DNA of 64,000 bases from Rhodanobacter humi (GTDB lineage: Bacteria; Pseudomonadota; Gammaproteobacteria; Xanthomonadales; Rhodanobacteraceae), in assembly GCF_041107455.1 (NCBI RefSeq), contig NZ_JBGBPY010000001.1:3348001-3412000 (forward strand). The letters run 5' to 3'. Numbering within the stretch: the first letter of the stretch is position 1; each line of letters starts with the position of its first letter. Below are positions 1 through 64,000 of this stretch, one piece after another. The position numbers and the translations under genes are program-made. Under the pieces are notes generated by a model. That model was not told where the DNA came from and ran no database searches. It saw only the letters and a program-made list of their open reading frames with translations.

Positions 1-1
1 C

Positions 2-961
2 ATTGCGCCGGACCTGCAGCAGGCACTGGGTGTGCCGGTGCAGGCGATCGCCGCGGGCACCTTGCTCACGCACTGGCGCCGCGCGCTGCCGCCGGGTGGC
101 GGCCTGCTGATCTCGATCGCGCGCTCGGGCGACAGCCCGGAGAGCGCCGGCGTGGTCGACCAGTTGCTGGCGCATGCGCCGGACTGGCGCCACCTCGCGA
201 TCACCTGCAACGCGAACGGCAAGCTGGCCACGCAGTACCGGAACGAGCCGCGCTACTTCTCTCTGGTGCTGGACGAGCGCACCAACGACCGCAGCCTGGT
301 GATGACCTCGAGCTTCACCAACCTGGTGCTGGCCGGCAGCGGGCTGGGTGGCCGCGCCGACACGGCCGGCGTACAACGCCTCGCCGGTTGCGTGCAGCAC
401 GTGTTCGAGCAGCAGTCCGATGCGCTGGCGGCGATCGCATACCGCAACTTCGATCAGGCGGTCTACCTCGGCAGCGGCGGTGCGCTGGGCGCCGCGCGCG
501 AGGCCGCGCTGAAGATGCTGGAGATGAGCGCCGGCCGCGTGCGCACGATGGCCGAGACCTTCCTCGGCCTGCGGCACGGCCCGATGTCCAGCCTCGACGA
601 GCGCACCCTGGTGGTGGCCTTCCTCTCGCCCGACCCGGCGGTGCGCGCCTACGAATACGACTTGCTGCGCGAGCTGGGCCGCAAGCGGCTGGGCCTGGCG
701 CGCGTGCTGGTGGGCGAGGGCATCGCCGACGACGTGATCGGCGCGCAGGACGTGGCGGTGGATCTCGCCGGCCTTGCGGCGAGCGACGACGCGCTGCCAC
801 TGCTGGCCGACGTGGCGGTGGGTCAGGTACTGGCGTTCTTCCGCTGCCTCGCGCTGGGCGGCAAGCCCGATGCGCCGGCGCAAGGCGTGCTCACCCGGGT
901 GGTCGAGTCCTTCGCGCTGCATGCCGCGGGCACCACACAGCGTGAGGAGCGCAAGGCGTGA
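2..961 (+). CDS. agaS: AgaS-type SIS-domain sugar isomerase/deaminase (5' end outside window)
   Basis: The reading frame is open from the first bases, so the gene starts upstream; 319 C-terminal residues are visible. The segment SIARSGDSPESAG followed by HLAITCN is characteristic of AgaS-family proteins, with two SIS (sugar isomerase) folds; the second is seen around VYLGSGGALGAAREAALK and FLGLRHGP. Family members deaminate and isomerise galactosamine-6-phosphate to tagatose-6-phosphate in the cytoplasm. The gene overlaps the next one by GTGA, so it is translationally coupled to two sugar kinases, which fits N-acetylgalactosamine or galactosamine catabolism. A GlmS-like or NagB-II glucosamine-6-phosphate deaminase is the main alternative; the family call is firm, the exact substrate is inferred. 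Confidence 0.8.
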   Translation: MAPDLQQALGVPVQAIAAGTLLTHWRRALPPGGGLLISIARSGDSPESAGVVDQLLAHAPDWRHLAITCNANGKLATQYRNEPRYFSLVLDERTNDRSLVMTSSFTNLVLAGSGLGGRADTAGVQRLAGCVQHVFEQQSDALAAIAYRNFDQAVYLGSGGALGAAREAALKMLEMSAGRVRTMAETFLGLRHGPMSSLDERTLVVAFLSPDPAVRAYEYDLLRELGRKRLGLARVLVGEGIADDVIGAQDVAVDLAGLAASDDALPLLADVAVGQVLAFFRCLALGGKPDAPAQGVLTRVVESFALHAAGTTQREERKA

Positions 962-1884
962 AGCGCATCCTCGTCGCCGGCGAACTCAACGTCGACCTGG
1001 TGTTCCGGGACTGCCAGGCGTTCCCCGCGCCGGGACGCGAGGTGCTGGCCGAAGACGCGCTGGTCGTGCCGGGCAGCTCCTCGATGATCTGCGCGATGGG
1101 GCTGGCGCGGTTGGGCAATCCGGTAGCCTTCGCCGGCAAGGTCGGCGTGGACGGCTGGGGCGGCTTCTGCGTCTCGGCGTTGCAGGGCGCCGGCATCGAC
1201 GTGGCCGCGGTGCACCGCGATCCCGCGCTGCGTACCGGCATCACCGCCTCGTTCTCCACCAGCAGCGACCGTGCGCTGGTCACCTTCGCCGGTGCGATCG
1301 GCGCGCTGCGCGCCGCGGACGTCGGCGACGAACTGCTGGCGAGCGCCGACCACTTGCACGTGTCCTCGTATTACCTGCAGAGCGCCTTGCGCCCGGAACT
1401 CAAGTCGCTGTTCGTGCGGGCAGGCAAGTTGGGCCTAAGCACCTCGCTCGATCCCGGTTTCGACCCCGAGCAGCGCTGGGGTGACGAATGGCACGACTTG
1501 CTCGCCGAGGTCGACCTGTTCCTGCCGAACGACGTGGAACTCGCCGGCATCAGCGGATGCGAGTCGATGCTCGATGCCATGCGCGCGCTGGACAATGGCC
1601 GCACCCGCATCGTGGTGAAGCGCGGCCGGAACGGTTGCGCCACGCTGGACGGCGCCAGCAAATTGATCGAAGCGCCGGCCTTCGCGGTGGACGCGGTGGA
1701 CAGCACCGGCGCCGGCGACTCCTTCGACGCCGGCTTCCTGCATGCGTGGCTGCGCGGCCTGTCGCTGACCGAGGCCTTGCGCTGGGGCAATGCCTGCGGC
1801 GCGCTCTCCACCCGCGGCGTGGGCGGCACCGCACGCCAGGCCGACGAGGCCGAGGCGAAAGCGCTGCTGGGGAGCGCCGCGTGA
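958..1884 (+). CDS. PfkB-family carbohydrate kinase
   Basis: This 308-residue protein has the ribokinase/PfkB layout: an N-terminal GELNVDLVF strand, a glycine-rich substrate segment (PGSSSMICAMGLARLG), and the C-terminal signature DSTGAGDSF at residues 248-256 with the catalytic base Asp254. It should phosphorylate a sugar or sugar phosphate with ATP in the cytoplasm. It begins with GTG overlapping the agaS stop (GTGA) and its own stop overlaps the GTG of the next kinase, so the three genes form a tight operon. The neighbours point to an amino-sugar or tagatose route. The substrate (fructose, tagatose, GalNAc or another) cannot be told from the motifs. Confidence 0.82.
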   Translation: MKRILVAGELNVDLVFRDCQAFPAPGREVLAEDALVVPGSSSMICAMGLARLGNPVAFAGKVGVDGWGGFCVSALQGAGIDVAAVHRDPALRTGITASFSTSSDRALVTFAGAIGALRAADVGDELLASADHLHVSSYYLQSALRPELKSLFVRAGKLGLSTSLDPGFDPEQRWGDEWHDLLAEVDLFLPNDVELAGISGCESMLDAMRALDNGRTRIVVKRGRNGCATLDGASKLIEAPAFAVDAVDSTGAGDSFDAGFLHAWLRGLSLTEALRWGNACGALSTRGVGGTARQADEAEAKALLGSAA

Positions 1885-2813
1885 TCACGGTCGTCGGCAT
1901 CAACACCGCGATCGACCACCTGATGCGGGTAGACACGCTGCACCTGGGCGAGGTCAACCGCACGGTGCACGAGCAGGTGTTGCCGGGCGGCAAGGGTCTG
2001 CACGTGGCGCAGACCATCGCCGCGCTGGGCGAACCGGTGCAGCTGATCGGCCTGATCGATACCGCGCACCGCAACCTCACCGCGCGCCGCATGAGCGAGC
2101 GCGGCGTGCTGTTCCACGGCGTGGAAATCGACGCGCCGCTGCGCCATTGCATCGCGCTGCAGGACGCGGATGGCCGGATCACCGAGGTGCTGGGGCAGGG
2201 CCCGCAACTGGGCGAGCGTGACCGCGCAGCCTTGCAACGTGCCTTTCGCCTCGCGCTGGCGGAAAGCGAGCTGGTGATCCTGTCCGGCAGCCTGCCGCGT
2301 GGTCTGCCCGTCGACACCTATGCCGAACTGGCGCAGCAGGTGCATGCGGCCGGCAAGCGCTGCCTGATCGACGCCAGCGGCGAAGTGCTGCGGCAGGCGG
2401 TGGCGGCGCAGCCGTTCCTGCTGAAGCCGAACCGCGACGAGGCCGAGGCGCTGTTCGGCCGCAGCGTGGGCGATCTCGATGCCGCCGTCACCGCGCTGCG
2501 CGAACTCGCCGCGCGCGGCGTGGCGATGCCGGTGCTGAGCCTGGGCGCGCAGGGCGCGCTGGGCATGGACGACAGCGGCGTGTGGCATGCGGCAGTCGAG
2601 CTGGAGCAGGTACGCAACACCGTGGGCTCGGGCGACTGCTTCCTCGCCGGCATGGCCGTGGCGATCAGGCGTCGTGAGCCGCTGCGGGAAGCCTTGCGGC
2701 TGGCGGTGGCCTGCGGCGCCGCCAACGCGATGGATGTGGAAACCGGTTACGTGCGTCCGGACCAGGTCGAGGCATTGCTCGGCCGGGTGCGGGTGCGGGA
2801 ATGGAAGCACTGA
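1881..2813 (+). CDS. 1-phosphofructokinase/tagatose-6-phosphate kinase family protein
   Basis: The protein starts at GTG 1881 (VITVVGINTAIDHL), overlapping the previous stop by GTGA, and has 310 residues. It belongs to the FruK/LacC branch of PfkB kinases: an N-terminal VVGINTAID strand, PGGKGLHVAQ in place of the usual PGGKGxNVA, KPNRDEAEALFG, and VGSGDCF near residue 250 in place of GAGDSF. Next to an AgaS-type enzyme, the likely reaction is tagatose-6-phosphate to tagatose-1,6-bisphosphate. Two positions are unusual: His replaces the common Asn in GGKGxN, and Cys follows the catalytic Asp. No class II tagatose-bisphosphate aldolase is seen in this window. Longer upstream frames starting near 1488 run inside the previous gene and are rejected. 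Confidence 0.78.
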   Translation: MITVVGINTAIDHLMRVDTLHLGEVNRTVHEQVLPGGKGLHVAQTIAALGEPVQLIGLIDTAHRNLTARRMSERGVLFHGVEIDAPLRHCIALQDADGRITEVLGQGPQLGERDRAALQRAFRLALAESELVILSGSLPRGLPVDTYAELAQQVHAAGKRCLIDASGEVLRQAVAAQPFLLKPNRDEAEALFGRSVGDLDAAVTALRELAARGVAMPVLSLGAQGALGMDDSGVWHAAVELEQVRNTVGSGDCFLAGMAVAIRRREPLREALRLAVACGAANAMDVETGYVRPDQVEALLGRVRVREWKH

Positions 2814-2938
2814 ACATCGGCGGAGTCCGCCTACTTGCCGATGAGGATGAGCCATCGGTGTTCGAACAGCTCGCGAGCTGCGGGGGTGCTTTGCTCGCGG
2901 GTATCCAGAAGCGGTTCATTACATTCCGAGGGGCAATC
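2814..2938. other. Intergenic leader of the TonB receptor
   Basis: The gap between the kinase operon and the receptor holds a short hairpin-forming segment directly after the kinase stop (an inverted CATCGGC...GCCGATG pair at about 2816-2844 enclosing GGCGGAGTCCGCC). It also holds a second palindrome around 2868-2882 (AGCTCGCGAGCT) and a ribosome-binding sequence (GAGGGG) just before the ATG at 2939. It probably carries the promoter or an attenuation site separating cytoplasmic from envelope genes. No operator for a known regulator could be recognised. Confidence 0.35.
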
Positions 2939-5900
2939 ATGAATTTCAGCAGGAATATTCCGCTGCGACAGACCGGCCTGGCCACGGCGCTGGGTCTGTT
3001 GCTGGCGTCCACGGCCGCCTACGGCCAGTCCACCACCAGCAGCATCTTCGGCCGCGTGCCGGCGCAGGCCGGCGAAAGCGTGGTGGTCAGCAACGGTGCG
3101 GGTCTGACTCGCACGGTCAGCGTCGACAGCCAAGGCCGTTACAACGCCACCCAGCTGCCGGTGGGCACGTATTCGGTGAGCCTGATGCGCGACGGCCAGG
3201 TGGTGCAGCGGCGCGACAACGTGACGCTGAAAGTGGGTGTCGGCGCGGACATTTCCTTCAGCACGGAAGCCGCCGCCAATGCGGCGAACGCGAAGCAGTT
3301 GTCGGGTGTGAGCGTGTCGGCCAGCGCCGTGCCGCCGATCGACGTGAGTTCGGTGGACTCGCGCACCGTCATCACCGCGCAGGAACTGGCCCGGCTGCCG
3401 CTGGCGCGCTCGGCCGAAGCCGCGGCGTTGCTGGCGCCCGGTGCGGTGACCGGCGCGGGCGGCGCCACCAGTTACACCGGCGAGCCGCTGGTGAGCTTCG
3501 GTGGCTCGTCGTCCACCGAGAACGCGTACTACATCAACGGCTTCAACTCCACCGATCCGTTCAATGCCTTTGGCGGCATCACCTTGCCGTACGGCTCCAT
3601 CGACCAGGAAGAGGCCTACACAGGCGGCTACAGCGCCCAGTACGGACGCAGCGATGGCGGCGTGCTCAACATGATCGGCAAGAGCGGCACCAACGAATGG
3701 CATTTCGGTGCCCAGGTGGTCTACACGCCGGAGGACGGGCGCTCCGCCCAGAACAGCACCTACTACATGAATGGCCTGCCGACACCGGCGGTGGCGGGGC
3801 GCCTGTACGACCCCAATCGCGATGACAACTACTGGACCTCCACCTACGACCTGTACGTGGGCGGCCCGCTCATCAAGGACAAGTTGTTCCTGTTCGCCTC
3901 GGCGGAGGTCAACGACACCGGCGGGTACACGGTCAACCCGGTGACCTCGGGCACCTCGCTGCACTACAAGAACAGCAACCCGAAGTGGTACGCCAAGGTC
4001 AACTGGAACATCAACGATAGCAACCTGCTGGAATTGACCGGCGCGTCCGAGAAGCGTCTGACCTCGGGTTCGTACTACTACTACGACTACAACAACCTGG
4101 CCGACAAGGGCTTCAAGGCCTTCGCCAACGACACCAAGCTGGGCGGCGACATGTGGTCGGCCAAGTACACCAGCTACCTCACCGACAGCCTCACGCTGAA
4201 CGCCATGTACGGCAAGATGACCACGGTGAACTACAACGAGCCGGTGGGTTACAACTCCAGCCTCACTTATGTCGGCGGCTACACGAACCAAAATCCTGCG
4301 CTCAACGGCGGGACGCCGATCACCAATGCCCAGACCATCTCCACGATGGGCAACCCGGCCGACAACTACAAGACCAGCAACCTGCGGGTCAGCCTGACCT
4401 ACGCGCTGGGCAGCCATACCATCACCGGCGGCATCGACAACCTGCGTTCCAGCGCCAACAACCAGGGCAACATCACCACCGGCCCAGGCTATTACTGGAG
4501 CTACGGCCACACCACCAATCCGGGCGCCCCCTTGTCGCCCACCCTGGGCGTTCCTGCGCTGGCCGGCTTCCCGAACGGTGCCGGCGGCTATTACGTCACC
4601 AAGAACGTCAGCTTCTCGGTGGGCGGCCTGACCACGACCCAGCGTGCCGAGTACATCGAGGACAACTGGCAGGTGAGCGACCGCTGGCTGGTGTCCATCG
4701 GCCTGCGCAACGACGGCTTCACCAACTACAACGGCGGCGGCCAGCCCTACATGCGGCAGACCTCGCCACAGTGGGCGCCGCGCCTCGGCTTCAGTTGGGA
4801 CGTGTACGGCGACGGCACGTTCAAGGTGTTCGGCAATGCGGGTCGCTACTACCTGGGCCAGCCGCTCGCCCCGGGTGGTCCGGCCAACGGCTACGTGCGC
4901 ACCTCGCAGTACTACACCTACAGCGGCATCGCGGCCGACGGTACGCCCACCGGCCTCACGCAGGTCTCTGTCCCGGTGTCGGCGAACAACGCGTTCGGGC
5001 AAATCCCCGACCCGCGCACGGTCACGGTGCACAACATCAAGGCGCAGGATCAGGACGAGTTCATCCTCGGCTTCACCAAGACTGCCGGCGACAAGTGGGT
5101 CTACGGTGCCAAGTTCACCCGGCGCATGCTGCGCCACAACCTGGACGACTACTGCAATGCGCAGGCCGTGGTGGACAAGGCCGCCTCGATGGGTATCAAC
5201 GACGTCAACGACGCCACCTGCTACTACATCAACCCGGGCGTCGCCAACACCTTCGCGGTGCAGGATGCGAGCGGCAACTTCCACGACGTGACCCTGAGCA
5301 ATAAGGAGATGGGCTTCACCCACATGGTGCGCCGCTACTACGCGCTGGAAGGCTTCCTGGAGCATCCGTTCGACGGCAAGTGGTACGGCAAGGTCAGCTA
5401 CATGTTCTCGCGCAGCTACGGCAACACCGAGGGCCAGGGCCAGTCCGATATCAAGGCCATTGGCGGCATCCAGAACATGGACTGGGATTTCCCCGAGCTG
5501 ATGGTTTACGGCAACGGCCCGCAGGGCAACGACCATACCCATCAGATCAAGGCGTTCGGCTACTACCAGATCAATCCGGAATGGCTGGTGTCGGGCAACC
5601 TGAGCCTCGTGTCGGGCGGCCCCAAGTACTGCCTCGGCCTGTACGGTACCAATCCGTACGATCCGGCCACCAACGATCCGGATGGTTACGGCTCTGCCTA
5701 CCACTGGTGCAACGGCCAGCCGTCGCCGCCGGGGAAGAACGGGCGCCTGCCGTGGACCAAGCAGGTTGATCTGGGCGTGCAGTACCGGCCGGCGTTCGCG
5801 GACCACAAGCTGGGCTTCCACCTGGACGTGTTCAACGTGTTCAACGGTCAGGCGCCGCAGAACCTGTACGCGGAGATGTATCAGGACAGCACGGGCACGC

Positions 5901-5977
5901 CGGAACCGCGTTACGGCACGCCGATGGTGTTGCAGCCGCCGCGCTACGTGCGCATGAGCGTCACCTACGACTACTGA
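2939..5977 (+). CDS. TonB-dependent receptor, Oar-like, with carboxypeptidase-regulatory-like domain
   Basis: The start at ATG 2939 gives 1012 residues with a clear signal peptide (NIPLRQTGLATALGLLLAS, cleaved about residue 28). Residues ~30-105 form a carboxypeptidase-regulatory/CNA-B-like beta sandwich (SSIFGRVPAQAG ... GRYNATQLPVGTYSVSL). A TonB plug follows around 115-240, including SRTVITAQELARLP and YSAQYGRSDGGVLNMI. The rest is a large outer-membrane beta-barrel ending in an aromatic residue (VTYDY). This architecture is typical of Oar-like receptors that import oligosaccharides in Xanthomonadales. It is the only glycan-type receptor in the locus, so it probably serves all the following enzymes. 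No SusD-like lipoprotein is present, as expected outside Bacteroidota. Confidence 0.9.
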   Translation: MNFSRNIPLRQTGLATALGLLLASTAAYGQSTTSSIFGRVPAQAGESVVVSNGAGLTRTVSVDSQGRYNATQLPVGTYSVSLMRDGQVVQRRDNVTLKVGVGADISFSTEAAANAANAKQLSGVSVSASAVPPIDVSSVDSRTVITAQELARLPLARSAEAAALLAPGAVTGAGGATSYTGEPLVSFGGSSSTENAYYINGFNSTDPFNAFGGITLPYGSIDQEEAYTGGYSAQYGRSDGGVLNMIGKSGTNEWHFGAQVVYTPEDGRSAQNSTYYMNGLPTPAVAGRLYDPNRDDNYWTSTYDLYVGGPLIKDKLFLFASAEVNDTGGYTVNPVTSGTSLHYKNSNPKWYAKVNWNINDSNLLELTGASEKRLTSGSYYYYDYNNLADKGFKAFANDTKLGGDMWSAKYTSYLTDSLTLNAMYGKMTTVNYNEPVGYNSSLTYVGGYTNQNPALNGGTPITNAQTISTMGNPADNYKTSNLRVSLTYALGSHTITGGIDNLRSSANNQGNITTGPGYYWSYGHTTNPGAPLSPTLGVPALAGFPNGAGGYYVTKNVSFSVGGLTTTQRAEYIEDNWQVSDRWLVSIGLRNDGFTNYNGGGQPYMRQTSPQWAPRLGFSWDVYGDGTFKVFGNAGRYYLGQPLAPGGPANGYVRTSQYYTYSGIAADGTPTGLTQVSVPVSANNAFGQIPDPRTVTVHNIKAQDQDEFILGFTKTAGDKWVYGAKFTRRMLRHNLDDYCNAQAVVDKAASMGINDVNDATCYYINPGVANTFAVQDASGNFHDVTLSNKEMGFTHMVRRYYALEGFLEHPFDGKWYGKVSYMFSRSYGNTEGQGQSDIKAIGGIQNMDWDFPELMVYGNGPQGNDHTHQIKAFGYYQINPEWLVSGNLSLVSGGPKYCLGLYGTNPYDPATNDPDGYGSAYHWCNGQPSPPGKNGRLPWTKQVDLGVQYRPAFADHKLGFHLDVFNVFNGQAPQNLYAEMYQDSTGTPEPRYGTPMVLQPPRYVRMSVTYDY

Positions 5978-5986
5978 GCACGGACC

Positions 5987-6042
5987 GCGGCGCTCCGCGC
6001 CGCCTTGCAGCAACCTCCGCCGCCCGGCGATGCCGGGCGGCG
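5987..6042. terminator. Two strong GC hairpins downstream of the TonB receptor
   Basis: A perfect 7-bp stem with a TCC loop lies at 5987-6003. A perfect 11-bp stem with a GAT loop lies at 6018-6042. Neither is followed by a T-run, so they are not classical intrinsic terminators. They may block 3' exonucleases and stabilise the receptor mRNA, or partly reduce read-through into the glycosidase genes. Confidence 0.5.
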
Positions 6043-6116
6043 CATCCGAATCACGTCGGCGAGGTCGTCCGCACAACTGTCTGGTCGAGCCCGCCGCATC
6101 ATCACCCGAGGCCGTC

Positions 6117-8171
6117 ATGCCCGCACCGCATCCCCACTTCCTTCGTTCGTCGCGCATGAGCCTGCTCGCTTCCTGCCTGCTGGCCGTACTGGCGGGTTTC
6201 GGCACTGCGCATGCCGCTGACAGCGTCGCCACCGGCAAGCTGGTACTTGAACCGGGTTCTGCGGTGTTCGCCGAGCAGCAGGGCGTGGAGAGCTTCGGCA
6301 ACGCCGCGATCGAGGCGCGCTGGAGGTTGGACGGCCAGCATCTGGTCGACCTGACGGTGACCGACCGCGTGCACGGTCGCACGCTGGCGGTGCCCGCGCC
6401 GTTCGCGCTGGTGCTCGCCGACGGCAACACGCTGAAGACCGCGGACATGAACCTGCTGTCGAAGCCGCGCGTGGTGCAGCTGCCGGTGGACGCGAAGTCC
6501 TCGCGGCTGGCCGGGCGTCTTCCGGGCAAGGCGGTGGTGGCCAGCTTCGGCGACGCGAACGGCCGCTTCCGGGTGGACTGGAAGCTGGTGCAGCGCGACG
6601 GCTCGCCCTACCTGCGCGAGGAGGTGAGCATCACCGCGCTGAAACAGGACGAGAAGATCGCCAAGGTGTCGCTGCTGCAATCGCAGGTGGGCGATGCCGA
6701 GGTGGAAGGCACGGTGAATGGCTCGCCCGTGGTATCCGGCGACGTCTATCTCGGCTTCGAGAATCCGCTCTCCGACAGCGCGGCATACCACCACGAAGCG
6801 AAGCTCACGCTGTCGCGCATGCTGCCGCTGGAGAAGGGCAAGACCGTGGCCTACTCGGCGGTGGTGGGCGTGGTGCGCGACGGCCAGCTGCGCCGCGACT
6901 TCGCCAGCTACGTGGAGCGCGAACGCGCGCATCCGTACCGGCCGTTCCTGCACTACAACTCCTGGTACGACATCGGCTATTTCACCCCGTACACCGAGGC
7001 GCAGGCGCTGGATCGCATCAACACGATCGGCGAGGAGCTGCATGTCAAGCGCGGCGTGAAGCTGGACTCCTACCTGTTCGACGACGGCTGGGACGACTAC
7101 AGCGGCAGCTGGAACTTCAGCAAGGCGTTCCCGCGGGGCTTCGTGCCGCTGCGCAAGGCGGCGGCGAAGTACGGCGCCGCGCCGGGCATCTGGCTGTCGC
7201 CGTGGGGCGGCTACAGCAAGCCGCATGACGAGCGCATCAAGAACGGCAAGGCGGCCGGCTACGAGATCATCAACGACGGCTTCGCGCTGTCCGGGCCGAA
7301 GTACTACCAGCGCTTCCACGACGTGGTGATGAATCTCCTGAACAAGGACGGCGTCAACCAGTTCAAGTTCGACGGCACCGGCAACGTCAGCAGCGTGTTC
7401 CCGGGCAGCCGCTTCGACAGCGACTTCGCCGCGGCGATCCAGCTGATCGACGACATCCGCAAGGACAAGCCCGACACCTTCATCAACCTCACCACCGGCA
7501 CCTGGGCCTCGCCGTTCTGGCTGCGCTACGCCGACACCATCTGGCGCGATGGCGAGGACGACTGGTACACCGGCGTGGGTACGAAGCGCGAGCAGTGGAT
7601 CACCTACCGCGACCAGCAGACCTACCAGAACATCGTGCTGAAGGGGCCGCTGTTCCCGATCAACTCGCTGATGCTCCACGGCATCATCTACGCGCAGCAG
7701 AACCCGCGCCTCGACACCGACCCTGGCCACGACTTCGCCAACGAGGTGCATTCCTACTTCGCCACCGGCACCGAGCTGCAGGAGATGTACATCACCCCGT
7801 CGCTGCTCACCGCGCAGAACTGGGACACCCTGGCGGAGGCGGCGAAGTGGTCGCGCGCGAACGCCAGTGTGCTGCGCGATACGCACTGGATCGGCGGCGA
7901 TCCGGGACGTCTGGACGTCTACGGCTGGGCCGCGTGGTCGCCGCAGAAGGCCATCGTCACCTTCCGCAATCCGGACGACCAGCCGCAGCTGGCGGTGGTC
8001 GACCTGCAGCGCCAGCTGCAGCTGCCGCCGGGCGTGGCGCGCCGCTTCAGCGTGCAGGACGTGTGGAAGACGGGCGGCGCCGAGGTGCCGAAGACGCTGG
8101 ATGCCGATCATCCCGGCACGATCAAGCTGGCGCCGTTCGAGGTGTTGACGCTGGAACTGACGCCGAACTGA
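6117..8171 (+). CDS. Secreted clan GH-D-like (GH27/GH36-type) glycosidase, copy 1
   Basis: ATG 6117 is chosen because it leads into a signal peptide (MSLLASCLLAVLAGFGTAHA, first Met at 6156 also possible); the protein then has 684 residues. An N-terminal beta-sandwich of ~230 residues precedes a TIM-barrel part. That part contains LDSYLFDDGWDDY, GIWLSPWGGY, QFKFDGTGN (the Asp is the likely nucleophile, as in KxD motifs of clan GH-D), LTTGTWASPFWLR and WRDGEDDW. Related proteins are often labelled alpha-galactosidase or, misleadingly, 'enterotoxin'. An exo-alpha-galactosidase or alpha-N-acetylgalactosaminidase is the best guess, since an AgaS-type enzyme stands upstream. It is followed by a paralogue; the family is moderately certain and the substrate is not. 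Confidence 0.68.
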   Translation: MPAPHPHFLRSSRMSLLASCLLAVLAGFGTAHAADSVATGKLVLEPGSAVFAEQQGVESFGNAAIEARWRLDGQHLVDLTVTDRVHGRTLAVPAPFALVLADGNTLKTADMNLLSKPRVVQLPVDAKSSRLAGRLPGKAVVASFGDANGRFRVDWKLVQRDGSPYLREEVSITALKQDEKIAKVSLLQSQVGDAEVEGTVNGSPVVSGDVYLGFENPLSDSAAYHHEAKLTLSRMLPLEKGKTVAYSAVVGVVRDGQLRRDFASYVERERAHPYRPFLHYNSWYDIGYFTPYTEAQALDRINTIGEELHVKRGVKLDSYLFDDGWDDYSGSWNFSKAFPRGFVPLRKAAAKYGAAPGIWLSPWGGYSKPHDERIKNGKAAGYEIINDGFALSGPKYYQRFHDVVMNLLNKDGVNQFKFDGTGNVSSVFPGSRFDSDFAAAIQLIDDIRKDKPDTFINLTTGTWASPFWLRYADTIWRDGEDDWYTGVGTKREQWITYRDQQTYQNIVLKGPLFPINSLMLHGIIYAQQNPRLDTDPGHDFANEVHSYFATGTELQEMYITPSLLTAQNWDTLAEAAKWSRANASVLRDTHWIGGDPGRLDVYGWAAWSPQKAIVTFRNPDDQPQLAVVDLQRQLQLPPGVARRFSVQDVWKTGGAEVPKTLDADHPGTIKLAPFEVLTLELTPN

Positions 8172-8273
8172 CCGGGAAAGCCAGCGAGGAGGCAACAACG
8201 GCGGCAAAGACACAGCGGCAGTCAATCGGCTACCAACACCCGTTGGGTGACACCCGCACCAGGGACTTCTCAC

Positions 8274-10385
8274 ATGATCGACCCATTGTCTGAAAACGGA
8301 TTGACGCAGGTGACCGCGGTGCCGACGAGCCTGCGCAAGTCGGTTCTGGCACTGCTGCTTGCCGTCGCCTTTGCCATGGGCGGCGCGCATGCTCAAGGCG
8401 TTGTCGGCGCCGGCAAGCCGGCGCCGGTTGCTGGCGCCAACGATCTGGCCAATCGGCAGGGCGCCCTGGGCAGCTTCGGCGGCCAGGCTGTCGGCATGGG
8501 CTGGCGAGTCACCGGCGAACACATGGCCGACGTGTCTGTCCAGGATGGAATCAATCACCGATCGGTGAATGTCATCGCCCCGTTCGCTCTGGTGATGAAG
8601 GACGGCTCGAGGCTGGGCATCGACAACATGCGTCTGCTGACGCCGCCCCACACTGTGAAACTGGCGGCGGATCCTGCCGCCTCGCGCCTGGCCGCCCGTT
8701 TGCCGGGCGATGCGGTGCAGGCCAGTTTCGGCGACAGCGGCGGTCGCTTCCGTGTCGATTGGCGAGTGGTACAGCGCTCCGGCTCGCACTACCTGCGCGA
8801 GATCGTCACCATCACGGCACTCAAGCGCGACGAGCCGATCGCGCGGGTGGAGCTTCTCGACGTGCAGGCGGACGGTGCGTTCGTCGACGGTACGGTATCC
8901 GGGTCGCCAGTGGTCTGGCACACCGACTGGCTTGGCTTCGAGTATCCCATGGCGCAAAGCACGGTCAGGGGAGGCAAAGTGCGTATGTGGGTCGACCGCA
9001 AGCTGTCACTGGGCAAGGGTCGGCCGGTGACCTATTCGGCGGTGATCGGCGCGGCGAACGCGGGTCAACTTCGGCGTGACTTCGGCACCTACATCGAGCG
9101 CGAGCGCGCCCGCCCGTATCGCCCGTTTCTGCATTACAACACCTACTACGATCTCGACGGCCACTACACCGAGGCGCAGGCGCTCGATCGCATCGACACG
9201 TTCGGCCGCGAGCTGGTCGACCAGCGTCACGTGAAGATGGACTCGTTCATGTTCGATGGTGGCTGGAGTGACAACGACCCCGACTGGAATTTCAGCGAGG
9301 CCTTTCCGCATGGATTCGTGCCGCTATGCAAGGCGGCGCAGAAGTACGGCGCAGCGCCAGGTATCTGGATGTCGCCATGGGGTGGTTATGGCATACAGAA
9401 AACGGAGATGGTCGCCAGAGGTGAAAAGGAGGGTTACGAAATCATCAATGGCGGTCTCGCACTGTCCGGACCCAGGTACTGGAAACGCTTTCATCAAGTG
9501 GCCATGAAGCTTGCCGACCGGGACTGCATCAACCAGTTCAAGTTCGATGGCACCGGCAACGCCGACACCGTCGTTTCGGGCAGCCAGTTCGACAGCGACT
9601 TTGCCGCGATGATCCAGCTCATCGACGATATCCGCGCCGACAAGCCGAATACGTTCATCAACCTCTCCACGGGTACCTGGGCCTCGCCGTTCTGGCTGCG
9701 CTGGACCGACACGGTCTGGCGCGGCAGCGTCTTTGACCACAATTTTGCCGGCGTCGGAACGCCGCGCGAGCGCTGGATCACTTTCCGCGACCAGCAGACC
9801 TACCAGAACATTGTCATCAAGGGGCCCTTGTTTCCGCTCAACTCGCTGATGCTGCACGGGATCATCTATGCGCGGCATGCGAGATCGGGCGCGCGGGACG
9901 CCGCCTTCCCGGGACTGACGACCGACCCGGGACATGATTTCGCCAACGAAGTACACAGCTTCTTCGCCACCGGCACGCAATTGCAGGAGCTGTACATCAC
10001 GCCCTCGCTGCTTACGTCGCAGGACTGGGATGTGCTGGCCGATGCGGCGAAGTGGTCGCGCGCCAATGCCGACGTGTTGCGAGACGTGCACTGGATCGGC
10101 GGCGACCCGGGACGTCTGGACGTCTACGGCTGGGCCGCGTGGTCGCCAAAGAACGCCGTCGTCACCTTCCGCAACCCCGACGACAAGCCGCAGCTCGCGA
10201 TGGTCGATCTGCAGCGCCAGTTGCAGCTGCCGCCGGGCATGGCGCGCCGCTTCAGCGTGCAGGACGTGTGGAAGAGCGGCGGCACCGATGTGCCGAAGAC
10301 GCTGGATGCCGACCACACAGGCACGATCACGCTGGCGCCGTTCGAGGTGTTGACGCTGGAGCTGACCCCGGTGGGCGGAGGCTGA
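8274..10385 (+). CDS. Secreted clan GH-D-like glycosidase, copy 2 (tandem paralogue)
   Basis: This 703-residue protein has the same order of motifs as copy 1 (MDSFMFDGGWSDN, GIWMSPWGGYG, QFKFDGTGN, LSTGTWASPFWLR, and a C-terminal beta domain beginning around HWIGGDPGRLDVYGWAAWSP). It is therefore a tandem duplicate. The start at ATG 8274 gives a signal peptide (SVLALLLAVAFAMGGAHA) and is preceded by AGGGA. The loop after the WR residues differs: copy 1 has WRDGEDDW, copy 2 has WRGSVFDHN. In this superfamily the acid/base residue lies in that area, so the two may act on different linkages. The C-terminal ~100 residues are nearly identical between copies, suggesting gene conversion. Confidence 0.66.
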   Translation: MIDPLSENGLTQVTAVPTSLRKSVLALLLAVAFAMGGAHAQGVVGAGKPAPVAGANDLANRQGALGSFGGQAVGMGWRVTGEHMADVSVQDGINHRSVNVIAPFALVMKDGSRLGIDNMRLLTPPHTVKLAADPAASRLAARLPGDAVQASFGDSGGRFRVDWRVVQRSGSHYLREIVTITALKRDEPIARVELLDVQADGAFVDGTVSGSPVVWHTDWLGFEYPMAQSTVRGGKVRMWVDRKLSLGKGRPVTYSAVIGAANAGQLRRDFGTYIERERARPYRPFLHYNTYYDLDGHYTEAQALDRIDTFGRELVDQRHVKMDSFMFDGGWSDNDPDWNFSEAFPHGFVPLCKAAQKYGAAPGIWMSPWGGYGIQKTEMVARGEKEGYEIINGGLALSGPRYWKRFHQVAMKLADRDCINQFKFDGTGNADTVVSGSQFDSDFAAMIQLIDDIRADKPNTFINLSTGTWASPFWLRWTDTVWRGSVFDHNFAGVGTPRERWITFRDQQTYQNIVIKGPLFPLNSLMLHGIIYARHARSGARDAAFPGLTTDPGHDFANEVHSFFATGTQLQELYITPSLLTSQDWDVLADAAKWSRANADVLRDVHWIGGDPGRLDVYGWAAWSPKNAVVTFRNPDDKPQLAMVDLQRQLQLPPGMARRFSVQDVWKSGGTDVPKTLDADHTGTITLAPFEVLTLELTPVGGG

Positions 10386-10498
10386 CACCTCCGGCTGCGA
10401 GCAGGGGAGGGGGCCAACTCCCTTCCATCGGAAGACCTTGAGCGGGGCCGCATCATCCTCGCCACTCCACGGCATGAATCAAGAGAAGGTGTCGAGCC

Positions 10499-12607
10499 AT
10501 GCATCCCGATACGACCAGACCGATCAGCCGTCGCGACTTCCTGCGGCTGACAGCCGTGGCGGGGGCCGGGTTGCTGGTGTCTGCCGGCCCGGCATGGGCG
10601 ACGGGCTCCCCGACGGCGGTGAAGACGGTGTACGCGGTCTTCTTGTGCCACCTCGACGTCGGGTTCGTCGACTCGCAGGCCAACATCATCCGCCGGTATT
10701 TCGACGAGTACTTTCCCGCGGCGATCGCACTCGCCCGCAAGCTCCGCGAGGCCGGAGGGCGCAATCGTTACGTATGGACCACCGGGTCGTGGCTGGTCCA
10801 CGAGTATCTCCGGCAGATGCCGGCGGGCAAGTGCGAGGCGATGGTCGAGGCCATTCGTTGCGGTGACCTTTCCTATCACGCCATTCCCTTCGTGTGGCAG
10901 AGCGAGATGCTGGACCGTTCGCTGCTCGAAGGCACGCTTCATATCGCGGCGGATCTGGACAAGCGATTCGGATGCAAGACGACCGGGGCGAAGATGGCCG
11001 ACGTCCCAGGCCATACACGGTCGATCATCGCCCCGCTCTCGGCGGCGGGAGTCGGTTTTCTCGATATCGGCGTCAATCCCGCATCGACACCCCCGGATGT
11101 GCCGGGACTGTTCCGTTGGCGCGATCCGCAAGGCAACGAGATCGTCGTGATGCAGCACGCGCGGGACTACGGCGGCGACATGGTGGTGCCTGAAGCCGAA
11201 GCCGCCGTTTCCATGAACGTCCGCGGCGACAACTCGGGTCCGCACACCGAGGCGGAGATCGACGCGATATTCGATGGCCTGCGCCGGCGCTACCCCGCGG
11301 CGAAGATCGTCGCCTGCGGGCTGAGCGAAGTGGCCGCTGCGATGGAGCCGATCCGTGACCGGCTCCCGGTCGTGGAGCAGGAAATCGGGGACACCTGGAT
11401 CTACGGCTGTGCCAGTGACCCGATCAAGGTTTCCCGCTATCGCGAGATCAGCCGTCTGCGGCAGGAATGGATCGCGCAAGGGAAAATAAGCGCGGGTGAT
11501 TCCATCGATCTGGCGATGGTTCCCTGGCTCAACCTCTGCGCCGAGCACACTTGGGGCTGCGACACCAAGACCATCATCGCCGACTGGGATATTTACAAAC
11601 CGGCGGAACTCCAGGCCGCTCTCGGCAAGCCCAACTTCCAGAAGGCGATGGTGACCTGGGCAGAGAAGCGCCGGGATGTGGACACGGCCGTGGCCGCACT
11701 CCCCCAGCCCATGCAGGACGAGGCATTGCAGCGGTTGAAGCATCTGCAGGCGACGCCGCCGCTCACCACGGGGCTCCCGCCGATGCTGCCCGGGCAGGAA
11801 ATCACCACGCCGCATTTCGTGCTGGCGCTCGATCCGGAGACGGGCGCGATCCGACGGCTGCGCGATCGGAAAACGAATCGGGAATGGGCTGGCGCCGATC
11901 ACCCGCTGGCACTGTTCCGCTACCAGACCTTCACGCAGGAGGATTATCAGCGGTTCTTCAAGAAGTACGTGCGCACCAAGGAGTCCTGGGCGTTCCTGGA
12001 TTTCGGGAAAAAAGGCATCGAAAAGTATCCGTTGCAAAGCAAGCTCTGGATGCCCAGGTTGGTCAGGTCATGGCTCGGCCAGACTCCCGATGCGACGCGC
12101 ATCGTGGTCGAGATGGCGATGCCCCAGGCAACGCCTGAGATGGTCGACGTGGTCGGCTGGCCGAAACGGCTGACGATGGAGATCGTGCTGCGCCACCAGG
12201 AGCCCGTGGTGGAGATCGATTTCCAGTTTTTCCAGAAGTCCGCCAACCGCCTGCCGGAAGCGATGTGGCTTTCGTTCGCGCCCATTGCGCCCAACCGCAC
12301 CGGATGGACCCTGGAAAAAATCAATCAGCCGGTCTCTCCCCATGACGTGGTTCGGAACGGCAACCGCCACATGCATGCCGTCACCAAGGACATCGCCTAT
12401 CGCGACCCGGACGGCCAGCTCATCCTCGAGACGCTTGACGCGCCGGTGGTCGCACCTGGCCAGATGGTTCTGGTCGATTTCAGCAACGAGCAGCCGGATC
12501 TCGATGCTGGCGTGCACGTCAACCTGTTCAACAACACATGGGGCACCAACTACATCCAGTGGTACGGGGAAGATGCGCGGTTCCGGTTCAAGATACGGAC
12601 GATATGA
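10499..12607 (+). CDS. DUF5054 / GH38-like protein with Tat signal
   Basis: The protein has 702 residues and begins with a twin-arginine signal (SRRDFLRLTAVAGAGLLVSA). The mature N-terminus has CHLDVGF at residues 50-56 (His51, Asp53), matching the HxD metal-binding segment of GH38 alpha-mannosidases. AKMADVPGHTRS follows, with Asp168 in the position of the GH38 nucleophile (normally DPFGHS). WLNLCAEHTWGCD and a beta-rich C-terminal half complete the picture. I assign it to DUF5054-type proteins, distant relatives of GH38. It may hydrolyse an alpha-linked sugar in the periplasm or outside the cell, but no activity can be stated. It lies in line with the glycosidase series, 113 bases after copy 2. 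Its third positions look less GC-rich than its neighbours. Confidence 0.7.
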   Translation: MHPDTTRPISRRDFLRLTAVAGAGLLVSAGPAWATGSPTAVKTVYAVFLCHLDVGFVDSQANIIRRYFDEYFPAAIALARKLREAGGRNRYVWTTGSWLVHEYLRQMPAGKCEAMVEAIRCGDLSYHAIPFVWQSEMLDRSLLEGTLHIAADLDKRFGCKTTGAKMADVPGHTRSIIAPLSAAGVGFLDIGVNPASTPPDVPGLFRWRDPQGNEIVVMQHARDYGGDMVVPEAEAAVSMNVRGDNSGPHTEAEIDAIFDGLRRRYPAAKIVACGLSEVAAAMEPIRDRLPVVEQEIGDTWIYGCASDPIKVSRYREISRLRQEWIAQGKISAGDSIDLAMVPWLNLCAEHTWGCDTKTIIADWDIYKPAELQAALGKPNFQKAMVTWAEKRRDVDTAVAALPQPMQDEALQRLKHLQATPPLTTGLPPMLPGQEITTPHFVLALDPETGAIRRLRDRKTNREWAGADHPLALFRYQTFTQEDYQRFFKKYVRTKESWAFLDFGKKGIEKYPLQSKLWMPRLVRSWLGQTPDATRIVVEMAMPQATPEMVDVVGWPKRLTMEIVLRHQEPVVEIDFQFFQKSANRLPEAMWLSFAPIAPNRTGWTLEKINQPVSPHDVVRNGNRHMHAVTKDIAYRDPDGQLILETLDAPVVAPGQMVLVDFSNEQPDLDAGVHVNLFNNTWGTNYIQWYGEDARFRFKIRTI

Positions 12608-12874
12608 CGGAACAAGAGGTCGGAGGAGATCAAGAGGTAACAGGCTAGGTTCCTTATCAGGTATCAGGGCGGAGAGCCCAGGGAAGGTCTGATCAATGAG
12701 CTTCTTGCTCGTCATTCCTGCAAAGAGCTTTTCAACAGTCTGAGAGTAGGTGCCAGGGACAACTTCTGGTTCAGTGTTCCTGACACCCTTTGGATCAGGC
12801 GGCAAGCCCCGTGCCCGTGTCGGGCACGCTGTCGTCGCCGCACACATCGCACCACAGGTAGTACGTCCCCCGAC
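12608..12874. repeat. Intergenic region with imperfect REP-like palindrome
   Basis: This gene-free gap contains an imperfect inverted repeat at 12749-12787 (left arm GGTGCCAGGGA, right arm TTCCTGACACC). That is the 'GGTGTCAGGAA' type of palindrome often seen with REP-associated transposases in gammaproteobacteria. The bases from 12645 to 12790 have a lower GC content than the flanking genes. They read like a decayed mobile fragment, but no conserved protein can be reconstructed. The ribosome-binding site of the following gene is weak. Confidence 0.45.
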
Positions 12875-14341
12875 ATGACAGACGAACACGACACCGATCC
12901 AACCCGCCGTCGCATGCTGAAAGCGGCCGCGCTGTTGCCGTTGGCCGCAGCCTGCAATGGATTGTCGTGGGGTGCGGACGCCCCCATGACGCAGGCCAGC
13001 TTCGCGCTGGACATGACCCGACCCGGGCGCCGCGTCGATCCCAGCCTCGCCAGCCTCAGCTATGAAACGCTGGAGTTGTCCGATCCCACCTTCTTCGCGG
13101 CGGACAACCACGGCCTGGTGCGCATGTTCCGCGAGATGAATCCGCACGGCGTGCTGCGCATCGGCGGCAATACCAGCGACGACACCGTGTGGGGTGGTTA
13201 CAAGGGCAAGATGCCGACCTACGTTCCGCGCAGGCACGGCAAGCTGCTGCAGCCGCATGTGCTGAAGCCCGAGGGTTTGCAGGCGCTGGCCGGTTTCGTG
13301 CGCGCCACCGGCTGGAAGCTGGTGTTCGGTGTGAACCTGCGCATCGGTTCGCCCGAGATGGCGCTCGACCTGGCGCAGACCGTGCAGAAGCTCGTGGGCG
13401 ACCAGTTGCTGGCGATCCAGATCGGCAACGAGGCGAACAACTACGAGCCCGACTACGCCGCCTTCGACGCCGTGTGGACGCCGTACGCCAAGGCGCTGCG
13501 CGCCGCGGGCCTGCCCATCGCCGGGCCGGACACCGGCGCGAACACCGACTGGGTGATCGAGTACGCACGGCGCCACGCGAAGGACAACGTATTCCTCAGC
13601 CGGCACTACTACCGCGAGGCGGCGGAAAATGGCTCGATCCCGGACCTGCTCGCCGGCGACCCCGGTTTCTTCGGCGAAGTCGAGCAGATCATGCAGGTGG
13701 CGGACCAGTACGGCTTGCCGTTTCGTATCTCCGAAGGCAATTCGTACTACAACGGTGGCCGTGACGGCACCAGCAACGTGTTCGCCTCCGCGCTGTGGGG
13801 CGCGGACTTCATGCTGGCGCTGGCGCATCGCGGCGTGGCCGGCATGCACTTCCACGGCGGCACGCTGCTCTCGGTGGAAACCTCGCTGGGGCGCATGGCG
13901 AAGGCGCCCGCGGGTGGCGACATCGTGGCGCAACGCGACGCGCAGGCCTCGCGTTATTCCGCCATCGCCGGCAGCCGCGAGCTGGGCTTTCAGCCGCGCC
14001 CGCTGTTCCACGGCATCGCGTTGGCGCAGCGCTTCGCCGGCGCGCGGATGCTGCCTGGCCAGCTTGACACCGGCGGCGCCAACCTCGCCGCCTACGCGGC
14101 GAAGCAGGGCGACGCGGTGCTGGTCACGCTCATCAACAAGGATGCGCAGCGTGATGCTTCGGTCGCGCTGAGTGGCTTGCCGCATGGCGCGAAGGGCGAG
14201 TTGATGCGCCTGCGCGCGCTCGCGCTGGATAGCCGCCGCGACGTCAGTTTCGCGGCGGACGGTCATGTGTCCGCCGATGCCCGCGGTACGAGCCGTATCG
14301 CGGTGCCGAAGGCCAGCGCTGTCAGGGTGCGTTGGGCGTGA
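12875..14341 (+). CDS. GH79-like beta-glucuronidase/heparanase-family enzyme
   Basis: The protein has 488 residues. It starts with a twin-arginine-like export signal (TRRRMLKAAALLPLAAAC); the Cys could be a lipid anchor, but the lipobox is poor. The (beta/alpha)8 core shows GVLRIGGNTSD, IGNEANNY with Glu186 as the likely acid/base, and RISEGNSYYNGG with Glu287 as the likely nucleophile. This spacing fits GH79 and related clan GH-A enzymes. A C-terminal beta domain follows (VLVTLINKD, LMRLRAL). GH79 enzymes remove glucuronic acid or its 4-O-methyl ether from arabinogalactan proteins, or cleave heparan-type chains. Here it would trim uronic acid from the locus substrate. Confidence 0.75.
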   Translation: MTDEHDTDPTRRRMLKAAALLPLAAACNGLSWGADAPMTQASFALDMTRPGRRVDPSLASLSYETLELSDPTFFAADNHGLVRMFREMNPHGVLRIGGNTSDDTVWGGYKGKMPTYVPRRHGKLLQPHVLKPEGLQALAGFVRATGWKLVFGVNLRIGSPEMALDLAQTVQKLVGDQLLAIQIGNEANNYEPDYAAFDAVWTPYAKALRAAGLPIAGPDTGANTDWVIEYARRHAKDNVFLSRHYYREAAENGSIPDLLAGDPGFFGEVEQIMQVADQYGLPFRISEGNSYYNGGRDGTSNVFASALWGADFMLALAHRGVAGMHFHGGTLLSVETSLGRMAKAPAGGDIVAQRDAQASRYSAIAGSRELGFQPRPLFHGIALAQRFAGARMLPGQLDTGGANLAAYAAKQGDAVLVTLINKDAQRDASVALSGLPHGAKGELMRLRALALDSRRDVSFAADGHVSADARGTSRIAVPKASAVRVRWA

Positions 14342-14395
14342 TGATCCGGGGGGCTCGCTGGACCGCTGCGCAAACCCGCGTACGCGGTTCTTGTC

Positions 14396-14437
14396 TCCCC
14401 TCTACCGCTTGCGGGAGAGGGGTGGGGGGAGAGGGGC
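14396..14437. repeat. Short CTCTCCC/GGGAGAG palindromic repeat
   Basis: CCCCTCTACCGCTTGCGGG leading into GAGAGGGG forms a stem-loop immediately followed by a second GGGAGAGGGG half. The same family is seen at 15086-15110, 22397-22508 and 42170-42194. These are scattered REP-like elements. Confidence 0.65.
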
Positions 14438-14480
14438 TTGTGTTTTCGCGCTTTCGCAAGTTTCAAAGCGGTTTCGTGCG

Positions 14481-15010
14481 CCTGCCGGCGCCCGAGTCAC
14501 TTTTCTCTTACGTGGCCAAGAGAAAAGTAACCCAAAGAGAAGGCCACCCCGATGCGGCGCTCTCCGGGCGTCCTGCCCTTCGAGTCCGTGAGGCGCGGCC
14601 GGGCTTTTCGACCGGGCTCCTGCCCGGGCGAAAAGGCATCGCCCTCCTTGGCGATGCCCGCTGCGCGGCCTTGTCGTCCACGCCTCACCGCCGCATAGGG
14701 GCCCCGGAAAAGCAGCGCGCTCCAAGCGCGCAGAAGCAACAGCCAAAGCCACGCGCCTCAAGAATTGTCGCCTCAGTGTCCAGATGCGGCGCGGTGTGGC
14801 CGTACCGTCTATCGCATAGGCGGGAATTGTTCCAAACAACCTCGACATTTCCTGTTTGTAATTCCGGCGTATTGAACCAGGCCGTTTCTCTGGGTTACTT
14901 CTCTTGACTCCGGGCATCCCGCCCTCCGCCTTTCGGGCCGGCTGCGCCGTTCGCCACCGCTCCTGCGGTGGCGTGGGCCAGCAAAGAGAAGTGACTCGGG
15001 CGCCGGAAGG
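14481..15010. repeat. ~530-bp compound intergenic element with inverted ends
   Basis: The left end (14481-14545) reads GCGCCCGAGTCACTTTTCTC followed by the mini-palindrome TTTTCTCTTACGTGGCCAAGAGAAAA and AGTAACCCAAAGAGA. The right end (14880-15010), in reverse complement, has the same GCGCCCGAGTCACTT, a similar AGAGAAGTAACCCAGAGAAA block, and CGCC flanks. The interior has no convincing open frame. Similar 0.5-1 kb non-coding elements with 'GAGTCACTTTTCTT' ends are, from memory, widespread between genes of Xanthomonadaceae. It fills most of the 831-base gap between the GH79-like and GH29 genes and may act as a non-autonomous mobile element. Confidence 0.6.
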
Positions 15011-15085
15011 CGATCGAAAGCCCGCCGCAGGCGAACCAAAGTGCGGAACCGAAAGGCTGTCGCGAATACCCACCCCTCGCCCCGG

Positions 15086-15110
15086 CCCTCTCCCTAAAAG
15101 GGAGAGGGAA
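15086..15110. repeat. CTCTCCC/GGGAGAG stem-loop
   Basis: CCCTCTCCCTAAAAGGGAGAGGG is a near-perfect hairpin of the same family as the elements at 14396, 22397 and 42170. It lies 60 bases upstream of the GH29 start. Confidence 0.6.
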
Positions 15111-15172
15111 ACTTCGTCGTACGATCGAACTGCTCTGTCGCTTGCAACAGAAGCGCAAAAGAGGAGTGACCG

Positions 15173-16939
15173 ATGAAAACCATTATGCGAACGGCACTGG
15201 CAGCGACGCTGGCGTGCCTGCTTCCGGCGACCTTGTTTGCCGCCACCGTCAGCGACCAACCGCTGCCGCGGGGCGAGCCACGGCCTGACGTCGCCACTGT
15301 GCAAGCCTGGCAGGCGCGCAAGTTTGGCCTGTTCATCCACTTCGGCCTGTACTCGCAGCTGGGCGGCGTGTGGGACGGCAAGCGCGTCACCCAGGGCTAC
15401 AGCGAGCAGATCCAGTCCTTCGCGCCGGTGCCCATAGCCCAGTACGAAGCGCTGGCGCAGCGCTTCGATCCGGAGAAGTTCGATCCCGATGCGATCGTGG
15501 CGCTGGCCAAGGCCGCGGGCATGAAGTTCATCGTGCTCACCGCCAAACACCACGACGGCTTCGCGATGTTCCATACCGCGCAGAACCGCTACAACATCGT
15601 CGACAGCACCCCGTACAAGCGCGACGTGGTAAAGCTGCTGGCCGAGGCCTGCGCGCGGGCGCACATGCCGTTCGGCGTGTACTACTCCACCATCGACTGG
15701 CACTGGATGCACGGCCAGTACCGCCCCGACAACGACAACCCGATCACACCGGCGCAGGCCGACTTCAACGTGGCGCAGATCCGCGAGCTGATGAGCGGTT
15801 ACGGTCCGATCAGCGAAGTGTGGTTCGACATGGGCAAGCCCACGCCGGCGCAGAGCGCGCGTTTCGCCCGTACGGTGCACGCGTTGCAGCCGCAGACCAT
15901 GGTCTCCGGGCGCGTGTGGAACCACCAGGGCGACTTCACCGTGATGGGCGACAACAGCGAACCGCACGAGGGCATGGAGGAGCCGTGGCAGTCGCCCGCG
16001 TCGATGTTCCCGGACACCTGGGGCTATCGTTCCTGGCAGGTGCGCAAGGACCTGCCCGGCAAGATCCACGAGAACATCGCGCGGCTGGTCCGCGTGGTCA
16101 GCGCCGGCGGCAATTACATTCTCAACATCGGGCCGGAAGGCGATGGCTCGGTGGTGCCCTACGAGGCCGACGTGTTGCGCGGCATAGGCGCATGGCTGCG
16201 GCCGCGTGGCGAGGCGGTCTACGGCACGCGGGCCTCGCCGTTCGCGAAGCTGGACTTCGGCTACGCCACCCTGGGCGCGCACACGCTGTACCTGTTCGTG
16301 GCGAAGGTGCCGGCGGACGGCGTGCTGCACCTGCCCGGCGTGGTCGATACCCGCTTCGGGCGGGGGCGCGTGCTGGGCGATGCGCAGGCGGCTGTCGGCA
16401 GCGTCGCGGTCGATGCGTCAGGTGCGAGCGTGAAAGTGGACGGTCTGGCCCATGCGGGCTACATGCCGGTGGTGGCGATTCCGCTCGACGGCAGCTTGCA
16501 TGTGCGACCCGATGCCGTGGTGCCGGGCGCGGACGGTCGCGTGAACCTCGCGACCGCGCAAGCCGAGCACTTCCTCAACTACAACGGCTACGGCTACGAC
16601 GATCCGCCCACGCTTTACAAGCTGCGCTGGTACGCAGGTGTTGGTGCCGGCGATTACATGCTGGTCGTGCATTACCGCGACGCGCTTGCATCGGCGAAGC
16701 TGGATGTCTGGGTAGACGGCCAGCCGCACACGTTGGCGCTGCCGACGGGCGCGGGTGCGGCGCACCTGCGGGTGAGCCGCGACCCGCATGCCGAGCCCTG
16801 GGCGATGCAGCTGGAGCTGACGCCGCTGGCACCGTTCCACAAGGGCGACCGCCTGCCAGCCACGATCGAATCGGTGGAACTCGCGCCCCTCGTCGACCAT
16901 GGCCATCCCGTCACCCGGAGGATCAAGGCCGATGACTGA
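15173..16939 (+). CDS. Alpha-L-fucosidase, GH29
   Basis: A strong AGAGGAG ribosome-binding site precedes ATG 15173. The product has 588 residues with a signal peptide (LAATLACLLPATLFA). Diagnostic GH29 segments are KFGLFIHFGLYS, LTAKHHDGFAMF, VYYSTIDWHW and EVWFDMG, where Asp219 is the expected nucleophile. NYILNIGPEGDG ends the catalytic domain. Two beta-rich C-terminal parts follow (about 345-588), one probably a carbohydrate-binding or galactose-binding-like domain. It releases terminal alpha-fucose outside the cytoplasm. The 3' end overlaps the GH20 start by eight bases, so the two are co-translated. Confidence 0.92.
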   Translation: MKTIMRTALAATLACLLPATLFAATVSDQPLPRGEPRPDVATVQAWQARKFGLFIHFGLYSQLGGVWDGKRVTQGYSEQIQSFAPVPIAQYEALAQRFDPEKFDPDAIVALAKAAGMKFIVLTAKHHDGFAMFHTAQNRYNIVDSTPYKRDVVKLLAEACARAHMPFGVYYSTIDWHWMHGQYRPDNDNPITPAQADFNVAQIRELMSGYGPISEVWFDMGKPTPAQSARFARTVHALQPQTMVSGRVWNHQGDFTVMGDNSEPHEGMEEPWQSPASMFPDTWGYRSWQVRKDLPGKIHENIARLVRVVSAGGNYILNIGPEGDGSVVPYEADVLRGIGAWLRPRGEAVYGTRASPFAKLDFGYATLGAHTLYLFVAKVPADGVLHLPGVVDTRFGRGRVLGDAQAAVGSVAVDASGASVKVDGLAHAGYMPVVAIPLDGSLHVRPDAVVPGADGRVNLATAQAEHFLNYNGYGYDDPPTLYKLRWYAGVGAGDYMLVVHYRDALASAKLDVWVDGQPHTLALPTGAGAAHLRVSRDPHAEPWAMQLELTPLAPFHKGDRLPATIESVELAPLVDHGHPVTRRIKADD

Positions 16940-18581
16940 TCTCCGTCTGCCAGGCTCGCGCCGCCGCGGGCACTGGCGTCTCGGCCTCGCCACGGTTGGC
17001 CTGCTGCTCGGCGTTTCCGGCACCTCGATGGCGGCAGCGCATGCGAACCAGTTCTTGAGGTGCGAGCCGACATTTCATTCGGCCGAGAATGGGCCTTCGA
17101 ATCCGCAGCCGAAGATCATTCCCACGTTGTACAAATGGCACGGGAGTGTCGGTCAGTGGCACCTCACCAGCGCCAGTCATATCGTGATCGAACCCGCCAG
17201 TGCCGGCACGTTGAGGCCGCTGGCCAGCAAGCTGGTTCGTGATTTGAATGATGTCTCGGGCCTGCGGCTTTCGATCGTCGTCGCCGACACGGCACGTCGA
17301 GGCGATATCGGGTTGAGTCTGGCGCCGTGCGGAGACCAGGCCAATCAGGAAATCGGTGGCGAAGGTTATACGCTTCGAATAGATCGGGCCGCCCTGTTAC
17401 GCGCCAATACCGTGAACGGCGTGTTTTACGCGACGCGCACGCTTCTGCAAATGATGACGATGGACGATCATGGGCCTGGCGGGCACCGCAGTGCTCCACG
17501 CGGCTACGCACTCGATTTTCCACGCTACCCCGAACGCGCTGTGATGTTCGATGTCGGGCGCAAGTTCGCTCCGGTGGCGTTTCTGGAAAATTACATTCGC
17601 TTCATGGGGTGGTACAAAATCAATACCCTGCATCTTCATCTGAATGATCAGGTGGGGGGCGAGGACAAACATTCGTGGTTCTCGCGTTCGTTCCGACTCA
17701 AGAGTGACAACCCTGCTTTTCGCAAATTGATGCCTGCGGACGGGAAGTCCTATACGCGACGCGACTGGGATGAACTGGAAGCCGTGGCGGCAGCCAACGC
17801 CGTACACATCGTGCCGGAATTCGACACCCCGGGACATGCGGGGGCCTTTGTTGTTGCCAAGCCAGAGCTGTCGTACGACAAGGGATCGCCTCGCGGAGGC
17901 ACCCTGGATCCGACCAAGCCGGCGACGCTGGCTTACATCGAGTCGGTGTGGGCGGAATTCCTGCCGTGGTTCCATTCGCGTGTCGTGCATATCGGCGGTG
18001 ATGAGGTGAACAGCTCTATCCACGGTTCAATCAGCCTCGCCGCGCAGATCGATTACCAGAACCGTCTGGGACATTTCCTGCAGGCGCACGGCAAGACTGT
18101 GGAGGTATGGGGGAACGACGTCGCGTTTGCAGACGGGCTGGACCATGCGTTCGTGATTCAGCGTTGGATTACCCGCGGCGACCTGCTCGAAAGCGGCAGG
18201 ATCAACTGGGGCAAGTCGGGATTTGATTGGATCCAGTCCGCTGATACGTGGTACATCGTCCCGACCGAGTATGGGGTGCAGGGCGGCGGTGCGGCGCTAT
18301 ATGACGGTTGGATCCGCAATCTGGGAGACGAACCTGGCCCTTACGCTCCACGCGGTGGGCAGGTCTGCGTATGGAACGATCACGGCAACCGTGATTACAC
18401 CTATAAACAGACCGTCAATGACCTTTTGAAACGGGTGATTCCCGCCGCCGGCCAGATATTCTGGCGGGGCAGGGCCCGTGACGCCGAGGGGCAAATTATT
18501 CCTTATGCCGCGCTGCGCGAGCGCTCGAAAACCCTGCAATACGGTCCCGATGTCGGCATGTTCGAAAGCGATCCACTCTAA
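16932..18581 (+). CDS. Beta-N-acetylhexosaminidase, GH20
   Basis: The start is ATG 16932, overlapping the fucosidase stop (ATGACTGA); the protein has 549 residues with a signal peptide (GLATVGLLLGVSGTSMAAAHA). It contains the GH20 N-terminal alpha/beta domain (GDIGLSLAPC ... GYTLRI). The barrel shows NTLHLHLNDQ, VPEFDTPGHAGAF and the catalytic pair in HIGGDEV (Asp357, Glu358). It removes terminal beta-GlcNAc or beta-GalNAc through a substrate-assisted mechanism. Third positions carry noticeably more A and T than the flanking fucosidase and beta-glucosidase genes, so it may have been acquired separately. The overlap nevertheless shows it is integrated in the operon. Confidence 0.92.
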   Translation: MTDLRLPGSRRRGHWRLGLATVGLLLGVSGTSMAAAHANQFLRCEPTFHSAENGPSNPQPKIIPTLYKWHGSVGQWHLTSASHIVIEPASAGTLRPLASKLVRDLNDVSGLRLSIVVADTARRGDIGLSLAPCGDQANQEIGGEGYTLRIDRAALLRANTVNGVFYATRTLLQMMTMDDHGPGGHRSAPRGYALDFPRYPERAVMFDVGRKFAPVAFLENYIRFMGWYKINTLHLHLNDQVGGEDKHSWFSRSFRLKSDNPAFRKLMPADGKSYTRRDWDELEAVAAANAVHIVPEFDTPGHAGAFVVAKPELSYDKGSPRGGTLDPTKPATLAYIESVWAEFLPWFHSRVVHIGGDEVNSSIHGSISLAAQIDYQNRLGHFLQAHGKTVEVWGNDVAFADGLDHAFVIQRWITRGDLLESGRINWGKSGFDWIQSADTWYIVPTEYGVQGGGAALYDGWIRNLGDEPGPYAPRGGQVCVWNDHGNRDYTYKQTVNDLLKRVIPAAGQIFWRGRARDAEGQIIPYAALRERSKTLQYGPDVGMFESDPL

Positions 18582-18657
18582 AGGCGTCATTCATTCGATT
18601 GAATCGCCCTGTCTGAAATACCAGGTACTTACCTTAGTTATCTGCGGGAGTTTTTCC

Positions 18658-20130
18658 ATGAATCCACAGTTGTCGCGTCGGAGATTCACCCAGGCCATCG
18701 GTGGGCTGCTTGCAGCTTGCGCTGTTCCAGCGATGGCTACGAGCCCAGGCAGAGCTGCCTCGACCGCCGCTGCGGCAAAGGACGCCAGTGCCAGGTTCGC
18801 CTTTCCCCCCGGATTCACCTGGGGCACCGCAACGGCGGCCTACCAGATAGAAGGCGCGGTCAAGGCTGACGGGCGCGGCGAGTCGATCTGGGACGTGTAC
18901 GCGCACACGCCGGGCAAGATCGTGGATGGCGCAACCGGTGACGTGGCCGACGACAGCTATCACCGCTATCCCGAGGACATCGCCCTGATGCGCTCGCTCG
19001 GCGTGGGCGCGTACCGCTTCTCGGTGGCGTGGCCGCGCATTTTCCCGCAAGGCACCGGCCAGCCAAATCCCAAGGGCGTCGACTACTACAAGCGTTTCGT
19101 CGATGCGCTGCACGCGGCGGGCATCGAGCCGTATTGCACGCTGTACCACTGGGACCTCCCCGAGGCGCTGCAGCGCAAGGGCGGCTGGCAGAATCGCGAC
19201 ACCGCCAAGGCGTTCGCCGACTACGCCGGCTACATGGCCGGCCAGCTCGATGGCCGCGTGCAGCACTTCATGACGATGAACGAGATCAGCACCTTCATCG
19301 GCAACGGCTACGGCGGCACCGCGATGGCGCCGGGACTGGGGCTGAAAGGGCAGGCGCTGCAGCAGGCACGGCACCACGCATTGCTGGGCCACGGCCTGGC
19401 CGTGCAGGCGATCCGCGCGGCCACCAACGCGAAGACAAAGGTGGGTTCGGCCGAAGGCATCGACGCGCCCATGCCGGCCTTCGACGCGCCCGAGCATGTG
19501 GCCGCCGCGCGCAAGGCCGCGGTGGAGGAGAACGCCGGCTACCTCACCGCCATGCACACCGGGCGCTACACCGACCTGTACCTCAAGACGCTGGGCGCGG
19601 ATGCACCGAAGTTCACGCCCGAGGACATGCGCATCATCGGCAGCAAGACCGATTTCCAGGGCCTCAACATCTACACCGGCAACTACTACATCGCGGCCGA
19701 CAACGAGCGTGGCTACGAGGCCGTGCCGTTCCCCTCGTCGTATCCGAACATGCGGAGCAGCTGGATCCAGTTCGCGCCGGATGCCATGTACTGGGGGCCC
19801 AAGCTGATGGCGGAAGCGCTGGGCATCAGCGACATCTACATCACCGAGAACGGCACCTCCAGCACGGCGGCGCCGGACGCCGAGGGGCGCGTGCTGGACA
19901 TCGACCGCGTGATGTTTCTGCGGCAATACCTCGGCGAGCTGCAACGCGGGATTGTCGATGGCGCGCCGGTTCGCGGCTATTTCCTGTGGAGCCTGCTGGA
20001 CAACTTCGAATGGAGCCGCGGCTACTCCGAGCGCTTCGGCATCACGTACGTGGATTTCGCTACGCAGAAGCGCACGCCCAAGCTCAGTTCGCAGTTCTAC
20101 CGCGACGTGATTGCGGGCAACGCGATATGA
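18658..20130 (+). CDS. Beta-glucosidase/beta-glycosidase, GH1, Tat-exported
   Basis: ATG 18658 gives 490 residues beginning with a twin-arginine signal (SRRRFTQAIGGLLAACAVPA); longer upstream frames overlap GH20 and are rejected. The GH1 landmarks are present: FTWGTATAAYQIEGA, YRFSVAWPRIFP, YCTLYHWDLPEAL, the acid/base Glu209 in TMNEIS and the nucleophile Glu397 in YITENG, then WSLLDNFEWSRGYSERFG. The acid/base motif is TMNEI rather than the usual TxNEP, a subgroup variant. It would cleave beta-linked glucose, galactose or fucose from oligosaccharides in the periplasm. Its stop overlaps the next start as ATGA. Confidence 0.92.
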   Translation: MNPQLSRRRFTQAIGGLLAACAVPAMATSPGRAASTAAAAKDASARFAFPPGFTWGTATAAYQIEGAVKADGRGESIWDVYAHTPGKIVDGATGDVADDSYHRYPEDIALMRSLGVGAYRFSVAWPRIFPQGTGQPNPKGVDYYKRFVDALHAAGIEPYCTLYHWDLPEALQRKGGWQNRDTAKAFADYAGYMAGQLDGRVQHFMTMNEISTFIGNGYGGTAMAPGLGLKGQALQQARHHALLGHGLAVQAIRAATNAKTKVGSAEGIDAPMPAFDAPEHVAAARKAAVEENAGYLTAMHTGRYTDLYLKTLGADAPKFTPEDMRIIGSKTDFQGLNIYTGNYYIAADNERGYEAVPFPSSYPNMRSSWIQFAPDAMYWGPKLMAEALGISDIYITENGTSSTAAPDAEGRVLDIDRVMFLRQYLGELQRGIVDGAPVRGYFLWSLLDNFEWSRGYSERFGITYVDFATQKRTPKLSSQFYRDVIAGNAI

Positions 20131-22322
20131 AACGAGCACTGCGACGATGGCTGGCCTGCCTGCTGCTGGTCTGTGCCGGCGTGCCCGCCGCCTTCGCCGC
20201 CGAGCCAGCGAAACCGGCCTTCGACATCGCGCCGGCACGCGCGGCCTTGCAGCGTCTGCTGCCACGGCAACAGGCGCAGTTCACCCTGGTCGCGTTGGAT
20301 CGCGGGCATGGTGCGGATCGCTTCCGCATCACCGGCACGCCGGGGCACATCGTGGTGGCGGCTACCTCGCCGGCAGTGCTGCTCACCGGCGTGGAAACCT
20401 ACTTGGAGCAGGTGGTGCACGTTGCCATCGGCTGGCCGGGCGACAGCCTTGCGCGCCTGCCGGCCACGCTGCCCGCGCCTGCGTCGACCATCGAGCACCG
20501 CGCGGCGGTACCGGACCGTTACGCGCTGAACGACACCGACGACGGCTATTCCAACGCCTACCTGGCCTGGCCGGCGTGGGAACACAAGATCGACCTGCTC
20601 GCGCTGCACGGCATCGACGAAGTGCTGATGACGATCGGCACCGAGGAGGTGTACCGCCGTACCTTCCAGGATTTCGGCTACAGCGATACGGAGATGCGCG
20701 CGTGGATTCCCGCCACGGCGCACCAGCCGTGGTGGTTGCTGCAGAACATGTCCGGCTTCGACGCGCCGCTGTCGCCGCGGGAGTACGCGCGGCGCGTGGC
20801 GCTGGCGCAGAAGATCGTCGCGCGCCTGCGTCAGCTTGGCATGACGCCGGTATTCCCCGGCTGGTTCGGCACCGTGCCGCCGGGCTTCGTGGCGAAGCAT
20901 TCCGGTGCGAACGTGGTGCCACAGGGCACGTGGGTGGGTTTCAATCGCCCCGACTGGCTCGATCCGCGCGATCCGCTCTATGCGAAGGTCGCGGCGGATT
21001 TCTACCGCCAGCAGCGTGCGTTGTTCGGCGAGAGCACGATGTACAAGATGGACCTGCTGCATGAAGGCGGCCGCGCCGGCGACGTGCCGGTGGCCGTGGC
21101 CGCGCGCGGCGTGATGGCCGCGTTGCAGGCGGCGCATCCGGGCGCGCGCTGGGTGTTGCTGGGCTGGCAGCACAACCCGTTGCCGGCGGTGATCGATGCG
21201 GTGGATCACCAACGCCTGCTGATCGTCGACGGTTTGTCGGACCGCTACGACGGGCTGGATCGCGAGCAGGACTGGCACGGCGCGCCGTATGCGTTCGGCA
21301 GCATCCCCAACTTCGGCGGCCACAGTACGCTGGGCGCAAATGCCGGCGTGTGGCTCAAGCGCTTCGTCGCGTGGCGCGACAAGCCCAACAGCACGCTGCG
21401 CGGCATTGCCTGGATGCCTGAGGCCAGCGGCATCGATCCTGCGGCGTTCGCCCTGTTCACCGCGCTGGCCTGGGAGCCGGTGCCCAGCGATGAGTCCGCA
21501 TGGTTCAAGGCCTACGCCGACAGCCGCTACGGCGGTATCGACACGCATGCCGAAGCCGCGTGGCGCATCCTCGGCGAAACCGCCTATGCGATGCCATCCA
21601 GTGGTGATTCGGAGCCGCAGGACAGCCTGTTCGAGGCGCGCCCTTCGCAGGATGTGTCCACGGCGGCGAGCTGGTCGCCCAGGGCGATGCGCTACGACGC
21701 CGCGCATTTCGGGCAGGCCATCTGCGAACTGCTGCAGGTGGCGCCCGCGCTGCGCAGCACCAGCGCCTACCGCCACGATGTGGTGGACGTGGCGCGACAA
21801 ACACTGGCCAACCACGCCCGTGTGCTGCTGCCGCAGATCAAGGCGGCCTGGGGGGTGAAGGACGCCAGACGCCTGCACGCGCTGGCCACCGAGTGGCTGG
21901 GCGACATGGCGCTGCTCGATCGCCTGCTCGCCAGCGATCCGGACTTCCTGCTAGGCAACTGGCTCGCGCCGGCACGCGCGGACGCGGGCAACCAGGCCGA
22001 AGCGGCGCAATTCGAATACGACCAGCGCGCGATTATCACCGTGTGGGGCGAACGCCAGGGCGCCGACGAAGGCGGCCTGCACGACTACGCCAACCGCGAG
22101 CTGTCCGGCCTGGTGAGCGGTTTGTACGAACCGCGCTGGCGGCGCTGGTTCGCATCGCTGGAGCAGTCGCTGGCGACGGGCAGGCCACCGGAGAAGATCG
22201 ACTGGTACGCGATGGAGCATGCGTGGGCGGTCTCACGCGCGGCAGAACCAACGGTGCCGCAAGGTGACCCGTGGCAACTGGCGACCGAGGTGACACGGCG
22301 GCTGGGGATCTGCAAGCCGTGA
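20127..22322 (+). CDS. Alpha-N-acetylglucosaminidase, GH89 (NAGLU family)
   Basis: The start is ATG 20127, overlapping the GH1 stop by four bases; the product has 731 residues with a signal peptide (LRRWLACLLLVCAGVPAAFA). The domain order matches NAGLU: a small N-terminal domain (HIVVAATSPAVLLTG), a barrel with DRYALNDTDDGYSNAYLAWPAW, and an all-helical C-terminal domain. The two expected catalytic glutamates are visible: Glu313 in DLLHEGG (compare DTFNE in the human enzyme) and Glu432 in WMPEAS. It removes terminal alpha-GlcNAc, known from heparan sulfate and from alpha-1,4-GlcNAc caps on mucin glycans. The presence of GH89 is one of the more informative clues about the substrate. Confidence 0.9.
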   Translation: MKRALRRWLACLLLVCAGVPAAFAAEPAKPAFDIAPARAALQRLLPRQQAQFTLVALDRGHGADRFRITGTPGHIVVAATSPAVLLTGVETYLEQVVHVAIGWPGDSLARLPATLPAPASTIEHRAAVPDRYALNDTDDGYSNAYLAWPAWEHKIDLLALHGIDEVLMTIGTEEVYRRTFQDFGYSDTEMRAWIPATAHQPWWLLQNMSGFDAPLSPREYARRVALAQKIVARLRQLGMTPVFPGWFGTVPPGFVAKHSGANVVPQGTWVGFNRPDWLDPRDPLYAKVAADFYRQQRALFGESTMYKMDLLHEGGRAGDVPVAVAARGVMAALQAAHPGARWVLLGWQHNPLPAVIDAVDHQRLLIVDGLSDRYDGLDREQDWHGAPYAFGSIPNFGGHSTLGANAGVWLKRFVAWRDKPNSTLRGIAWMPEASGIDPAAFALFTALAWEPVPSDESAWFKAYADSRYGGIDTHAEAAWRILGETAYAMPSSGDSEPQDSLFEARPSQDVSTAASWSPRAMRYDAAHFGQAICELLQVAPALRSTSAYRHDVVDVARQTLANHARVLLPQIKAAWGVKDARRLHALATEWLGDMALLDRLLASDPDFLLGNWLAPARADAGNQAEAAQFEYDQRAIITVWGERQGADEGGLHDYANRELSGLVSGLYEPRWRRWFASLEQSLATGRPPEKIDWYAMEHAWAVSRAAEPTVPQGDPWQLATEVTRRLGICKP

Positions 22323-22348
22323 GTCGCTTATCGAAAGAGGAAAGCTCC

Positions 22349-24343
22349 ATGCACCTGGATCGGCGCATGCCTTTTGCGCAGACACTGCTGAGTGAATCCC
22401 TCTCCCTCCGGGAGAGGGTGGCAGCAGCCGGGAGAGGGTTCGGTCGGAGCGAGGTACTGCGGCAAGTCCGAACCCTCACCCCCAACCCCTCTCCCATGGG
22501 GAGAGGGGCTTTGCATCACGGGCTTGCGCTTGCTGCGCTGTTGCTGTTGCCGTTCGCATCCCATGCGCAGACCCTGCGCGTCACCCCGACGGGCTCGGCC
22601 AGTGGCGCCTGCGGGGCCGCGTCGCCCTGCAGCTTGCAGGCCGTGCAGGCGCAGGTACGCGCGTTGCGCGCCCAGGGTCACGACGGCATCACCGTGCAGT
22701 TGCAGGACGGCACTTATCGCCTGCAACAGCCGTTGCAATTCGATGCCTCGGACAGCGGCGCAGGCGGCCGTCCCGTGCGCTGGCAGGCCGCGCCAGGCGC
22801 ACATCCGGTGCTGTCCGGCAGCCGGCTCGTGCAAGGCACGCGCGATGGCGCACTGTGGAGCTTCGCGTTGCCGTCGAGCGATGCACCGTCGAGCGTCTAC
22901 ATTGATGGCCAGCGCCGCTGGCCGTCGCGCAGCGAGGCTTGCCCGCATTGCGTGGTGGATGCCAAGGGCTTGTCGAACGTGCCGCGGGCGATCCTGCACA
23001 GCTTGCAGGTCGGCTCATTGGCGGTGATGCACGAGCGTTGGCGCGATTTCCGCTGCGGCGTGGTTGTGGTGGGACAGGGCCGCGTCGATCTTGCCCAGCC
23101 GTGCTGGCACAACGCCGCGCTGGACTCGGTCAAGAACGGCTGGTCGGTGGCCAGCCCGGTGGGCAAGTACTACGCCGGCGTGGACTGGTTCGAGAACCTT
23201 GCCGGCGATCCGTCTGCGCCCGGCAGCTACACGGTGGATACGGCACACCGCGTGCTGCGCTATCGGCCGTTGCCCGATGAAGCCACGCAGGTACCTTCCA
23301 TCGAACTGCCCGCACTGGAACAACTGCTGGTGCTGAAAGGCACGCCCGGGGCGCCGGTGCACGACCTGGTATTCCGCGGCATCGGCTTTGCCGGTACCGA
23401 ATGGCGCAAGCCGGAATCCGTCGATGGCTACGTGCCCCTGCAGGCGGGCTATCTGGTCGACGGCAACAGCCGCACCGCGCTGCCCGACAACGGCGAGGGC
23501 ATGACGCGCATAGGCAACGCGGTGGACGTGGAGGCCGGTCGCGACATCATATTCGACCACGACAGCTTCCAGCATCTCGCGGCGGCCGGCATCGCGTTGG
23601 CGGCAGGCACGCACGGCGCGGCGGTGACGAACTCGCGCTTCACCGACATCGGCGGTGGCGGCGTGTTCGCGGGCGATACGGAGGGGCATCCTGCGGATCC
23701 GGCCAGCAAGTCGTCCAACATCGTGGTCGCCGACAACCGCATCGACCACGTGGCGCTGGCGTACCGCGACAACGTGGCGATCATGGCCGGTTTCGTCAAC
23801 GGGCTCGTCATCGCGCACAACACCATCAGCGACTTGCCGTACAGCGGTATCTCGGTGGGCTGGGGCTGGGATTACGAGGGCGATGCGCCGGTGCAGTCGT
23901 CCATCCACATCGTCGCCAACCGCATCGAGCGCGTGATGCTGCAACTGGCCGATGGCGGCGCGATCTACACTCAGGCGCAATCGACGCCAGGCACCTCGTG
24001 CGTGGTGCGCAACGTCGCCGACATGCGCCATAGCGGCGAAGGCAACGGCATCTACCTCGACGAGCACAGCACGTACTTCGACGTGAAACACAACGTGGTG
24101 CTCGGCAGTTGGGTGAGCGCCTGGGCCTCGTGGAGCGGCCACCTGCGCATCACCGACAACTGGACGGACGACGCCGGCAAGCCGCACAACCCCGGCCCCA
24201 CCAAGCTGTGGTCACCCAATTTCACCTACCTGAAAACGCTGCCGACGGCGGCGTTGGCGGTGCAGGGCGCGGCGGGCGCAAGGGACGGCCAGCCCGAACC
24301 CGCGTTGCCCATCCGCGTGCCGACCGCCTGCCCGAACCCATAG
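22349..24343 (+). CDS. Right-handed parallel beta-helix protein (GH141-like?)
   Basis: The first ATG (22349) follows a good AGAGGAAA site 27 bases after GH89 and gives 664 residues. Residues ~15-52 are the translation of a palindromic repeat (RTLTPNPSPMGRG). The real export signal follows it (LHHGLALAALLLLPFASHA), so ATG 22496 (615 residues) may be the working start. The mature protein begins with VTPTGSASGACGAASPCSLQAV and has a WFENLAGDPSAPGSYTVD segment. Many beta-helix turns follow (VVADNRIDHV, LVIAHNTISDL, IHIVANRIERV). The layout resembles GH141-type fucosidase/xylanase proteins, but polysaccharide lyases and GH110 share the fold. No catalytic residues could be fixed. Confidence 0.72.
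   Translation: MHLDRRMPFAQTLLSESLSLRERVAAAGRGFGRSEVLRQVRTLTPNPSPMGRGALHHGLALAALLLLPFASHAQTLRVTPTGSASGACGAASPCSLQAVQAQVRALRAQGHDGITVQLQDGTYRLQQPLQFDASDSGAGGRPVRWQAAPGAHPVLSGSRLVQGTRDGALWSFALPSSDAPSSVYIDGQRRWPSRSEACPHCVVDAKGLSNVPRAILHSLQVGSLAVMHERWRDFRCGVVVVGQGRVDLAQPCWHNAALDSVKNGWSVASPVGKYYAGVDWFENLAGDPSAPGSYTVDTAHRVLRYRPLPDEATQVPSIELPALEQLLVLKGTPGAPVHDLVFRGIGFAGTEWRKPESVDGYVPLQAGYLVDGNSRTALPDNGEGMTRIGNAVDVEAGRDIIFDHDSFQHLAAAGIALAAGTHGAAVTNSRFTDIGGGGVFAGDTEGHPADPASKSSNIVVADNRIDHVALAYRDNVAIMAGFVNGLVIAHNTISDLPYSGISVGWGWDYEGDAPVQSSIHIVANRIERVMLQLADGGAIYTQAQSTPGTSCVVRNVADMRHSGEGNGIYLDEHSTYFDVKHNVVLGSWVSAWASWSGHLRITDNWTDDAGKPHNPGPTKLWSPNFTYLKTLPTAALAVQGAAGARDGQPEPALPIRVPTACPNP
22397..22508. repeat. 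CTCTCCC repeat block inside the 5' end of the beta-helix gene
   Basis: Two hairpin units, CCCTCTCCCTCCGGGAGAGGG and the CCCCTCTCCCATGGGGAGAG pair, flank an ~80-base spacer. The spacer has inverted AGCCGGGAGAGGGTTCGG and CCGAACCCTCACCCC arms. The block lies between the ribosome-binding site and the signal-peptide codons and keeps the frame open. Confidence 0.7.
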
Positions 24344-24354
24344 GAGACAGACCG

Positions 24355-26223
24355 ATGCAACGCAGGCACTTCCTGAAACTCGGCGCGCTCGGCGTGGCCG
24401 GCACGCTCGCCGCGGATTTCCGACTGCGTGCCGATGCGCTTCCCGCGCAGGACGAACACGCGCCGCGGCCCAACGACGGCAAGCCGCACCGTTTCAGCTT
24501 CGGCAAGCGGCAGTTCCTGCTCGACGGCAAACCGTTCCAGATCATGAGCGGCGAGATGCACCCGATCCGCATCCCGCCCGTGTACTGGCGGCAACGCATC
24601 CGCATGGCGAAGGCGATGGGCCTCAACACCGTCAGCCTGTACCTGATGTGGAACGCCTACGAATCCGAGCCCGGCGTGTTCGACATGACCAGCGGCGCGC
24701 GCGACTTCGTGCGCTTCATCCGCCTGTGCGCGGAGGAGGGCATGTGGGTGTACCTGCGCCCCGGTCCGTTCGTCGCCGGCGAGTGGGACTTCGGCGGATT
24801 GCCGCCGTACCTGCTGCGCGACCCGACCATCGTCGTGCGCACCAGGGACGACGCGCGCTACATGGCCGCGGTGCGCCGCTACTTCGACCACGTCGCGCCG
24901 CGCATCGCGCCGCTGCTGGTGGCGAACGGCGGCCCGATCCTGATGCTGCAGATCGAAAACGAATACGCCTCGTACGGGCGCGACCTCGGCTACCTCGAAG
25001 TGCTGCGCCAGTTGTGGCTGGAACGTGGCATCGATGGCCCGTTCTCGATTTCCGACGGACTCAGCCAGATCCAGTCCACGCATACCTACCTGCCGGGCGT
25101 GGCGCTGGGCCTGGACGGCGACACCGATTTCGACGCGGCGCAGGTGATCGCCGGCGACCGTCCGGTATGGATGGGCGAGGGCTATCCCGGCTGGATTTCC
25201 TCCTGGGGCGAGAAGGATTTCCCGAAGGACGATTTCGAGCCGACGCTGAAGCAGCTGCTGGCTGCCGGGCGCTCGTTCAATCTCTACGTGGTGCACGGCG
25301 GCACCAACTTCGGCCTCACCGCCAGCGGCATTTCGCGCTCGGACGGCAGCGGTTTCTCGGCGGTGACCACGAGTTACGACTATGGCTCGCCGATCAACGA
25401 GCATGGTGCGCCCGCACCGGCCTATCACCGTTTCCGCGCATTGCTCGCGCAACACTCACGGCACAGCTTGCCCGAAGTGCCGGCGACGCCACCCATCGCG
25501 GGTTTCGATCCGGTGCTGGCGAAGCCGGCGGCCTCGCTGTGGGATCTTCTCCCGGCGCCGCAGAAGGTGCACGCGCCGCGCTCCAACGAGGAACTGTTCG
25601 CCCAGAACCAGGGCATGGTGCTTTACCGCAAGCGCGTGCGCGGCCGTCAACTGCAACTCACCGGTGTGCACGACTACGCCACGGTGTTCACGGACGGCGA
25701 CTATGTCGACTACGTCTCGCGCGTCGTCAAACCCGGCCTGCACACCGCGGGCAGGTTTGCGTTGGACGGAAAGGAGTGCGTGCTCGACCTGCTGATCGAC
25801 AGCTTCGGCCACATCGGCAACGCGCAGATATACAACGACCGCAAGGGCCTGGTCGGCGGTGCGCAACTGGACGGCCAGACGCTGCTGGATTGGGACGTGT
25901 ACAGCCTCCCGGTGGACGACGCGCTGCTGCAGCGCGTGCGCAATGCGCCATCGCCGTCGGCACCCGATCGGCCGGGCCTGTTCTTCCGCGCCGAGGTCAC
26001 GCGCGACGTCGAAGCCGATGCCTACGTGGACATGAGTGCGTGGCGCAAGGGCTACCTGTGGGTCAACGGCCACCTGCTTGGGCGCTACTGGAACCTGGGG
26101 CCGCAGCAGCGGCTGTACTGTCCCGCGCCGTGGTGGCGAAAAGGCGTCAACGAGATCCTGGTGCTGGATTTCCATCGAACGCGTGGTGCGGCGATTGGCG
26201 GGGCAACCAGCTTGCACGATTGA
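24355..26223 (+). CDS. Beta-galactosidase, GH35, copy 1
   Basis: ATG 24355 follows TAGGAGACAG and lies 11 bases after the previous stop; the protein has 622 residues with a twin-arginine signal (QRRHFLKLGALGVAGTLAA). GH35 features are the PFQIMSGEMHPIRIP segment, YLRPGPFVAGEWDFGGLP, the acid/base Glu203 in QIENEYASYG, the nucleophile Glu275 in WMGEGYPGW, and YVVHGGTNFG. C-terminal jelly-roll domains end with LWVNGHLLGRYWNLGPQQ. It removes terminal beta-galactose in the periplasm or outside the cell. A second GH35 (36327) has the same domain plan and very similar motifs, so the two are paralogues placed at opposite ends of the minus-strand block. Confidence 0.94.
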   Translation: MQRRHFLKLGALGVAGTLAADFRLRADALPAQDEHAPRPNDGKPHRFSFGKRQFLLDGKPFQIMSGEMHPIRIPPVYWRQRIRMAKAMGLNTVSLYLMWNAYESEPGVFDMTSGARDFVRFIRLCAEEGMWVYLRPGPFVAGEWDFGGLPPYLLRDPTIVVRTRDDARYMAAVRRYFDHVAPRIAPLLVANGGPILMLQIENEYASYGRDLGYLEVLRQLWLERGIDGPFSISDGLSQIQSTHTYLPGVALGLDGDTDFDAAQVIAGDRPVWMGEGYPGWISSWGEKDFPKDDFEPTLKQLLAAGRSFNLYVVHGGTNFGLTASGISRSDGSGFSAVTTSYDYGSPINEHGAPAPAYHRFRALLAQHSRHSLPEVPATPPIAGFDPVLAKPAASLWDLLPAPQKVHAPRSNEELFAQNQGMVLYRKRVRGRQLQLTGVHDYATVFTDGDYVDYVSRVVKPGLHTAGRFALDGKECVLDLLIDSFGHIGNAQIYNDRKGLVGGAQLDGQTLLDWDVYSLPVDDALLQRVRNAPSPSAPDRPGLFFRAEVTRDVEADAYVDMSAWRKGYLWVNGHLLGRYWNLGPQQRLYCPAPWWRKGVNEILVLDFHRTRGAAIGGATSLHD

Positions 26224-26251
26224 GACAGGTATCGAGGCCGGCTCTTTGCAA

Positions 26252-26283
26252 GTCGTCATCCCGGCGAAAGTCGGGATGACGAC
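26252..26283. terminator. 12-bp inverted repeat between convergent genes
   Basis: GTCGTCATCCCG and CGGGATGACGAC form a perfect stem around GCGAAAGT and are followed by a short TTT. It lies between the convergent GH35 and GH95-like genes and can act as a two-way terminator. It belongs to the same 'CGTCATCCCGGCGAAAG' repeat family as 60805-60885. Confidence 0.7.
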
Positions 26284-26299
26284 TTTGGCTGCCGCGGCC

Positions 26300-28684
26300 T
26301 TACGGCAAGCCGATATGCCTCGTGCCCAGCGTTTTCGGTTCGCTGGCCGCGCTGCCGTCGATGGCTGCATATGGAAGATTCGCGCTGGGCTGATCGACGC
26401 GCTGGATCAGATAGGCCTTGCTGGCCTGGGCATCGAAGCTCAGCATGTTCTGCTTGTCGGCCTCGGCAACGCGCTTGCCGCTGCCTGCCTCGACAGCTTC
26501 GATCGCTTTCCCTGGCCACGGATTGCGCACCTTCATGCGTGCATCGGCACCCGCCTCGATCACCACCGTGCCCGGCACGCCATCGCGTATCTGCAGGTCG
26601 ACCTTGCTGCGCTGCTGGATGTAGACCGTGGCATCGGCGTTCCAGCCTTTCGGCCACGCGGGGGCGATGCGGATCAGGCCATCGTGCTCCTGCACCAGCG
26701 CATCCTGCAGCGTGGCGGCGACCACGCCGACCTGTTCGACGTAGAACTCGTTGCCGGTGAATCTGGCGAAGCCGGAGGGGTATTGCTGGTATTTGCCGGT
26801 GAGCGTGAGAAGGGCGGTTTTCACTTCGTCGGCAAGGCCGAGGTGGGCAGCCTGCAGCGGGTCGTAACTCCAGTCGTTCTCGAACTTGTTCGGGCGCTGC
26901 AGGTAGGTGCGCACGCCGAACGCGTGCTGCGGGCCGCTGTCGTCGATCAGGCCGTAGGGCCAGACGGGTTCGAGGCCGATGTTCTCGGTGTTCTGGATTT
27001 CCGCGCCGGCGTCGTATGACGGGCCGATCACCGTACCTTCGCTCGTTTGCTGCAGCGGGAACGCGGGGATCTTCGGCAACGCCTGCTGCAACTCGGCGAC
27101 CAGCGCGGCATCGGTGTGCAGGGTCTGCGCCGCCTCGATGATGATAGGGAACACCGCCTTCATCGCCGCGATGTCGGTGGTGGGGTCGTGCACGTCCCAC
27201 TGCGTTTCGTGCGCGTTGGAGGGGAAGGTGTGCAGCATGCCGTCCGCGCCGGGTTTGGCGTAGGCGAGCAGGAAGCGCGCGGAGGCGGCCATTACCGGGT
27301 AGTTCGCGGCGAGGAAGGCGCGGTCCCGCGTGGCGAGGTATTGCCGCCAGATCCACTGCGACACCTCGGCGCCAGTGGTCAGTGTGCGCGCGTTGTAATA
27401 CGGCGGCGACTTGGCGCTGCAGTTGATGCCTGGCCCGCCCATCCAGCTTTCGTTCTCGTAGCCGCGGCCGTTGAAGCGCATGGTTTCCGGCACGCAGGCG
27501 CCGGGGCGGCCATCCATCTGTACCTTTGTCCACGCCTCGATGTTCGCGAGGTTGCTGCGGTAGAGGTTGAAGTACGGTGCGTTCAACTCGTACAGGCCCG
27601 CGCCGAGGTTGGCGGCGACCTGCATGCGCAGGTTCCAGTGCCAGTAGGCGGAAGGCGCCCAGCGATGCTGGTCGCGTGTGGAGGCAAACAGGTCGGCGAG
27701 GCCGGCCTGCGAGCCGGGCAACGGGCCACGGCTTTCGGCGGCGGTGGCGTACAGGTCGATGGCGCGCAGGTTTTCCATGTACTCCGCGCTGCCATCGGCG
27801 GAGCCCAGCTTCATCAGGCCGGCGCGTTGCCAGAACGCGTGCCACCAGTCGCGGTGCGCAGTGGCGGGAATCTTGCCGGCGTCGGCGAGCAGCTGTTGGG
27901 CGCGCTGCATGGCATCGCTGCCTTTCCATGCGGGCGCAGCGACCAGTACGCGGAACGAGCCGTCCGCGTCCGGCTTGAACGACAGCTCCACCGCCTGCGG
28001 CCCTTGCACCTGCGCCTGCACGTCGCGGGCCTGCGCCGTGATCGCGGCCAGCGAACCGAAGGTCCGCCCGGACGCGCCGGCTTCGCTGTCGTCCTTCCAC
28101 GTTTCGGCGAGGATGGCCACGTCCTGTTGCGCGATGGCCCGTGGCTTGCGCGGTTGCCACAAGTGCAGCAACACCGATTGCCGCACGTTCGGATTGGCGC
28201 CGTGCACTTCGACCACGGCAACATCGGTGCCGGGTTGCACGTAGACCGCGGCCTGCATGCCCGCGCCGCTTTCGCGGAACTCGCCGTCGTGGAGGTCGAG
28301 CCGGCCCGCATAGTCGGGCGCTTCGACCAAACGCTTGAGGCCAGTGAACACGACCTGGCCCGGCGACAGGCGTCCCGGCAAGGTGTCCGCGCGATTGAGT
28401 TGCAGGGTCAGGCCGTCTTCCGACCAGGCGGCGAGGCCCAGGCGACCGTTGCCCAGCGGCATCGCTTCGTCGGCACGCAGGTTGGCGTGCTTCAGTACGA
28501 TGTCGGAACGGCTCACCACGCCACCGACGTCCGCGTTGAAGCGCTGGTCGTGCCATGCGGTGGTGACGTCGGCTGCATGCGACGCCGGCATGCCGAGGCA
28601 GCCGACGAGCACGAGCACGGCGGGCAGCTTTGCCCGAAGACGGGTGGTGGTCATGCGACGGTGGGCAATGGCGGTGTGGCTCAT
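26300..28684 (-). CDS. GH95-like (alpha/alpha)6-barrel glycosidase, probable alpha-L-fucosidase
   Basis: The open frame continues upstream into an insertion-sequence remnant, so the start is uncertain. ATG 28684, or the Met at 28654, leads directly into a signal peptide (RLRAKLPAVLVLVGCLGMPASHA). From 28684 the product has 794 residues. The N-terminal beta domain contains DEAMPLGNGRLGLAAW and LQLNRADT. The helical barrel contains WNLRMQVAANLG, ETMRFNGRGYENESWMGGPG and PSNAHETQWDVHDPTTDIAA, and a C-terminal beta sheet follows. The overall plan matches GH95, whose known members are alpha-1,2-fucosidases or galactosidases. A related uncharacterised family of the same fold is possible. Together with GH29 it would give the locus two routes for defucosylation. 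Confidence 0.68.
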   Translation of the reverse strand: MSHTAIAHRRMTTTRLRAKLPAVLVLVGCLGMPASHAADVTTAWHDQRFNADVGGVVSRSDIVLKHANLRADEAMPLGNGRLGLAAWSEDGLTLQLNRADTLPGRLSPGQVVFTGLKRLVEAPDYAGRLDLHDGEFRESGAGMQAAVYVQPGTDVAVVEVHGANPNVRQSVLLHLWQPRKPRAIAQQDVAILAETWKDDSEAGASGRTFGSLAAITAQARDVQAQVQGPQAVELSFKPDADGSFRVLVAAPAWKGSDAMQRAQQLLADAGKIPATAHRDWWHAFWQRAGLMKLGSADGSAEYMENLRAIDLYATAAESRGPLPGSQAGLADLFASTRDQHRWAPSAYWHWNLRMQVAANLGAGLYELNAPYFNLYRSNLANIEAWTKVQMDGRPGACVPETMRFNGRGYENESWMGGPGINCSAKSPPYYNARTLTTGAEVSQWIWRQYLATRDRAFLAANYPVMAASARFLLAYAKPGADGMLHTFPSNAHETQWDVHDPTTDIAAMKAVFPIIIEAAQTLHTDAALVAELQQALPKIPAFPLQQTSEGTVIGPSYDAGAEIQNTENIGLEPVWPYGLIDDSGPQHAFGVRTYLQRPNKFENDWSYDPLQAAHLGLADEVKTALLTLTGKYQQYPSGFARFTGNEFYVEQVGVVAATLQDALVQEHDGLIRIAPAWPKGWNADATVYIQQRSKVDLQIRDGVPGTVVIEAGADARMKVRNPWPGKAIEAVEAGSGKRVAEADKQNMLSFDAQASKAYLIQRVDQPSANLPYAAIDGSAASEPKTLGTRHIGLP

Positions 28685-28746
28685 GGCTTGTTCGTTGTGG
28701 TCGTGCGCAGGCATGTGGCGTGGGTGGCGCGGAGGCCGGTGATGCA

Positions 28747-28806
28747 AGCCGATGATCTGCTCTTCGGCAAACCGCTTCTTCACGTCCAATCTCCGTCAGT
28801 TGAGAG
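28747..28806 (-). mobile_element. IS3-family remnant (start of orfA)
   Basis: On the minus strand, TGACGGAGATTGGACGTGAA is followed by codons for VKKRFAEEQIIGL. This is the characteristic N-terminus of IS3-family orfA transposases (KKRFTEEQIIG in most relatives). Only about fifteen codons remain, after which the similarity stops and the frame runs into the upstream region of the GH95-like gene. An 8-bp inverted pair (CCAATCTC / GAGATTGG) at 28785-28810 brackets its left end. Confidence 0.72.
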
Positions 28807-28879
28807 ATTGGACTCGAAACCGCAGTGCTACTCAAAACCAGGGGCGTCGGTACGGCTCTGTGGGGTAAGTCAAACGTCA

Positions 28880-30844
28880 CTAAACCTGGCCAGCAAGAGC
28901 CTCAATGCCAGGGTGAGCGGCTTTAGGCCAAACCCTGATTTCGCCATTCAAGGGATTTTCGAAGGGGCCGGGAAAGGGGTTCGAAACATCGCGCTTCGCG
29001 CCAAGGTAGTCGGTATCGACGGCCATCGACGAGCCGTCGGCCAGCGTGTATCCCTGTTGCGGAATCTTCGCCTTGCCGAGCAGTGCCGTAGTCACGAGCG
29101 AGCGCTTCACGGCCTGCTTCCATTTTTCGTCGGTGGCAAGGGTGAGGTACCACCCGTCGGCTTTTTGCACGAGCTTCGCGCCGGGGTCGAAGATCGGTGC
29201 AGACAACAATTCCTTGTCGAATCGTGAAGGGGATGTGCTGTCGGCGAAAACATTGCCGACCATGAGGCAATCCCAGCCGTTTTCTGCGGCATCGTAGCCG
29301 AAGAGATTGGCGGCGCTGGCAAGGATATTGTTGATCCAGCGAGCGTCGCCGATGGCGAGGCAATCGTGCAGCGCAACCTGTTCGGTGGAGTGCGGCTTCA
29401 TGTACGGCGTGCGGCGCTCGTCGGCGAGGATATCGATCGCGCCGAGGACGAGGTTGTGTGCGAAAGCCGCGCCCTGCGAATTCGCCTGATAGGTGCCGGG
29501 CGAGAGGAACAGGTTGTTGGCGACGAAAAAGGGGCCATGGTCGACTTCGGTGAAAAGGTCACAGCCCTTGTTGTCATGGAAAAGATTGCCGGTGATGCGG
29601 GTGCCCTGCGCCATCCAGTCGAGCCAGATGCCGCCGACGCTGCCATTGTGATGGATATGGTTGTCGGCGATGACGACATCGATGGCGGCGTGGAACTTGA
29701 TGCCGGCCATTTCCTCACCGCTCCAGATGCGTTGCGTGTTGCAGTCGCTGATGTCGTTGCCGGTCACCTGGCTGAAGGCACAACCGAGGCTGCCGACGAC
29801 GCCGGTCTGGCCACAGTGGTGTATCCGATTGTTGCGGACGATGTGGGAGCCGATGTTCTCTTTCGTCCAGCCCCCGGTCTTGAGCGCGTCGGCGATCGTG
29901 AGGTAGTAGCCATCGGTGGTGCCACGCTTGCCATCGAATTCGTCGGAGTACTTGCCGAGCGCGATGCCGGAACAACGCGAATAGCAGATCTCGTTGTTCT
30001 CGATGATCCAGCCCTTGTTCCAGTAGGCGCTGACGAGACCGCGCTGGCCCATGGTGGGTGCGGCCCAGTTCGTCGCGGCATTGCGCAGTTCGAAGCCGGA
30101 AAGGGTGATGTAGTCGATGCCGGTCTTTTCCGGTGTGAAGACGGTGGGGCGCACGCAGACCTCGACGGCGCCGGAGTTCGGATCGGTGGCGGCAGGGAAG
30201 CGCGCGTAAATCGTCGTGTTCCCGCTCTCCCTACCCTGCTTGTGTTGATCCACGTGCGAGAACCAGGCCGGCTTTCCGTCTGCCGGCTTCGTCACCGCGA
30301 CGAGATCCGCAGCTTCAGGGAGCCACTCACCATGCAGGTAGACCATGCCACGCCGGTGCTCGCGTCCCTGGCCATCAAACCAGTCTCCGCGTACTTTTTC
30401 GGCGTAGGGGTTGAATTCGCCAAAATAGGCGTTGGGGATGACAAGCTTCCATGCGTCGCCGGAGACTCTCTCCCAATGGGTGAAGAGGTCGGAGCCCGTG
30501 ATGACGACTTTTTCGCCCGGCGCGGCGCGATAGATGATGCGCTTGCTGTCCGCTTTTCCTCCGCGCGGCGGCTTCACCCACTCGCGGTACACGCCAGCGT
30601 GGACAATGATGGTGTCGCCGGGCATGGCTTTGGCGGCCGCAGCGGAAATCGTCTTCAACGGCTGCGCAGCTGAGCCCGCAGCGGAGTCGTTGCCGTTTGC
30701 CGCGCTGACATGAATCTCGACCGATGCGGCGACTTCGGCCGATGCGGTCGCGCCATTGGCGTGAATGCCTGTCGCCACGACGAGGCCGGCACAAACGGCG
30801 TTACGCAGGAACTGGCGACGTGACACAGAATCTATGTGGCTCAT
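28880..30844 (-). CDS. GH120 family beta-xylosidase-like parallel beta-helix enzyme, Tat-exported
   Basis: The protein has 654 residues with a twin-arginine signal (SRRQFLRNAVCAGLVVATG). Its sequence follows the GH120 beta-xylosidase pattern closely: GDTIIVHAGVYREWVKPP, YFGEFNPYAEKVRGDW, TGIDYITLSGFELRNAATNW, GSHIVRNNRIHHCGQ, MAGIKFHAAIDVVIADNHIHH and GIWLDWMAQGTRITGNLF. Asp409 in WLDW and Glu433 in FTEVDHGP correspond to the nucleophile and acid/base of XylC-type enzymes, with nearly the same spacing. It would release terminal beta-xylose. The gene lies between two insertion-sequence remnants and looks less GC-rich than the flanking genes, which points to acquisition. Confidence 0.85.
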   Translation of the reverse strand: MSHIDSVSRRQFLRNAVCAGLVVATGIHANGATASAEVAASVEIHVSAANGNDSAAGSAAQPLKTISAAAAKAMPGDTIIVHAGVYREWVKPPRGGKADSKRIIYRAAPGEKVVITGSDLFTHWERVSGDAWKLVIPNAYFGEFNPYAEKVRGDWFDGQGREHRRGMVYLHGEWLPEAADLVAVTKPADGKPAWFSHVDQHKQGRESGNTTIYARFPAATDPNSGAVEVCVRPTVFTPEKTGIDYITLSGFELRNAATNWAAPTMGQRGLVSAYWNKGWIIENNEICYSRCSGIALGKYSDEFDGKRGTTDGYYLTIADALKTGGWTKENIGSHIVRNNRIHHCGQTGVVGSLGCAFSQVTGNDISDCNTQRIWSGEEMAGIKFHAAIDVVIADNHIHHNGSVGGIWLDWMAQGTRITGNLFHDNKGCDLFTEVDHGPFFVANNLFLSPGTYQANSQGAAFAHNLVLGAIDILADERRTPYMKPHSTEQVALHDCLAIGDARWINNILASAANLFGYDAAENGWDCLMVGNVFADSTSPSRFDKELLSAPIFDPGAKLVQKADGWYLTLATDEKWKQAVKRSLVTTALLGKAKIPQQGYTLADGSSMAVDTDYLGAKRDVSNPFPGPFENPLNGEIRVWPKAAHPGIEALAGQV

Positions 30845-31001
30845 AAGCAGCTCTTTCCCGAAGTATCGACACGAACTTGGTCAGTACCGCCCGTCTTCGC
30901 GCAGCCGCCTGACGGAGTGGGCACGTCCGCGCGCAGGAGACCAGCATCCTTGCAAAACAGGAGGCAAAACAGGGCTCAGAGTCTGAGGTTTCCCCGCGTT
31001 T

Positions 31002-31520
31002 TCATGAAGGTACGCCCAGTTGATCGAGCAGCGCCGTACAGAGACGTTGGAGTTGGTCGAGGAGCGTACGCAAGTGCGCATTCGACCATCGTCGCACCCG
31101 TGCCTCGCGCCGCAGACGCATGATCGAGTCGAGACGCCGTTTCGACCGAAACGGTGTCAGCCATTGCTCGATGCCACTCGCTTCGCAGACCATGCCGACG
31201 AGCCATGTGACGAATGCCGCCAAGGTGTTGAGCAGTAGCACTACCTCGATTCGCGCGCCCTTGCGTGTAAGGCTGTCCTCGAAGGCTTGTCCGTAACGAT
31301 GGGATTTGAGGTCGCGAAACGACTGTTCGATCTGTATGCGTCGAGCGTATAGCGTGACGAGTTGACGGGGGCTGAGCTTCAAATTCGGTGATGCCATCAG
31401 CAGCCACGGTTCCCGCTCGCGTTGAGCGTGCTGTCGACTGTACGAGTTGCGTGCCGACTCGCCACGTTGGTTGTGATGTTTGCGTCCTTGGGTTGCGGCT
31501 TCGATTTTGGTTTGCAACAT
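31002..31520 (-). pseudogene. IS4-family transposase, C-terminal fragment
   Basis: The 172-residue fragment contains the IS4 YREK signature YARRIQIEQSFRDLK with the spacing Y-2-R-3-E-6-K. It is followed by the helical C-terminus (GQAFEDSLTRKGARIEVVLL, RLDSIMRLRREARVRRW). The N-terminal two thirds with the two catalytic aspartates are missing, so it cannot transpose. It separates the GH120 gene from the lyase/GH105 pair. The upstream break lies between 31520 and 31612. No intact terminal inverted repeat pair was found. Confidence 0.85.
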
Positions 31521-31612
31521 GCTTGGTGATATTCACGCGATTTCTCACTCCCGGTGAGGTATGAAAGCTGACGGTGGCCTGGCCAACCCAGACTGCCTTC
31601 GGTTCCCCTGAT

Positions 31613-32683
31613 CTATCGACCGGCGCCGGATACGGCGCAGGCCTGCAACTCGATGGGCACCGCGCCCAGCCGCGCGGCCAGCGCGCGGTAGCGCGGTAGC
31701 AGCACGGCGGCATAGGCGTACAGCGCGGCGCTGTTGCGCGGGTCCCACGTGCCGCCGTAACCCTTCAGTCCGGCCCGCTGCCGTTCGATGTCGAACGGCT
31801 CTTGGGTGTGCACGAATTCCTGGTGCGCGCGCCTGCCTTCGGCGTACGGCGCCAGCCAATCCAGCGCGGCGGCGATGCTGCTGCCGCTGGCCGAGCGCGC
31901 TTCGAGCAGGTTGTCCTTGCCGTAGGGCGAGAGCGCCAGTGCGGCTTGCACCAGCGGTTCGAGGTCGTAGGTGACGTAGTGCAGGGCGTCGCGCTGGGCG
32001 AAATCCACCGTGCTGCCGTCGGGGCGGATGTTCGCGGCCACCTGCAGCATCAGCCGTTCGCGCGCGGCGGCGACCAGCGCCGGATCGCCCAGCACGGCGG
32101 CGGACATGGCCAGCAGCTTGATGCGATGGCTCTGCCAGTTGTTGATGTCGTTGATGTAGCTGGAGCCGGTCTTCCGCTGCAGTCGCGCGAGATAGCCTTC
32201 GGCGATGCGGCGGGCCAGCATCGTCATGGCCGCACGCGTGGATGCGGGCAGGGCGTTGCGGGTCAGCGCGTAAGCCTGGAACAGTTCGACGAGGTTGGTT
32301 TCGTCGATGGGGTTGAAGTCGGGCTGGTAGGTGCCGGCCCAGGCATCGAGGTAGCGCGTCACCTGCCGCAGTAATGCGGGCTGACCGCTGCGCCGCCAGG
32401 CCACTGCGGCGTCCAGCGCCAGCGGCCAGTCGCGCTCGGCTTCGGCGCTGGCGTCGTGGATGCCCTGGCGCGGCAGCAGGCCCTGCGTGTGCAGGTGCGC
32501 CATGGGGTGCGGCTGCGCATCGAGATGCGCCAGCGCCCTGGTCAGTACGGCATCGTCGGATGCGCTGGGCGATGACGCGGCGAGCGGGCACCACCAGCGC
32601 GGCGCGTCGGCGGCCTGTGCCGTGGCGCAGGCGATGGTGAGCAGGGCGAGCGCGACCGGTCGAACTAGGCGACGCGTGTTCAT
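31613..32683 (-). CDS. Alginate-lyase-family (PF05426-type) polysaccharide lyase
   Basis: ATG at 32683 gives 356 residues and overlaps the GH105 stop as ATGA; longer frames lack a signal peptide. The N-terminus is a signal peptide (LVRPVALALLTIACATAQA). The helical-toroid core has ERDWPLALDAAVAWRRSG, YLDAWAGTYQPDFNPIDETNL, SSYINDINNWQSHRIKLLA and DALHYVTYDLEPLVQAAL, as in alginate-lyase-like proteins (PL5/PL38 type). It would cleave a uronic-acid polymer by beta-elimination in the periplasm and feed unsaturated ends to the co-translated GH105 partner. Which uronate backbone is cut is unknown. Confidence 0.72.
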   Translation of the reverse strand: MNTRRLVRPVALALLTIACATAQAADAPRWWCPLAASSPSASDDAVLTRALAHLDAQPHPMAHLHTQGLLPRQGIHDASAEAERDWPLALDAAVAWRRSGQPALLRQVTRYLDAWAGTYQPDFNPIDETNLVELFQAYALTRNALPASTRAAMTMLARRIAEGYLARLQRKTGSSYINDINNWQSHRIKLLAMSAAVLGDPALVAAARERLMLQVAANIRPDGSTVDFAQRDALHYVTYDLEPLVQAALALSPYGKDNLLEARSASGSSIAAALDWLAPYAEGRRAHQEFVHTQEPFDIERQRAGLKGYGGTWDPRNSAALYAYAAVLLPRYRALAARLGAVPIELQACAVSGAGR

Positions 32684-33858
32684 CGCGGTTTTGCCTCGCT
32701 GATCGCCTCGACTTCGCCGGCGGCGAGCAGGAAGGCGCCCACGCCGTAGACGTAGCTGGCGCCGGGCGGGTAGTCGCCCGGTGCGGCGCTGATCGGCTGG
32801 ATGTCGCCGAGCCGGCCGTCGGCGTAAATCTCGCCGACCAGGCCGCGCCAGCCGCGGTTGATCGCCGAGCGATACGCGGCCGCGTCGAGCACGCCGTGGT
32901 GCACGCCCCAAGCCAGCGCGTAGACGATGAAGGCCGAGCCGGAGGTTTCGGGGCGCGGATAGGCCGCCGCATCCAGCAGGCCGGGACGCCACAGGCCGTC
33001 CTTGCCCTGCAGCTGCGCCAGCCGCACCGCCATCGCGCGGAACTGTTGCTCGTAGCGTGGACGCTGCGGGTAGTCGGCCGGCATCAGACTCAGCACGCGC
33101 GCGAGGCCGGCCAACACCCAGCCGTTGCCGCGACTCCAGAACAGCTTCTCGCCGTTGCGCTCGTGCTGGTGCAGGTAGCTGGCGTCACGGTTGTAGAGGT
33201 GTTCCGCCGGGTCGTACAGCAGCGCGCTGGTGATCCACCACTGCCGGTCCATGTAGTCGAGGTAGGCGCGCTCGTGCGTGGCCTTGGCCAGCCCGGCCCA
33301 GGTCGGTGGCGCCATGAACAGTGCGTCGCACCACCACCACAGCGGCCGCTGCGGGTCGTCGGGAATGCGCAGTTGCGCGTCGTAGCGTTCGCGCAGCGGC
33401 TTGAGCATCGCGGGGTCGGGCGTGCGTGCGTACAGCACCAGCCAGGCCTGCGCCACCGCCTGGTCGTCGGCGTGATGCACGCGCGGGCCCAGGCCCCAGT
33501 CGTAGTGCTCGCCCACCTTGCGCACGTAGTTCGCATAGCGCGGCTCGTGCAGCAAGTCGGCGGCGCTGAGGAAACCGAGGTAGAGCGGGGCGTAGGTCCA
33601 GTCCAGGCTGTCGTGGTCCTGCACCCGAGCGTATTGCCAGGCGGCGACCCTGGCCGCGGCGCGGCGGATGTCGGCGGGTCGCAGCGCGCCAGAGAGCTGT
33701 GCGCGCGGACCGGGGCGAGCGGGCGCGTCGCCGGCCATGGAATCGTCGGCCCGTGCCAGGCCGGGCGAGAGCACCAGCAGCACGGCGGCCAGCAGGCACA
33801 GCACGCACGCCGGCCGGCGCGGCGAAAACGGGGACATGGCAGGGCATACGGTCGACAT
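32680..33858 (-). CDS. Unsaturated uronyl hydrolase, GH105
   Basis: The product has 392 residues with a signal peptide (RRPACVLCLLAAVLLVLSPGLARA). GH105 features include VHHADDQAVAQAWL, PLWWWCDALFMAPPTW with Asp178 as the expected catalytic residue, LFWSRGNGWVLAGLARVL, and GDIQPISAAPGDYP near the end. Such enzymes hydrate the 4,5-unsaturated uronyl group left by polysaccharide lyases and so release the next sugar. It is the first gene of a minus-strand unit with the alginate-lyase-like gene and diverges from GH65; the shared 115-base gap contains a palindrome. Confidence 0.85.
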   Translation of the reverse strand: MSTVCPAMSPFSPRRPACVLCLLAAVLLVLSPGLARADDSMAGDAPARPGPRAQLSGALRPADIRRAAARVAAWQYARVQDHDSLDWTYAPLYLGFLSAADLLHEPRYANYVRKVGEHYDWGLGPRVHHADDQAVAQAWLVLYARTPDPAMLKPLRERYDAQLRIPDDPQRPLWWWCDALFMAPPTWAGLAKATHERAYLDYMDRQWWITSALLYDPAEHLYNRDASYLHQHERNGEKLFWSRGNGWVLAGLARVLSLMPADYPQRPRYEQQFRAMAVRLAQLQGKDGLWRPGLLDAAAYPRPETSGSAFIVYALAWGVHHGVLDAAAYRSAINRGWRGLVGEIYADGRLGDIQPISAAPGDYPPGASYVYGVGAFLLAAGEVEAISEAKPR

Positions 33859-33912
33859 GACGGTTCCGGTGCCAGATGGCGTGTTGAGGCCGGGGTCGAG
33901 CTTATGATAGAG

Positions 33913-33948
33913 TTTCGAAAGGTTTCAACAAATTTTGAAACTTTCGAA
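33913..33948. promoter_or_regulatory. Palindromic operator candidate between GH105 and GH65
   Basis: TTTCGAAAGGTTTCAA and TTGAAACTTTCGAA are inverted with one extra base in the left arm and a six-base AT-rich centre. Each half is itself of the CGAAA-x-TTTC type, a form bound by some LacI-family sugar regulators. The position between divergent genes and upstream of the GH65 start fits an operator controlling one or both directions. Confidence 0.55.
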
Positions 33949-33972
33949 TTCTTTCTGTTGGCCGGAAACGGG

Positions 33973-36330
33973 ATGGCGACGACGGGGCGCACGATCGGAT
34001 GGAGCGGCGCGATGCTGGTGGCGCTGAATGCATGGCCGCAGCTGACCATGGCGCAGTCTGTTTCACCAATGGATCCGGCGGCGCAACAGGACGGCTGGAT
34101 ACTCGGTTCGGATGACTACCGCGTTGCCGACTATGCGCGCCAGCCGTACATCGGCAACGGCCGCCTCGGCGCGATGCTGCCCGCCACCGGCGAGGGCTAT
34201 CAGGGTGACCTCGGCCCGACCGGCTGGCCGCTGTACACGCAGCGCTATACCGGCAGCCTGCTGGCCGGCTATTACGCGCGTTCCGGCCGGACCGAGCACA
34301 TCGCCGCTTTGCCGACATGGTCGACGCTCATCCTCGATGTCGATGGCCATCACTGGGAACCCGGCGTGCCACCGGAGCAGGTGACGGGCTGGTGGCAGCA
34401 ACTCGATCTGCGACACGCCCTGGTCAGCACATCGGCGACCTGGACTCCCGTGCCCGGCAAGGCGACCACGCTGCGCTACGACGTATTCATCGATCGCGCC
34501 AACCAGCACGTGGCCGTCGTGCAGCTGAGCGTGACGCCGCACTGGTCGGGGCAACTGGCGATCACCGGCCTGCTCGATGGACACGGCGCGCGACGAGTCA
34601 CAGCAGGACCGGCCAGCTATGACGCCGGCGCGGACATGGTCGCCGTCACCGTGCACGCGGAGCAGACCGGCAAGATCGCCAGCGAGGTCGGCGTGCTGGA
34701 TGGTTCCGCCAACGTGCATGTGGGCAGCCGTTCGGCCGCTGGCGAGCGCCAAGCGATGACGGCCGGTGAGCGCTGGACGTTCCCGGTGGTTGCCGGCGAG
34801 ACCTACCGCATCACCAAGTACGTCGGCATCGCCTCGGCGGACGACGGCGCCGATCCGCTGGCCGTGGCGAAAGCTGCGGCGTTGCAGGCGCGCCGTCTCG
34901 GCTGGGACGCGCTGCTGCGCGAACACGAACGCGCGTGGGCGCAACTCTGGACGTCCGACATTGAGGTCACCGGCAATCCGGTGATGCAACGCCGGGTGCG
35001 CGCCAGCCTCTATTCGTTGTATGCCAGCGTGCGTGCGGGACAGGCATGGAGCATCGCGGCGTCCGGCCTCAGCAGCGACAACTATGCCGGCATGATCTTC
35101 TGGGACGACGAGACCTGGATGTATCCGGCGCTGCTGGCCCTGCATCCGGAGCTGGCGCGGCCAGTACTCGACCTGCGCTACGACACTCTGGCGCAAGCGC
35201 GCCGGAATGCGCTGGAGGTTCACCGCGAGGGAGCGGTATGGCCGTGGTCGACCGGGCCGAGCATGCTGTGCGGCGACGATGGCCCGTGCAGTGATTACCA
35301 GGATCACCTGCAAAGCGAGATCGGGCTCGCCCAGTGGCAGTACTACCTCGCCACCGGCGATCGCCAGTGGCTGCGCGAACGCGGCTGGCCGGTGCTGCAT
35401 GACATCGCCGCGTTCTGGCAGGGTCGTGCACGGCGCGATGCCGATGGCCGTTACCACATCGACGATGTCGCCGGTTCGGATGAATACGCCGTCCACGTCA
35501 ACGACCACGCCATGACCAATGTCGGCGCCAGCCAGATGCTGCGCATCGCCACGCTGGCGGCGCCGGTGGCCGGTGCGCAGGCCGATCCGGCATGGCAGGC
35601 GATCGCCGACCGGCTGGTGGTGCCGATGGATGCGCGGCACGGCGTGCATGCGGAGTACGCCGGCTACGACGGCCGCAAGATCAAGCAGGCCGACGTGGTG
35701 CTGATGAGCTACCCGTACGAATACCCGATGCCGCGCGCGGTGGCGCAGGCCGATCTCGACTACTACGCCGCGCGAACCGATCCGGATGGCCCGGCGATGA
35801 CCGATTCGGTGCAGGCGATCGTGGCTTTGCAGATCGGCTTGCCCGGCTGCATGGCGTGGCATTACCTGCAGCGTGCGGTCGATCCGTTCGTGCGCGCGCC
35901 GTTCGAGCAGTTTTCCGAAGCCCGTGGCGACAAGGCCGGTGACAACGCAGGCGCGCCGTCTTATGTATTCGAGACTGGTGCGGGAGGTTTCCTGCAGATC
36001 TTCCTGTACGGCTTGAGCGGCCAGCGCTGGCGCAGCGACCGCGTCGTGTTCGAGCCCACGCTGCTGCCACAGGTTGGCACCCAAGTGACGATCCGCGGCC
36101 TGCGTTACCAAGGGCGTACCCTCGATCTCGTCCTGGGCTTGCAGCGCAGCAGCATCACGCTGATCCACGGTGTGGCGCTCCAAGTGGAGACCGACAAAGG
36201 CCTTGTTACGCTTCAGCCTGGCGCGACGCATGTGGTCGATACTGCAAGGCCCGACTTGTCGCCCACGCCCCATCCCATGCGTTGCGTGCCGAATGGCACG
36301 ACAACTCCACACCCTGCAAAGGATCCATGA
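33973..36330 (+). CDS. Secreted GH65-family glycoside hydrolase
   Basis: ATG 33973 is preferred over 33904 because it follows GGAAACGGG, starts a signal peptide (GWSGAMLVALNAWPQLTMAQS), and lies outside the operator candidate. The product has 785 residues. The N-terminal beta-sandwich has YIGNGRLGAMLPATGEGYQG. The (alpha/alpha)6 barrel shows GMIFWDDETWMYPALL, AVWPWSTGPSM and DVAGSDEYAVHVNDHAMTN, in which Glu504 is in the catalytic position of GH65. GH65 includes phosphorylases, but an exported enzyme is more likely a hydrolase, such as the kojibiose- or glucosylgalactose-type enzymes. The stop overlaps the next ATG, coupling it to GH35 copy 2. Confidence 0.8.
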   Translation: MATTGRTIGWSGAMLVALNAWPQLTMAQSVSPMDPAAQQDGWILGSDDYRVADYARQPYIGNGRLGAMLPATGEGYQGDLGPTGWPLYTQRYTGSLLAGYYARSGRTEHIAALPTWSTLILDVDGHHWEPGVPPEQVTGWWQQLDLRHALVSTSATWTPVPGKATTLRYDVFIDRANQHVAVVQLSVTPHWSGQLAITGLLDGHGARRVTAGPASYDAGADMVAVTVHAEQTGKIASEVGVLDGSANVHVGSRSAAGERQAMTAGERWTFPVVAGETYRITKYVGIASADDGADPLAVAKAAALQARRLGWDALLREHERAWAQLWTSDIEVTGNPVMQRRVRASLYSLYASVRAGQAWSIAASGLSSDNYAGMIFWDDETWMYPALLALHPELARPVLDLRYDTLAQARRNALEVHREGAVWPWSTGPSMLCGDDGPCSDYQDHLQSEIGLAQWQYYLATGDRQWLRERGWPVLHDIAAFWQGRARRDADGRYHIDDVAGSDEYAVHVNDHAMTNVGASQMLRIATLAAPVAGAQADPAWQAIADRLVVPMDARHGVHAEYAGYDGRKIKQADVVLMSYPYEYPMPRAVAQADLDYYAARTDPDGPAMTDSVQAIVALQIGLPGCMAWHYLQRAVDPFVRAPFEQFSEARGDKAGDNAGAPSYVFETGAGGFLQIFLYGLSGQRWRSDRVVFEPTLLPQVGTQVTIRGLRYQGRTLDLVLGLQRSSITLIHGVALQVETDKGLVTLQPGATHVVDTARPDLSPTPHPMRCVPNGTTTPHPAKDP

Positions 36331-38192
36331 TGCAGCGACGAGATTTCCTACGCCTCAGCGCCTTGGCTCCGCTGGCCGCCCTGAGCTTGCGCGTCGATGC
36401 CGGTCAACGTCCCGCTGGCGGATTCGTCGAACGCGCGCCGGACGGCCGCTCGCATCGCTTCGAGTTGTCCGCGCAGCAGTTCCTGCTCGACGGAAAACCC
36501 TTCCAGATCATGAGTGGCGAGATGCATCCGATCCGCATCCCCGCCGAGTACTGGCGCCAGCGCATCCGCATGGCGAGGGCGCTGGGGCTCAACACCATCG
36601 CGATCTACCTGATGTGGAACGCGCTGGAGGCCGAGCCCGGCGTGTTCGACCTCACGACCGGCAGCCGCGACTTCGCGAAGTTCATCCGCATCTGCCAGGA
36701 AGAGGGCATGTGGGTGTACCTGCGCCCCGGCCCCTACATCTGCGGTGAGTGGGATTTCGGCGGCCTGCCGCCGTACCTGCTGCGCCACCCACACATCAAG
36801 GTGCGCGACAAGGACGACCCGGACTACATGGCCGCGGTGCGCCGCTACATCGCCGCCGTCGCGCCGGTGGTGAAGCCGCTGCTGGCCGAGAATGGCGGCC
36901 CGATCCTGATGGTGCAGGTGGAGAACGAGTACGCCTCGTTCGGCAAGGATCTCGGCTATCTCGAGGCGATCCAGACGCTGTGGCAGCAGCACGGCGTGCA
37001 CGGGCCGTTCTCGATCTCCGACGGACTGGGCCAGGTGCGCGACGCGAAGACGTATCTGCCCGGCACCGCGCTGGGCCTGGACGGCGACGTCGACTTCGCC
37101 GGTGCGCAGTCCATCGCAGGCGAGATGCCGGTGTGGATGGGCGAAGGCTATCCCGGCTGGATCACCCACTGGGGCGACAAGGCATTCGCGCGCGGCGACT
37201 TCGCCGGCACGCTGGCCAAGCTGCTGGCCGAGGGTCGCTCGTTCAACCTGTACGTGGTGCACGGCGGCACGAACTTCGGCTTCGGCGCGGGCGCCAACGC
37301 GCACAACGACTACTCGCACTTCGAGCCGGTGATCACCAGCTACGACTACGGCGCGCCGATCGACGAGCACGGCGCGCCCACCGCGGACTATCACGCGTTC
37401 CGCAAGCTGATCGCCGCGCACACCAAGGCGCCGCTGCCCGAACTGCCGGCGGTGCCGGCCATGGTGGGCTTCGACGCGATCACGCCGCAGCCGCACTCCG
37501 CGCTGTGGGACAACCTGCCGACCGCGAAGCGGGTCGAACAACCGCAGGCGAACGAACTGCTGTTCGGACAGGGCGAGGGCATGGTGCTGTATCGCCGTCC
37601 GCTGAAAGGCGGCGGCGAGTTGGCTCTGGGCAACGCGCGCGACTACGCCACCGTGTTTCACGGCGGCCAGTACGTGGACTACGTCTCGCGCATGCAGCAC
37701 CCGACGCTGCGTGCGGGCGACCAGGTGCGACTGCCGGCGTCGAAAGGCGAGACGCCGCTGGAAATCCTCGTCGACAGCTTCGGCCACGTGGGCTACGGCC
37801 AGGCGATGGCCGACCGCAAGGGCCTCGTGGGCGAGGTGCAACTGGACGGCAAGCCGCTGAGCGGCTGGGAGGCGGTGAGCCTGCCGCTGGACGAGCGCTG
37901 GGTGGCGGGCCTGAAGCCGCTGCGCGGCAAGCCCTCGCGGCCCGGCGTGTTCTTCAAGGGCACGATCAAGCTCGCGCAGGCGGGCGACTGCTACCTCGAC
38001 ATGGCGGACTGGGCCAAGGGCTACCTCTGGATCAACGGCCACCTGCTGGGCCGCTACTGGAACCTCGGCCCGCAGCAGCGGTTGTACTGCCCCGCGTCGT
38101 GGCTGCGCGCGGGCGACAACGAGGTGCTTGTGTTCGACCTGCATCGCATCGAGGGTGCGGCGATCCGCAGCGCGGCGGCGTTGAGCGGCTGA
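36327..38192 (+). CDS. Beta-galactosidase, GH35, copy 2
   Basis: ATG 36327 overlaps the GH65 stop and follows AAAGGA; the product has 621 residues. It has a twin-arginine signal (QRRDFLRLSALAPLAALSL) and the same GH35 plan as copy 1: PFQIMSGEMHPIRIP, YLRPGPYICGEWDFGGLP, acid/base Glu201 in QVENEYASFG, nucleophile Glu273 in WMGEGYPGW, and VVHGGTNFGFGAG. The C-terminal jelly-rolls end with LWINGHLLGRYWNLGPQQ. It removes terminal beta-galactose. Differences from copy 1 lie mainly around the segment after NFG and the N-terminus, so the two may prefer different linkages. Confidence 0.94.
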   Translation: MMQRRDFLRLSALAPLAALSLRVDAGQRPAGGFVERAPDGRSHRFELSAQQFLLDGKPFQIMSGEMHPIRIPAEYWRQRIRMARALGLNTIAIYLMWNALEAEPGVFDLTTGSRDFAKFIRICQEEGMWVYLRPGPYICGEWDFGGLPPYLLRHPHIKVRDKDDPDYMAAVRRYIAAVAPVVKPLLAENGGPILMVQVENEYASFGKDLGYLEAIQTLWQQHGVHGPFSISDGLGQVRDAKTYLPGTALGLDGDVDFAGAQSIAGEMPVWMGEGYPGWITHWGDKAFARGDFAGTLAKLLAEGRSFNLYVVHGGTNFGFGAGANAHNDYSHFEPVITSYDYGAPIDEHGAPTADYHAFRKLIAAHTKAPLPELPAVPAMVGFDAITPQPHSALWDNLPTAKRVEQPQANELLFGQGEGMVLYRRPLKGGGELALGNARDYATVFHGGQYVDYVSRMQHPTLRAGDQVRLPASKGETPLEILVDSFGHVGYGQAMADRKGLVGEVQLDGKPLSGWEAVSLPLDERWVAGLKPLRGKPSRPGVFFKGTIKLAQAGDCYLDMADWAKGYLWINGHLLGRYWNLGPQQRLYCPASWLRAGDNEVLVFDLHRIEGAAIRSAAALSG

Positions 38193-38210
38193 GCGCGGCT
38201 TTGCCGTATT

Positions 38211-38301
38211 CCCCCATCCGCCTTCGGCACCTTCCTCGCTCCTCAAAGCTGGCGCCATCCCTGGCGCCTCCCCGCGCACCCCCGCAAGCGGGGGAAGGGA
38301 G
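38211..38301. repeat. Solo half-copy of the CCCCCATCCGCC repeat
   Basis: This 90-base segment between convergent genes is the reverse complement of the right half of the repeat blocks at 44089-44314 and 44697-44898. It shares CCCCCATCCGCC, CTTCCTCGCTCCTCAAAG, the GGCGCCA/TGGCGCC palindrome and CCCCCGCAAGCGGGGGAAGG. It may also serve as a bidirectional terminator. Confidence 0.75.
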
Positions 38302-38306
38302 TGCTG

Positions 38307-39464
38307 TCACGCCTTGCCGTGGAACAGCTCGCGGCCGATCAGCATGCGGCGGATCTCGTTCGTGCCGGCGCCGATCTCGTAGAGCTTGGCGTCGCGCAGC
38401 AGGCGGCCGGCGGGGAATTCGTTGATGTAGCCGTTGCCGCCCAGCGACTGGATCGCCTCCAGCGCCACCTGCACCGCGTTGGTCGAGGCGTTGAGCAGGC
38501 AGGCGGCGGGGTCGACGCGCGACTTCACGCCGGTGTCGAACTGCTGCGCCACCATGTAGGCGAAGCCGCGCGAGGACTGCAGCGCGGTGTACATGTCGGC
38601 CACCTTGGCCTGCATCATGCCGAAGGTGCCGATCGGCGCGTTGAACTGCTTGCGCTCGCGCACGTAGGGCAGGGTGAGGTCCAGCGCCGCCTGCATCAGG
38701 CCGATCGGGCCGCCGGACAGCACCAGGCGCTCGGTGTCCAGGCCGCTCATCAAGACGCGCACGCCCTCGTTGACCTCGCCCACGACGTTCTCGGCGGGGA
38801 TCGCGCAGTTGTCGAATACCAGCTCGCAGGTGTTGGAGCCGCGCATGCCGAGCTTGTCCAGCTTCTGCGCGGTGGAGAAACCCTGCATGCCCTTCTCGAC
38901 GATGAAGGCGGTCATGCAGCGGCTGCCGGCGGCGCGCGGCGCGGTGCGCATGTAGACCAGCAGCACGTCGGCGTCGGGGCCGTTGGTGATCCACATCTTG
39001 GTGCCGTTGGCCACCCACGTGTCGCCACGCAGCTCGGCCTTGCAGCTCATCGAGCCGACGACGTCCGAACCCGCGCCCGGCTCGCTCATCGCCAGCGCGC
39101 CCACGTACTCGCCCGAGCACAGCTTGGGGATGTACTTCCGGCGCTGCGCCTCGTTGCCGTTGTGGAAGATGTTGTTGACGCACAGATTGGAGTGCGCGCC
39201 GTAGGACAGGCCCACCGAGCCGGACGCGCGCGAGATTTCCTCCATCGCCACCATGTGCGCGAGGTAGCCCATGCCGGTGCCGCCGTACTCGGTGGGGACG
39301 GTCATGCCGAGCAGGCCCAGGTCGCCGAACTTCTTCCACAGGTCGGCCGGGAACACGTTGTCGTGGTCGATCTGGGTGGCGCGCGGCGCGATCTCCTTCT
39401 CGGCGAAGGCGTGCACGGTGTCGCGCAGCAGGTCGATCTCTTCACCGAGCGGGAACGGGCGCAT
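38307..39464 (-). CDS. liuA: Isovaleryl-CoA dehydrogenase
   Basis: ATG 39464 follows AGGAGT and gives 385 residues, the usual length. The acyl-CoA dehydrogenase fold is clear: [64 protein letters not shown], and [29 protein letters not shown]. Glu245 in LDTERLVL stands where isovaleryl-CoA dehydrogenase has its catalytic base, in contrast to the C-terminal Glu of other family members. It oxidises isovaleryl-CoA to 3-methylcrotonyl-CoA in leucine breakdown, passing electrons through FAD and ETF. Methylcrotonyl-CoA carboxylase genes are not adjacent in this window. Confidence 0.9.
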
Positions 39465-39609
39465 CGCGGACTCCTGGGCGTGGGGACTTAGCTGGCGAAT
39501 GGTAGCGCAGCGGGACGGCTTCCCTCTGACACGGTGCACCAGCGGCGGCCCTTGCGCTTGCATTCCGCTGCATCGTCGACAGGCTTTCGCCATGCCTGCG
39601 CGCGGGCCG

Positions 39610-40152
39610 TCAACCGCAGGCGGCGCGGCGGGTTTCGCGGTGCGGCGGGTAGTAGGCGAACACGTGGGTGTCGCTGCCGTAGAAGTCCATGTCGTCGATG
39701 TGCTCGCCGCCCAGGCGTTCGGCCACGCGGTCGGAGGCCTCGTTGCCCACGCGGACCAGGCTGATCACCCGCGGCGCGTGCAAGTGATGCCAGGCGAAGT
39801 CCAGCACCGCCATGCCCGCCTCGGTGGCGTAACCGTGGTGGCGGTGTTCGGGCTTGAGCATCCAGCCCAGCTCCAGGTCGGGCCAGCCTTCGGGATGCAT
39901 CAGGCCGGCGCGGCCCACGAACTCGCCGCTGCCTTTCAGTTCCAGCGCCCACATGCCGCAGCCGCGCAGCTGCCAGTGGCCCAGCAGCATCGCCAGCGAA
40001 CGCCAGGCGTTGGTGCGGTCCAGCGGCTGGCCGTCACCGATCCAGCGGGTGCTGGCCGGGTCGGCCAGCATCGCGGCGTAGTCGTCGAAATGGCGCTCGG
40101 TGAGCGCGGTCAGGCGCAGGCGCGCCGTCTCGATTACAGGGATGTCGATCAT
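39610..40152 (-). CDS. GNAT-family N-acetyltransferase (RimJ/RimL-like)
   Basis: The 180-residue protein begins with [19 protein letters not shown] and contains [29 protein letters not shown]. The latter is the acetyl-CoA-binding motif of RimJ/RimL-type GNAT enzymes (Q/R-x-x-G-x-A). [20 protein letters not shown] follows. It probably acetylates an amino group on a protein, peptide or small molecule; the target is unknown. It follows the SET-domain gene by 18 bases on the same strand, so the two may be co-transcribed. Confidence 0.85.
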
Positions 40153-40170
40153 GCCAAATCAGCAAGCAAC

Positions 40171-40635
40171 TCACGTGCCACCGAGCAACGTCGCGAGGGC
40201 GCGAGTGCTCGAAGCAAGGCTTTCGGTCCAGGACAATCCGGTGATTGTCTCACCAGTGGCCGCATCCGCAAAATCCTCGGCCTCGCCGGGCGGCAGCAGG
40301 TGACGGTAGTCCACCGTGATCTCGCTGCCCGCGGGCAGCTCGGCCAGCGCGAACACGAAGCCCAGGTGCCAGAGGCCGTTCGGCTGGAAGCTGTGGTTGA
40401 TGTAGCACTCGTCGGGCCAGTCCGGCGACACCGTGTAGCGGTCCTCGAACCAGCGCGCGCTGGCGTATTTCAGTTTCGCCAGCTCCGGCGCGTCGAACTC
40501 GGCGTGGCGGAACGTGCGGTCGATCGCGTCGGGCGCGGTGATGATGCTGCCCGCGCGCACTGTCTCATCGAGGAACAGGCCCTTGCCGGCGCCGGGAATG
40601 CGCGAGGCGGCGATGTGGTAGTGCGGCAGGATCAT
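40171..40635 (-). CDS. SET-domain protein
   Basis: ATG 40635 is chosen because homology-like sequence starts there (ILPHYHIAASRIPGAGKGLF); 154 residues result. The SET fold is visible in SRIPGAGKGLFLDETVRAG, DECYINHSFQPNGLW (the NHS/N-H substrate and cofactor motif), and AGSEITVDYRHLL. Small bacterial SET proteins of this type are possible protein lysine methyltransferases using S-adenosylmethionine, but few have known targets. The ribosome-binding site is weak. The neighbouring GNAT gene could hint at protein modification, without direct evidence. Confidence 0.8.
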   Translation of the reverse strand: MILPHYHIAASRIPGAGKGLFLDETVRAGSIITAPDAIDRTFRHAEFDAPELAKLKYASARWFEDRYTVSPDWPDECYINHSFQPNGLWHLGFVFALAELPAGSEITVDYRHLLPPGEAEDFADAATGETITGLSWTESLASSTRALATLLGGT

Positions 40636-40697
40636 GGTGGAGGGGCGGCGGAAAGGGGCGCCAGTGTAGTGCCTGCGAAGGGCTGCGGACGGCGGCT

Positions 40698-40706
40698 TGC
40701 TAGAAT
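40698..40706 (+). promoter_or_regulatory. Extended -10 promoter for the M20 peptidase gene
   Basis: TGCTAGAAT is an extended -10 box 30 bases before the start codon. No good -35 element is seen at the proper distance, which is compatible with an extended -10 promoter. Confidence 0.45.
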
Positions 40707-40735
40707 GGCGGTCTTTCCCCGCTTCGGAGTCCCCC

Positions 40736-42160
40736 ATGGATACCACCCGCCTTTCCCGTTTCGTCGGCAAGCTGTGGGACGACGAAATCGTGCCCAAGCT
40801 GGTGGACTACATCCGCATTCCCAACAAGTCGCCGATGTTCGACAAGGAGTGGAAGGCGCACGGCCACATGGACGCGGCGGTGAAGCTGATGAGCGACTGG
40901 GCCCGCGCCAAGCTCGCCGCGCTGCCGGGCAGCTCGCTGGAAGTGGTGCAGCTCGAAGGCCGCACGCCGCTGATCTATATCGAGGTGCCGGGGCAGGGCG
41001 ACGATACCGTGGTGCTCTACGGCCACCTGGACAAGCAGCCGGAAATGACCGGCTGGGCCGAGGGCCTTGGCCCGTGGACGCCGGTCATCAAGGGCGACAA
41101 GCTCTATGGCCGCGGCGGCGCCGACGACGGCTACGCGATCTTCGGCTCGCTGGCGGCGCTGCTGGCGCTGCACGAGCAGGGCGTGCCGCACGCGCGCTGC
41201 GTGGTGATGATCGAGGCCTGCGAGGAATCGGGCAGCTACGACCTGCCGTTCTACGTCGACCACCTCGCCGCGCGCATCGGCAACCCTTCGCTGGTGGTCT
41301 GCCTGGATTCGGGCTGCGGCAACTACGAGCAGCTCTGGCTCACCACCTCGCTGCGTGGCATGACCGGCGGCAACCTCACCGTCAAGGTGCTGGACGAGGG
41401 CGTGCACTCGGGCGACGCCTCCGGCGTGGTGCCGTCCAGCTTCCGCATCCTGCGCGAGATCCTGTCGCGGCTGGAAGACCCCCAGACCGGCACGATCAAG
41501 CCGAAGGAGCTCTACGTCGAGATCCCCGCCCAGCGCGTGGAACAGGCGCAGCATGCGGCCGAGGTGCTGGGCAGCGACATCTACAGCAAGTTCCCCTGGG
41601 CCGAAGGCATGCAGCCGGTGACGAAGGAGCTGCCCGAACTGGTGCTCAACCGCACCTGGCGTCCGCAACTGGCGGTCACCGGCGTCGGTGGCATCCCGCC
41701 GCTGGACAGTGCCGGCAACGTGCTGCGCCCGTTCACCGCGGTGAAACTGAGCCTGCGCGTGCCGCCCACGCTGGACGCGAAGCAAGCCGGCCGGTTCCTC
41801 AAGCAACTGCTGGAAAAGGACCCGCCTTACGGCGCCACCGTCACCTTCGACCTGGAGAAGGACGGCAGCGGCTGGAACGCGCCCGCGCTGTCGCCGTGGC
41901 TGGAGCAGGCGGTGACCGAGGCCTCGCAGCACCAGTTCGGCGCGCCGGCTACTTACATGGGCGAGGGCGGCTCGATCCCGTTCATGGGCATGCTGGGCGA
42001 GAAATTCCCCAAGGCGCAGTTCCTGATCACCGGCGTGCTCGGTCCGCACTCCAACGCCCACGGCCCCAACGAGTTCCTGCACATCCCCACCGGCAAGAAG
42101 GTGACGGGCGTGGTGGCCGAAGTGGTGGCTAGGCATTACGCGCAGGGTGGCAAGGGCTGA
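40736..42160 (+). CDS. M20-family metallopeptidase (dipeptidase)
   Basis: ATG 40736 follows CGGAG and gives 474 residues. The M20 zinc ligands and catalytic residues are in place: GHLDKQPE, GRGGADDGYAIFG, EACEESGSYDLP, and the C-terminal PHSNAHGPNEFLH. A dimerisation insert lies in the middle (about residues 190-340). It is a cytoplasmic co-catalytic zinc exopeptidase, similar to carnosinase-type dipeptidases that hydrolyse short peptides. No signal peptide is present. It is followed closely by yggS. Confidence 0.88.
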   Translation: MDTTRLSRFVGKLWDDEIVPKLVDYIRIPNKSPMFDKEWKAHGHMDAAVKLMSDWARAKLAALPGSSLEVVQLEGRTPLIYIEVPGQGDDTVVLYGHLDKQPEMTGWAEGLGPWTPVIKGDKLYGRGGADDGYAIFGSLAALLALHEQGVPHARCVVMIEACEESGSYDLPFYVDHLAARIGNPSLVVCLDSGCGNYEQLWLTTSLRGMTGGNLTVKVLDEGVHSGDASGVVPSSFRILREILSRLEDPQTGTIKPKELYVEIPAQRVEQAQHAAEVLGSDIYSKFPWAEGMQPVTKELPELVLNRTWRPQLAVTGVGGIPPLDSAGNVLRPFTAVKLSLRVPPTLDAKQAGRFLKQLLEKDPPYGATVTFDLEKDGSGWNAPALSPWLEQAVTEASQHQFGAPATYMGEGGSIPFMGMLGEKFPKAQFLITGVLGPHSNAHGPNEFLHIPTGKKVTGVVAEVVARHYAQGGKG

Positions 42161-42169
42161 TGGATTCCC

Positions 42170-42194
42170 CTCTCCCGCAAGCGGGAGAGGGGAG
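42170..42194. repeat. CTCTCCC/GGGAGAG stem-loop
   Basis: CCCCTCTCCCGC and GCGGGAGAGGGG are perfectly paired around AA. The element lies directly after the M20 stop and belongs to the family at 14396, 15086 and 22397. It could reduce read-through into yggS. Confidence 0.65.
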
Positions 42195-42219
42195 TCAGGC
42201 ATCTGGAGAACCTCTGCTC

Positions 42220-42945
42220 ATGGATCACTCCCACCTCGCCGCCAACTGGGCCGACATCCGCCATCGCGTGGACGCGGCCTGCCGCGCCGCCGGGCGTGAT
42301 CCGGCCGAGGTCGCCATCCTGCCGGTCAGCAAGACCTTCGATCCCGAAGTGGTGCGCGCGGCGGTGGCGCTGGGGCTGCATCGCTTCGGCGAGAACAAGG
42401 TGCAGGAGATCCGCGACAAGTCCGGTCCGCTGGCCGACTGCGGCATCGCCTGGGTGATGATTGGTCACTTGCAGACCAACAAGGCCAAGGACGTGGCGCG
42501 ATTGGCCAGCGAGGTGCAGTCGCTGGACCGTACGGAGCTGGCCGAGGCGCTGCACCGACGCCTGCAACTGGAGGGTCGCTCCATCGACGTGCTGGTGCAG
42601 GTGAAGACCTCACGCGAGGAGAGCAAGTACGGCCTGCCGCCCGCCGAGCTGCCCACCTTCCTCGACCGCCTGCGCCAGTACGACACCTTGCGCGTGCGCG
42701 GCCTGATGACCCTGGCGATCCACACCGACGACCCGGTCGAGGTGCGCGCCTGCTTCCGCCAGCTGCGCGAGCTGCGCGACGCCGCCATCGCCCGCGGCCA
42801 CGACATCCCCCGCCTTTCCATGGGCATGAGCGGCGATTTCCCGCTGGCGATCGCCGAGGGCGCCACCGAGGTGCGCATCGGTACCGCGATCTTCGGGCGC
42901 CGTCCCACTTCAGACAGCTTTTACTGGCCCGAAACCGGACATTGA
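42220..42945 (+). CDS. yggS: YggS-family pyridoxal-phosphate homeostasis protein
   Basis: The start at ATG 42220 gives 241 residues. Features of the YggS/PROSC family are ILPVSKTF with the PLP-binding Lys38, HRFGENKVQEIRDK, WVMIGHLQTNKAK, LVQVKTSREESKYG, RGLMTLA and LSMGMSGDFPLAIAEGATEVRIG. It is a single-domain TIM barrel that binds PLP without known catalysis and buffers the cofactor and amino-acid pools. In many gammaproteobacteria yggS lies beside pilT or proC; here it follows a peptidase. Confidence 0.93.
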   Translation: MDHSHLAANWADIRHRVDAACRAAGRDPAEVAILPVSKTFDPEVVRAAVALGLHRFGENKVQEIRDKSGPLADCGIAWVMIGHLQTNKAKDVARLASEVQSLDRTELAEALHRRLQLEGRSIDVLVQVKTSREESKYGLPPAELPTFLDRLRQYDTLRVRGLMTLAIHTDDPVEVRACFRQLRELRDAAIARGHDIPRLSMGMSGDFPLAIAEGATEVRIGTAIFGRRPTSDSFYWPETGH

Positions 42946-43154
42946 CCCGGCCGATTCCGGGCCGCCGACACAAGCTTCGGAAAAATCTGATGTTTTTCGA
43001 AGTGTGACGGGTGTATCGGCGATTGCGAACGACGGGGTTCAGTTAACCCCGATCCAACAAACCACTCCATGCATCTTGGTATGGTCGGTCCTTCGTCACG
43101 TCGTCTGCACGCCAGGCGGCACCTCCGAGAACCGTCGTCAGGGGTCACCGCCTC
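42946..43154. other. Leader region upstream of the NlpC/P60 gene
   Basis: This gap contains two potential hairpins. One is at 42973-43000 (CTTCGGAAAAA paired with TTTTTCGAAG, one bulge), possibly the yggS terminator. The other is at 43033-43050 (GGGGTT/AACCCC). The remainder looks like a long 5' leader without recognised motifs. Confidence 0.4.
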
Positions 43155-43895
43155 ATGCCAATTCAGCGATTGACCGGTGTTGCCGCACTCGTTTCGATGC
43201 TGCTGTTCGCCATTCCCACACATGCCGAAACCCGTGCCGTCGCCAACCTCTCGCTGATCGCCGGTGGTACTTCCGCTTCCTCGTTGTCGCTGAACCAGCT
43301 GCCCATCCTCAACCCGGCACCGATGTTCGCCGCGCCCAGCGCGCCGAGCTTCGCCGGCGCGACCCCGGCCTTTGGCGCCGCCCACAGCAGCCTGCTCGCG
43401 CCCGTCGTGGCCAAGGCCGATGACGCGAAGCCGGCCGCCAGCGCGACGGATGACCAGGCTGACAGCTCGGCCGAGACCATCACCGACCTGCGCAAGGCGC
43501 TGATCGGGCTGGCGATGAACCTGCGTGACGTGCGCTACGTGCGCGGCGGCCACAGCCCGACCACCGGCTTCGATTGCAGCGGCTTCGTGCGTTACGTGTT
43601 CGCCCACGCGATCGGCGTGCAGCTGCCCACCAACTCCGCCTCGCAGTTCCTCGCCGGCCTGAAGGTGAAGCGCGCCGACATGAAACCTGGCGACCTGGTG
43701 TTCTTCCACACCAGCGGCCGCCACCACCGCATCACCCACGTGGGCATCTACATTTCCAACGGCCGCTTCATCCACGCCCCCACCACCGGCAAGTCGGTGC
43801 AGATCTCCAGCCTCGACGAGGCCTACTGGGCCAAGCGCTTCGTGGGCGCCAAGCGCCCCGACGGCATGCTGGCGCTGGCCGGGCGCAACGGCTGA
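43155..43895 (+). CDS. NlpC/P60-family cell-wall hydrolase
   Basis: The 246-residue protein has a signal peptide (LTGVAALVSMLLFAIPTHA), an Ala/Pro/Ser-rich linker of about 80 residues, and a C-terminal NlpC/P60 domain. The catalytic triad is Cys141 in GFDCSGF, His195 in RITHVGIYI and His207 in GRFIHAP. LRDVRYVRGGHSPTTG opens the domain. Such enzymes cut gamma-D-glutamyl-diaminopimelate bonds in peptidoglycan and act in the periplasm in growth or division. It stands alone with its own terminator, so it is probably monocistronic. Confidence 0.9.
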   Translation: MPIQRLTGVAALVSMLLFAIPTHAETRAVANLSLIAGGTSASSLSLNQLPILNPAPMFAAPSAPSFAGATPAFGAAHSSLLAPVVAKADDAKPAASATDDQADSSAETITDLRKALIGLAMNLRDVRYVRGGHSPTTGFDCSGFVRYVFAHAIGVQLPTNSASQFLAGLKVKRADMKPGDLVFFHTSGRHHRITHVGIYISNGRFIHAPTTGKSVQISSLDEAYWAKRFVGAKRPDGMLALAGRNG

Positions 43896-43920
43896 GCCGC
43901 TGCCTCCGACAGGTCATCCG

Positions 43921-43945
43921 AAAGCCGCCGCAAGGCGGCTTTTTC
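43921..43945 (+). terminator. Intrinsic terminator of the NlpC/P60 gene
   Basis: AGCCGCC-GCAA-GGCGGCT is a perfect 7-bp GC stem with a GNRA-type loop followed by TTTT. It starts 28 bases after the stop codon. Confidence 0.88.
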
Positions 43946-44088
43946 ATGTGCTTCCTTCCCCCCTATACGACAGCGGAAAGCATCGTCGAAGTCGATACCT
44001 TCGCTGTGGCCGGGGTTCCTTCCCTCGTGCGACGGGAGAGGGAAGCACTTGCCGGTGCCGGCGGCTAACCTCGCGGCTGCCATGCCTG

Positions 44089-44314
44089 GCCCCCATCCGC
44101 CCTGCGGGCACCTTCCCCCGTGCGACGGGGGAAGGAAGGGTTCGCCGGTGCCGGTTGTGCGGCTGATCCCGCGGTCTCCGTTCCCGTGCACGACTTTCTT
44201 TCCGGGCGGAAGACGCAAGCCTTCCTTCCCCCGCCTGCGGGGGTACGCGGGGAGGCGCCAGGGATGGCGCCAGCTTTGAGGAGCGAGGAAGGTGCCCGCA
44301 GGGCGGATGGGGGC
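44089..44314. repeat. Left repeat block flanking the DUF559 gene
   Basis: The 226-bp block is bounded by a perfect 27-bp terminal inverted repeat (44089-44115 and 44288-44314, beginning GCCCCCATCCGCCC). Inside are the palindromes CTTCCCCCGTgcgACGGGGGAAG and GGCGCCA/TGGCGCC. Its right end stops one base before the DUF559 stop codon. Together with the preceding bases it fills the 420-base gap after the NlpC/P60 gene, in which no other gene is seen. Confidence 0.8.
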
Positions 44315-44315
44315 A

Positions 44316-44660
44316 TCACCGCCCCATCTCCAATGCCTGCAGGATCCTCGCCAGCACCTGATCCGTCCGTTCAAGCACGTCGTGATTCCAGCATCGCACC
44401 ACGATGAAACCATGCTGCCTGAACCAGTCGTCGCGGCGTACGTCGGCTGCCGAGTCCAGATGCTGCGAGCCGTCGACCTCGACGATCAACTGTCTTTCGA
44501 TGCAGGCGAAGTCGGCGATGTAGCTTCCCAGCGGATGCTGGCGGCGAAAGCGGAAGCCGGCCAACTGGCGGTGGCGCAAGCGCGCCCAGAGCCAATGTTC
44601 CGCCTCGGTCATGTCACGACGCAGCTGGCGTGCGTAATGGAGTTTCGCACCCTCGCGCAT
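44316..44660 (-). CDS. DUF559 (Vsr-like) endonuclease-domain protein
   Basis: The protein has 114 residues and starts at ATG 44660. It contains the DUF559 pattern: KLHYARQLRRDMTEAEHWLW, LRHRQLAGFRFRRQHPLG, YIADFACIERQLIVEVDGSQH and RDDWFRQHGFIVVRCWNHDV. Asp50 and the Glu61-x-Asp63 group form a PD-(D/E)XK-type nuclease site as in the Vsr mismatch endonuclease. The biological role of the family is not known. The gene is packed between two copies of a terminal-inverted-repeat element, leaving one base at its 3' side and 36 at its 5' side. Its promoter must therefore lie in or beside the repeat. Confidence 0.88.
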   Translation of the reverse strand: MREGAKLHYARQLRRDMTEAEHWLWARLRHRQLAGFRFRRQHPLGSYIADFACIERQLIVEVDGSQHLDSAADVRRDDWFRQHGFIVVRCWNHDVLERTDQVLARILQALEMGR

Positions 44661-44696
44661 GAGCCTTCCCTGGTTTGGTGGAAGCTTCAGAGGCTA

Positions 44697-44898
44697 GCCC
44701 CCCATCCGCCCTTCGGGCACCTTCCCCCGTGGGACGGGGGAAGGAAGGGTTTGCCAACGTTGGCTGTGCGGTGAATCCCACGGCTGCGGGCGGAATGCGC
44801 AAGCCTTCCTTCCCCCGCCTGCGGGGGTACGCGGGGAGGCGCCAGGGATGGCGCCAGCTTTGAGGAGCGAGGAAGGTGCCCGCAGGGCGGATGGGGGC
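44697..44898. repeat. Right repeat block flanking the DUF559 gene
   Basis: The 202-bp block is bounded by 27-bp terminal inverted repeats (44697-44723 and 44872-44898; one GC/TT difference in the left arm). The right ~90 bases (44808-44898) are identical or nearly so to 44218-44314, while the middle differs from the left block. It occupies most of the 312-base gap between DUF559 and the rhomboid gene. Confidence 0.8.
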
Positions 44899-44972
44899 GC
44901 ACCACGGTTCCCGGCATGGTGAAATCGCGTGGTGCTGGTTACGCTTGTCGCTCGTTTTCCGGAAATCACCCG

Positions 44973-45635
44973 ATGCCGAACGTCCCCCCGGTCACCCGCT
45001 ACCTGCTGATCGCCAACGTGCTGGTGTTCGCGCTGCAGTTGGTCCTGCACGACGCGAGCACGTACGCGCTGAGCCAGCATTTCGCATTGTGGCCGCTGGG
45101 GCCGGACCAGCTCGGCCAGGTGGCGGGCGGGGCGGTCATCAGCGTGGGGTTCCGCCCGTGGCAACTGGTCACCTATGCGTTCATGCACGGCGGTTTCGAG
45201 CACATCCTGTTCAACATGTTCGCGCTGTACATGTTCGGTGGGGTGATCGAGCGCACCTTCGGCGCGCGCAACTACACGATCTACTACTTCGCCTGCGCGA
45301 TCGTGGCGGCAGTGGCGCAACTGCTGGTGATGAAGTATTTCCCCAACGGCTTCTACCCCACCATCGGCGCCTCGGGCGCGATCTTCGGTCTGCTGCTGGC
45401 GTTCGGCATGCTGTATCCGAAGGAGAAGATGTTCCTGATCTTCCTGCCGATCCCGATGCCGGCGTGGCTGTTCGTGATCGGCTATGCGGTGGTGGAACTG
45501 GTGCTGGGCGTCACCGGCACGCAGGCCGGCGTGGCGCACTTCGCGCACCTGGGCGGCATGGTCGGCGGCTATGTCATGATCCAGTACTGGCGCGGCAAGC
45601 TGCCGCTGAAACCGAAGCGCCAGCTGCTGCGCTGA
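44973..45635 (+). CDS. Rhomboid-family intramembrane serine protease
   Basis: ATG 44973 follows CCGGAAATC and gives 220 residues with about six membrane helices. The rhomboid motifs are present: MHGGFEHILFNMFALYMFG, the catalytic Ser134 in TIGASGAIFG, and His192 in HFAHLGGMVGGY. It cleaves membrane proteins within the inner membrane; substrates are unknown. The start downstream of the repeat block is preferred over the Met at 44916, which lacks a ribosome-binding site. It is followed by the permease gene after 15 bases. Confidence 0.9.
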   Translation: MPNVPPVTRYLLIANVLVFALQLVLHDASTYALSQHFALWPLGPDQLGQVAGGAVISVGFRPWQLVTYAFMHGGFEHILFNMFALYMFGGVIERTFGARNYTIYYFACAIVAAVAQLLVMKYFPNGFYPTIGASGAIFGLLLAFGMLYPKEKMFLIFLPIPMPAWLFVIGYAVVELVLGVTGTQAGVAHFAHLGGMVGGYVMIQYWRGKLPLKPKRQLLR

Positions 45636-45650
45636 TCTTCTAGGAAATCC

Positions 45651-48216
<2,566 letters not shown>

Positions 48217-48304
48217 CTTGCAACGCTCCGAGATTGACGACGGCGTCGTGCCCGCGAGGTGTTCTTCAACAGCCGCAGGCTGGTCAAGCGGGAGTCCATG
48301 TTGA

Positions 48305-48347
48305 TCTTCGGTAAAGCCGAAGATGGATGCCCGCCTTCGCGGGCATG
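48305..48347. repeat. Twin hairpins between frmA and fghA
   Basis: TCTTCGG/CCGAAGA (48305-48323) is followed by ATGCCCGC/GCGGGCAT around CTTC (48327-48346) and TGACGCC. The second is a member of the CGTCATxCCxGCGAAxG repeat type. The pair could modulate the ratio of the two transcripts. Confidence 0.55.
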
Positions 48348-48371
48348 ACGCCGCGAGAAAAGGAGAACCCC

Positions 48372-49208
48372 GTGAACCTCGAACGCCTCGAACACCGCGC
48401 CTGCTTCGGCGGCTGGCAGGACGTGTACCGGCACGACTCGGCCGTGCTGGGTTGCGCGATGAACTTCGCCGTCTACCTGCCGCCGCAGGCGGAGCAGGAG
48501 CGGCTCCCGGTGCTGTACTGGCTGTCGGGCCTCACCTGCACCGAGCAGAACTTCATCGCCAAGGCCGGCGCGCAACGCTACGCCGCCGAGCACGGCGTGA
48601 TCGTGGTGGCGCCGGATACCAGCCCGCGCGGCGCGGACGTGGCGGACGATCCGGCGTATGACCTGGGCCAGGGCGCGGGTTTCTATCTCGACGCCACCGA
48701 ACAGCCTTGGGCCGCGCACTACCGCATGCACGACTACGTGGCCGACGAGTTGCCTGCGCTGATCGAAGCGAACTTTCCCGCCAGCGATGCGCGCGGCATC
48801 AGCGGGCATTCGATGGGCGGCCATGGCGCGTTGACGATCGCGCTGCGCAATCCCGGGCGCTACCGCAGCGTATCGGCGTTCGCGCCGATCGTGGCACCGG
48901 CGCAGGTGCCTTGGGGCGAGAAGGCGTTCACCGCCTACCTCGGGTCGGACCGCACGGCCTGGGCGCGCTACGACGCCACCGAACTGCTGAAGACGGCGGC
49001 CGAGCGGCTGCCGCTGCTGGTGGACCAGGGCGAGGCCGACGAATTCCTCGCCGCGCAGCTCAGGCCGGAGCTGTTGCGCGAAGCGTGTGCGAAGGCGAAC
49101 CATCCGCTCACCCTGCGCCTGCATTCCGGCTACGACCACAGCTATTACTTCGTGGCCAGCTTCATCGGCGAGCACATCGCCTGGCATGCGCGGGCGATGA
49201 GGGGCTGA
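48372..49208 (+). CDS. fghA: S-formylglutathione hydrolase
   Basis: The start is GTG 48372, preceded by AAAAGGAGAAC; 278 residues is the normal size. The alpha/beta-hydrolase esterase-D family is recognised by PVLYWLSGLTCTEQNF, VVAPDTSPRG, the nucleophile Ser147 in GHSMGGHGALT, and GYDHSYYFVASFIGEH with the catalytic His. It hydrolyses S-formylglutathione to formate and glutathione, the step after FrmA. ATG 48327 lies inside a repeat hairpin and lacks a proper ribosome-binding site, so it is rejected. Confidence 0.94.
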   Translation: MNLERLEHRACFGGWQDVYRHDSAVLGCAMNFAVYLPPQAEQERLPVLYWLSGLTCTEQNFIAKAGAQRYAAEHGVIVVAPDTSPRGADVADDPAYDLGQGAGFYLDATEQPWAAHYRMHDYVADELPALIEANFPASDARGISGHSMGGHGALTIALRNPGRYRSVSAFAPIVAPAQVPWGEKAFTAYLGSDRTAWARYDATELLKTAAERLPLLVDQGEADEFLAAQLRPELLREACAKANHPLTLRLHSGYDHSYYFVASFIGEHIAWHARAMRG

Positions 49209-49285
49209 GGCGTTGCGCTGGAACGAATGCCAGTGCCAAGGCTTTCCGCGTGTGTAGCCTATTGTTGTCGAGTCGCGCCGATTTC

Positions 49286-49432
49286 ACCGTTCGCCCTGAG
49301 CGTAGGCCCGGAGGGCCGGAGTCGAAGGGTATTGCGGCGACGCTTCGACTTCCTCGCTCCTCAAAGTCAGCGCCATCCGTGGCGCTTCCCCGCGTGCGCT
49401 TGCTATCGCAAGCTACGCTCAGCGCGAACGGT
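49286..49432. repeat. 147-bp chimeric inverted-repeat element
   Basis: The 20-base ends ACCGTTCGCCCTGAGCGTAG (49286-49305) and CTACGCTCAGCGCGAACGGT (49413-49432) pair with a single mismatch. Inside, 49349-49397 carries the core of the other repeat family (CTTCCTCGCTCCTCAAAG, GCGCCATCC, TGGCGC, TCCCCGCG). It lies between the convergent fghA and rapA genes. Confidence 0.7.
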
Positions 49433-49477
49433 GTCTTTGCAGAGGCTTGATGCCATTCAAGCGCGGGCAAGCATTGA

Positions 49478-52330
49478 TCAGCGCAGCGCCAGGAAATCCG
49501 CGCTGACCACGAAGCGCACCGCATCCAGGCGCAGCCGCGACTGCGGGAGGGCGGTGAGCAAGGCGTCGCGTTCGGCGGCAAGGGTGGCGATTTCCGCGGC
49601 GCTGATCGACGGGTTCACCGCGCGCAGCGCCTCAAGACGCGACAGCTCGGCGTCCAGTGCGGCGCCGGCCTCGGCCATCGCGGCGGCTATCATCGCCTGC
49701 GCGCGGGCGCCGGTCGCCAGCTCCGCCTTCTCCAGCATCGGCGGCACCAGCTTGGCGAGGAACTTGCGGTAGCGCGGCACCTCGATGTTGCGGTCGGCGG
49801 CCTTGCGCAATGCAGCCTCGCTGGGCTCGAAGTCCGCGCGCTCGGCGAGCCGGGTGTCGACGGTGACGGTGATCGGCAGCGCGGGCAGGAAGCGCTCCGC
49901 GTCCAGCCGCCGATCGGCCACGCACTCCAGCACGAACACCGCCTGCAGCAATGCGCTGCGCGGCGGCAGCGCGTCGTCCACCATGAAGGCGGCGTTGCCC
50001 TGCTCGCCGGAGAGCGCGAGGTCCAGCGCGCCGGCGATCATCGGATGGTCGAGCCTGAGCAGTGGCAGTTCCTCGCGCGCCAGCGCCACCGCGCGGCTGA
50101 AGGTGGCCGACTGCGGCCCTTCGGCGAAGCCGGGCAGGGCGTCGGTGGAGAGGTATTGCGGGTCGAGCAGCAGCACCTTGCCGCCGAGTTCCTCGGCGTG
50201 GATGCCGTAGGCTTCCAGCAGGCGCTGCACGAAGGCATCGCGGGACGGGTCCTCGTCCTCGCGGCGGAAGGCCTGGGCCAGTTCCTCGGCATGCGGATCG
50301 CGGCTGGCGGCCAGTTCCAGCAGATGGTCGCGGCCCTCGCGGATCAGTTCGGCCATCTGCTCGTGGGCGGCACGCGTCTCGACCAGCAGCGCATCCAGTT
50401 CCTGGTCGCGGCCATCGTCGCCGCGCGCGTGCTGGTCGGCCAGTTGCGCCAGCATATCGCCATAGCGGCGCAGCAGCTCGCGGCCATCGGCCGGGCTCTG
50501 GCGAAACGCATCCACGCCCTCGTCGTACCAGCGCGCCAGCACGTGCTGCGCGCTGTCGGCCACGGCAAGGATGTGGATGCTGATGTCGTGCGCCTGGCCG
50601 ATGCGGTCGAGGCGGCCGATCCGCTGTTCCAGCAGGTCGGGGTCCAGTGGCAGGTCCCACAGCACCAGCCGGTGCGCGAACTGGAAGTTGCGGCCTTCCG
50701 AGCCGATCTCCGAACACAGCAGCAGGCGCGCGCCGTCGGGCTGGGCGAAGTACGCCGCGTTGCGGTCGCGCTGCACGATGCCGAGCCCTTCGTGGAAGCG
50801 CGCGATGCCGGCGCCGCTGCGCGTGCGCAGCGCTTCCTCCAGGGCCAGCACCTTGGCCTGGCTGCGGCAGATCAGCAGGAACTTGTCCTGCGGGTGCGCG
50901 TCGAGCAGTTCCACCAGCGCATTCAGGCGCGGGTCGTTCGCGTAGTCCAGTTCCAGCACCGGCGGTGGCTGCTGGATGTCGGCGTGGAACTCGGCGAGCA
51001 GCGCCTGGCGGGCGGCCTCGTCGAGGCCGGCGGCATCCAGTACCTGCCATTGCGGCAAGCGCTGCGGGAAACCGCCGATGCCGGCGCGGCGGTTGCGGAA
51101 CATCGCGCGGCCGGTGCCGTGGCGGTCGATCAGCGCGGCGAGGATTTCGCGCGCGTGCTCGGGCCTGGTGGTGTCGGCGAGCCGCGCTTCCAATGCCGCA
51201 TCGCCGGCGAAGGCGTTGCGCAGCGTGGCGAGTTGGGCCGCGTCCAGCGCCTCGCCGTCCAGCAGCTTGTCGGCGATCCGCGACAGCGACTGGAAGCCTT
51301 CGGCCTCGGCGAGGTAGGCGTCCAGGTCGCGGTAGCGCTGCGGGTCGAGCAGGCGCAGGCGGGCGAAGTGGCCGCTGCGGCCCAACTGCTCGGGCGTGGC
51401 GGTGAGCAGGATCACCCCGGGCGTCTTCGCAGCCAGTTGCTCCACCAGCGTGTAGCGCGGGCTGGCGGCCGCCGGCGTCCACGCGAGGTGGTGCGCCTCG
51501 TCCACCACCAGCAGATCCCATGGCGCATCCAGCAGTTGCTGCGCGCGCTTCGGGTTCGCTTCGAGGAAGGCGAAGTCGGCGATCACCAGCTGTTCGTCCT
51601 CGAACGGGTTGGCGGGTGCTGCGGCACCGTCCAGCGGCAGATCCAGTGCCTCGCAGCGCTCCTCGTCGTAGATCGCGAAGCTGAGGTTGAAGCGGCGCAG
51701 CAGTTCCACGAACCACTGGTAGATCAAGGTGTCCGGGAGCAGCAGCAGCACGCGCGAAGCACGACCGGTGGCGAGCTGGCGCGCCACGATCATGCCGGCT
51801 TCGATGGTTTTGCCCAGGCCCACCTCGTCGGCCAGCAGCACGCGCGGCGGCCGGCGCGCGGCGGCGATGCCGGCCACGCGCAACTGGTGCGGCACCAGGC
51901 CCACGCGGGCGGCACCCAGGCCCCACATCGGCGAGCGGCGCGCCTCGGCGCGGCGGCGCAGGCCTTCCAGGCGCAACTCGAACTGGCTCACCGGATCGGT
52001 ACGGCCACCGATCAGGCGGTCGTCGGCCTGGCTCACGCTCTGCTCGTCGTCGAGCTGGCCTTCGTGCAGCTCGCGCCCCTCGCCGCGGTAGATCAGCAGC
52101 TCTTCCTTGATCTCCACCCGTTCGACCAGGAACGCGATGCCCTTGCCGGCCACCCGCTGGCCGGCGCGGAACTCCGCGCGTACCAGCGGCGCGGAATCGG
52201 CGGCGTAGGGCCGCAGCACGCCGGCCTTGGCGAACAGCACCTGCACGCCGCGTCCCTCGACGCGCAGCACGGTACCGAGGCCGAGCTCGGGCTCGGCGGT
52301 GGAGATCCAGCGTTGACCAGGTACGAACAT
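49478..52330 (-). CDS. rapA: RNA-polymerase-associated ATPase RapA (HepA)
   Basis: ATG 52330 starts the conserved N-terminus (FVPGQRWISTAEPELGLG); the protein has 950 residues, close to the ~960 of RapA. The order is two Tudor-like N-terminal domains, then a SWI2/SNF2 helicase. The helicase shows LLADEVGLGKTIEAGM (Walker A), VVDEAHHLAW (DEAH box), VILLTATP and, in the second lobe, LLLCSEIGSEGRNFQFAHRLVLWDLP and RIGRLDRIGQ. A RapA-specific C-terminal domain follows. It binds core RNA polymerase and recycles it after termination. A longer frame upstream contains no conserved sequence. Confidence 0.95.
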   Translation of the reverse strand: MFVPGQRWISTAEPELGLGTVLRVEGRGVQVLFAKAGVLRPYAADSAPLVRAEFRAGQRVAGKGIAFLVERVEIKEELLIYRGEGRELHEGQLDDEQSVSQADDRLIGGRTDPVSQFELRLEGLRRRAEARRSPMWGLGAARVGLVPHQLRVAGIAAARRPPRVLLADEVGLGKTIEAGMIVARQLATGRASRVLLLLPDTLIYQWFVELLRRFNLSFAIYDEERCEALDLPLDGAAAPANPFEDEQLVIADFAFLEANPKRAQQLLDAPWDLLVVDEAHHLAWTPAAASPRYTLVEQLAAKTPGVILLTATPEQLGRSGHFARLRLLDPQRYRDLDAYLAEAEGFQSLSRIADKLLDGEALDAAQLATLRNAFAGDAALEARLADTTRPEHAREILAALIDRHGTGRAMFRNRRAGIGGFPQRLPQWQVLDAAGLDEAARQALLAEFHADIQQPPPVLELDYANDPRLNALVELLDAHPQDKFLLICRSQAKVLALEEALRTRSGAGIARFHEGLGIVQRDRNAAYFAQPDGARLLLCSEIGSEGRNFQFAHRLVLWDLPLDPDLLEQRIGRLDRIGQAHDISIHILAVADSAQHVLARWYDEGVDAFRQSPADGRELLRRYGDMLAQLADQHARGDDGRDQELDALLVETRAAHEQMAELIREGRDHLLELAASRDPHAEELAQAFRREDEDPSRDAFVQRLLEAYGIHAEELGGKVLLLDPQYLSTDALPGFAEGPQSATFSRAVALAREELPLLRLDHPMIAGALDLALSGEQGNAAFMVDDALPPRSALLQAVFVLECVADRRLDAERFLPALPITVTVDTRLAERADFEPSEAALRKAADRNIEVPRYRKFLAKLVPPMLEKAELATGARAQAMIAAAMAEAGAALDAELSRLEALRAVNPSISAAEIATLAAERDALLTALPQSRLRLDAVRFVVSADFLALR

Positions 52331-52584
52331 TGCACAGCCGCTTGGGTTCAAGGGCCGACAATTATCCGCGCTGCGGGCGTCAAAGCCCAGCGAAGCCGAA
52401 TGGGTGCGCGTGCCGATCCATTGCCTCGTCGCGGGCGGCCGGAAGCCTGGAGATATGTGAGCGGGTTCGCGCAGGGTTTTGCGTTTGCGCCGTTCATCGG
52501 CCAAATCCGCCCACTGATCGACCGGCCTCTGGCGGCGGTGGCGGCGGCGAGTAGATTCCGCAATCGCAGCAACAGGGGAAGTCC
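52331..52584. other. Divergent region between rapA and fimT
   Basis: The 254 bases contain no gene. A good ribosome-binding sequence (CAGGGGAAG) precedes fimT. I could not identify a sigma-54 promoter (TGGCAC-N5-TTGC) of the kind used for some major pilin genes, or other motifs. Confidence 0.35.
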
Positions 52585-53187
52585 ATGCGTGTTTGGTCGC
52601 AATCGCGGAGTGTTCCGGTCGTCGGCGTGCCATGCCGTGCACGAGGGTTCACCCTCGTCGAACTGATGATCACGATCGCCGTGGCGGCCGTCCTGCTGGT
52701 GATCGCGGTACCGAGCTTCCGCAACATCACCAATTCCAACCGGCTCACCACGGCGGCCAACACCATGGTGAACGCGCTGAATACCGCGCGGATGGAGGCG
52801 ATCAAGCTGAACGCCACCACCCAGTTTTGCAGCGACTTGGCCGGTAACAACACCGACGGCAGCAGTACCACCAGCGACTCCGCGCTGAGTACAGCCTGTG
52901 GTTCGTCCGGCGGTGCAGTCGTTGAACTGACGGGTAGCACCGCCAATTCGCTGCTCGCGGCTACCCAGGGGCTGGCCTTGCCGGTGCAATTGAGCGGCAA
53001 CATCACCGCTGTCCGCTTCAGTGGGCAAGGGTTGGGCTACAAGGCCACGGACACCAGCAAGACTCCAGTTACAAGCACGATTGCAACCGTATGTGTTGCC
53101 GGCTTGAGCGGCAACAACCGCATCGCCATCGGCATGACCACCGGCACCATCATCACCACCACGCCCAGCCCGGGAGCCTGCCCATGA
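52585..53187 (+). CDS. fimT: Type IV pilus minor pilin FimT/GspH family
   Basis: The 200-residue protein has a prepilin signal: the basic leader ends at ARG and is followed by FTLVELMITIAVAAVLLVIA, with Glu at position 5 of the mature protein. FRNITNSNRLTTAANTMVNALNTARMEAIKLN is the typical GspH/FimT helix. The globular domain is rich in Ser, Thr and Gly. It is cleaved by PilD and joins the initiating complex at the pilus tip; FimT has also been linked to DNA uptake in Legionella. First gene of the operon; it overlaps pilV by ATGA. Confidence 0.9.
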   Translation: MRVWSQSRSVPVVGVPCRARGFTLVELMITIAVAAVLLVIAVPSFRNITNSNRLTTAANTMVNALNTARMEAIKLNATTQFCSDLAGNNTDGSSTTSDSALSTACGSSGGAVVELTGSTANSLLAATQGLALPVQLSGNITAVRFSGQGLGYKATDTSKTPVTSTIATVCVAGLSGNNRIAIGMTTGTIITTTPSPGACP

Positions 53188-53657
53188 CCCATCCTTGGCT
53201 GTCTCGAAAGGCGCAGGTTGGCGTAGGGCTGATCGAAGTGCTGGTCGCCGTGCTGGTGCTGTCCATCGGCTTCGTCGGCATCGCAGCGATGCAGGCGCGC
53301 TCGCTCTCCACCAACAACAGCGCGATGGCGCGCAGCATGGCCACGGTGGCCAGCTATTCCATCCTCGACGCCATGCGCGCCGACATTACCGGTGCAGAGA
53401 GCGGCAACTACAACGGCACGGTCACGGCCAACGCCTGCGGGAGTGCAGGTGCCGCGCTGGATACCCAGCAGCTCTTTGCATGGTGCAGTGAGCTGGCGGC
53501 CACTCTGGGCGCCTCAGCCAGTACTACAGGCAATGTCAATTGCAATGCCGTGGCCGGCTCCACCGCGCTCTGCACCATCACCATCCGGTTCGACGACAGT
53601 CGTGCCGGCGCAGGCGGCGGTACCGCACAGCAAGTCGTGACCAGGGCCATGCTATGA
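53184..53657 (+). CDS. pilV: Type IV pilus minor pilin PilV
   Basis: The start at ATG 53184 overlaps the fimT stop by four bases and gives 157 residues. The leader ends in AQVG and the mature part begins VGLIEVLVAVLVLSIGFVGIAAMQ, with Glu5. It is followed by the PilV-typical ARSLSTNNSAMARSMATVASYSILDAMRAD helix. It belongs to the minor pilin set PilV-W-X with PilE that primes pilus assembly and carries PilY1 at the tip. The stop overlaps the pilW start. Confidence 0.9.
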   Translation: MTHPWLSRKAQVGVGLIEVLVAVLVLSIGFVGIAAMQARSLSTNNSAMARSMATVASYSILDAMRADITGAESGNYNGTVTANACGSAGAALDTQQLFAWCSELAATLGASASTTGNVNCNAVAGSTALCTITIRFDDSRAGAGGGTAQQVVTRAML

Positions 53658-54673
53658 GCAAGTTGCGAACGACTCACGGCCAACCGCGACACCTAGGTGG
53701 CTTCACCCTGGTCGAGCTGATGATCGCCATGTTGCTGGGCCTCATCGTGATCGGTGGCGTCACCAGCGTATTCCTTGCCGGTCAGCAGACCTATCGCGCC
53801 AACGAGGCATTGGGCGACGTGGCGGATGGCTCGCGTACCGCCTTCGAGATGCTGTCGCGCGACTTGCGTGACGCAGGCCTCAGCGGATGCGACAACACCA
53901 GCGGGCGCGTCGCCAACGTGATCAATCCACCTTATCCGTGGTATTCCGACTGGAACAATGCCTTGCATGGTTACGACGACGCCAGCACGGATCCGGCGCT
54001 GACGGGCATCACCGGCAATGGCGCACCGGTACCCAATACCAGTTCAGTGCATGTGATCAGCACGTCCAATACGGACGTTACCGTGTCATGGACGCCGGCA
54101 CCGAGTTCGGCGGACTTCAAGGTCAGCGGATCCACCACCGAGTTGAATTCGGGAGACCTGATCATGGTCTGCGATTTCGACCATGCCACCTTGCTGCAGA
54201 TCACCAACTACAACAACAGCAACGTGGACGTGCAGCACAATGATGGCGCCGGCACGCCAGGTAATTGCTCGAAAGGGTTGGGTTACCCGACGGTTTGTAC
54301 TACGAATGGCGCCGCGTATTCCTTCCCCGGCAACTCGCGGGTAGCCAAGCTCACGGCGGTGGACTGGTACATCGGCACCAACCCGGTGAAAGGCCGTTCG
54401 CTTTATCGCCGCACCGTTACCAATGTGGCGGGCACGATCACGCCTGCGTCGCAGGAAATGGTGCGCAACGTCGACAACATGCAAATCAATTACCTCGTCC
54501 CGGGTTCCACCTTCGGCAATGCCACCAGTGTGGGCGCCAACTGGGCGACGGTAAGCGCCGCGCAGGTCACGCTGACCGTGGCGAGCACCCTTCAGAGCGT
54601 CAACGCCAACAGCGCTGGACCGATCCAGCGCGTGTTCACCACCACGACTGCCGTGCGCAACCGGTTGCAATGA
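53654..54673 (+). CDS. pilW: Type IV pilus assembly protein PilW
   Basis: ATG 53654 overlaps the previous stop as ATGA; the product has 339 residues. The prepilin site is HLGG followed by FTLVELMIAMLLGLIVIGGV. Then comes YRANEALGDVADGSRTAFEMLSRDLRDAGLSGC, the hallmark of PilW. The large globular part contains several cysteines and Ser/Thr-rich loops. It is a minor pilin of the tip complex. It is followed after one base by pilX. Confidence 0.92.
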   Translation: MSKLRTTHGQPRHLGGFTLVELMIAMLLGLIVIGGVTSVFLAGQQTYRANEALGDVADGSRTAFEMLSRDLRDAGLSGCDNTSGRVANVINPPYPWYSDWNNALHGYDDASTDPALTGITGNGAPVPNTSSVHVISTSNTDVTVSWTPAPSSADFKVSGSTTELNSGDLIMVCDFDHATLLQITNYNNSNVDVQHNDGAGTPGNCSKGLGYPTVCTTNGAAYSFPGNSRVAKLTAVDWYIGTNPVKGRSLYRRTVTNVAGTITPASQEMVRNVDNMQINYLVPGSTFGNATSVGANWATVSAAQVTLTVASTLQSVNANSAGPIQRVFTTTTAVRNRLQ

Positions 54674-54674
54674 C

Positions 54675-55289
54675 ATGAAAACGCCAGGTGCTTCCCATCC
54701 GTATCGCGTTCGCTCCCTGTCGTCCGGTATCCGCGCGCAACGCGGCATCGCGCTGGTGGTGGCGCTGATCCTGCTGGTGCTCATCACCCTGGTGGGCCTG
54801 GCTGCCATGCGTGGCACCATCATGCAACAGCGGATGGCCTCCAACCTGTACGACCGCGAGCAGGCGTTCCAGAGTGCCGAAGCGGCATTGCGTGCTGCGG
54901 CTGCGCAGATACCCACCGACTCCAGCATCATCTGGCACAACTGCCAGGCGGGCGGCACCGTTTGCCAGCCCAATCCGTTCGACAGCAGCGGCTCCAACCC
55001 GGCGCCATCCAGCGCCATCCACACCTTGGCCACCGGTACCGGCACCGGTCAGTACACCGCCAGCGCAACGGCCTACGGCCAGCCGCAGTTCGTGGTGGAA
55101 AACATGGGCAACTGGGTGGACCAGAGCACCAACACCGGCTTTGGCCAAACCGGCAACTCGCGCAACTACGGCGTGCAGGGTGCCTCCAGTACGGGGGTGT
55201 ACTACCGCATCACCGCGCGCAACGGCGACCCCGCCGTGGTGGGCGATCGCGCCGTGGTCACCGTGCAAGCCGTCTTCAAACAGGGCTGA
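54675..55289 (+). CDS. pilX: Type IV pilus assembly protein PilX
   Basis: The 204-residue protein has a prepilin leader ending in QRG and a mature hydrophobic start IALVVALILLVLITLVGLAA. There is no Glu at position 5, which is usual for PilX/GspK-type pilins at the tip. RGTIMQQRMASNLYDREQAFQSAEAALRAA is the conserved PilX helix. It works with PilV, PilW and PilE to anchor PilY1. A short gap of 57 bases precedes pilY1. Confidence 0.92.
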   Translation: MKTPGASHPYRVRSLSSGIRAQRGIALVVALILLVLITLVGLAAMRGTIMQQRMASNLYDREQAFQSAEAALRAAAAQIPTDSSIIWHNCQAGGTVCQPNPFDSSGSNPAPSSAIHTLATGTGTGQYTASATAYGQPQFVVENMGNWVDQSTNTGFGQTGNSRNYGVQGASSTGVYYRITARNGDPAVVGDRAVVTVQAVFKQG

Positions 55290-55346
55290 TAACCAGCCGA
55301 CGCACCAGGCGCATTTGCGCCGACTCCTTCGGAGAGTGGAAACGCC

Positions 55347-58300
55347 ATGAAATCGACACTGCCGTCGCGCCACCCTCGCGTCCGCGCCTTCGGCCGCGTG
55401 CTGGGTACTATGTTCGGCGTCTGGATGCTGGGTGCCGCCTACACGCCCGCCGTGGCGGCGGCTGCGCCCGAGCCGTGGATGGCGGCCGCGCCTGAACCTG
55501 CGCCCGCAGCGGCCTCCACTTCCGCACCTGCCTCCTCCTCGACCGTGGCCGTGGACCAGCAGCCGCTGACGGTACAGCCCGCGATCCCACCGAACATCGT
55601 GCTGATGCTCGACGACTCGGGATCGATGTATTGGGATTACATGCCGGACTGGGGGTACCTGATCAAGAATGCCGACGGCACATTCTCCTCGCCGAGCAAC
55701 AACGACCAGCCGCGCAATGCGTCGATCAATGGTGTCTACTACAACCCCAATATCACCTACACGCCGCCACCCAAGGCCGACAGCACAGCAACAACCCCGG
55801 ATCTTTATCCCAATTCACCGGGACTGACGAACGCCTACTTCGATGGGTTTACCGACACGTCCACGGCTGACGAGCAGGATATAACTTCCTATCAGGCAAA
55901 CAACAACGCCAATAATAGCGGAGGCAGTAGCTACCCGTACTACACGACGTTTACGGTAACCGTCACCACGACGGATACACCCATTGCGACGACAAGCTAC
56001 TCCTGCCCAAGCAGTGCGCCAAGTGGCATATACGTAATTGGTAGCGAAAATCCGCCCATTTGTTATCAATGTCCAATCGGTTACACCAGGCTGAAGGGGA
56101 GTTCGGTCGTCAATTGCGAAAAAACCAATAGTGGGACAACTACATCCCCCCTCGGAACTGTCGCCTCTACCTCGACGGTAACCTACTCTTGCCCGAGCGG
56201 GGACACACAAAGTGGTAGCGGAAGCAGCACCGTATGCACGAATTCCCAGCGGGTCAACAAGAACTATTTCACCTATACCACGGGCTCCAGCAATACCGAG
56301 CATTACGTGGGTGCGACTGGTACCTGCGCATTGCTTTCGACGGCGAGTCCAGCCGTAAGCACAAGCCTGTGCGACGAAACTGCGGCTACCCAACAGAACG
56401 TGGCCAACTGGTTCTCGTACTACCGCACCCGTATCCTGATGGCCAAGAGCGGCCTGATGACGGCGTTCTCGACAGTGAGCGCGAAGTTCCGTGTCGGGTT
56501 TGGCTCCATCAACGGCAGCGGCGCGAGCTGGATCAAGAGCAATCTTGCGAATTACTATCCGTTTTCCACGCCAACGAAGAGTTCCAACTATCTTGCAGAA
56601 GTCCAGCCGTTTGGAGATGGTTCCTCGGGCACGCAAAAGGCAAACTTCTGGAACTGGGTGACTGCGCTGAGCGCAAACAACAGCACGCCGCTGCGTTACG
56701 CGCTTGATGCGGTTGGCCAGTACTACAGTGGCACGGATTCCACGACACCGGCGAGCAATGCCTGGGACACGATGCTTGGCGATCCGGGTTATGTGGCAGG
56801 CGGTGCCAATAGCACCGAGATCGCGTGCCGGCAGTCCTACACCATCCTGACCACGGACGGTTTCTGGAATAGCAGTTTCTCATCGACGGCGGAGAAGGGT
56901 GCCAGCAGCGCCGCATGGCCCACCGTGACCGGCCCGAACAACCAGAAGTGGCCACTCGTGGCCGGCAGCAAGCCGCCAGCGCCTTATGCCGGCGGCCTTT
57001 ATGGGAGCGGCCCGTCTCTGGCCGACGTGGCGATGTACTACTGGGAAAACGACTTGCAACCCGGCGCTTCCGGCCTAAGCAACGAGGTGCCGACCAATTC
57101 GGAGGACCCCGCCTTCTGGCAGCACATGACCACGTTCACCATGGGTCTGGGCTTCACGCCACAGGACGCGAAAGGCAATGCGATCAACATGCCGGCCATG
57201 TTCAACTGGGCCAATGGCGGAACGCAGCCAACCGGCTGGGGCGGTTGGCCGACGCCGGCGTCCAATTCGATCAACAACATTGCTGACCTCGCCCATGCCG
57301 GCTTGAATGGCCATGGTGGCTTTTATTCCGCCACCAGCCCCCAGACCTTTTCAAGCGGCCTGAGCGACGCCCTGAAGCGTGCGCAGGCGCGCACCGGCAC
57401 CGGCGCCAGCCTGGCGGCCAACTCCACCCAGCTCACCACCGGCACCGAGGCCTACCAGGCAACGTACGAAACTGCCAAGTGGTATGGCGACCTGGAGGCC
57501 TTGTCCGTCGATCCGAGCACCGGCGCGATCTCCGGCTCCTGCTCCAGCACCAGCACGGGTTCATGGTGTGCAGACACCCAGTTGGCCAGCAGCGCCACCA
57601 GCGGCACGTTCCCGAGCCGGGTCATCTACACCTATGTCCCCGGGTCGGCTACCTGGACGACTGGCACGGGCAGCTTTGTGGCATTCAAGGACAGCGGGAC
57701 CACGCCGCCGACCCTGTCCAGCAACCAGTTGAGTGCTTTGGGCAGCGGCAGCACCGCGCAGGCGAACATGGTGAACTACCTGCGCGGCGACAACACCCTG
57801 GAGGGGAGTACCTACCGCAAGCGCACCAAGGTGTTGGGCGACATCGTGGATTCGCAGCCAGTGTATTCCGGCGCACCCAACCCCAACGAGTTCGAGAACC
57901 AGTCGTTCAGCGGCATCAGCAACACTGCGAGCAGCGGCGACAACTCTTTTGAAGCCTTTGCGGTGGGCACCACGAATTCCAGCGGCAAGTCCACCGCCAG
58001 CGCGGCGTCCACGCGTGAGTCGCTGGTGTTCGTAGCGGCCAACGACGGCATGCTGCATGCGTTCGATGCCACTACCGGCAACGAGGTTTACGCCTATCTG
58101 CCGGGTGCGGTGATCACGGCGGGCCTGAGCAACCTGGCCAACCTGAACTACGGTTCGGACACCGTGCCGCACCAGTACTTCAACGATGGCGAGCTGACCA
58201 TCGCGGACGTGTTCATTAATTCGACTTGGCACACGGTGCTGGTGGGCACCACCGGCCGCGGCACGGCCAAGGCCATCTATGCGCTGGATATCACCAACCC

Positions 58301-59537
58301 CGCCAGCATCAAGCCACTGTGGGAGCGTTCCGCCGGAGATGGCGGCACCAATGCTGGCTACATCGGCCAGATGGTGGGCAAGCCGGTCATCGCCCAGGTG
58401 GCCGACGGCAACTGGCAGGTGCTGATCGGCAACGGCTACAACAGCACCAACGGCACGGCGGCGCTGCTGGAGTTCAACATCGCCGACGGCACGCTGAGCG
58501 TGCATTCGACCGACAGCACGGTTGGCAATGGTCTTGCCGCGCCGGTGACGTGGATGGACACCCCCGCCAATGGCATCAGCATGGAGGCGTATGCCGGCGA
58601 CCTGCAGGGGCGGGTGTGGATGTTCCCGCTGGACACTGCGACGACAACAACTACCACTTCGGGATCTGGTTCCAGCGCCACCACAACGACGACGACCACC
58701 TATGCGGCTGACCTGAGTACGGCGGGCACCAAGGAGTTCACTGCAGATTCGGGTGGCACGGCGCAACCGATCACCGCCGGCATGCTGGCGGGGCGCGACC
58801 CGGCGACCGGCAACGTGTGGGTGTTCTTCGGTACCGGCCAGTACCTGAGCAGCGGCGATCTCACCAACAAGCAGGTGCAGAGCTGGTACGGCCTGATCGT
58901 GCAGCCAGGCAAGAACCAGCCGGCGCTGCCTTCCCTGCCGACGGATACGCAGAGCGGCAACCTGGTACAGCGCTCGATCATCTATGAAAAGGCCGGCGAC
59001 AGCACCGCTACGCCGCCGACCCTGGGCGTGCGTGTCGTAACCCCCTTGCCCACGCCCAGCGACATGGGTGGCAAGCTCGGCTGGTACATGGATCTGAAGC
59101 AACCCATCCTCAACAGCGACGGCAGCTACAGCGGTAGTGGCAATGCGCAAGGCGAGCGCATGGTTACGCCCAGCCAGTTCCAGGGCAACCTGTTGCTGGG
59201 CACCACCCGCATTCCGCAAGCCGCCACCAACAACGACATCTGCAACTCCTCCGGCTCGGGCTGGGTGATGGCGGTGGATCCGTTCACCGGCACCAATCCC
59301 GCTCTCAGCTTTTTCCAGGTCAACGGCGGCACCGGCACGATCAGCATCACCATTGGCGGCAAGACGGTGGCGGAGGCGATCGCCGGCGTGGGTTTCACTT
59401 CGTTGCCCAACAACCCGATCTTCGTGGGCACCGACATGCTGATGAGCTTCGACAACGGCACCACCAGCAACGTGAATACCTCGGGTGCCAGCGGTGTGCC
59501 GAAACGCGTGTCCTGGCAGGAACTGGTGAACCCATGA
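55347..59537 (+). CDS. pilY1: Type IV pilus tip adhesin PilY1
   Basis: The protein has 1396 residues with a signal peptide (RAFGRVLGTMFGVWMLGAAYTPAVA). Residues ~80-460 form a von Willebrand A-like region with the metal-binding DxSxS motif in VLMLDDSGSMYW. Residues ~830 onwards form the conserved PilY1/PilC beta-propeller, starting at LGDIVDSQPVYSGAPN. LVFVAANDGMLHAFDATTG follows. Between, residues ~217-298 hold a cysteine-rich insert (six Cys, including CYQC) encoded by visibly less GC-rich DNA than the rest. PilY1 controls pilus extension, surface sensing and adhesion. Its stop overlaps the pilE start by ATGA. Confidence 0.93.
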   Translation: MKSTLPSRHPRVRAFGRVLGTMFGVWMLGAAYTPAVAAAAPEPWMAAAPEPAPAAASTSAPASSSTVAVDQQPLTVQPAIPPNIVLMLDDSGSMYWDYMPDWGYLIKNADGTFSSPSNNDQPRNASINGVYYNPNITYTPPPKADSTATTPDLYPNSPGLTNAYFDGFTDTSTADEQDITSYQANNNANNSGGSSYPYYTTFTVTVTTTDTPIATTSYSCPSSAPSGIYVIGSENPPICYQCPIGYTRLKGSSVVNCEKTNSGTTTSPLGTVASTSTVTYSCPSGDTQSGSGSSTVCTNSQRVNKNYFTYTTGSSNTEHYVGATGTCALLSTASPAVSTSLCDETAATQQNVANWFSYYRTRILMAKSGLMTAFSTVSAKFRVGFGSINGSGASWIKSNLANYYPFSTPTKSSNYLAEVQPFGDGSSGTQKANFWNWVTALSANNSTPLRYALDAVGQYYSGTDSTTPASNAWDTMLGDPGYVAGGANSTEIACRQSYTILTTDGFWNSSFSSTAEKGASSAAWPTVTGPNNQKWPLVAGSKPPAPYAGGLYGSGPSLADVAMYYWENDLQPGASGLSNEVPTNSEDPAFWQHMTTFTMGLGFTPQDAKGNAINMPAMFNWANGGTQPTGWGGWPTPASNSINNIADLAHAGLNGHGGFYSATSPQTFSSGLSDALKRAQARTGTGASLAANSTQLTTGTEAYQATYETAKWYGDLEALSVDPSTGAISGSCSSTSTGSWCADTQLASSATSGTFPSRVIYTYVPGSATWTTGTGSFVAFKDSGTTPPTLSSNQLSALGSGSTAQANMVNYLRGDNTLEGSTYRKRTKVLGDIVDSQPVYSGAPNPNEFENQSFSGISNTASSGDNSFEAFAVGTTNSSGKSTASAASTRESLVFVAANDGMLHAFDATTGNEVYAYLPGAVITAGLSNLANLNYGSDTVPHQYFNDGELTIADVFINSTWHTVLVGTTGRGTAKAIYALDITNPASIKPLWERSAGDGGTNAGYIGQMVGKPVIAQVADGNWQVLIGNGYNSTNGTAALLEFNIADGTLSVHSTDSTVGNGLAAPVTWMDTPANGISMEAYAGDLQGRVWMFPLDTATTTTTTSGSGSSATTTTTTTYAADLSTAGTKEFTADSGGTAQPITAGMLAGRDPATGNVWVFFGTGQYLSSGDLTNKQVQSWYGLIVQPGKNQPALPSLPTDTQSGNLVQRSIIYEKAGDSTATPPTLGVRVVTPLPTPSDMGGKLGWYMDLKQPILNSDGSYSGSGNAQGERMVTPSQFQGNLLLGTTRIPQAATNNDICNSSGSGWVMAVDPFTGTNPALSFFQVNGGTGTISITIGGKTVAEAIAGVGFTSLPNNPIFVGTDMLMSFDNGTTSNVNTSGASGVPKRVSWQELVNP
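55995..56245 (+). other. Low-GC, cysteine-rich insert in pilY1
   Basis: This stretch encodes Thr-rich and Cys-containing sequence (SYSCPSSAPSG, ICYQCPIGYTRLKG, VNCEK, TYSCPSGD, TVCTN). It has AT-rich codons such as ATA, AAA and TTG that are rare in the neighbouring genes. It interrupts the vWA-like region and may be a separately acquired surface module. Confidence 0.55.
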
Positions 59538-60049
59538 GCAACGTTGCCATGAACAATACCGACAGAACTGACATCAGCGCGCAGGTAGGCTTCACCCTGC
59601 TCGAACTGATGGTGGTGGTCGCGATCATCGCGATACTCGCGGCGATCGCGATTCCCTCGTATTCGCGCTACGTGGTCAAGACCAATCGGGCGGCGGCCGA
59701 AGGTTGTGTGTCCGAGTACGCGAACTACATGGAGCGCTACTACACCACCAACCTGAGCTATGCCTCGGCCCCCGCTAGTTCGGGAACTGCGGCTGCCACG
59801 CCGAATGCGGCCATCGGTTCACCATCGCCTCTGGTTTTGGACTGCGCGGCGACTTCGCAAACCGGCAGCAACTATCAATATGACGTGGCAATGCCGGCGA
59901 CGGCCGGGAGCGTGGGCTACAACCTCACGGCCCAGCCGATCAAGGCACAACTGGCGCGCGACACGCAATGCGCCAACTTGACGCTGGATCAAGCAGGCAC
60001 CCGCAACATCAGCGGCACGGGCACCGTGGTGCAATGCTGGGGCGGCTGA
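59534..60049 (+). CDS. pilE: Type IV pilin PilE (minor pilin)
   Basis: The start at ATG 59534 overlaps the pilY1 stop; 171 residues. The leader of 19 residues ends in AQVG. Mature FTLLELMVVVAIIAILAAIAIPSYSRY has the invariant Glu5 and the pilin helix, then EGCVSEYANYMERYYTTNLSY. Two cysteines near the C-terminus (ARDTQCANL, GTVVQCWGG) can form the D-loop disulfide. An internal ATG at 59549 would give a shorter leader and is possible. It closes the minor pilin operon. Confidence 0.92.
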   Translation: MSNVAMNNTDRTDISAQVGFTLLELMVVVAIIAILAAIAIPSYSRYVVKTNRAAAEGCVSEYANYMERYYTTNLSYASAPASSGTAAATPNAAIGSPSPLVLDCAATSQTGSNYQYDVAMPATAGSVGYNLTAQPIKAQLARDTQCANLTLDQAGTRNISGTGTVVQCWGG

Positions 60050-60052
60050 GGC

Positions 60053-60730
60053 TCAGCTCTCCGCCCACTGCCGCAGCAGGTTGTGGTAGGTGCCGGTGAG
60101 CTGCAGCACGGCGTCGTGGTCGGCGCCGGTGGCGACGAGGCGCTGGATCGAGGCGTCGAGTTCGTACAGCAGGCGGCGACGGCCGTCGTCGCGCACCAGG
60201 CTTTGCACCCAGAAGAACGCGGCCACGCGTGCGCCGCGCGTCACCGGCTGTACGCGATGCAGGCTGCTGGACGGGTAGATGATGGCGTCGCCGGCAGGCA
60301 GCTTCACTTCGTGCTCGCCGTAGGTGTCGCTGACGATCAGCTCGCCACCGTCGTAGTCGTCCGGCTCGCTGAGGAACAGCGTGCAGGAGATGTCGCTGCG
60401 CAGTTGCTCGCCATTCGGCAGGGCCATCACCGAGCCGTCGACGTGCATGCCGTATTCGCCGCCGCCTTCGTAGCGGTTGAAGCGCGGCGGCAGCGTGCGC
60501 AGCGGCAGCGTGGCGGCGTGATAGCGCGGGCTCTTCGCCAGCGCGGCGAGCACCTCCTCGCCCAGTTGCCGGCGCAGCGGCGAGGCGTCGGGCAACTGCC
60601 GGTTGCGCTTCACCTGCGCGCCCTGCGTGCCCACGGTTTCGCGGCCGTCGGTCCAGTCGGCGGCATCGAGCGCGGCGCGCAGTTGCCGCAGCTGTTCGTG
60701 GTCGAGGATGTCGGGGATGTGCAGAAGCAT
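60053..60730 (-). CDS. PKHD-type Fe(II)/2-oxoglutarate hydroxylase (YbiX/PiuC family)
   Basis: ATG 60730 is preceded by GAGGAA and gives 225 residues; the frame also has an upstream TTG at 60745. The double-stranded beta-helix iron site is His96-x-Asp98 in GMHVDG and His158 in SSLHRVQPV, with TRGAR binding oxoglutarate. The start [20 protein letters not shown] is typical of YbiX/PiuC. The family is usually encoded beside catecholate siderophore receptors, as here with the fiu-like gene on the same strand. The exact substrate is not known. It converges with pilE, leaving only three bases. Confidence 0.92.
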
Positions 60731-60804
60731 GGGTGGGTTCCTCAACGGGCAAGGTCTTGCCGATTTTTTCCCATCGGTTGCGCAATGCTCCGAACTTGTA
60801 GAGC

Positions 60805-60885
60805 CGTCATCCCGGCGAAAGCCGGGATCCAGTGACTTTCGTCACGCGTCGCAGGCACTGGATTCCGGCTTTCGCCGGAATGACG
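60805..60885. repeat. Long inverted repeat of the CGTCATCCCGGCGAAAG family
   Basis: Two 30-base arms (60805-60834 and 60856-60885) are inverted with few mismatches. Each contains its own CCCGGCGAAAGCCGGG-type palindrome. The ends read CGTCAT and ATGACG. It lies between the siderophore receptor and the hydroxylase gene and could separate their transcripts. A shorter relative lies at 26252. Confidence 0.75.
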
Positions 60886-60936
60886 AGCTTTAGGGCTCCT
60901 CAAGGTGAGGGCATTGCAAGCAAGGAAAGGCTAGCG

Positions 60937-63294
60937 TCAAAAGCGGAAATTCGCCGTCAGCATGCCGGAGCGCGTCGTGCCCGGGATGTAGCGGTAGCCG
61001 CTCTTGTTGATCGACGCGGCGTAGTGCTTGTCGAACAGGTTGTAGAGGTTGAGCTGCAGGTCGAAGTGCTTGTTGACGGGATAGGTCGCCATGGCGTCGA
61101 ACACCCAATACGCTTCGACGTATGCCGGCGTGCCGATCGCGCCGTCGGCGCCGCGCTGCATTTCGCCGGAGTAGCGTGCGCCGCCACCGATGACGAGGCC
61201 GAACGGCAAGCGGTAGGTGGTCCAGCTGGTGAATGCGCGCTTCGGCGTGTAGGCCAGCACGTTGCTGCCGTCGGCGGCGGGTGCCGAGCCGTTGGTGGCG
61301 CCGCTGAGGGCGCCATGGCTGGTGCTGGTGTGCATGCTGGTGAAGCCGGCATTGATCGCCCAGTTCTTCGTGATCTGGCCGACGGCGGTGAGTTCCACGC
61401 CCTGCACGCGCTTGTTGCCGATCGGGTACCACAGCAGGGTGGTGGGATCCTGCTCCAGCTCGTTGCTGACGGTGGTGCGGTAGAGCGCGGCGGTGAGCAG
61501 CAGGCGTTCGTCGAACAGGTTCCACTTCGTGCCCAGCTCGGCGGTGCGGGCCTTTTGCGGGTTGAGCGCCGGATTGTCCACGCTGTTCGCGGCTGTGCTG
61601 AACGACAAGCTGTTGCCGCCCGGCGGCTGCGCGGCGGTGGCGAGGTTGGCGTAGAGGCTGCCGTTCGCCGCCGGCTTGTAGATCACGGCGAGCTGCCAGC
61701 TGGGCAGGTTGTCGGATTTGCGGGCGTCGAGGCCGGGCACGATGGTGCCGGTGGCCAGGCTGCCGCAGGCTGGCGTGCTCTTGCCGCCGCAGGCCACGGC
61801 GCTTGAGAAGTCGGCGCTGTAGTGGTCGAGACGCGCGCCGGCGTTGACCTGCCACTGCTCGTTGAACTTCAGCGTGTCGAACACGTAGGCGCCGACCGTG
61901 CTGGTCTTGCCACGCGTCCAGCCGCCGTTGGGGCCGTAGTGCAGCGCGTTGCCGATGTCGGATTCCGGCGCGTACAGCTTGGCCGCTGGCCAGGTGCTGC
62001 CGTTCAACGCGGCCAGCGTGGTCGTGTCCACCGTTTCCCGGCTCAGTTCGATGCCGGTGCTCAGGTTGTGCGTGACCGAACCGGTGGCGAAGTTGGCGGT
62101 GAGGTTGAGCTGGTTCGCGACGATGCGGTTGGTCTGGTCCTTGAAGTTCGGATTGCTGCGGGCAATCGTCCAGGTCGAAGGATCGCCGGGGTTCGGCGTC
62201 AGCAGGTTGGCGGCGTTGCCCATGAACGAGGTGAGCAGGTAATCCTCGTGCGTGCGGCCCCAGCGCAAGGTGTCGTGCAGCGCCATGTCCGGCGAGAAAT
62301 CGTGCTGCAGGATCGCGGTGAACATGTCCTCGACGACGTGGTCATGGTCCTGGTCGGTGCCGTAGAAGTTGCCGTGGTCGACCTTCGGTGCGTTGCCGAT
62401 GAAGGGGCGCGTCGGATCGGGCGAGGCGTAGCCGGGCAGGCCGATGGTGGGGATGCCGCCGTCGGGCACGTTGTCCTGTTTCACGTGCAGGTAGTCGAGG
62501 TAGACGCGGGTGGGCGTGCCCAGCCCGAAGGCCAGCGAGGGCGCCACGCCCCAGCGCTTGTTCTTCACTTCGTCGCGGCCGGGCACGCCGCTGTCCTGGC
62601 CGAGCACGTTGAGGCGGAAGGCGGTGTGGTCTGCGATCTGCCGGTTCCAGTCGGCGGTGGCGCGCTTCTGGTCGGCGCTGCCCCCGGACAACGAGCCGGA
62701 CACCGCGTTGCCGAGCTGCGGCTGCTTGCTCACCATGTTGATCGCGCCGGAGGGAGCCGTGCGACCGTACTCCGTGCTGTCCGGACCCTTGGTCACCTCG
62801 ACCTGCTCGATGTTGAACACGTCGCGCGAGATCGTGCCGAGATCGCGCACGCCGTCCACGAAGATGCTGCCGGAAGTGTCGAAGCCGCGCATGAAGATCG
62901 CGTCGCCGGTGCTGGTGGAGCCGTTCTCTCCTGCGAAGAACGTGCCCACGCCGGGGGTGTTGCGCAGCGCCTCGGTGAGCGTGGTGGCGCCCTGTTCGTG
63001 AAGCAGCTCATTGCTGATGACCATGATGGTCTGCGGCGTGTCCACCAGCGGCTGGGTGAACTTGGGCGACGACACCTGATCGACCTTGTACGGAACGATC
63101 GTGCCTTCCACGGTGACGCCCGGCAGGTGCCTGGCCGTGGCGACCTGGGCATCGGTGGCGGGCGCCGCGGCATCGGTGGTTGCCGCCATGGCCGGCAGTG
63201 CCAGCGCGAGGCTGGTCGCCAGCGTGGCGGCGGTGAGCGCGGGGGCGGATGCGCGGCGCGCCACCGGGTGCTTGCGGCTCTTGACGAAGTCCAT
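60937..63294 (-). CDS. fiu: TonB-dependent catecholate siderophore receptor, Fiu-like
   Basis: ATG 63294 gives 785 residues with a signal peptide (APALTAATLATSLALALPAMA). The plug domain shows TQPLVDTPQTIMVISNELLHEQGATTLTEALRNTPGV, FMRGFDTSGSIFVDGVRD and VEVTKGPDSTEYGRTAPSGAINMVSK, as in Fiu/PiuA. The beta-barrel ends with FDLQLNLYNLFDKHY and the terminal Phe of NFRF. It imports ferric complexes of catechol monomers or related siderophores. The neighbouring PKHD hydroxylase gene and the Fur box upstream support iron-regulated expression. Frames extending to 63726 have no homology-like sequence before this Met. Confidence 0.92.
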   Translation of the reverse strand: MDFVKSRKHPVARRASAPALTAATLATSLALALPAMAATTDAAAPATDAQVATARHLPGVTVEGTIVPYKVDQVSSPKFTQPLVDTPQTIMVISNELLHEQGATTLTEALRNTPGVGTFFAGENGSTSTGDAIFMRGFDTSGSIFVDGVRDLGTISRDVFNIEQVEVTKGPDSTEYGRTAPSGAINMVSKQPQLGNAVSGSLSGGSADQKRATADWNRQIADHTAFRLNVLGQDSGVPGRDEVKNKRWGVAPSLAFGLGTPTRVYLDYLHVKQDNVPDGGIPTIGLPGYASPDPTRPFIGNAPKVDHGNFYGTDQDHDHVVEDMFTAILQHDFSPDMALHDTLRWGRTHEDYLLTSFMGNAANLLTPNPGDPSTWTIARSNPNFKDQTNRIVANQLNLTANFATGSVTHNLSTGIELSRETVDTTTLAALNGSTWPAAKLYAPESDIGNALHYGPNGGWTRGKTSTVGAYVFDTLKFNEQWQVNAGARLDHYSADFSSAVACGGKSTPACGSLATGTIVPGLDARKSDNLPSWQLAVIYKPAANGSLYANLATAAQPPGGNSLSFSTAANSVDNPALNPQKARTAELGTKWNLFDERLLLTAALYRTTVSNELEQDPTTLLWYPIGNKRVQGVELTAVGQITKNWAINAGFTSMHTSTSHGALSGATNGSAPAADGSNVLAYTPKRAFTSWTTYRLPFGLVIGGGARYSGEMQRGADGAIGTPAYVEAYWVFDAMATYPVNKHFDLQLNLYNLFDKHYAASINKSGYRYIPGTTRSGMLTANFRF

Positions 63295-63581
63295 CAGGAA
63301 AACTCCACGGCATTTCTGGAAGGGGATGGCTGGGAGCCTGGGCATTGCGAGCAGCCGAATGCCCGGGGGCAGGCGTCGGCGTCGTCGCAGCGATCGGCGA
63401 ACCTTGCGCATGGGAGGGCGCAGCGGGCCCTCGGCGAACCGGCGGCAAGATAAAGCAAACGAGAATGATTCGCAATATGTTGACATGCCATGATGCCGCC
63501 TCGCGCCGACGAAAGTCGGCTCGGCAGCGCTGGAACGCGGCGCTACTCTGAGAGAAATGTCGTCACAAGGAGAGCAAAGCG
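63295..63581. other. Divergent region between fiu and panE
   Basis: This gap holds the Fur box, the untranslated leader of fiu, and a good ribosome-binding site (ACAAGGAGAG) before panE. I see no other gene or structured element in it. Confidence 0.5.
63456..63476 (-). promoter_or_regulatory. Fur box of the siderophore receptor gene
   Basis: On the minus strand ATTGCGAATCATTCTCGTTT is close to the Fur consensus (GCGAATxATTCTC core). It overlaps a likely promoter (TTGCGA and TTATCT, 16 bases apart). The distance to the fiu start codon is about 160 bases, so the leader is long. Confidence 0.75.
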
Positions 63582-64000
63582 ATGCGCATACTGGTTGTGG
63601 GTGCCGGCGCCACCGGTGGTTACTTCGGCGGGCGCCTGCTGCAGGCGGGACAGGACGTGACCTTCCTGGTGCGCGAAAAGCGCGCGGCGCTGCTGGCGCA
63701 GCACGGCCTGCACATCCGCAGCGCACTGGGCGATGCCGACATCGCCGCGCCGCCCACCGTCACCGCGGCCACGCTGCGCGAACCGTTCGACCTCGTGCTG
63801 CTGAGCTGCAAGGCCTGGGACCTGCCGCAGGCGATCGAGGACATCGCGCCGGCCGTGGGCGAACACAGCGCGGTGCTGCCTATCCTCAACGGCATGCGCC
63901 AGCTCGACCTGCTGGATGCGCGTTTCGGCGCCGATCGGGTGCTGGGTGGGCAATGCGTGATCGCCGCCACGCTGGACGCCGACGGCACCGTGCGCCACCT
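63582..64000 (+). CDS. panE: 2-dehydropantoate 2-reductase family protein (3' end outside window)
   Basis: ATG 63582 follows AAGGAG and the frame is open to the end of the window; about 139 residues are visible. The N-terminal Rossmann motif RILVVGAGATGGYFGGRLLQAG, then DLVLLSCKAWDL and VLPILNGMRQLDLLDARFG, match the ApbA/PanE family. PanE reduces 2-dehydropantoate to pantoate with NADPH in coenzyme A synthesis. PanE-like paralogues with other substrates are common, so the symbol is provisional. The catalytic Lys and the C-terminal domain are beyond the edge. Confidence 0.82.
   Translation, partial: MRILVVGAGATGGYFGGRLLQAGQDVTFLVREKRAALLAQHGLHIRSALGDADIAAPPTVTAATLREPFDLVLLSCKAWDLPQAIEDIAPAVGEHSAVLPILNGMRQLDLLDARFGADRVLGGQCVIAATLDADGTVRH

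Follow-up and report, generated by a model that had tools for sequence, protein, structure and literature searches.

The locus described here raises the question of what relation a gene of the DUF559 family, a widespread family without agreed function, has to the repeats between which it lies, and palindromic repeats have themselves been a long-standing puzzle where RAYT is absent. In the window, which is the whole stretch of 64,000 nt of the Rhodanobacter humi genome (G000) that was analysed, an NlpC/P60 gene and a rhomboid gene are the neighbours on either side of the DUF559 gene, and a block of some 200 bp, its ends inverted and nearly perfectly matched, lies on each side of it (Table 1). 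The initial annotation read these blocks as two elements with 27-bp terminal inverted repeats, a trait of MITEs and transposons. The inverted ends are real, with perfect 28-nt arms in the left block (44089-44116 and 44287-44314) and 27-nt arms of 96% identity in the right block (44699-44725 and 44871-44897), but the blocks are not terminal-inverted-repeat elements; each is composed of two repeat units placed tail to tail, and the inner units box the gene. The left block, ending at 44314, stops one base before the gene as had been described, because the ORF occupies 44316-44660 of the minus strand, and the distant partial copies that had been pointed out are also real.

Table 1. Positions of the DUF559 gene, of the repeat units around it and of related copies in the window
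Feature	Positions	Strand	Remarks
DUF559 (PF04480) gene	44316-44660	-	114 aa, Vsr-like PD-(D/E)XK nuclease; ORF list, PF04480 E=6e-38
Inner left unit	44224-44313	-	Head towards gene; head 44305-44313, then hp1, then hairpin
Inner left unit hairpin	44224-44232		CCTTCCCCC; arm broken by insert
Inner right unit	44698-44744	+	CCCCCATCC + hp1 + CCTTCCCCC hairpin; head towards gene
Outer left unit	44090-44135	+	Type as inner units; head away from gene
Outer right unit	44808-44897	-	Head away from gene; insert as in inner left unit
Degenerate half copy of unit	44013-44061	.	82% vs 44106-44154
Distant partial copy	38211-38301	-	92% match
Distant partial copy, insert part	49349-49395	-	89% match
Solitary unit, other (CCCTCACCC/CCCTCTCCC) type	22473-22507	+	Genome place 3370473-3370507

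The right halves of the two blocks (44203-44314 and 44787-44898) are 98% identical over 112 nt and the left halves (85 nt) 85% identical, and the 25-nt terminal motif has four matches in the window versus none in 100 dinucleotide-preserving shuffles. The inner right unit (44698-44747) folds at -17 kcal/mol with a z of -3.3, and the outer left unit (44090-44138) gives a z of -3.9. Inside the arm of the units at 44224-44313 and 44808-44897 there is a hairpin insert of about 45-50 nt (GCTCCTCAAAGC..GGCGCCATCCCTGGCGCC..CCCCGCG, minus strand), for which about 38 further places in G000 are found among the matches listed.

In each unit of the two blocks, a C-rich head (CCCCCATCC) is followed by two hairpins, a small one and a larger one (CCTTCCCCC/GGGGGAAGG); in general, a unit has a C-rich head and a pyrimidine/purine hairpin, with a middle part between them that is either short or itself a hairpin. 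Heads are most often CCCTCACCC, CCCTCATCC, CCCCCATCC or CCCCCACCC; judged by these commonest heads of the DUF559-flanking units, no GTAG or CGTC tag precedes the palindrome. Usually the head mirrors the hairpin arm, except that one T is replaced by A, as in the arm/head pairs CCTTCCCC/CCCCATCC, CCTTCTCCC/CCCTCATCC, CCCTCTCCC/CCCTCACCC and CCCTCCCC/CCCCACCC, and some heads are without any A. A reading of the head as a direct repeat was replaced by this mirror reading, because CCTTCCCC arms pair with CCCCCATCC heads. A head could be called in 170 units, and 148 of them keep the mirror rule (50.7 on average after shuffling, at most 70); counted per locus, the rule is kept by 83 of 101 (shuffled mean 28.9). 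Most exceptions are CCTCTCCC-type arms, which have their own head in 15 and another head in 13 of 28 cases; on the tail side, head-like strings occur 16 times and are of the matching type in seven. When the combinations of head and arm were counted genome-wide with the first and second search patterns explained below, matched combinations numbered 2754 and 737, respectively, versus 32 and 10 swapped ones.

Head and arm are therefore linked according to these matched and swapped counts, a triplex being only one reading of the linkage, which taken alone could be plain descent. The mirror form, recurring across several types, suggests a G-rich third strand lying antiparallel on the purine arm with the middle part as linker; the hairpins are what was folded computationally, and a purine-motif triplex would come on top of them, with a G-quadruplex as the alternative fold of the G-rich strand. 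No duplication or inversion would make a mirror symmetry, and therefore a folded DNA structure is probably under selection.

The window genome has six PF04480 matches, four of them full-length, and when the letters were read directly all four full genes were found to sit between units. A strict hairpin finder detected hairpins on both sides of three of these genes and on one side only of L001, where an insert lies in the other hairpin; the three full genes other than that of the window have mainly a second type of unit, with the CCCTCACCC head and the CCCTCTCCC hairpin. Searching the own genome with the left block, as the initial annotation had proposed for its terminal repeat, gave 51 matches including self-matches (40 of 72 candidates scored), and the strict first pattern gave 37 units. 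Among the 30 of these 37 units whose surroundings were read, a second hairpin was present within 140 nt on the head side in 17 and on the tail side in none, and in all three strict pairs less than 150 nt apart the heads face each other. Such head-to-head pairs of G000 have the layout of the DUF559 element minus the gene; in other families, the pairs may run in opposite order. One pair (L195) may sit within a protein-coding gene. At another place (L184), the left flank has a sequence of about 190 bp (query 3549-3741) with dozens of places in the sister genomes G305 and G312, which is another repeat family.

Boxing of the gene was examined more widely using the best 80 of 495 DUF559 homologues from bacterial and archaeal genomes, a sample in which relatives of the window protein are over-represented and which includes contigs labelled Chloroflexi, Eisenbacteria, Moranbacteria and Acidimicrobiales, which come from metagenome bins and could be mis-sorted. 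One locus (L090) was left out of the flank alignment because its flank was too short, leaving 79. When the 350 bp on the left were aligned to the reverse-complemented 350 bp on the right, the score was at least 40 in 52 of the 79 loci (27 scored below 40) versus 5 of 1501 shifted control windows of the same loci, and the alignment in direct orientation was found in 24 of 79. Adding the four genes of the own genome and 29 loci of the phylum census described below gave a set of 113 loci, 111 of which have a pyrimidine-arm hairpin within 260 bp of the gene, versus 50 of 1170 shifted windows. The DUF559 homologues examined are thus generally accompanied by such repeats, the opposite of the outcome that the initial annotation had named as counting against its proposal. 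Hairpins on both sides were likewise commoner than at the control places (64 of 113 loci versus 3 of 1170 shifted windows), and in 44 of these 64 the hairpins to the left and right share one arm type (shuffled mean 14.3, maximum 26 in 5000 shuffles). Full units were assigned by the strict pattern to 84 of the 168 sides of 84 loci; the nearest full unit has its head towards the gene in 77 of 84 cases and away from it in seven.

Plasmid records with DUF559 number 44, and in six of the eight that were examined, picked by taxonomy, the inverted flank score is at least 37. By eye, C/G hairpins lie on both sides of the gene in L212, L213, L215, L216 and L217, which are Deinococcus or cyanobacterial plasmids, and a repeat on one side only is seen in L214; L216 has a direct-orientation repeat, and in the Deinococcus plasmids L212 and L213 the hairpin, not the head, is nearest to the gene. 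In the cyanobacterial plasmids L215 and L216, the DUF559 genes are flanked by several copies of CCCCTAAATCCCC-type hairpin repeats.

A census of 299 Pseudomonadota genomes was made with two search patterns, both written after viewing the DUF559 flanks and the second also after viewing the 29 loci of census genomes. Some PF04480 match was present in 112 genomes and a strong one (E<1e-12) in 86; the cut was chosen after the table was seen, and the 26 genomes with weak matches only were scored as negative. The first pattern was found in 70 of the 86 DUF559-positive genomes and in 13 of the 213 others (odds ratio 67, p=8e-39), the second in 47 of 86 and 2 of 213, and either of them in 78 of 86 and 15 of 213 (odds ratio about 129), eight positive genomes having neither. 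Counted by copies, 3298 of 3491 copies of either pattern, and 735 of 737 of the second, are in DUF559-positive genomes; the repeats are accordingly not equally dense in genomes without a strong match, which had been the other point to be checked. They are dispersed, with up to 228 copies per genome, and 62 of the 67 genomes with at least 10 copies have a strong DUF559 match. The reversed control of the first pattern had no matches in any of the 299 genomes, and that of the second had five matches in two genomes. Related genomes are not independent, and stratification by family, which corrects for this partially, gave p=1.7e-13 for 13 families, which were selected manually from the table; the families left out add nothing to this test because they have no variation in gene or repeat. 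Five of the 15 unit-carrying genomes without a strong match (G246, G173, G049, G215 and G018) have at least 10 copies, with 10-85 units each, and are candidates for gene loss or for a different mover.

The type of repeat also follows the lineage of the nuclease. In a tree of 113 DUF559 proteins, built from few columns and with 52 of 110 inner branches open, 105 rows could be labelled with an arm type, eight rows without a usable type being dropped and the nearer unit giving the label where the sides differ. The labels need 30 changes on the tree versus a shuffled mean of 56, and 29 versus 41 when one row per genus and type is kept, with none of 2000 shuffles as low in either case. Within Hyphomicrobiales there are nine changes versus 13 (4 of 2000 as low), and in Mesorhizobium the four types in 11 genes need three changes, which is the minimum (1 of 2000). 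The coupling is weaker in the beta/gamma rows (58 of 2000 as low) and none was seen in Sphingomonadales (2000 of 2000), where nearly all rows are of one type. The window protein groups, with a support of 84, with a Frateuria gene sharing its repeat type and not with the three other full-length genes of G000.

The coupling between DUF559 and the repeats is close to certain, and as far as coupling goes there is good support for the suggestion of the initial annotation, a REP/RAYT-like layout in which DUF559 may mobilise or maintain the repeats or be carried along by them, mobilisation being the part that we infer. The best explanation, to which we give a somewhat favourable judgement, is that the DUF559 gene and the C/G-rich hairpin units form a two-part mobile family similar to REP/REPIN with RAYT but with a Vsr-like PD-(D/E)XK nuclease, cleavage and transposition being presumed beside the observed association, lineage coupling and insertion polymorphism. 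That DUF559 is the enzyme which spreads the repeats seems to us a little more probable than that it is not. In such a family, the G-rich strand would fold into an intramolecular triplex, or a G-quadruplex, through the mirror of head and arm; the nuclease may recognise the unit belonging to it once this has folded, whether in single-stranded or in extruded DNA, and nick or cut it there, and repair or strand joining would then copy the unit-bounded segment elsewhere. The gene-less unit pairs would be derivatives moved in trans.

Insertion polymorphism bears both on this reading and on a homing-like one, in which gene-less repeats are cut by DUF559 and then acquire the gene through homologous repair, so that they serve as targets and safe sites and are not cargo. 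Three points would agree with homing: Vsr-like nucleases that act in homing are known, repeats adjoin the gene at almost all loci of the 113-locus set, and at the window site, where G000 has block, gene and block, the sister genome G305 has a single block without DUF559. We sought the joined flanks of the four G000 DUF559 sites in 60 relatives, and empty sites, as had been suggested for comparison, do exist: at the epmA-ligA site, the gene and the units are both present in G312 and both absent in the seven same-genus genomes that were aligned, and these seven relatives have no repeat there that could have served as a target. At the L001 and L003 sites, the DUF559 gene is absent in relatives, with degraded remains in some. 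Against homing there is also the finding that unit copy number goes with the presence of DUF559, and therefore the repeats themselves multiply; DUF559 is moreover rare in viral contigs (26 loci). Among 50,697 phage records, 2 have it. We regard the homing-like reading as unlikely.

Eighteen solitary sites were compared with G305 and G312, and four of them were aligned. The single unit of L188 is cleanly absent from both sisters, the pair of L196 is collapsed to a single hairpin in G305, and L171 and L175 differ from the relatives, but their junctions have diverged too far to be read. For the majority of the 18 sites, the relatives show a gap of similar length, so these insertions are probably shared. 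At the compared insertions no target-site duplication was definable, the junctions being too diverged. The E. coli ycjD gene was also tried as a clean empty site and was rejected, since no junction was gained; in the two ycjD-less genomes fetched, fabI is followed by a tetR-efflux operon. In this fabI-sapF region (L117, L167 and L168), ycjD, a DUF559 gene, follows fabI in K-12, where it has decayed repeats on its 3' side, and the tetR-efflux operon is found in two other isolates. The ycjD query was covered to at least 80% in 3364 of 5426 genomes.

The nuclease itself has conserved acidic residues as in the PD-(D/E)XK superfamily (E21, D50, E61 and D63), and the residues invariant over 46 DUF559 sequences include, besides these, G64, H67, D73 and R76. 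A solved relative by sequence is PDB 3hrl (E=1.8e-26), named endonuclease-like, and a search of a defence library gave no match. Such a protein might serve the host, as a Vsr-like or structure-processing nuclease that stabilises hairpin repeats, so that repeat-bearing genomes keep the gene. In Caulobacter, cells that have lost a cytosine methyltransferase mount an SOS response that requires the DUF559 protein VsrA, and VsrA is read as a mismatch-repair nuclease, according to the available part of the paper (PMC12907096), which agrees with host repair. The boxing of the gene by inverted units of its own lineage's type is left unexplained by it, however, as are the 0 to 7 DUF559 matches per genome within one genus, and we take host repair to be quite improbable.

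It is less probable still, in our opinion, that another enzyme moves the repeats with DUF559 as cargo. The gene is small, repeats do occur in genomes without a strong DUF559 match, and the available part of a Legionella study describes three large segments with a transposase and a DUF559 gene as recombination hotspots (PMC12308824), so that another enzyme can travel with DUF559. The only other gene family checked for repeat association was Y1/RAYT. Y1_Tnp (PF01797) is present in 155 of the 299 genomes, and the first pattern occurs in 40 of these 155 and in 43 of the 144 others, which is no association (odds ratio 0.82, p=0.44). The odds ratio between DUF559 and the first pattern is 69 in Y1-negative and 73 in Y1-positive genomes, and G000 has no PF01797 match at E<=0.001; RAYT as mover of the repeats was ruled out by this control. 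Neither the sharing of repeat type lineage by lineage nor the presence of DUF559 in nearly all genomes rich in copies is expected of cargo. Finally, a role of the repeats as ordinary terminators or regulatory elements of the DUF559 gene can hardly be entertained: they are stable hairpins near the gene, but they are dispersed, with up to 228 copies per genome, their heads are symmetric on both sides of the gene, and an Rfam scan of the window site gave nothing above the gathering score.

Returning to the two-part mobile family, its coupling gives both DUF559 and the palindromic repeats a testable role and, if the reading is true, there is a class of mobile elements with a repair-type nuclease as the only enzyme. 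In its most far-reaching form, which we consider tentative and somewhat doubtful, this would be a new class of bacterial mobile DNA in which one Vsr-like PD-(D/E)XK nuclease, acting without a transposase, recognises short units folded into an intramolecular purine-motif triplex and spreads them; every nuclease lineage would have a unit of its own, and such pairs would be present in Pseudomonadota as well as, with units of different sequence, in Deinococcota and Cyanobacteriota.

Among known systems, Vsr-like homing endonucleases are selfish genes with a related nuclease fold; the window gene differs in that its ORF stands alone between other genes and is enclosed by dispersed repeats. MITEs are short non-autonomous inverted-repeat DNAs beside a full-length relative, and short inverted-repeat DNA near a full-length element is common to both, but the DUF559 element is without a known transposase, and a target-site duplication was not found at the compared junctions. 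Caulobacter VsrA belongs to the same nuclease superfamily and carries the DUF559 domain; its paper, which proposes repair of 5mC deamination, does not contain the stem 'palindrom' in the main text (PMC12907096). The Legionella segments are alike in that DUF559 lies in repeated, recombining segments of one genome, and differ in being three and large, with a transposase; short hairpin units are unmentioned in the available part of that paper (PMC12308824). CGTC REPs are dispersed hairpin repeats, mainly of Alphaproteobacteria, for which the available text reports no dedicated RAYT or other dedicated enzyme and has no DUF-word in its main text (PMC3733652); both these and the DUF559 units are dispersed hairpins without a dedicated RAYT, and the two differ in tag and sequence. 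Searches of the open-access literature listed no paper tying DUF559 or Vsr-like genes to such repeats; the single text match to a repeat string is an E. coli upstream region printed in the appendix of an RNA tool paper, which contains a pair of such units, without remark in the part available (PMC7311995). The closest system is REP/REPIN with RAYT (TnpA-REP), in which, according to the available part of the source, inverted cognate palindromes enclose the gene, inverted pairs without a gene are scattered through the genome, and REP classes are cognate to RAYT genes with an abundance tied to the enzyme (PMC3686654). These traits are shared by the DUF559 system, in which the gene is flanked by inverted cognate units, gene-less pairs are dispersed, repeat abundance goes with the enzyme and repeat type follows its lineage. 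The differences are that the enzyme is PF04480 and not HUH/Y1 (PF01797), that the units lack the GTAG tag and have as head a long mirror of the stem arm, and that Y1 genes are unrelated to the DUF559-linked repeats. Because an HUH enzyme and a GTAG tag, the two defining features, are both absent, we do not file the DUF559 system under REP/RAYT; enzyme and repeat together would be categorically new, or, to a stricter reader, a variant of the idea of a REP and its enzyme.
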